From a virus, in the IMG/VR virus record IMGVR_UViG_3300025083_000237, positions 1-23,462 of that record: a DNA stretch of 23,462 nt. One strand, 5' to 3'. The notes under the pieces are model-generated. The model made no database searches. It saw only the letters and a list, made by a program, of their open reading frames with translations, and was not told the origin of the DNA. The position numbers were made by a program, and so were the translations under genes. Below, piece after piece: positions 1-23,462 of this stretch (within the stretch, counting starts at the first letter, position 1; each line of letters starts with the position of its first letter).

Positions 1-3000
1 CTCCTTGTTGATCTATAGAATTACTATCATCTCTTGAAGAAATAGTATATGGGTAATCTATAGTAGATGCTGCTGATAGCTGTTGGCTAATTTCTAATAG
101 AGAAGTAGGATTCGTAGTCCCAATCCCTACTTTTCCATCTCCTGTAATTCTAAGTGCTTCTAGTGGGGTTCCTGCGGTTTTAACCCTAAATATAGTATCT
201 CCTTGAGCAGCGTTAAATCTATTATCAATATAAGAATCACCTGATGAAGCATTATGCCATAAATCTAATCCCGAAGAATTATCTGAGCTTCTAAGTAAAA
301 CAGCAGTATCACCTGTATTTCCACTTACTCCTGTTAATTGTAAAACTTTACTAGCAGCTTCAGAGTCTGTAGGTAGAGTAGCTCCCGGACTAGTCGTACC
401 GATACCTACGTTGCCGGTCGGTAGTAATTTTATATCCTTATTAGTAGAGGTTGTAGATAAAGTCAATCCTTCTCTTCCAATAATACTGTACCCATTGGAA
501 GCGTATGAATGTATTTTTACTCCTTCGTAGTATGTTGTTGCAGTTCCGTCATAAATAGTTGCTATACCGTCGCTAATGTGTAGTTTAGTCCCTGGATTAG
601 TAGTTCCTATACCTACATTACCGTTTTTAATGTAGTGGGTGGTTGCTGTATCGTAAACAGAAACATCAGATAAATTTTTAACTTCAAATTTATCTATTTT
701 CCAAGTATTTGTTGCATCTAAAGTACCTCCAAATAAATCACCAAGAGCCATACCAACTTTGTGATATGTTCCTCCATCTCCATCATTAAAGTCTGTTGTT
801 ACTTCGTAACTACCTCTAAAGGCTGCATATCCGGTAGGGTCAATATCCCAGACCATTAATTTACCATCTATATACCTCAACTTCAAACCTGATGCCAGAT
901 TATCGGTTGTTTGATTCATAACACCGTTTCCGAAGTTATTTTGTATATTAACAATAGAACCTCCTTCTACTCTTATTAATCTACAGTAAGTACCGTAAGA
1001 AGCAGACCACTGTAGAGCATAATAGTTATTAGCATCTTTATATTTTATAATTATAGAGAACGTATCATCACCACTATCTCTTCTTTGGAAATCAACTTTA
1101 ACTTCGTAATTTACACTAGAAGGAGTTGTATCCGCTAGATACATTATACCATCGTCACTATCAGTAGCATCTAGCTGTGCTACTCCTGTGCCTCCTATTA
1201 CATTCCAGGTATTAGTATTTCCGTCATCAAATACTTTAGTCCATCCTGCGCCTGTATCTGGAGTGTGAGATTCTAATGCTGTAGTTGAAGATTCTGTAAA
1301 ATTGTCTAAAAATACTGTTGTTCCTCCTAAATCAAATAGCTCTAAATCCCCTTTACCCTCTACTTGTAGAGTTCTACCTACATTTAGTGAACCACTGTGA
1401 TCAAATGTTTGAGCTAATGATTTTATCTTAACTATACCGTTATGAAAATTCTCTACTCCATCATCATTTCTAACAAGTCCTATATTTATCCTGGTTGTTG
1501 CACCATTTCTAGGTCTCTGCAGGTTGAAGTTATGTTCTAAATTATTTTGAAGAGATTGAGATACCGAATTTTGTCCCCAAAATATATTAGTTTGTACGTC
1601 AATTTTACTATCACCAGTTGTTGTTCCGTCTATTATGTTTACGTCTCCTCCATTTCCGTGTGTTAAGCTAGTAGTAGAGTATGTAGTAAGTGGACCGTAG
1701 TAGTATCCTGCAGATGCATAAATGTCTTGAAAAGAAGAAATACCGTTAAATACAGAGTCTCCTTTTACATTAAGTCCGTTTTTTATACCTACACTACTAT
1801 CGTTAGTACTGTTAAAAGTTACTCCTCCTATATTATAAGTTCTAACATAATCGCCGCTGGTTGAACATGTAAATGCTTTTCCTTCTGCTTCATTTACGTA
1901 TAGTCCATCTACTGTTCCCTGGTAAGGTGATGTTCTAGCTGCTTTGCTGCCATATGTTGCAGTAGTAATATCCCATGCTGTAGATAGGTTAAGTTGAAGG
2001 ATAGTATCGTAGCCATTATCTATTAACCATATTTTATATCCATCTTCACTAAAAAATAGATCTTCAGCAGAACCAATATCGGCTAAGTTATGTTCACTTG
2101 TAGGTTGAAGTTTTATTAATGTAAAAAAGTTCAGTAAAGAAAAACTATTACCAAGACTTAGTGTTGATACATCCCAGGCAGTAGATAATGTGTACTCCTG
2201 TATTGAATCTTCTCCTGAACCTACTACCCAAAATCGTGTTCCGTCTGGTTTAAAATGAATTCCGTTAGGATTAGTAAAAGTACCACCGCTATCTGTTAAG
2301 GTTTCTTCTCTAGTGTATGTTGCTGTAGAAATATCCCAAGCTACACTCATAGTCCATTGTATCACTTGATCTCGATCATGTCCTACTATGTATACTTCTA
2401 ACCCGTTTGGTGAAATAAACATACCGTAGGGATTTGCTTCAGATGAAGGACTGCTCTGTAATCCTGTAAGCTGATCTGTATATGTAGCGGTAGTTACATC
2501 CCATGCTGTTGAAAGTGCGTATTCATCTATATCGTCTCCTGATCTCCCTAAAATATACATTTTAGTTCCGTCTGGTTTAAAGAATAGAGCTTCTGGGTTT
2601 GTATCTTCTCCGCCGGTATAAACTTGATTTATGTTTAGATGCCAGGTAGATATGTCGTTTGAATCGTATTCTAGACTACTTCCGCTGATAAAGTCGAGAG
2701 AACCTGTAAGTTTTAAATTGCCGCTAATATTTACTTCACCTTCTGTATTTAGCGAACCTGTAAAACTATGTATATCATCAGAAGTATCTCCAAATTTAGT
2801 TGAACCTGATTCATACATTATAGATGCAGAAACGAATTCTGTGTGAAATTCCTGTGCTGTTACTTTACCTGTAACTGTTACATCTCCTGCAAAAGTTGCA
2901 TTTTGTGATGCATCTAGATGTAATGCTCTAGTACCACCTGACCATAAGTTTGTGTCGTGGCTATTATAGATATTAAAAGACCTTACCGCTCCTCCTGTTT

Positions 3001-6000
3001 GAGACCTTGCAGAACTATTTCTCCAAATTTCAGCAAAATTGCTTTCATCATTTTTCCATTTTCTAGAAACATAAGCACCACTACCTGCATTAGAATTTGT
3101 TTGAACATTAAAACCGCCGCTATTAACGTTGGTATCAAAAGCTGCTGCACCATTTATATCTAAACTAGTTCCTTCTAATTCAGTACCTGTTATTTTACCA
3201 GTAGATGTTATAGCACCAGAACCAATTGTCCCTGCAAAAGTTGCATTTTGTGATGAATCTAGTTTTAATACTTCAGTAATAGTACCACTACCATCATCAA
3301 CATTAAATAACATATCAGGTGTAGAATCATTGTTTATAGTTATGCTAGCTATATCAATACCACTAGAATTAAATATATTTATTAATTTAGTTGTAGTATC
3401 ATTACTATTACACTGTACACCAAAAACATCTTCACCTGCATCTGCTTGTACACTTAATTTAGCAGTGCCTAAAACACTGGTTCTATTAATTATTACATCA
3501 CCTGCAAAAGTTGCGTTATTTGTTGAACTATCTAAAGTTAATATATCTGAAAATCCACCGTTCCACTGAGTACCTATAACTATATCACCAGTAATGTCTG
3601 CTTGTGCTGAGTAGTTACTACCACCTGAGTACATTTCAACTCTACCTTTCTGGTTACTTGTTCCACCACCTCTAGTACCACCTGATAAACTTATATAAGC
3701 ACCATCAGAATAAACGGTGCCACCTCCTAATCTTAAATCGTAACCAGTATTATCTCTAAATATACCTCTAGTACCAGCGGTGTTGTCTATTACAATTGTG
3801 CTGCCATATAAAACTCCGGATATATCAGCGTTACCATTTATATCTAGACTAGTACCTTCTATTTCACCACCAGATATTTTACCACTAGTAGTAACATTAC
3901 CTGCAAAAGTAGCATTATTTCCAGAAATAGCAATAGGTGCATCTGTAAGCGTATCGCTGTCTGACCACATTACAACATCATTGGCAGTACCAGAACCATC
4001 AACCGTACCGCTACCGCCTCCATCTGTTTCTATAATATTACCGGATGAATCTACTGCTAAAGTTTTAACTGCTGTTCCTGTAAAGTTACCTGAACCGTAT
4101 TGATGTAGTATGGCTTGTCCAGTATCATTTAAGGTAAAATGTTGAGTAGCTGAACCTGCTTCAGTAGTTCTATATGCCCACTGTAATTTACCGTTAGAAT
4201 CTATTTCTTGAGTCCATATCTTAGTACCTGATCTAGATTGTCTTATCCCGGAGGAAGCTCCGGTAGAGCCGCTAATATGTAATTTAGTGCTTGGACTAGT
4301 CGTACCGATACCTACATCACCTGTTGAAGTGATACGCATGCGTTCAGAGTTAGTCGTGTAAAAACCTAACGTACCTGTAGATGGTAAATCTAATCCAACT
4401 CCATCTGCTCCAACAGAAAGTTTTAGTAGAGGATTAGTCGTTCCTATACCTACGTTACCTGATTGGTTTACAGTTACAAGTGTTGATCCATTAGATTGTA
4501 TCTTAAATGTTCCGTCACTATTAGTAGAAATGTTTGGATATGTACTCTTATAGTCTAAAGCTCCAAATTCAAAAACTCCAGAACCTTGAGATAGAATTCT
4601 ATTTCCATTTATTCTGTATCCATTTGATGTTCCAAATGGTATATTAACATCGCCGTCTACATCTAGTTTATGTCCAGGATTAGTAGTACCAATACCCACA
4701 TCGCCTGAGCCTGATATGAATATTCTAGCAATATCAGCAGTCTTAATGTGAAAACTTCCTGTATTGTTAGTAGTGGCTGTCTTTCCTATAAGAGGGTCTC
4801 GTACTGCTTTATTAGCTCCGCTATTTGATGGGTCGCGATCACCAAAAGATAATTGATGACTATTACCGAAGTATGCTTTTACTCCTCCTCCCCATACATA
4901 AGCTAATTCATTATTATCAAATTTTAGACTGGATGCATAAGTGTTGCTGGTAGGGAATGCTTTATATTCATGAGAACTAGAACCACTCAGTATTATACTG
5001 CCCTGGTGTATATGTAGTTTTTCTGCTGGGCTTGTAGTACCTATACCTACATTTCCTGAAGCTGATATAAATAACCTAGTAGTATTAACTGTCTGAAGTG
5101 ATAAATTTCCTGTGGATGCTTGGTTAGTTATAGTCATTCCTGCTGATGCAGATGTAGTCCACTTATCGTATTGAATATAATTTCCGTCATGACCGTCCCA
5201 TAAGTATACTCTACCGGAATTTTTAACTCCGATATCTCCATTCACTGTTAACTCTCTAGTTGGTGAAGTGTCTCCAATACCTACCTTTCCAGTCCCATCA
5301 GGATCTATTAATAAATCTTCATTAGTACCGTATGTTGTAATATGTGCTCCACCATTATTGTGCCCGAGTCTAAGCACCGGTGTAGTTTGTGTAGATGATG
5401 TATTCCTAATTGTATTTGCAAAGACTGAACCGTTAACTTGATGTGTTACTTGGGAATACGGACCTATATCATAAAAATAGGTACTAGATCTTTCAGCTCT
5501 AAATAGTTTAGTACTATTATCTTCTGCATTATTTACTATAATAGATCCTGTAAAGTTATGTACATCATCAGAGGAATCTCCAAACTTAGTTGAACCTGAT
5601 TCGTACATGATAGACGCACTAACAAATTCTGTATGGAATTCCTGTGCTGTTACTTTACCTGTAACTGTTACATCTCCTGCAAAAGTTGCATTTTGATTGT
5701 TCTTTAAAGTAAAAGAAGTCTCATACGCGCTGCCGTTCCAAGTATATAATTCAAACCCTCCATCTGTGGAGTTTGTACCACCATAAAGTTTTAGTTCACC
5801 GTTGCTCTCTTTCGTTATAGCCAACTGACCACCAAATCTTATGTTATTACCTAAGTCTAGTTTTAAATCACCGCCGATATTTACAGCACTGGTTACTGTT
5901 AAATCTCCAGTTAAGGTATCTGTTGTGTTAAGTAAGTACCCACTTAAATCATTAGACACTAAATATGTACTTGAATCTACAGAACCATCTGCTTTGAGGA

Positions 6001-7045
6001 ATTGCGAGCTTGTACCTCCATCTTTAATAAATGAATCAGCTTTAATATTACCATCAACCTCTAATTTTTGACTAGGGCTAGTTGTTCCGATTCCTACGTT
6101 ACCATCTTCGTCACCAAAAAATAATGTATTTGAATGTGTAGAATCTTGTATTTTAAATCCTACTGTTTCTTCTGCTGAGATTCTTACGACTAGATTAGCG
6201 TTATCTGTATCTTCTAATACTATTTGCTGTGCGTTAGGTCCTTTTATATGAAGCTGTCCTGATGCTCCGGCAATATCGCCCGAAGCTCCTATCATTAAAT
6301 TACCCTGTATTTTACCTTCTCCTAATACATGTAATTTTTGACCTGGATTAGTTGTTCCAATACCGACGTCACCGCCTGATTCAATAGTTAGTCTAGCTGT
6401 TGCATTTGTATATAATTGAACAGATGCTGCTTCGTTATTACCAAAATAAGCTGTATTAGCTAAAGAGTTTGTAAAAACTGTACCAGCGTCTCCATTAAGG
6501 CCTATTTTTGCGATAGTATTACCGCCGTCTTGTACAAATTTTAATAATGGATTATTGTTTTCATTATCATTATCCGTATCAGACTCTATTATAACTAATG
6601 CATCTCCGCTTGTTCCAGATGAAACGTGCAACAAACCGCTAGGACTAGTTGTCCCGATACCTACGTTACCATCTCTATTAATTAACAATTTTGTTGATTC
6701 TGTGCCTCCTATAAAAGTATTTATTTTAAAATACCCAGTACCACCTCCTATGTTTTCGCTTCTTAAAGTGTACCCGTGGCTGCCTTGGTCAGTTGTTAAT
6801 TCAAGAACCGCATCTCCCGCTTCTCCTACATCATTATCACTATCTCCTGCTATTCTTATTATTGCATCCCCTGTGTTAGAAACTTCTAATTGTCTACTAG
6901 GACTAGTCGTACCAATGCCTACGTTACCTAGTACATCTAAATCGTTGGTAATAAGTGCATTTGATCCAGTTAGATCGGCAGTAATGTTAAGCGAGTTCAA
7001 GTTAGCGTCGGAACCACTAACTATCAGTTTTTTCCAATTTGGCAT
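1..7045 (-). CDS. Giant tail fibre protein, N-terminal 2348 codons, 3' end off the window
   Basis: The frame opens at ATG 7045 and continues to the left edge without a stop, at least 2348 residues. It is almost certainly a trimeric receptor-binding fibre. Residues 1-13 (MPNWKKLIVSGSD) match the 319 aa protein and are probably the virion anchor. About twelve VGIGTT(S/N)P-type repeats lie near residues 42, 130, 225, 315, 585, 665, 780, 865, 910, 2140, 2210 and 2305. They follow the usual fibre pattern GNVGIGTTSPxxxLxVxG. At least five NATFAG(D/N/T) repeats lie between residues about 450 and 1390. Residues about 1470-1730 hold beta-propeller-like repeats and residues about 1910-2120 a LamG-like domain, described separately. 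The C-terminus, where an intramolecular chaperone domain could lie, is not visible. No Shine-Dalgarno sequence precedes the ATG. Its size alone puts it among very long phage fibres. Confidence 0.93.
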   Translation of the reverse strand, partial: MPNWKKLIVSGSDANLNSLNITADLTGSNALITNDLDVLGNVGIGTTSPSRQLEVSNTGDAIIRIAGDSDNDVGEAGDAVLELTTDQGSHGYTLRSENIGGGTGYFKINTFIGGTESTKLLINRDGNVGIGTTSPSGLLHVSSGTSGDALVIIESDTDNDNENNNPLLKFVQDGGNTIAKIGLNGDAGTVFTNSLANTAYFGNNEAASVQLYTNATARLTIESGGDVGIGTTNPGQKLHVLGEGKIQGNLMIGASGDIAGASGQLHIKGPNAQQIVLEDTDNANLVVRISAEETVGFKIQDSTHSNTLFFGDEDGNVGIGTTSPSQKLEVDGNIKADSFIKDGGTSSQFLKADGSVDSSTYLVSNDLSGYLLNTTDTLTGDLTVTSAVNIGGDLKLDLGNNIRFGGQLAITKESNGELKLYGGTNSTDGGFELYTWNGSAYETSFTLKNNQNATFAGDVTVTGKVTAQEFHTEFVSASIMYESGSTKFGDSSDDVHNFTGSIIVNNAEDNSTKLFRAERSSTYFYDIGPYSQVTHQVNGSVFANTIRNTSSTQTTPVLRLGHNNGGAHITTYGTNEDLLIDPDGTGKVGIGDTSPTRELTVNGDIGVKNSGRVYLWDGHDGNYIQYDKWTTSASAGMTITNQASTGNLSLQTVNTTRLFISASGNVGIGTTSPAEKLHIHQGSIILSGSSSHEYKAFPTSNTYASSLKFDNNELAYVWGGGVKAYFGNSHQLSFGDRDPSNSGANKAVRDPLIGKTATTNNTGSFHIKTADIARIFISGSGDVGIGTTNPGHKLDVDGDVNIPFGTSNGYRINGNRILSQGSGVFEFGALDYKSTYPNISTNSDGTFKIQSNGSTLVTVNQSGNVGIGTTNPLLKLSVGADGVGLDLPSTGTLGFYTTNSERMRITSTGDVGIGTTSPSTKLHISGSTGASSGIRQSRSGTKIWTQEIDSNGKLQWAYRTTEAGSATQHFTLNDTGQAILHQYGSGNFTGTAVKTLAVDSSGNIIETDGGGSGTVDGSGTANDVVMWSDSDTLTDAPIAISGNNATFAGNVTTSGKISGGEIEGTSLDINGNADISGVLYGSTIVIDNTAGTRGIFRDNTGYDLRLGGGTVYSDGAYISLSGGTRGGGTSNQKGRVEMYSGGSNYSAQADITGDIVIGTQWNGGFSDILTLDSSTNNATFAGDVIINRTSVLGTAKLSVQADAGEDVFGVQCNSNDTTTKLINIFNSSGIDIASITINNDSTPDMLFNVDDGSGTITEVLKLDSSQNATFAGTIGSGAITSTGKITGTELEGTSLDINGAAAFDTNVNSGGFNVQTNSNAGSGAYVSRKWKNDESNFAEIWRNSSARSQTGGAVRSFNIYNSHDTNLWSGGTRALHLDASQNATFAGDVTVTGKVTAQEFHTEFVSASIMYESGSTKFGDTSDDIHSFTGSLNTEGEVNISGNLKLTGSLDFISGSSLEYDSNDISTWHLNINQVYTGGEDTNPEALFFKPDGTKMYILGRSGDDIDEYALSTAWDVTTATYTDQLTGLQSSPSSEANPYGMFISPNGLEVYIVGHDRDQVIQWTMSVAWDISTATYTREETLTDSGGTFTNPNGIHFKPDGTRFWVVGSGEDSIQEYTLSTAWDVSTLSLGNSFSLLNFFTLIKLQPTSEHNLADIGSAEDLFFSEDGYKIWLIDNGYDTILQLNLSTAWDITTATYGSKAARTSPYQGTVDGLYVNEAEGKAFTCSTSGDYVRTYNIGGVTFNSTNDSSVGIKNGLNVKGDSVFNGISSFQDIYASAGYYYGPLTTYSTTSLTHGNGGDVNIIDGTTTGDSKIDVQTNIFWGQNSVSQSLQNNLEHNFNLQRPRNGATTRINIGLVRNDDGVENFHNGIVKIKSLAQTFDHSGSLNVGRTLQVEGKGDLELFDLGGTTVFLDNFTESSTTALESHTPDTGAGWTKVFDDGNTNTWNVIGGTGVAQLDATDSDDGIMYLADTTPSSVNYEVKVDFQRRDSGDDTFSIIIKYKDANNYYALQWSASYGTYCRLIRVEGGSIVNIQNNFGNGVMNQTTDNLASGLKLRYIDGKLMVWDIDPTGYAAFRGSYEVTTDFNDGDGGTYHKVGMALGDLFGGTLDATNTWKIDKFEVKNLSDVSVYDTATTHYIKNGNVGIGTTNPGTKLHISDGIATIYDGTATTYYEGVKIHSYASNGYSIIGREGLTLSTTSTNKDIKLLPTGNVGIGTTSPGATLPTDSEAASKVLQLTGVSGNTGDTAVLLRSSDNSSGLDLWHNASSGDSYIDNRFNAAQGDTIFRVKTAGTPLEALRITGDGKVGIGTTNPTSLLEISQQLSAASTIDYPYTISSRDDSNSIDQQG
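690..1325 (-). other. LamG / concanavalin-like domain within the giant fibre
   Basis: About 210 residues (1910-2120 of the protein). They begin FLDNFTESSTTALESHTPDT and continue with GWTKVFDDGNTNTWNVIGG, YEVKVDFQRRDSGDDTFSII, ANNYYALQWSASYGTYCRLI and a closing WKIDKFEVKNL. The DNFT...SHTPDTG...W opening and the DxxNYYAxxW centre are typical of jelly-roll lectin-like modules found in secreted and phage proteins. Such modules usually bind carbohydrate, so this is a candidate receptor-binding part. It is followed by another VGIGTT repeat near position 610. Confidence 0.7.
1855..2640 (-). repeat. Beta-propeller-like repeat region within the giant fibre
   Basis: About five tandem units of roughly 50-68 residues. 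Four carry a near-constant strand: LSTAWDVTTATYT, MSVAWDISTATYT, LSTAWDVSTLSLG and LSTAWDITTATYG. Before these come motifs such as FKPDGTKMYILG, ISPNGLEVYIVG, FKPDGTRFWVVG and FSEDGYKIWLID. The alternation of a PDGT-type turn, a hydrophobic strand, DxIxEY and a WDVST strand is what one expects of propeller blades (WD/NHL/SMP-30-like architecture). In a fibre, such a domain would serve binding or as an inserted knob. The fold is inferred from pattern, not verified. Confidence 0.75.
2753..2905 (-). repeat. Fibre internal duplication, copy B
   Basis: Second copy of the block described at 5543-5695, encoding residues about 1381-1431. It is identical over 2847-2905 and diverged in the remainder, where third-position changes keep the protein nearly the same (SSDDVHNFTGS in copy A, TSDDIHSFTGS here). 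It marks the boundary just before the propeller-like region. Confidence 0.9.
5543..5695 (-). repeat. Fibre internal duplication, copy A
   Basis: This copy encodes residues about 451-501 of the fibre (NATFAGDVTVTGKVTAQEFH onward, then FVSASIMYESGSTKFGD). Its last 59 bases on the plus strand (5637-5695) are identical to 2847-2905, while the rest differs by scattered substitutions. The copies are 2790 bases (930 codons) apart and in the same frame. Confidence 0.9.
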
Positions 7046-7111
7046 ATGTCTTTAGATTATGGTTGGTTACAGGTTTGCCTGCCCACTTCCCTTTCGGGCC
7101 AATAATATACG

Positions 7112-7119
7112 TATAAATA
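7112..7119 (-). promoter_or_regulatory. Putative late promoter octamer upstream of the giant fibre
   Basis: TATTTATA on the coding strand, directly after the terminator stem at 7121-7141 and 66 nt before the fibre ATG at 7045. The leader contains a small GNRA-type hairpin, CCC-GAAA-GGG (7089-7098), in an otherwise GC-poor window. The role is inferred. Confidence 0.5.
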
Positions 7120-7120
7120 G

Positions 7121-7141
7121 CAAAAGGTCCCGAAGGACCTT
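7121..7141 (-). terminator. Intrinsic terminator with TTCG tetraloop after the 57 aa gene
   Basis: On the coding strand AAGGTCC and GGACCTT form a perfect 7 bp stem around a TTCG loop with a C-G closing pair. The same loop is used in the terminator after the capsid gene. Only a short T-run (TTTT including the stem end) follows, so termination may be partial. It separates the 319/57 unit from the giant fibre. Confidence 0.78.
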
Positions 7142-7146
7142 GTGTG

Positions 7147-7320
7147 TTATTTTATTGCATCTATGTGTTTTCCTATTTTAGCAAATACCTTGACAAATAT
7201 TTCAAATTCGTTTCCTGTATAAGTAGCAGTTCTTAGTTTTGCTAGTATGAATTCTGCTTCTTTTTTAGTTAGTCCTTCGTCTTTTGCCTTTTTAGGTAAA
7301 GCTTTTTCTAATAATCCCAT
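7147..7320 (-). CDS. Small conserved-type phage protein (57 aa), function unknown
   Basis: The short frame starts ATG at 7320 and stops TAA at 7147. It encodes a charged helical protein: MGLLEKALPKKAKDEGLTKK, then EAEFILAKLRTATYTGNEFE, ending KIGKHIDAIK. The LTKxExEFILxKLRxATYxGxEFE pattern matches a type of small protein I recall scattered through marine phage genomes near fibre genes. It lies 33 nt after the 319 aa gene, shares its likely transcript, and is followed within 6 nt by a terminator. The sensible sequence and tight fit between genes support it despite its size. Confidence 0.75.
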   Translation of the reverse strand: MGLLEKALPKKAKDEGLTKKEAEFILAKLRTATYTGNEFEIFVKVFAKIGKHIDAIK

Positions 7321-7353
7321 AAAATAGTATAACTTAATTTTTAATTGTGCTTT

Positions 7354-8313
7354 TTATACGTAGATAAATATGTCTGTACCTTCTACTCTAATATTTCCTA
7401 CATGATCTGCTTGTGCTGTTGCAGCATTGGTTTCTGTACCTTCGAATACACCTGCTACGTGGTAACTTGGTGTTTGATCACCTGTTGCATTAGAAGCCAT
7501 ATTATTAACAATCGCTGCACGACCGTCATTAGTGTTATAACTCGCATCCCATATTAATGCTGCTCCTGATTGTGCTACTCCGTTAGAACCTCCAAATACT
7601 ATACCGGAATCTCCAGTAGTTGCAGAGCCAGAATTAAGAAGAATAAATCTATCTTCTATATCTAAGTTGGTAACATTAGCATTTAATGTGTCTCCTTCTA
7701 CTGTAAGGTTACCAGTTAAGGTTAAGTTTGTAAACTGAGGAGAAGCTCCTGTTCCTAAACCTGCTAATGTACCAGATAAAGTATCACCAGTTAGTGATAA
7801 GTCAATACCGGTCTGACCAGAAGTATCTGAAACGGCAAAGTTAGTATCATCAGAAATATCTATTTGACCCAAGGTAATTTCTTGACCAGATAGTGATAAA
7901 TAATTATGAGATGATGTATCTAAAGTAACATCAGTTGAATTATCAGTACCTGCTGGATCTACTCCGATTGCAGTTTGTAATTCAGCTTGAGTAATACCAT
8001 TTCTTAAAGTAGGTGTACCGCTATTATCGTAGATTGCTGCTGGATTTATAACGGATTGTCCGTCAACTTGTGCTGATCCAGAAACTGTGCCTGAAGGTAA
8101 AATTGCTGTTACAGATCCTGCTGTTACTGTTCCAACGGTAGTAATTGCAGATTGTAAAAAGTGTTCCCCCGCTACAAAGTTAGTAGTTTGATCGTGATCT
8201 ATTTGAATTGATGAGGAGACTATTCCTTCACCTGCGCTAAGTAGGTATCCTGAATCGTTATTTAATTGTGATATGTCTGATCCGGAAACCAGTAATTTTT
8301 TCCACTGTGCCAT
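7354..8313 (-). CDS. Fibre-like virion structural protein
   Basis: A 319 aa protein, low in charge and rich in Gly, Ser, Thr and Asp. The N-terminus MAQWKKLLVSGSDISQLNND is nearly the same as that of the giant fibre (MPNWKKLIVSGSD), suggesting a common attachment site on the virion. The middle has trimeric-shaft-like beta repeats. The TNLDIEDRFILLNSGSATTG segment near residue 215 is one I recall in fibre or baseplate-associated proteins of marine T4-like phages. The C-terminal 80 residues look globular and end in TDIFIYV. A role in the fibre/baseplate system is inferred from composition and neighbours. No enzymatic motif is seen. Confidence 0.85.
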   Translation of the reverse strand: MAQWKKLLVSGSDISQLNNDSGYLLSAGEGIVSSSIQIDHDQTTNFVAGEHFLQSAITTVGTVTAGSVTAILPSGTVSGSAQVDGQSVINPAAIYDNSGTPTLRNGITQAELQTAIGVDPAGTDNSTDVTLDTSSHNYLSLSGQEITLGQIDISDDTNFAVSDTSGQTGIDLSLTGDTLSGTLAGLGTGASPQFTNLTLTGNLTVEGDTLNANVTNLDIEDRFILLNSGSATTGDSGIVFGGSNGVAQSGAALIWDASYNTNDGRAAIVNNMASNATGDQTPSYHVAGVFEGTETNAATAQADHVGNIRVEGTDIFIYV

Positions 8314-8341
8314 GTCTAAAAAATATTAATTTTAAGTTTAT

Positions 8342-8349
8342 TATAAATA
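8342..8349 (-). promoter_or_regulatory. Putative late promoter octamer upstream of the 319 aa gene
   Basis: TATTTATA on the coding strand, followed by ATAAACTT, very close to the AATAAACT tails at the portal and 149 aa genes. It lies in the 40 nt gap after the 95 aa gene, 28 nt before the ATG at 8313. The role is inferred. Confidence 0.55.
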
Positions 8350-8353
8350 TGTA

Positions 8354-8641
8354 CTAATTTGTATAACCGAAATAGTAATCGTTACTAGCGCTATAGAATA
8401 GTCCACCTTCAACAGCAGTAGGAGTAGAAGTTTGAGGATTTAGTTGAAGTGTTCCTTCACTATTAACTTTTATTTTCTCTTCTCCGTTAACATTTATGCT
8501 GAAAACATCTTCAACTCCATCTAAATCTAAGTATATAGAACCAGTTGTACTGAAAGAGCCCGATACGTTTAGAGACCCTGTTAAATATTCCCCTATTTCC
8601 GGTAATTGGTTGCTTATTTGGTTCCAAAATACCTGAGCCAT
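8354..8641 (-). CDS. Short fibre-like virion protein, function unknown
   Basis: A 95 aa protein starting one base inside the gp15-like stop (TAATG), so probably coupled to it. It is rich in Gly, Ser, Thr and Asn, with shaft-like repeats (TGSLNVSGSFSTTGSIYLDL) and an ending with aromatic residues (YSASNDYYFGYTN). It resembles a short piece of a tail-fibre shaft; similar stretches occur in the giant fibre. It could be a small adaptor or spike component. No enzymatic motif is seen. Confidence 0.8.
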   Translation of the reverse strand: MAQVFWNQISNQLPEIGEYLTGSLNVSGSFSTTGSIYLDLDGVEDVFSINVNGEEKIKVNSEGTLQLNPQTSTPTAVEGGLFYSASNDYYFGYTN

Positions 8642-9903
8642 TATCCATTAAGTTTTCCAGTTATGGTTATTTCCATACCCTCTGTAATATCGTACCCTAA
8701 TACACTACGGTTGAAGTCTACAACAAGATCGCTACCATCTTGCACTATACTTTCAATTGCAGATGGTTCTATTGATAATCCTCCAATAGTTACTAGGAAA
8801 TCATCTATTTCGTGATCAGGAAAATTAGAAGGTGGAGTAGCCAAAGTAACATTAGCAAATGTAATACTATCTTCTTCACTATCTACTACATAAGAGTAGT
8901 TATTAGTGTCTACAGTATTCGATAATGCTAAATAGGTTCTTTCTTCTGCTGTCATTCCACTGAAATTAATATTTACTTCTGAGTTTCCTGTAATATTATC
9001 GTAAAATCTACCTTTTGGTGCAGATGTTGCTTCAGATGAAGCTTTTGATACTAATATCTCTTCACTACCTGCTGTTTCTAAACCAAATTTTATTGCTGAT
9101 TTACTGTAAAACTTGTTCATATTAGCAATTGACGTGTTAATACTGTCAGGTACTATATGACCCATCATTTTAATATCAAAATTAGTCTTAACTGTGCGAT
9201 CCTGCCCTTGATTCACCTCTGTTGTTGTGGTATAGCTATCAATCATTGCACGGAAGTTAAACTTTTCTGGATCTCCCCAGTATGCGTCTGATGCAAAGTT
9301 AATAGCTTCTACTATTTTATTCATTTGCTGTACATATTCCGTAAATATTATACAAGAGTACGTTATATTTACATAATCTGGGATAATTACCCCGTATAGT
9401 TCTTTTACCGGCTCTCTATTATTTAATCTAGAGAATCTATCGTATACGTTTTTCTTAGAATACCGTTTTTCAAAGATAGCAAAGTTGTTTGGATTATTAG
9501 CATCCATTTTATTGCCTAAAGCCCTGTTCTTTTCTATAGAATCCCTTTTAAACATGATAAGAGGAGTTTGTATTTTCCCATTTTTATCACGATAGTACCC
9601 ATCTTTCTGTACTGCTGCCCATCTTTCTGGTGAACCGTACACGACTGGTACATTTATTCTTTTACCGTTCTGTATAACTGATGGCTTAATTACATTATTG
9701 AAATAATATACAATTGTTTCGTCAATATCTCTTAGACCTATACTGAATTGTTTTACGTCATCATTCTTAACCGAACGTTGATACCCTCTGTTCTTCTTTA
9801 TAATATCAGGAGTTGGTTGCTTCTGAGCATTATTGTATGTGTCTATAGCAGCCTGTGATAGCTGTGACTGTCTTTTTGGTACTATTTTAGTCTTTTTTGC
9901 CAT
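8641..9903 (-). CDS. Tail sheath stabiliser / tail completion protein (gp15-like), extended
   Basis: A 420 aa protein. Residues about 55-275 follow the T4 gp15 pattern: YYFNNVIKPSVIQNGKRINV (gp15: FSNIQIKRQLESGDKFIRVP), then VPVVYGSPERWAAV, VIIPDYVNITYSCIIFTEYV, a helix MNKIVEAINFASDAYWGDPE, and MMGHIVPDSI. In T4, gp15 forms a hexameric ring that ends the tail tube and sheath and joins the head, so its presence implies a contractile tail. The N-terminal 50 residues are basic and probably flexible. From about residue 290 there is an additional beta-rich domain (DHEIDDFLVTIGGLSIEPSA and following), absent from T4 gp15 (272 aa). It ends with TAATG overlap onto the 95 aa gene. Confidence 0.82.
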   Translation of the reverse strand: MAKKTKIVPKRQSQLSQAAIDTYNNAQKQPTPDIIKKNRGYQRSVKNDDVKQFSIGLRDIDETIVYYFNNVIKPSVIQNGKRINVPVVYGSPERWAAVQKDGYYRDKNGKIQTPLIMFKRDSIEKNRALGNKMDANNPNNFAIFEKRYSKKNVYDRFSRLNNREPVKELYGVIIPDYVNITYSCIIFTEYVQQMNKIVEAINFASDAYWGDPEKFNFRAMIDSYTTTTEVNQGQDRTVKTNFDIKMMGHIVPDSINTSIANMNKFYSKSAIKFGLETAGSEEILVSKASSEATSAPKGRFYDNITGNSEVNINFSGMTAEERTYLALSNTVDTNNYSYVVDSEEDSITFANVTLATPPSNFPDHEIDDFLVTIGGLSIEPSAIESIVQDGSDLVVDFNRSVLGYDITEGMEITITGKLNG

Positions 9904-9906
9904 CTA

Positions 9907-10395
9907 TTAACGTGCTCTTGTTATTCCAATTCTATCTGTTCTTGTTAAATGACAATCTACTATAATAGATACGGAAGAACCAAACTTATGTCCTTTATTA
10001 GTTAGGTTGTAACTACTGTCTCTACCTACAAATAATTGGTTCTCTCTAACTGTATCTACCTCATAATAATCTTCATGCCACATAACTATGTCTCCTACTT
10101 CTGGTACAGTATTTGCATCTACTAAATCTTGTCTAGTAAAAGCAAAAGAAGCATCTCTACCTAAATCCGGGCCAAATTCATCTACATTTATTACTTGATC
10201 TCCTCTAGTAATAAGGCAATTTAATTTAACTGGGTCTAGGTAAACTTTATCTGTAGCTTCTCCGTATAAGTTTGCTTGAGTATCAGTTAAAGATAATTTA
10301 TAGTAGCCAATTTCTTGTTCTACTATATGTTGAAGTATTTCTCTGCTTATATGAGTTGAGAGAACATTAAAATCTTTTTGACTGCCGAATAGCAT
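9907..10395 (-). CDS. Probable neck / head-completion protein (gp14-like)
   Basis: A 162 aa protein with a helical start (STHISREILQHIVEQEIGYY) and a beta-rich body. The PEVGDIVMWHEDYYEVDTV segment resembles the GDxxxxxxxxFEV pattern of neck proteins that cap the portal or joint. T4 gp14 is longer (256 aa), so this would be a short or only analogous version. The position between the gp13-like and gp15-like genes, with 3 nt gaps on both sides, supports a head-tail joining role. The gp14 identity is tentative. Confidence 0.65.
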   Translation of the reverse strand: MLFGSQKDFNVLSTHISREILQHIVEQEIGYYKLSLTDTQANLYGEATDKVYLDPVKLNCLITRGDQVINVDEFGPDLGRDASFAFTRQDLVDANTVPEVGDIVMWHEDYYEVDTVRENQLFVGRDSSYNLTNKGHKFGSSVSIIVDCHLTRTDRIGITRAR

Positions 10396-10398
10396 ATA

Positions 10399-10704
10399 TT
10401 ATTTTTTCTTTTCAATTGTTTTATCTGCAATTTCTACTCTTTTTACTTCCGGAATTCTTTGAAGGGAAGTATTTTTAAATGAAGCAAAGGCTTCACTTGC
10501 AGGTTTTGTTGTTAATAACTTAACTTTCATAATAGCAGTATTATTATCCCCATTATGTGAAACCTGTCCTACAGTCAATACTCCAGGCATTGCTCTTAAC
10601 ATTTCTCCAATGTCCTGAACAGTAACGTCTTCGCTATGTCCTATTCTCACCATTGCTTGGTATACTGAGAATTGTATTTCTGATATTAAGTCAAATATTT
10701 TCAT
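10399..10704 (-). CDS. Small protein between neck genes, function unknown
   Basis: A 101 aa protein coupled to the upstream gene by TAATG overlap. It reads as a helix-strand-strand-helix-strand pattern: GEMLRAMPGVLTVGQVSHNG, then AIMKVKLLTTKP, a helix (ASEAFASFKNTSLQ), and PEVKRVEIAD. This suggests a compact ferredoxin-like alpha/beta fold. It ends in a Lys-rich tail. Proteins with an RAMPGV/RAIPGV-like segment occur near tail genes of marine phages in my memory; no function is known to me. It lies 3 nt before the 162 aa gene. Confidence 0.82.
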   Translation of the reverse strand: MKIFDLISEIQFSVYQAMVRIGHSEDVTVQDIGEMLRAMPGVLTVGQVSHNGDNNTAIMKVKLLTTKPASEAFASFKNTSLQRIPEVKRVEIADKTIEKKK

Positions 10705-11918
10705 TATCCTATGTAAACATGCATTGGCACTCCTTGCATTGCATCATTAATATATTTTGTCTGTGTTGCTGCTAGTTCTAATTGATTAGTTAGAGAAGCT
10801 GTTTGCATTGTTGCTTTTAAATCCTCTACTAAAAATACTTTTTCGTCTCTTGCATCTGCTAATAAATCTGCAGCATTCATAGTTACTTCGGATCCCGGTA
10901 CTGGTACTGTCTGATACTTACCTCTAACGTATGCTAACATTTCTTTGCAGATAGCAACTGCATATTTATAAATCCACTGTCTCCCTATATCATTTATCGC
11001 TGAATATTCTAAGAATGGAGCATTTGCGTTAGAGATATTAGTAGTAACTCCTGTAGTAGAGGTCCCTCCACCTGATCCATTTACTGTACCGCTATTTTCG
11101 GCAGTAGCTGCAAAGCTAACTCCATCATTTACGTATGCAGAGTTTTTATCTTCAAGAGTATAGTACTGAATTTTTAATTTACCTGCTGTTTTTGGTACTG
11201 GAAATATTCTTAATTTGTTATTGTTAATTTCAAAACTATAAGAAGATTTTCTAATTTGATCATTGAATTCTATAGCCTGTACTTTGAGTAGGTCATAAGA
11301 TGCTGGCATTAAAAGGAAATTAACTCCTGGAGAATATGAGCCAAAGTCAAAAGCATCCATTAGAGATTGAATTCCTGTTCCTGTACCTGCGTAAGGATCG
11401 AAGTATCTTAAAATAGCTGGTGGAGCTTCGTAAAATATTTTTCTTATTTCTATCGCTCCTGCGCCTATGAGTGTTTCTAAATCGTAATCCTGTTCTCCAG
11501 GTTCTAGGTCTATAAGGGCAGACTGTAGATCAACGTCACCTCCAACTCCGGCTTCCATACCGTATTGTTTACTAGCTCTTATAACATCTCTTAAACTAGG
11601 TCTAAAGATAGTTTGGTTAACGGCTTCTCCACTTGAACTTCCTCCTATTTGACTAGACATATTGTTAGAAACTAAAGATTCATTAACTTCTTTACTATAT
11701 GCTGCTACTGCTTCTTCGAATGCAGTGTAAAATTGTCTTTCATTTAATTCTATATCAAGTACTGGCCACCCTAATTTTTCAGCACAGTACCTTGCGACCT
11801 TAGGAGCATCTTCTTGGAATGCTAGATCGTCATCAAAAAATCCAAAAGGAGTAGATTCACCAGCTATAAAGTTAGTTGAACCGTCCCAAATTTCTATATC
11901 TGTGGTAGGGTGTGACAT
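10704..11918 (-). CDS. Probable neck / head-tail connector protein (gp13-like)
   Basis: A 404 aa virion protein. The N-terminus (MSHPTTDIEIWDGSTNFIAG) and an early acidic region with LNERQFYTAFEEAVAAYSKE are followed by a beta-rich centre (DLEPGEQDYDLETLI, NKLRIFPVPKTAGKLKIQYY). The C-terminal part is helical (WIYKYAVAICKEMLAYVRGK, then VPVPGSEVTMNAADLLADAR). This layout is what I associate with neck/connector proteins of marine T4-like phages. Similarity to T4 gp13 itself is not obvious, so the name rests on position (before gp14-like and gp15-like genes) and general layout. A Gly/Ser/Thr-rich low-complexity insert lies around residue 275-290. It overlaps the next gene by 1 nt (TAATG). Confidence 0.7.
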   Translation of the reverse strand: MSHPTTDIEIWDGSTNFIAGESTPFGFFDDDLAFQEDAPKVARYCAEKLGWPVLDIELNERQFYTAFEEAVAAYSKEVNESLVSNNMSSQIGGSSSGEAVNQTIFRPSLRDVIRASKQYGMEAGVGGDVDLQSALIDLEPGEQDYDLETLIGAGAIEIRKIFYEAPPAILRYFDPYAGTGTGIQSLMDAFDFGSYSPGVNFLLMPASYDLLKVQAIEFNDQIRKSSYSFEINNNKLRIFPVPKTAGKLKIQYYTLEDKNSAYVNDGVSFAATAENSGTVNGSGGGTSTTGVTTNISNANAPFLEYSAINDIGRQWIYKYAVAICKEMLAYVRGKYQTVPVPGSEVTMNAADLLADARDEKVFLVEDLKATMQTASLTNQLELAATQTKYINDAMQGVPMHVYIG

Positions 11919-11929
11919 AATTTAAATTA

Positions 11930-12379
11930 TTATTCTTCTGTTAATGCTATAAAGTAACCTAATGTAGAACTAAATCCATCTTCTCCAGATCCTATAGAAC
12001 GAGCTTTTACTGATCTTAAATCTCCATATTCGAAATTGCTAAAATCTTCGTTAACATATTCTGAGCTAAACATAAAGCTGCCGCTTGGTGATAGTAAGTA
12101 ATGTTGTTCTGATGTTGAACCTGATATGAGTAGGTCGATGTTGTCATCTGATAGGTTAGTAATACGTGCATATTTAATACTACTAGATACAAAAGTACCT
12201 GCACCTGGAAGATTATCGACGTTTATTACTTCTGTATGTTGACCAGCAGGAATATTCATTACACGATTATCAGCATAGCTAATGCTAGGAATCCTAATTT
12301 CAACATTAGTTCCTCTCTCAACTCCTTCGAGTTTAACTCTTTCTCTGATAAAATATGTGAAGTTAGCGTATTTAGGCAT
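11930..12379 (-). CDS. Beta-rich putative virion protein, function unknown
   Basis: A 149 aa protein with alternating hydrophobic strands and many Ser/Asn/Gly turns. Examples are SIKYARITNLSDDNIDLLIS and HYLLSPSGSFMFSSE, a pattern typical of small beta-sandwich phage proteins. No transmembrane segment or catalytic motif is seen. It is the first gene of a six-gene unit that continues with neck and tail-completion genes, 11 nt before the 404 aa gene. A head decoration or head-tail joining role is plausible from position only. I recall similar small proteins in marine phages but cannot name a family. Confidence 0.82.
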   Translation of the reverse strand: MPKYANFTYFIRERVKLEGVERGTNVEIRIPSISYADNRVMNIPAGQHTEVINVDNLPGAGTFVSSSIKYARITNLSDDNIDLLISGSTSEQHYLLSPSGSFMFSSEYVNEDFSNFEYGDLRSVKARSIGSGEDGFSSTLGYFIALTEE

Positions 12380-12395
12380 TTTAATATAGTTTATT

Positions 12396-12403
12396 TATAA
12401 ATA
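12396..12403 (-). promoter_or_regulatory. Putative late promoter octamer upstream of the 149 aa gene
   Basis: TATTTATA on the coding strand, again within the palindrome TATTTATAAATA (12392-12403) followed by AACTAT, nearly identical to the copy upstream of the portal gene. Twelve nt separate the palindrome from the ATG at 12379. The shared 16-base core TATTTATAAATAAACT at two loci 10 kb apart is hard to explain by chance. Confidence 0.58.
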
Positions 12404-12407
12404 GCAA

Positions 12408-13094
12408 TTAATCCCTGAAGGTTTTATATACCTCTAGTATAGGTGCAACAATCTGATGTCTGTGGTTATATTCTAAAGATGCAGTTTTGAATCCTTCTAC
12501 ATGTTCTTCCAATCTAGCAAGAAAAGAAAACCCAGTATCTCTTTTATTTTTCAAATCTATTTGAGCTAAATCACCGCAGATTACCATCTTTGATCCTTGC
12601 CCTAGTCTTCCTATAACTGTCTCCATTTGAGAGTGTGTTACATTCTGCGCTTCGTCTACAATTACAAAAGAGTTAAGAAAGGTTCTACCTCTCATAAAAG
12701 CAAATGGAACTATTTCAATATTACCATTTTCCATTTCCTTTCGTACTTTGGCTTCATTATATAACATGAATAGATTGTGATAGATTGGTGCTAACCAAGG
12801 GTCCATTTTCTCCCTTATATCGCCTGGTAAAAATCCTATATCTTCTTTAGCTACTGTTGGCCTAGTTATGATAACCTTTTCAACCTGTTTGGTAAATAAC
12901 ATATCCAATGCTACTTGTGTGGCTACTAGAGTTTTTCCGCTTCCGGCCATTCCTTTTAATACAGTTATAGGTGCTTCTAGTATCTTAGCTTTTGCTTGTT
13001 TTTGTTCTTCGTTAAGTTGTACGTTAAATTTAATTGGTCTCTTTGGTCTTCTTTTTTGGACGAATACATCGTCGGTATGGTGGTTTGAAGGCAT
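12408..13094 (-). CDS. phoH: PhoH-like P-loop ATPase
   Basis: A 228 aa PhoH-family NTPase. Walker A is G48-MAGSGK-T55 and Walker B is VIVDEAQN with D147/E148. The TRPTVAKEDIGFLPGD and CGDLAQIDL stretches are characteristic of the family and of superfamily 1-type ATPases. PhoH-like genes are frequent in marine phages. Their function is not settled; RNA-related and phosphate-stress roles have been proposed. It has its own upstream octamer and lies between a terminator and the next octamer, so it appears to be a single-gene unit. Its insertion between capsid and neck genes is unusual compared with T4. Length is close to the core PhoH domain, with no extra PIN domain. Confidence 0.93.
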   Translation of the reverse strand: MPSNHHTDDVFVQKRRPKRPIKFNVQLNEEQKQAKAKILEAPITVLKGMAGSGKTLVATQVALDMLFTKQVEKVIITRPTVAKEDIGFLPGDIREKMDPWLAPIYHNLFMLYNEAKVRKEMENGNIEIVPFAFMRGRTFLNSFVIVDEAQNVTHSQMETVIGRLGQGSKMVICGDLAQIDLKNKRDTGFSFLARLEEHVEGFKTASLEYNHRHQIVAPILEVYKTFRD

Positions 13095-13119
13095 ATGTAA
13101 TAACGTTATTGTTCTTATA

Positions 13120-13127
13120 TATAAATA
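13120..13127 (-). promoter_or_regulatory. Putative late promoter octamer upstream of PhoH
   Basis: TATTTATA on the coding strand (context GATATTTATATATAAG), 25 nt before the PhoH ATG and just after the capsid terminator. Its placement between terminator and gene supports a promoter. The role is inferred. Confidence 0.5.
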
Positions 13128-13148
13128 TCAGAAAAATATACTTAGGAA

Positions 13149-13175
13149 ACAAAAAAAAGAGGCCCGAAGGCCTCT
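13149..13175 (-). terminator. Strong intrinsic terminator after the capsid gene
   Basis: On the coding strand a perfect 7 bp stem, AGAGGCC / GGCCTCT, closes a TTCG tetraloop with a C-G closing pair. Eight or more T residues follow. This is a textbook Rho-independent terminator, 28 nt after the capsid stop and just before the PhoH promoter-like octamer. Confidence 0.92.
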
Positions 13176-13202
13176 CTTAATTTATTTAGAATCTAAGTTA
13201 GA

Positions 13203-14879
13203 TTATACTGTAGCTAAATCGCTTACATAAATCTTACCGTAGAATTCTGGACGAATCATCTTCTTAGCATAACGAGTCATGATACCTTTACGTGGTGTGA
13301 AGGTAGTTGGATCGTATACTAATGGAGTCATCATTAATGGTACGTAAGGAGCATATACAGCACCAGTTTCTAAGAACTGAGATCCTCTATATCCAGTTAA
13401 GATTACGTTTTCAGTCATATAAGGATTCTTATATACTTTGTAACGTCCGTTTAACTGTCCTACTTTTTGTACACCAAATGCAAAGTCCATTTTGTCACCA
13501 TCAGTATTAGCAGCGTATCCAGGAATTGATTCTAGGATAGTAGCTACAGTTGGAGAACATACTAGGAAGTTAGCACCACCTCTAAGAGTTTTTTGGTGAA
13601 TCTTGTTAGATACTTTTTGGATTTTAGTTCCTAATGTTTGGAACCATTGTCCTTGAGTATTGTAGAAGTCTGTTGAAGCAGCAGTACCGGCTGACCAGTT
13701 ACCTCCTGTTGTAGTTCCTTCCCATACTTTGTTATTTCTAGCTGACCAACGCTCAGTTGTAGCAGCATCTTGAATTAACATATCTAAGATCTCAAGATCA
13801 ATCTCCATAGAGATATACTCACTCAATAAAGATGTTAACTCAGCCTCAGCATCAATACTGTGGTAAGCGTTAAGATCTTGAGCGAATTCTGGAGTCCACT
13901 GTGCTTTTAACTTTCTAGTCTTAGCAACAATCGCTTCAGAAGCAAGTTCTACGTTGATTTCTGGGATAGTAATTGAACTAGCAGGATTATCTTCAAAGTC
14001 TCCTCTGTTATTTTCTGTTGGTACAGTTACGTAAGCTAAATCAAGAGCTGTAGCAGCATCGATATCGTTAGCTTCAACTACGATGAAAGAAATTTCATTG
14101 TTACTTGAATCAACAGAAGTATACTCTGGGTATACTTTTAAGATGTCTCCAGAAGTAAGGCTAAAAGCTCTTACTGCTTGGTAATCAGCACGAGTTAAAT
14201 CGTCTCCGTCTACAGTTACTTTTACTACTTTATCTCCGTTTCCAGCTGCTGCGATAGAAGCAGAAAAATCAGCGTCATATCCAAACAAATGCTCGTCTGC
14301 ATCTAAATCTACAGAAGCAGTAGTAAATTTGTTAGCAGCAGAATGATCTGCAGCTAAATCACCACCAGCATAAGCTTTAGAAGAAGAGTTGATTGAATAT
14401 CCAAATCTTCCTACACCGTATAGACCACCGTCTACATCAGTATCAACGCCCATTTTAGAGCTAGCTTCAGTTACGTTACCGTACATGTTAGTGTTTGCTC
14501 CAAATTTATCTTTTCCAGTTCCGTATTTGAAATCTAGATAAAAGATAAGACCTGAAGGTAAATTCATTGGCTGTACAGATACAAAATCCTTAGCAGCGAT
14601 TTGAGCAAATACCTTACGTACTAATGGTAAAGCTACTCCAGCCCACTGCTCTCCAGCGCCACCGCCATGTGCAGCTCCATTTACATTTGTACTTGATTGC
14701 TCAGATACAATTTGCTTAGCTTGATTCTCAAGAATCATAGCCATGTTGTTTTTTTCGATCTCGTTAGAATATCCTTCTAATAGACCTGATTGAGTCCATT
14801 TGTCCGCTAAACGTGCAGCATCTGCTTGCAAGTTTTTGAAGTTACTTTGAGACCCTTCTAATAATTGATTAATTTCCAT
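13203..14879 (-). CDS. Major capsid protein (gp23-like)
   Basis: A 558 aa HK97-fold capsid subunit. The N-terminal propeptide aligns by eye with T4 gp23: KWTQSGLLEG corresponds to KWKPLLEG, and MAMILENQ to IIAKIFENQ. VRKVFAQIAAKDFVSVQPMN corresponds to the region around CGVQPMNSPTG in T4. The C-terminal half has the familiar TLRGGANFLVCSPTVATILE and the ending FYGKIYVSDLATV. Residues about 160-275 form a beta-rich insertion where gp23 also carries an insertion domain, which accounts for the slightly greater length (T4: 521 aa). Possible propeptide cleavage sites are after E51 (ILE) or E60; the exact site is not certain. No Shine-Dalgarno sequence precedes the ATG. The gene probably shares a transcript with the scaffold gene and ends at the strong terminator at 13149-13175. 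Confidence 0.96.
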   Translation of the reverse strand: MEINQLLEGSQSNFKNLQADAARLADKWTQSGLLEGYSNEIEKNNMAMILENQAKQIVSEQSSTNVNGAAHGGGAGEQWAGVALPLVRKVFAQIAAKDFVSVQPMNLPSGLIFYLDFKYGTGKDKFGANTNMYGNVTEASSKMGVDTDVDGGLYGVGRFGYSINSSSKAYAGGDLAADHSAANKFTTASVDLDADEHLFGYDADFSASIAAAGNGDKVVKVTVDGDDLTRADYQAVRAFSLTSGDILKVYPEYTSVDSSNNEISFIVVEANDIDAATALDLAYVTVPTENNRGDFEDNPASSITIPEINVELASEAIVAKTRKLKAQWTPEFAQDLNAYHSIDAEAELTSLLSEYISMEIDLEILDMLIQDAATTERWSARNNKVWEGTTTGGNWSAGTAASTDFYNTQGQWFQTLGTKIQKVSNKIHQKTLRGGANFLVCSPTVATILESIPGYAANTDGDKMDFAFGVQKVGQLNGRYKVYKNPYMTENVILTGYRGSQFLETGAVYAPYVPLMMTPLVYDPTTFTPRKGIMTRYAKKMIRPEFYGKIYVSDLATV

Positions 14880-14906
14880 GATTAAAAATTGTCTTTTTTA
14901 AATAAT

Positions 14907-16241
14907 TTATTTTATAATTCCAGCTAATTTTTGCATTCTTTTTACAGCATCACTAACTTCTGAAATTACTTCTGGTTTAGAAGCGGTTGTTCCAGTAGCT
15001 TTTGAAGCCATACCTAATTTAGCTTCTTTGATCGAACCTTTAGTAGTTTTACCAACTACGTTATCAGATACAGTCTCGAATACTAATTTTACTTCTTTAA
15101 CTGTCTCAGCTTTATCGAATGCAGCGATAACATTTACTTTTTGAGATTCAGTTAAATTATTTGCTTTGAAGACTTTATTTACATAAAGTAACTTAGCGTT
15201 AAGTAGGTTTACTTCTTGAAGTTGTCCTTTAAGCTGTTCGATAGTTGCAGTAGCTTCTTCTATATCACTAGATTCTTCTAATTCAACTTCTTTCATAGCA
15301 TCAGACATTTTACCTAACTCAATATCTTTAACAAAGTCACCTACTTTCTTGCCTGCTTTTTTAGCATGTTTGGCTAAGAACATTACTGCCTTTACTAATT
15401 CATTGTCTTTAGGGTCTCCAAATTCACCAACTCCATACCCAGGTCTTACCTCTTCGATCTCTTCTTCTGAGATTTCAGATTCATTTCTGTGTTGAGTTAC
15501 GCTAGCAGCAGCTGATCCAGCTTTTTCTAAACCTTGAGCTAATTTTTTTCCTCTGTCTCCAAATTCTCCAGCTTTTAGTTTATCCATTAAGTGAGAAAGT
15601 CCAGCAGCACCTCCGAAAAGGGCAGCTACACCAGCACCTACTGTTACAGGATCAATTACTTCTTCAATACCTTCTTCAGACATCTCCCCAGTTACTTCTT
15701 CTTCTACAGATTCGTCGTTCTTTTCATCAGACATTTCTGTAATTTCACGAAGTAATTCATCTAAGTCAATCTCTTCTTCATCTTCCGCTCCTACCATATC
15801 GTCAGCTGGTAACTCTTCACCAGGAACTTCTTCCTCATGATCGTGTCCCATTTCCTGAGCAATAATATCGCGGATAAGGTCTTTAAGGTCGTCGACTTCC
15901 ATGTCTTTTACCTCTACTTCTTCTTCTGCTTCCTCTTCAGATTCTTCTGAATCAACGTCAGCATCGTCTTCAGCATCTATTACATCTTCTTCTTCTGTAA
16001 AAGTTTCTTCGATTGCTTCATCTTTATTGTCTTTTTCCATTCCTTCTTCTACCTCTTCTTCGTTTACTACTTCTTCTTCTTTGATGTCTTTATCTTCCAT
16101 CTCTTGAAGTTTAGCAGCTAACATATCTTTTAAATGAGGAGTTAAAGTCTCTTCTAAAGCTTCTTTAGCGTTAGCAATAGCGGCTTCTCTTACAGATTTA
16201 GCTTCAGCAATAGCTTGCTTGAATAAATCTTTGTTTGCCAT
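14907..16241 (-). CDS. Prohead scaffolding core protein (gp22-like)
   Basis: A 444 aa, extremely acidic protein that should form the internal core on which the capsid shell assembles, later degraded by the gp21-like protease. Residues 1-50 form a predicted Ala/Glu/Lys helix (AIAEAKSVREAAIANAKEAL). Residues about 50-200 are dominated by Glu/Asp runs. A short hydrophobic segment (VGAGVAALFGGAAGLSHLMD) follows near residue 205. Residues about 330-400 resemble the C-terminal part of gp22 (LNAKLLYVNKVFKANNLTES). The end carries RMQKLAGIIK; I recall similar termini on scaffold-type proteins of marine phages. The many Glu residues after Leu or Ile at minus 2 suit T4-type protease cleavage. It lies between protease and capsid genes, 27 nt before the capsid start. 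Confidence 0.88.
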   Translation of the reverse strand: MANKDLFKQAIAEAKSVREAAIANAKEALEETLTPHLKDMLAAKLQEMEDKDIKEEEVVNEEEVEEGMEKDNKDEAIEETFTEEEDVIDAEDDADVDSEESEEEAEEEVEVKDMEVDDLKDLIRDIIAQEMGHDHEEEVPGEELPADDMVGAEDEEEIDLDELLREITEMSDEKNDESVEEEVTGEMSEEGIEEVIDPVTVGAGVAALFGGAAGLSHLMDKLKAGEFGDRGKKLAQGLEKAGSAAASVTQHRNESEISEEEIEEVRPGYGVGEFGDPKDNELVKAVMFLAKHAKKAGKKVGDFVKDIELGKMSDAMKEVELEESSDIEEATATIEQLKGQLQEVNLLNAKLLYVNKVFKANNLTESQKVNVIAAFDKAETVKEVKLVFETVSDNVVGKTTKGSIKEAKLGMASKATGTTASKPEVISEVSDAVKRMQKLAGIIK

Positions 16242-16332
16242 TTTAAATAATTGTGATTTTCGTACGATTATTTGAATCGTAATGTGAAGTTTTTTATTTT
16301 TTTAATACAGTATAAGGAACTGTATATTTGTA

Positions 16333-16340
16333 TATAAATA
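16333..16340 (-). promoter_or_regulatory. Putative late promoter octamer upstream of scaffold and capsid
   Basis: TATTTATA on the coding strand, within the AT-only stretch TATATATTTATATACAAATA, directly after the terminator at 16359-16417. It lies 91 nt before the scaffold ATG, giving the scaffold-capsid unit the longest leader among the octamer-started genes. The gap 16242-16415 contains nothing else coding. The role is inferred. Confidence 0.5.
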
Positions 16341-16358
16341 TATACTAATTACAAAAAC

Positions 16359-16417
16359 AAAAAAAACCCCTACATTTCTGCAAGGGTCGGTCTATAGCGG
16401 TTAGCTTTATAGGGGTT
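16359..16417 (-). terminator. Probable terminator after the protease gene, with alternative pairing
   Basis: On the coding strand AACCCCTA (touching the protease stop) can pair with TAGGGGTT 37 nt further on, followed at once by a run of T residues. This is an 8 bp stem with an unusually large loop. The loop can fold differently: CTATA pairs with TATAG, extended by GC/GC past a two-base bulge, while CCCT and AGGG form a second small hairpin next to the T-run. The structures compete, so this could be an attenuator rather than a plain terminator. Confidence 0.6.
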
Positions 16418-16994
16418 ATGCTCTAAGTATATCGTTAATTATACTGTGCACTTTTCCGTACTTATCTACTTTCCCTTTATTTTCATTTAAGCTTATAGGA
16501 TTCATAAAAGCACCGTGGGTTGACGGATTAGAAACAAAATCCCAACATACTAATTCAAAGTCTGATTGAACTTCTAAGTACCCTTCATTTGTTTGTTGTA
16601 CCGAACCTGTACCTCTAGATGAAATCCCTATGGTATGTCCGGCTTTTATAATTTCTTTTACAATATTACCGGCAGGAGTATTAAGTAACTCTACTCTTCC
16701 TATTAAATCGTCTCCTTTCCAATATAGATCTTTTACTATATGAGATGCATTTTTTAATGATACTACAGCAGATTCTGGATGATCTAGTTCTCCAAATGCA
16801 TTTCCATTTTTAACGAATTCTGTCATATACTTTTTAGCTTCTCTTACTAGAAGCTCTTTTTCATATATTCTTCCGTTTTGGTTTTTTGCACCAGCTCTCT
16901 GCATAACTCCCTCTACTTCAAATACTCCAGGTCTTTCCTTAGATTCTTTAAGGATAGATTTGAATGGTGTAACATTTACTAATACATTTGCCAT
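16416..16994 (-). CDS. Prohead core maturation protease (gp21-like)
   Basis: A 192 aa serine protease that would digest the scaffold and trim head proteins after prohead assembly, making room for DNA. The N-terminal VFEVEGVMQRAGAKNQNGRI stretch and the catalytic motifs of the T4 gp21/herpesvirus-assemblin-like protease group are present: His72 in GELDHPES, and Ser125/Ser126 in TIGISSRGTGS. The length is close to T4 gp21 (212 aa). The start is 3 nt after the 765 aa gene, so the two are co-transcribed. The stop codon lies inside the right arm of the putative terminator at 16359-16417. It is followed by scaffold and capsid genes, the classic 21-22-23 order. Confidence 0.95.
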   Translation of the reverse strand: MANVLVNVTPFKSILKESKERPGVFEVEGVMQRAGAKNQNGRIYEKELLVREAKKYMTEFVKNGNAFGELDHPESAVVSLKNASHIVKDLYWKGDDLIGRVELLNTPAGNIVKEIIKAGHTIGISSRGTGSVQQTNEGYLEVQSDFELVCWDFVSNPSTHGAFMNPISLNENKGKVDKYGKVHSIINDILRA

Positions 16995-16997
16995 AAT

Positions 16998-19295
16998 TTA
17001 CTTTCTTTTAGAGTATTTATACTTCTTACCTTCTGCAGCTATCTTATCTGTAGATTTAATTTTATCGGTACCGAATTTGCTTCCTGCTTCTTCTGCTCTA
17101 AAATAAGTAATAGTAGCTAAACCGTTCATTCCTCCTAATTTACTTCTATAGATGTCTCCAGGATTCACATTACGAGCGTTTTTAACAACCCATCCAGCAT
17201 CTTTATCTGGTCCGTATTGTCCTTCAGGTGTTGAAAAATATTTTGCAACTTTTTCTAATGCATCAGCTTTAGATTTATTAACTGATACTTCAAGAAATTC
17301 ATATCCATCAGGATACTGTTTATATGCAATCCCTGCTAAACTTGGGTCACTTTGTATTTTCTTTTGAGCATCTACAGGAACCATACCTTGTCCTTTAAAT
17401 AAACCCGTTTTAAATCCTGCTGTGTTTAATCTTTTCAACAAATCAGGTCCAAACTTGATAAGCTCTTTATTTAATGCCTCATTAATAGGAGTAAAAACTG
17501 TTTCTTTTTCTTCTAGCTCTTCTTCTGCTATTTCATCAGTTTCTAGCATTTTTACTTTAGGCATTTCTAAACCTTTTGTAAATCCTTTTTCCGTTACCGG
17601 CATTAGATCTTTTCTGAAAGCAGATTCGATAGCTGGGCCTAACATAGCACCTATTGCCAATCCTTCAGTATTTTTGATATCTTTAAAGCTATCGTATACT
17701 TTTTGAATCTTGTCTTTAGTTTTAGCATAATAAGACTCTACATCAGTAACTATATTTTCTAAACCGTTGATAGCATTTTGGAATCCTTCAAAATCACTAT
17801 ACTGACTAGCTATTTTTGATAGGTTACCTGTAGCAGCTTCTGTTATTACTTCTTCTTGAAGTACTTTAGATATAATAGCTTTAAATGCTTCTTTTATTTC
17901 TTCATGCTCTTCTATAGCATCTTCTACGATATCTTCTCCTATATTAATTCTACTTTCTAAGTAGCTTACTAAGTCTTTTTTGGCATGAGGTACCATTGCA
18001 GCTTCTGTAGCAGGTCCAGCTTTCCACTCTTCCCATACAGATTCTAACTGCTTCATAGCTTTTTCAAGCATAGGCCCCATAGACTCTACATATCCGCCGG
18101 TTTCATAATCATTTTCTGTTACAACTTTACCGCCTTTCATTTTTCTACGTCTACCTTCGCTAATAGAGCTTTTGTTTCTATCTTGAATAACTCTTTTAAT
18201 AGCATCAGGAGTCCCACCCATTCTAGGGTTTCCTGAACCGCCTAATATGTATTCTAATTCTTCATCAGATATACTAGGATCGTTAATTTGTTTTCTATAT
18301 TTTGATGTTATTGCAGAATAAGATCTATCATCATTGTGGTCTTTTGCCATTTCAGGTGACATTTTATAGTCACCAACAGCAGGATTGGAAATAGGTCTTG
18401 ATAAAATATCTTTATCATGTATATCTTCATCTACATCTTTACCCATTGCTTTTTTGATAGCCTTGTCTTTAGCAGCCATGTAATCATCTCCGTCTACATC
18501 TCCGTCTCCGTCATGATCTTTTCCTTTCTTTTCGTCTATATAATCTGTATTTACTGATAAGAATTCTTTGAAGTTATCTAGAACTGCTTGCATTCCTTCA
18601 TCAGAACCATCTGCTTGTTCTTCCCATTCTGGATGAGTTCTGTAAAAATCGTTGATAGTTTCATCGTCAATTATACTTTCACCTGTTTTTGGGTTTTTGT
18701 AAAAATCTTTTATATAATCGGCAACTGCATCAGCTTGATCATATTCGTATAATGATTTTTTCTTTTCTTTTAAGCTTTTCAAAGCAGCTTCTATCTGTTC
18801 TTCAGTAAAGCCTTTAGCCATAGCAGCTTCTTTCAATTCAGCTTTTTTAAGTCCATTGAAAGTATCTACATGGTTACTCTTTTTAACCTCCACGTATTTG
18901 TCGTGCTTATCTACTTTTTTAGAATCTCCCGATAAGAGATGTAAGTAGTGGTTAGGATCTTTATCTAGATTCTTAATAGCTTTCTTTTCTGCTTTAATGA
19001 AATCTTTTTCTAAGATAGATTCTTGAGACATTAATCCCATTCCTTCTAATTCGTAATCAACTCCTCTTCTTAGTGCCTCATCAGAGTACTTTTTACCTGG
19101 AGTATCATATTCGGGTGTATCTTTTTTCTTAGCTTCGTATATTACTCCTTTACTTTTGAGAATAGATACTGTGTCTTTGTACCCATTAAATGGAGATATA
19201 AATTGAGATAGTTCTCGTTTTGCATCTTTTACAAATTGAGATTTAGAGAAGGTTCCCTCTAAAATAGCGTTATATTTTTCCTGTATTGTTCTCAT
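16998..19295 (-). CDS. Large prohead-module protein with a dockerin-like calcium loop, function unknown
   Basis: A 765 aa, strongly charged (Lys/Glu/Asp) and mostly helical protein. At residues 260-272 it has DHDGDGDVDGDDY, which fits the 12-position EF-hand/dockerin loop: Asp at positions 1, 3, 5 and 12, Gly at 6, Val at 8. A helix with AAKDKAIKKAMGKD follows, so one calcium site is likely. A basic stretch GRRRKMKGGK lies near residue 385. Residues about 405-480 hold acidic helices. The last 150 residues look like a more compact alpha/beta domain ending in a Lys-rich tail. The start overlaps the 88 aa gene by 26 nt; the stop is 3 nt before the protease start. Repeated acidic segments with LxE-type sites would allow cleavage by the neighbouring protease, consistent with an internal or core head protein. 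I do not recognise an overall family. Confidence 0.85.
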   Translation of the reverse strand: MRTIQEKYNAILEGTFSKSQFVKDAKRELSQFISPFNGYKDTVSILKSKGVIYEAKKKDTPEYDTPGKKYSDEALRRGVDYELEGMGLMSQESILEKDFIKAEKKAIKNLDKDPNHYLHLLSGDSKKVDKHDKYVEVKKSNHVDTFNGLKKAELKEAAMAKGFTEEQIEAALKSLKEKKKSLYEYDQADAVADYIKDFYKNPKTGESIIDDETINDFYRTHPEWEEQADGSDEGMQAVLDNFKEFLSVNTDYIDEKKGKDHDGDGDVDGDDYMAAKDKAIKKAMGKDVDEDIHDKDILSRPISNPAVGDYKMSPEMAKDHNDDRSYSAITSKYRKQINDPSISDEELEYILGGSGNPRMGGTPDAIKRVIQDRNKSSISEGRRRKMKGGKVVTENDYETGGYVESMGPMLEKAMKQLESVWEEWKAGPATEAAMVPHAKKDLVSYLESRINIGEDIVEDAIEEHEEIKEAFKAIISKVLQEEVITEAATGNLSKIASQYSDFEGFQNAINGLENIVTDVESYYAKTKDKIQKVYDSFKDIKNTEGLAIGAMLGPAIESAFRKDLMPVTEKGFTKGLEMPKVKMLETDEIAEEELEEKETVFTPINEALNKELIKFGPDLLKRLNTAGFKTGLFKGQGMVPVDAQKKIQSDPSLAGIAYKQYPDGYEFLEVSVNKSKADALEKVAKYFSTPEGQYGPDKDAGWVVKNARNVNPGDIYRSKLGGMNGLATITYFRAEEAGSKFGTDKIKSTDKIAAEGKKYKYSKRK

Positions 19296-19536
19296 CTAAA
19301 TAATCAAACATTTTAGTGTTATATGGTCTTTTTTTTGTCTTTGCTACCTTATAGCCTAATTTCTCGGCATATTTTGTTGCATTATTCTTTTTACCCTTTT
19401 TTGAAAAAGCATGAGGAGTAGCATATTGCGCTCCTTTACCGGGTGTAAAAGAAGCACCACCGACATTGGTAGCGCTAATTTCATTTATCTCCTGCATTAT
19501 TTCTTTTACTAATTCTCTTAATTGGCTTATTTTCAT
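19270..19536 (-). CDS. Small basic protein of the prohead gene group, function unknown
   Basis: An 88 aa protein. Its N-terminus (MKISQLRELVKEIMQEINEI) is predicted as an amphipathic helix. The middle is Gly/Thr-rich (GGASFTPGKGAQYATP) and the C-terminal half is Lys-rich (KKGKKNNATKYAEKLGYK). It is coupled to both neighbours: ATGA overlap with the 284 aa gene upstream and a 26 nt overlap with the 765 aa gene downstream. Short basic proteins at this place in T4-like phages can be prohead-core or internal head proteins. I infer a similar role but see no diagnostic motif. Confidence 0.8.
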   Translation of the reverse strand: MKISQLRELVKEIMQEINEISATNVGGASFTPGKGAQYATPHAFSKKGKKNNATKYAEKLGYKVAKTKKRPYNTKMFDYLDENNTGKI

Positions 19537-20387
19537 AATCCTTTTAATTCTTGAACTAGTTCATAATATTGCATTATATTAACAAGATGATCATCAGTTA
19601 CTCTTTTTGTTTTAGCAACTGGTTTAATAGTTTTAATTATTTCTTGTAACTTTATAGTTACAATGTCATCTTCAACTGTCTCTTTTAATCTATTGATAAT
19701 CTCTTTTAATTTATTCAATTCTTCATTTACTACATTACGTAAACGAGTAGATGAATCAACAGATGTAATAAATTCTTTTAAGATATTTTTCTGTTCTGGA
19801 AGAAGAGTGCCGTATTTAGAATTAAACTTTTCTAAAAGTATTTTGAAAGTAAGTAATTTAAGATCCTTATCGTATTTAGAATACTCCTCAATTAAGTTAT
19901 CTCTTACTTGCTTTTTATTTTGCTCTTCTTTTGTAAGATGCTCTAATATAGTAGTTTTATTATCTACTAAAAAATTAGGGTCTACAATATCTGTAACTTT
20001 ATGTGCCTCCATTAAACAGTATAGAGCTGCAAGTGGTTTGTAATCTTTTACTGAGATAGAGAAAAATTCATCTAAATTGTAACTATCTTTTATTTCTTTA
20101 ATTAGGCTATACTTTTGCTTTTTTAAACTATCTTTATTAATTGAACGAGCAACTTCTATTATAGTTGAAACAATAGATTCTGCTTTAGATTGAGATATCG
20201 ATTTATTTTTTAATATGAATTCGTATAGTTTAAACTCACGTACTAAAGCTGATTTACCAGTAAAGTTGTTTTTAAGAATAGTTACTGCGGCAGAGTCTTT
20301 TTTATTAAGAGTATCTGCTGCAATTTGCTTTACTAATAATTCGAATATTAGTCCAGTATTTTTGTACTTGCTATGTTTAATGCGCAT
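19533..20387 (-). CDS. Conserved phage protein of the prohead gene group, function unknown
   Basis: A 284 aa protein rich in Lys, Glu, Leu and Ile, apparently all helical. It begins MRIKHSKYKNTGLIFELLVK, an opening I associate with uncharacterised proteins near portal and protease genes in marine T4-like phages (from memory, not searched). The C-terminal half (about residues 190-284) has heptad-like stretches such as NEELNKLKEIINRLKETVED and could form a coiled coil. No catalytic motif, signal peptide or membrane segment is seen. It overlaps the next gene by 4 nt (ATGA), so the two are probably translationally coupled. Its place between portal and protease, where T4 keeps its prohead-core genes 67 and 68, suggests a prohead core or assembly role. 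That is inference from position. Confidence 0.85.
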   Translation of the reverse strand: MRIKHSKYKNTGLIFELLVKQIAADTLNKKDSAAVTILKNNFTGKSALVREFKLYEFILKNKSISQSKAESIVSTIIEVARSINKDSLKKQKYSLIKEIKDSYNLDEFFSISVKDYKPLAALYCLMEAHKVTDIVDPNFLVDNKTTILEHLTKEEQNKKQVRDNLIEEYSKYDKDLKLLTFKILLEKFNSKYGTLLPEQKNILKEFITSVDSSTRLRNVVNEELNKLKEIINRLKETVEDDIVTIKLQEIIKTIKPVAKTKRVTDDHLVNIMQYYELVQELKGL

Positions 20388-20403
20388 TATTATTATGTTT
20401 TGT

Positions 20404-20418
20404 TGTACACGTAGTACA
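20404..20418. promoter_or_regulatory. Inverted repeat in the leader of the 284 aa gene
   Basis: Perfect 5 bp arms TGTAC and GTACA flank a 5-base spacer. The repeat sits between the octamer at 20428-20435 and the ATG at 20387. It may fold in the RNA leader or bind a protein. It has no T-run, so it is not a terminator. At this size chance is possible. Confidence 0.3.
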
Positions 20419-20427
20419 CCTTACCTA

Positions 20428-20435
20428 TATAAATA
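20428..20435 (-). promoter_or_regulatory. Putative late promoter octamer upstream of the 284 aa gene
   Basis: TATTTATA on the coding strand, 40 nt upstream of the ATG at 20387, in the 52 nt gap after the portal stop. Between it and the start lies a small inverted repeat, TGTAC-(5 nt)-GTACA, at 20404-20418. That could be a leader hairpin or an operator. The promoter role is inferred from recurrence. Confidence 0.5.
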
Positions 20436-20439
20436 GTGA

Positions 20440-22362
20440 TTAATTTTGTAAATCTTTAATTTGTGATTCATCCAACAAGTTATCTTTCTCTTTCTCCTTC
20501 TTTTCAAATATAATTTGTTTTCTATTATTGAAAATATCTTTATTTTGATAAAAAAGTGTCTTTGCTAAAGTATTATCTACTTTAGTAGAGTTATCTTCTT
20601 CGTTAACATTCTCGTTGTCTGATTCAAAACCACCTTTCATACCGTGTTGGCCTAGAGGATCCCTACCTCCAATACCATCATTAGTACCGTAACGCGATGC
20701 ATGTAACTTAGGTCTTCCACCTTCTGGGCCTATTTCTCCTATGCCTGGAGTATCGTCTTCATATCCTGCGGGAACTCTTCCAAAAGGCATACCTTTTTGA
20801 TCTCCCTGTCTACGACCATATAAGGATGCTAAATCATGCGGAGTACCGTAAGACTTACCAGACTTAGCAGGATCGTTACCTTCATTTTCTATCTGTGTTA
20901 TTCTAAATAATCTCTTTTTATCTTCAGCAACTAGATCTCTCATTTCCATATACTGATCCTCTGATAGGTTGAAGATATTATCGTATATGTAATCTGTAGG
21001 GAATAATTTAGTATCTAACATTTGAGATGCTAAATCAACTTTTTCTTTTAATAATGCTACTTTCTCTTGTTCGAATATTATAGAAGGGTTAGTAAGACTA
21101 ATCTCAAAGTTTGTTAACGACTCTCCTTTAAAGCCTTGGGTATATAGGTGTACTAAAGCTATCTTAGTCAGCTCAGATTCTAATATTCTCTGTAATCTTT
21201 CTACCGTTCTTGCAAATCTAATATCTTCTGCTGCTAATGTTGCTTTACCGTTAAGATCTCCTTCGTATCCGAAATATGCTTTAGGTACCTTTAAGGCTGC
21301 AAACATCTTATCTCTTAAGTATTCGATGTCATTTGTACCGTCGTAATCAAGTCCTTTAGTAGTATCTATTTTTGTTTGGGTATCACCACCTCTCATTGGA
21401 ATATAGTAATCTTCCATCATATTCATCATATTGAATCGAAGATTATAATCACCTGTATTTGGGTCAACATATGGAGTTTTTTTCATAGTGTTGATAGTTT
21501 TTTGCATAAACTGCTCAACCTCATTAGGTGGTATCTGGCCTACATTAATATAGAAAGTTCTCTTTTCAGGAGCTCTCATTATACGGTGTATTAACATCGC
21601 ATCTTCCATTAAAGTCAGCTGTTTGTATATTTTTCTAGCTGGTTCTATGAAAGAACGCCCGTATGGAAGGTAGTTAGTATCTGATATTAATCTGAAGTGT
21701 GCTATCTCATAGTTGTCAAACTCTACTACCTTTTTGTTACTTTTAGGCATATAGTTAGGATCTTGAGATGATGCTAATCCATCAGGATCTAATTGAAAAG
21801 TTACTCTAGCAGGATTTTCTGGGTCTAGTCCTTCCTGTCTTGTCATATGGTAAACAGTATAAGGAAGCACATTATATACTCCAAACTCTTCTGCTATTTC
21901 TAATTTGAGGAAAAAGTCACCATATTTACACATATTACGTGTCCAAGACCATAAATTAAATTCTATATTAAGAACGTCGTAAAATAAATTATAAAGAACT
22001 TTCTGTATATTTTCATCTGATGATTTAATAGAAAGTACTTCTCCCATATCGTTTTTAAGGGTAGCTTCATCAGCTAATATATCTAATGTAGAAGCTATTA
22101 ATGGATCGGTATCCATTGCTTCATAATCAGAGTATAATTGAATACGTAGGGTTTGGTAATTTAGGTTAGGGTTAAATATATTCTTATTATTGTAAATATA
22201 TAACCTACTAAACCTATCTATTAGGGAATTGGTTTGATACCTACCTGTTGTTTGTATCTGATTTACGTCGGCTACTTTTAATTGATCTCCTCCAATGTTT
22301 CTAATTACTACATCAGAAGAAAATAGTCTGCCTAATCTTTTAAATAGTGAAGTATCTGCCAT
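20440..22362 (-). CDS. Portal vertex protein (gp20-like)
   Basis: This 640 aa protein should form the dodecameric ring at one head vertex, through which DNA enters and to which the neck attaches. It also nucleates prohead assembly. Recognisable gp20-like stretches are NYQTLRIQLYSDYEAMDTDP near residue 70, the LWSWTRNMCKYGDFFLKLEI region near 140, the RAPEKRTFYINVGQIPPNEVE region near 265, and the GLDYDGTNDIEYLRDKMF and KAYFGYEGDLNGKATLAAED stretches around 340-385. It is longer than T4 gp20 (about 520 aa). The extra length is a C-terminal tail from about residue 510, rich in Gly, Asp, Glu and Lys and without an obvious fold. The start ATG is preceded by A/T-rich DNA without a Shine-Dalgarno sequence. 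It lies between terminase and a group of prohead genes, as expected for a portal. Confidence 0.95.
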   Translation of the reverse strand: MADTSLFKRLGRLFSSDVVIRNIGGDQLKVADVNQIQTTGRYQTNSLIDRFSRLYIYNNKNIFNPNLNYQTLRIQLYSDYEAMDTDPLIASTLDILADEATLKNDMGEVLSIKSSDENIQKVLYNLFYDVLNIEFNLWSWTRNMCKYGDFFLKLEIAEEFGVYNVLPYTVYHMTRQEGLDPENPARVTFQLDPDGLASSQDPNYMPKSNKKVVEFDNYEIAHFRLISDTNYLPYGRSFIEPARKIYKQLTLMEDAMLIHRIMRAPEKRTFYINVGQIPPNEVEQFMQKTINTMKKTPYVDPNTGDYNLRFNMMNMMEDYYIPMRGGDTQTKIDTTKGLDYDGTNDIEYLRDKMFAALKVPKAYFGYEGDLNGKATLAAEDIRFARTVERLQRILESELTKIALVHLYTQGFKGESLTNFEISLTNPSIIFEQEKVALLKEKVDLASQMLDTKLFPTDYIYDNIFNLSEDQYMEMRDLVAEDKKRLFRITQIENEGNDPAKSGKSYGTPHDLASLYGRRQGDQKGMPFGRVPAGYEDDTPGIGEIGPEGGRPKLHASRYGTNDGIGGRDPLGQHGMKGGFESDNENVNEEDNSTKVDNTLAKTLFYQNKDIFNNRKQIIFEKKEKEKDNLLDESQIKDLQN

Positions 22363-22376
22363 CTATACAGTTTATT

Positions 22377-22384
22377 TATAAATA
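22377..22384 (-). promoter_or_regulatory. Putative late promoter octamer upstream of portal
   Basis: The coding strand reads TATTTATA in the 26 nt gap between terminase and portal. Here it is part of a perfect 12-base palindrome, TATTTATAAATA (22373-22384), followed by AACTG. Only 10 nt separate the palindrome from the portal ATG, so a transcript starting just downstream would be nearly leaderless. It is one of seven copies, all in gaps upstream of genes. The promoter role is inferred. Confidence 0.55.
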
Positions 22385-22388
22385 TGGT

Positions 22389-23462
22389 TTATCCAATTAA
22401 CCACGAAATATCTTCGTTACCGTGGTCTGTTCTTACAATATACGGATTATTTGCTTGGGAAGCAACTGTTGATATAACTGCTTGGTTTTTTGCATTAAGG
22501 TTGGTAAATGATGATAAACGTGCTCTAGCAAGGTCCATCCCTTGTTGACGTAGCCTTAATGCAGTATCCCTAACATATAAAGCAGTTGCACAGGACATTA
22601 ATAAATCATCATTATAATTTGTCTGAGCTTGTGCTTTACCGTTCTTCCATACAAATACTCTCATCTCACCCATCAATCGTTTTGATTGAATAGTAACACC
22701 TTTTTCACGGATATATTCCATCATCTTAGCAATCACTAAAGGCCTAGTTCTAACTGACATTGTAAAGCCGGGTACGAGTTGATCTCTTTCGTACTTAGTC
22801 ATATATGATTCAACAGTGTCCATTTGACTTTTGGGACTGTAGTACAAATTACGATATTCTCTTTCTAAAATCTGTTCTATAGTAGCCCATCCTATATTTG
22901 CATTTTCTACCACTAGTAGTGCATCATTATACTCTGCTGCTATGGCTACCAGTACATTTCCAAAATCTTTAGGAGATAATTTACCTTTATATTCTCCTAC
23001 TTGTACGCAGGTTTCTATGTCAAATACATGAAATGCAGAGTAATCGGCAGAGTCTCCTCTAGATACATCCGCTACAACCATATACGATTTTGAGTAGTCA
23101 GGTTGTTCCCATATCCATAAATTATTATCTATTCCTCTTTTTTCTACAGGATCTTTTTGATATGTTTGTTCGTAGAAACTAAGGTCATCTGGTTCGAATA
23201 CTGTATCACCTGAAGCTAAGAAGTCACAGTCACATTCCTGTCCTGCCATCCTTGGTCCTAGGTCTCTATCTTGTTGCTCCCTCCATTCCTGATTTCTTTC
23301 TGGATGTACTGTCCAGGGTAATCTAATCGGTAAAAATGAATTATCACCGGCTTCTGCTTTGTCCCATGTTTGATGAAACCAGTTACCAATTCCGTTAGGA
23401 GTTGATAAAGCCATACATTGTCCACCAGTTGCAAGTGTTTGCTGTGCAGCAGTAAACGTTTC
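22389..23462 (-). CDS. Terminase large subunit, C-terminal part (gp17-like), partial
   Basis: This is the DNA-packaging motor/nuclease that cuts concatemeric phage DNA and pumps it through the portal. Only the C-terminal part is in the window: the frame stays open through the right edge (about 16 codons upstream of the first internal Met at 23414, reading LATGGQCMALSTPNG), so the start is outside. The STPNG stretch matches the end of the gp17 ATPase domain. It is followed by an RNase H-fold nuclease. Counting from Met 23414, the acidic residues expected to bind metal are D116 (in VVADVSRGD), E170 (in LLVVENANIGW) and D269/D270 (in NYNDDLLMS), the same order as the three catalytic acids of T4 gp17. 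The stop lies 26 nt before the portal start. The nuclease assignment is strong; the T4-like relationship comes from motif order and neighbours. Confidence 0.95.
   Translation of the reverse strand, partial: ETFTAAQQTLATGGQCMALSTPNGIGNWFHQTWDKAEAGDNSFLPIRLPWTVHPERNQEWREQQDRDLGPRMAGQECDCDFLASGDTVFEPDDLSFYEQTYQKDPVEKRGIDNNLWIWEQPDYSKSYMVVADVSRGDSADYSAFHVFDIETCVQVGEYKGKLSPKDFGNVLVAIAAEYNDALLVVENANIGWATIEQILEREYRNLYYSPKSQMDTVESYMTKYERDQLVPGFTMSVRTRPLVIAKMMEYIREKGVTIQSKRLMGEMRVFVWKNGKAQAQTNYNDDLLMSCATALYVRDTALRLRQQGMDLARARLSSFTNLNAKNQAVISTVASQANNPYIVRTDHGNEDISWLIG

Follow-up and report, generated by a model that had tools for sequence, protein, structure and literature searches.

A predicted five-bladed beta-propeller module in the long tail fibre of a marine phage, with relatives in phages and bacteria

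The endosialidases of the phages K1F and phi92 are six-bladed and carry an S74-type chaperone at their C-terminal end. According to PMC4901313, they form trimeric propellers on a stem with a catalytic sialidase. The same paper describes Gp45 of phage phi11 as a homotrimer with one five-bladed propeller in the middle of each chain, in which an N-terminal strand closes blade 5 and a cavity could hold GlcNAc; its best DALI match is given as the glutamine cyclotransferase 3NOL. Furthermore, beta-propeller lectins are reported from the fibres of extracellular contractile injection systems in PMC12923769, and a different propeller, located in the tail tube, is described in PMC10386132.

Here, we analyzed a propeller encoded in the window, i.e. 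the complete 23,462-base virus record IMGVR_UViG_3300025083_000237. It lies in the last ORF, which matches tail fiber families (phrog_9942, 3.1e-37; phrog_18345, 4.5e-26) and is incomplete, with its C-terminal end outside the contig. Apart from the propeller, this ORF represents a repetitive fibre shaft, including a 43-nt repeat whose 11 copies code for a VGIGTTSP-type stretch. Ten other minus-strand ORFs were scanned, of which six matched terminase, portal, head maturation protease, major head protein, PhoH and head-tail adaptor, and four gave no match. The gene order is T4-like, and the source is probably a T4-like marine phage carrying the propeller in its long tail fibre. In addition, a 152-nt module was found twice in the fibre gene (Table 1), which suggests a module duplication inside the fibre.

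A sequence-only reading of this DNA had proposed four tandem blades at positions 1855-2640, formed by near-identical WD(V/I)(S/T)TATY strands with preceding PDGT/PNGL-type turns. The WD repeats on the minus strand at this location are genuine, and three of the four strings fit the motif (WDVTTATY, WDISTATY and WDITTATY), whereas the third in order is a degenerate WDVSTLSL; the turns are PDGT in two cases, PNGL in one and EDGY in the fourth. The WD motif itself does not form a strand, as the model places it in the C-D turn, and the number of blades had to be raised from four to five, since a degenerate fifth blade and the closing strand had been missed. Repeats 1 to 4 scored 45-83 bits (Table 1) with a blade profile that was derived from viral relatives with the window excluded. 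Shuffling these 310 residues 1000 times gave no more than 5.2 bits, which rules out a chance repeat. The fifth blade is almost without repeat signal, and the profile found no match in the rest of the fibre ORF.

The best Pfam match of the excised domain was SGL (SMP-30/gluconolactonase, PF08450) with 32.9 bits at a cut-off of 26.3, the best stretch covering only profile positions 132-215 of 246, and 42 of the 47 aligned family members matched SGL at E 1e-3. The full-length ORF returned no Pfam family. Of the WD40, NHL and SMP-30-like families proposed earlier for a profile search, the last was recovered for the excised domain. Generic WD40 and NHL families were absent from the three Pfam matches of the window domain; some relatives matched single WD40-type models, relatives also matched Lactonase, and the window domain alone had no match among the PHROGs. 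By sequence, the closest solved relative is PDB 1l0q (E 7.8e-9 for the excised domain alone, 2e-18 with the family profile), a YVTN propeller from the surface-layer protein of an archaeon. Its seven blades are ~42 aa long, in contrast to the five blades and a commonest spacing of 51 aa in the window family. Likewise, SGL proteins are six-bladed and metal-dependent, which differs from the five blades of the window model.

The structure was predicted with AlphaFold from an alignment of 47 sequences, comprising the window and 46 of the 91 sequences that remained from 133 propeller segments after removal of near-copies. The resulting model (mean pLDDT 82.2, core pLDDT ~95, pTM 0.82) shows one strand followed by four blades of four strands each and a last blade of three strands. 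As read from this strand order, the N-terminal strand supplies the missing strand of blade 5, and the relatives in the alignment begin with an equivalent first strand. Residues ~1469-1738 are predicted to be a five-bladed beta-propeller that forms a closed disc. A four-bladed or open repeat is ruled out by the strand count and by the blade numbers in relatives. The long loop between blades 3 and 4 is an insertion shared with close relatives, among them L003 and L005. The earlier proposal of a propeller inside a fibre-type protein is therefore supported by the SGL and 1l0q matches as well as by the model, and a confident model of another fold, such as the beta-helix named at that time as the refuting outcome, did not appear in the monomer prediction.

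Table 1. Features of the fibre ORF and its propeller; positions refer to the window, residues to the fibre ORF.
Feature	Position	Strand	Basis
Tail-fibre-type ORF, 2348 aa, 3' open at contig end	2..7045	-	ORF calling, PHROG tail fiber matches
152-nt fibre module (repeat family D3), directly preceding the propeller in coding direction	2754..2905	-	second copy of 5544-5695, 90% identity
Propeller domain overall	~1832 to 2641	-	AlphaFold model
Entry strand to shaft connection, residues 1456-1460	2666..2680	-	model strand 27-31
Closing strand (outermost in blade 5), residues 1469-1476	2618..2641	-	model strand 40-47, alignment
Blade 1, residues 1484-1526	2468..2596	-	model strands 55-97; 82.7 bits
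Blade 2, residues 1539-1582	2300..2431	-	model strands 110-153; 53.1 bits
Blade 3, residues 1593-1636	2138..2269	-	model strands 164-207; 68.8 bits
Long blade 3-4 loop, residues 1637-1659	2069..2137	-	alignment; two short strands, 212-214 and 224-226
Blade 4, residues 1660-1704	1934..2068	-	model strands 231-275; 45.5 bits
Blade 5, residues 1712-1738, three strands, sequence-degenerate	1832..1912	-	model strands 283-309; -0.2 bits
Exit strand to shaft connection, residues 1742-1746	1808..1822	-	model strand 313-317
Linking region of cassette, residues 1747-1893, pLDDT <50	1367..1807	-	conserved with L003-L006 and L085
Lectin-like jelly-roll domain, residues ~1912-2125	671..1312	-	structure matches of modest-confidence model

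The best structure matches (VIA) of the propeller model were the C-terminal domain of YjiK (3qqz, Z 22.6) and the bacterial glutaminyl cyclases 3mbr, 3nol and 3nok (Z 20.2-22.2), which also have five blades; these matches extend over 219-233 residues at 8-10% identity, and the proteins differ from the window fibre in context. NHL structures reached Z values of about 18-19. Plain Foldseek against the PDB gave 1185 matches at E 0.001 with loose superpositions; the best 50 of these 1185 had TM values of 0.38-0.45 by query length and an rmsd of 6-12, with other blade numbers on top. Against viral models, the best matches were uncharacterised phage proteins with TM values up to 0.67, together with one named baseplate wedge subunit (rmsd 1.6). 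3nol (Z 21.6) is shared with phi11 Gp45 as described in PMC4901313, representing a likeness between the two propellers. Unlike the window fibre, which is >2348 aa long and carries its propeller in the shaft, phi11 Gp45 is a receptor-binding protein of smaller size, has a stem that is alpha-helical and comes from a siphophage of a Gram-positive host. The phi11 chain was absent from the 10 PDB sequences found by the propeller profile at E 0.01; single WD40 proteins are among the PDB matches listed, and no conclusion can be drawn from the absence of phi11 Gp45 and of generic WD40 proteins among those listed. Judged by description in PMC12923769 and not by sequence, the fibres of contractile injection systems resemble the window fibre in combining propellers with the fibre shafts of tail-derived particles, but differ in their collagen-like shafts with TNFR-like domains.

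As a general trend, blade numbers in relatives are multiples of five. Among 59 complete, non-identical viral ORFs, in which blade matches had to cover profile positions 12 to 24, 54 had exactly 5 (16 ORFs), 10 (34 ORFs) or 15 (4 ORFs) detected blades. The five exceptions are L003, L005, L006 and a single ORF each from L019 and L081. In the first three, which are close relatives of the window, four blades were detected and the fifth was aligned and weak, and L019_7144 has five blade matches, three of which pass the position filter. After removal of near-copies, 36 of 40 complete viral ORFs had 5, 10, 15 or 20 blades. Cellular blade runs were counted with a second profile; 103 out of 125 runs comprised exactly five blades, six had ten and 16 had other lengths. 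Correspondingly, 5, 10, 15 or 20 blades were counted in 45 of 54 complete cellular ORFs (38/46 without near-copies). The loci were found by likeness to a five-bladed query, which does not impose multiples of five.

Besides the propeller, the same fibre carries a second globular domain, a galectin-like or thrombospondin-C-like jelly roll (Table 1). A second model, comprising the linking region and this lectin-like domain, had a mean pLDDT of 43.4 with residues 1-225 below 50, and its later part alone was used. This modest-confidence model matched galectins (Z 13-14) and the C-terminal region of thrombospondin-1 (Z 13.2). The TSP_C family scored 15.1 bits on the lectin-like region, under its cut-off of 25.6.

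Insertion of a related propeller as an independent module was observed in the Synechococcus phage S-SKS1, where ~260 residues replace a short loop of P-SSM2 gp7, S-SRM01 and S-T4. The respective un-annotated ORF (1571 aa, L082:4776-9491) is the second ORF after gp6 and codes for a gp7-like baseplate-wedge protein. In P-SSM2, gp7 is one long gene; in S-SKS1, the region is spread over several ORFs. From these sequence comparisons, the propeller appears to behave as a mobile insert, the clean insertion being that of S-SKS1 only, as the search recovered no fibre that differs from the window fibre by the propeller alone. In the model, the entry and exit strands adjoin at blade 5, so that the module can be looped out of its host protein. 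In a search for an empty site, the window region following the propeller, used as a lone query, had no confirmed relative, and the alignment of the lectin-like region retrieved five loci, of which three lie on the L004-L006 contigs. In L004, L005 and L085, the propeller begins near the fibre N-terminus and is followed by the linking region and the lectin-like domain as in the window. The window fibre showed 58% identity to L004 over residues 1453-2169, 57% to L005 over residues 1461-2164 and 44% to L006 over residues 1441-2157. All window frames of at least 80 aa were compared at E 1e-3 with the loci of L004 and L005, with no match except for the fibre and one chance antisense frame. Since these loci match the window in the fibre only, apart from that frame, the cassette seems to travel between fibres. 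In L003 (7893-9521), the fibre is found in two frames with the break within the cassette.

Peptidase_S74 acts as a chaperone of trimeric phage fibres, and the relative L005, which is complete, ends in this domain (2.4e-14). Together with phi11 Gp45, this makes it likely, by analogy, that the window fibre is a trimer with one propeller per chain and three propellers in total. The sequence-only reading had suggested three protruding propellers and had found it structurally interesting how a monomeric disc is inserted in a trimeric shaft; there are precedents for this, as PMC4901313 describes solved trimeric phage proteins with one propeller per chain. According to the proposed arrangement, the chain would enter by the strand completing blade 5, pass through blades 1 to 5 and exit beside its entry point. 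The shaft would thereby stay unopened with the disc hanging by one edge, and a trimer would present three discs around the shaft.

To describe the spread of the module, we considered both viral and cellular relatives. A first scan yielded at least 595 viral relatives, of which 80 were analyzed. Named phages are represented by 18 records, seven of which cover 80% of the query in one place; where given, their hosts are Synechococcus, Rhodobacteraceae, Lentibacter and Maribacter, with weak and partial matches in the case of Maribacter. Where relatives had PHROG matches, these were mainly to small families without assigned function and covered parts of the repeat. The module is very common in marine phage virions, where it has largely been unannotated and can now be named. 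In the Lentibacter phage vB_LenP_ICBM2 (L084:2875-6879), the propeller ORF is located among tail genes alternating with small annotated tail assembly chaperones. On the cellular side, 156 of 251 stretches were confirmed and 77 loci kept, and the titles include many Pelagibacteraceae, Bacteroidetes and candidate phyla. The domain scan covered 42 of the 54 complete cellular ORFs (four or more blades, length up to 1900 aa, near-copies kept in) and revealed an autotransporter barrel in 16, a Por_Secre_tail signal in three and a CHU_C signal in one of them. Autotransporters with a five-bladed propeller are found, for example, at L133:5854-8013 and L130:5872-8658, and proteins bearing the barrel include one from Pelagibacteraceae and one from SUP05.

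With regard to function, the turns of the blades differ in their conservation. Across 403 blades, the mean entropy was 1.63 bits for the B-C and inter-blade turns, versus 0.61 bits for the A-B and C-D turns (Mann-Whitney p 0.0018), and in 69 blades under 70% identity it was 2.05 versus 0.86 bits (Mann-Whitney p 0.0004), with turn sets that were picked after the entropies had been seen. Positions 5, 19, 27, 43 and 45 are among the most variable, yet are located in strands outside both turn sets. We take the two sets to represent the outer and the attached face, following the usual propeller convention and not coordinates. Under this assumption, the conserved turns (PDGTK, STAWDVST) would lie on the chain-attachment side, and the variable B-C and inter-blade turns would point away from it. 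The variable face could then bind a host-surface glycan or polymer, with low affinity at each site but tightly overall owing to the number of copies, and the galectin-like domain that follows in the fibre would contribute to this binding. Based on the variable turns, the lectin-like neighbour and the cavity of phi11 Gp45 (PMC4901313), we infer glycan binding as the most likely role of the propeller, with a presumed part in adsorption. The turn variation may instead reflect slack constraint, and two observations count against an adhesin, namely that the best fold matches (YjiK domain, cyclases) are non-adhesins and that the propeller is positioned mid-fibre and not at the tip. Altogether, we consider it probable that a closed five-bladed disc is looped out of each fibre chain and serves as a glycan-binding adhesin module.

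One alternative explanation could be an enzyme on the fibre, such as a lactonase, gluconolactonase, glutaminyl cyclase or glycoside hydrolase, which modifies or cuts the host surface. The profile matches to SGL and, in relatives, to Lactonase are in agreement with this, as are the glutaminyl cyclases among the best structural matches and the trimeric phage endosialidases, which PMC4901313 presents as enzymes with propellers on a stem. However, the strongly conserved residues recur in every blade of the 403-blade profile, in structural-looking turns and strands, and relatives with 10 or 15 blades repeat one and the same unit; both points weigh slightly against an enzyme, which we regard as unlikely. 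No sialidase family was found for the window domain, nor among 25 of the 31 families listed for relatives.

A passive spacer, or an element for folding or assembly with no binding role, would suit the mid-shaft position and the location of the S-SKS1 relative in a baseplate-wedge protein instead of a fibre. At that wedge site, however, three related phages lack the propeller, which is thus dispensable for assembly there. The greater variability of one turn set and the many cellular relatives that look like surface or secreted proteins, with the autotransporter barrel in over a third of those scanned, also speak against a spacer, making this explanation very unlikely. Finally, the repetitive shaft in the remaining ORF might suggest an elongated beta-solenoid or beta-helix continuous with it and without a disc, but this is ruled out by the confident closed model and deserves practically no credence given the sequence matches to solved propellers and blade numbers mostly in multiples of five, which an open solenoid would not need.

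With a blade number that is largely constant, a clean site of insertion in S-SKS1 and one face that varies more than the other, the module offers a tractable model of how a phage could gain a binding domain while its tail architecture stays undisturbed. One propeller per chain in trimeric phage proteins is known already (phi11 Gp45, PMC4901313), and the most interesting lead is the shared use by bacteria and phages. It is possible, if doubtful, that one five-bladed propeller family constitutes a shared surface-recognition cartridge of marine microbes, displayed by free-living bacteria on autotransporters or type IX secreted proteins and by phages on fibres, a baseplate protein and small tail proteins, either as one unit or in tandem arrays of 5, 10 or 15 blades. 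The presence of the same propeller on bacterial autotransporters raises the question of an adhesin common to phage and host. Were bacteria and phages to bind one class of environmental polymer with it, the phages would accumulate at the attachment sites of their hosts, or recognise hosts by the ligand of the host adhesin. A limited literature search returned nothing on the motif strings, on SAR11/Pelagibacter autotransporters with a propeller or on five-bladed propellers of marine phages.

In a quick tree of 128 propellers, 78 of them cellular, the window and five close relatives form one group (SH-aLRT 100). The labels phage and cell require nine changes in this tree, in which 51 of 125 inner branches have a support below 80, and the tree gives no direction of transfer between phages and cells. 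Several cellular rows among the phages come from metagenome bins, which may contain phage DNA. The Pelagibacteraceae autotransporter copy of L133 is not placed beside the window family. Besides that, some very long cellular ORFs (L152, L094 and L102) contain four to seven separate five-bladed runs; L152, which is open at both ends, has 35 blades arranged as seven runs of five with regular spacing.
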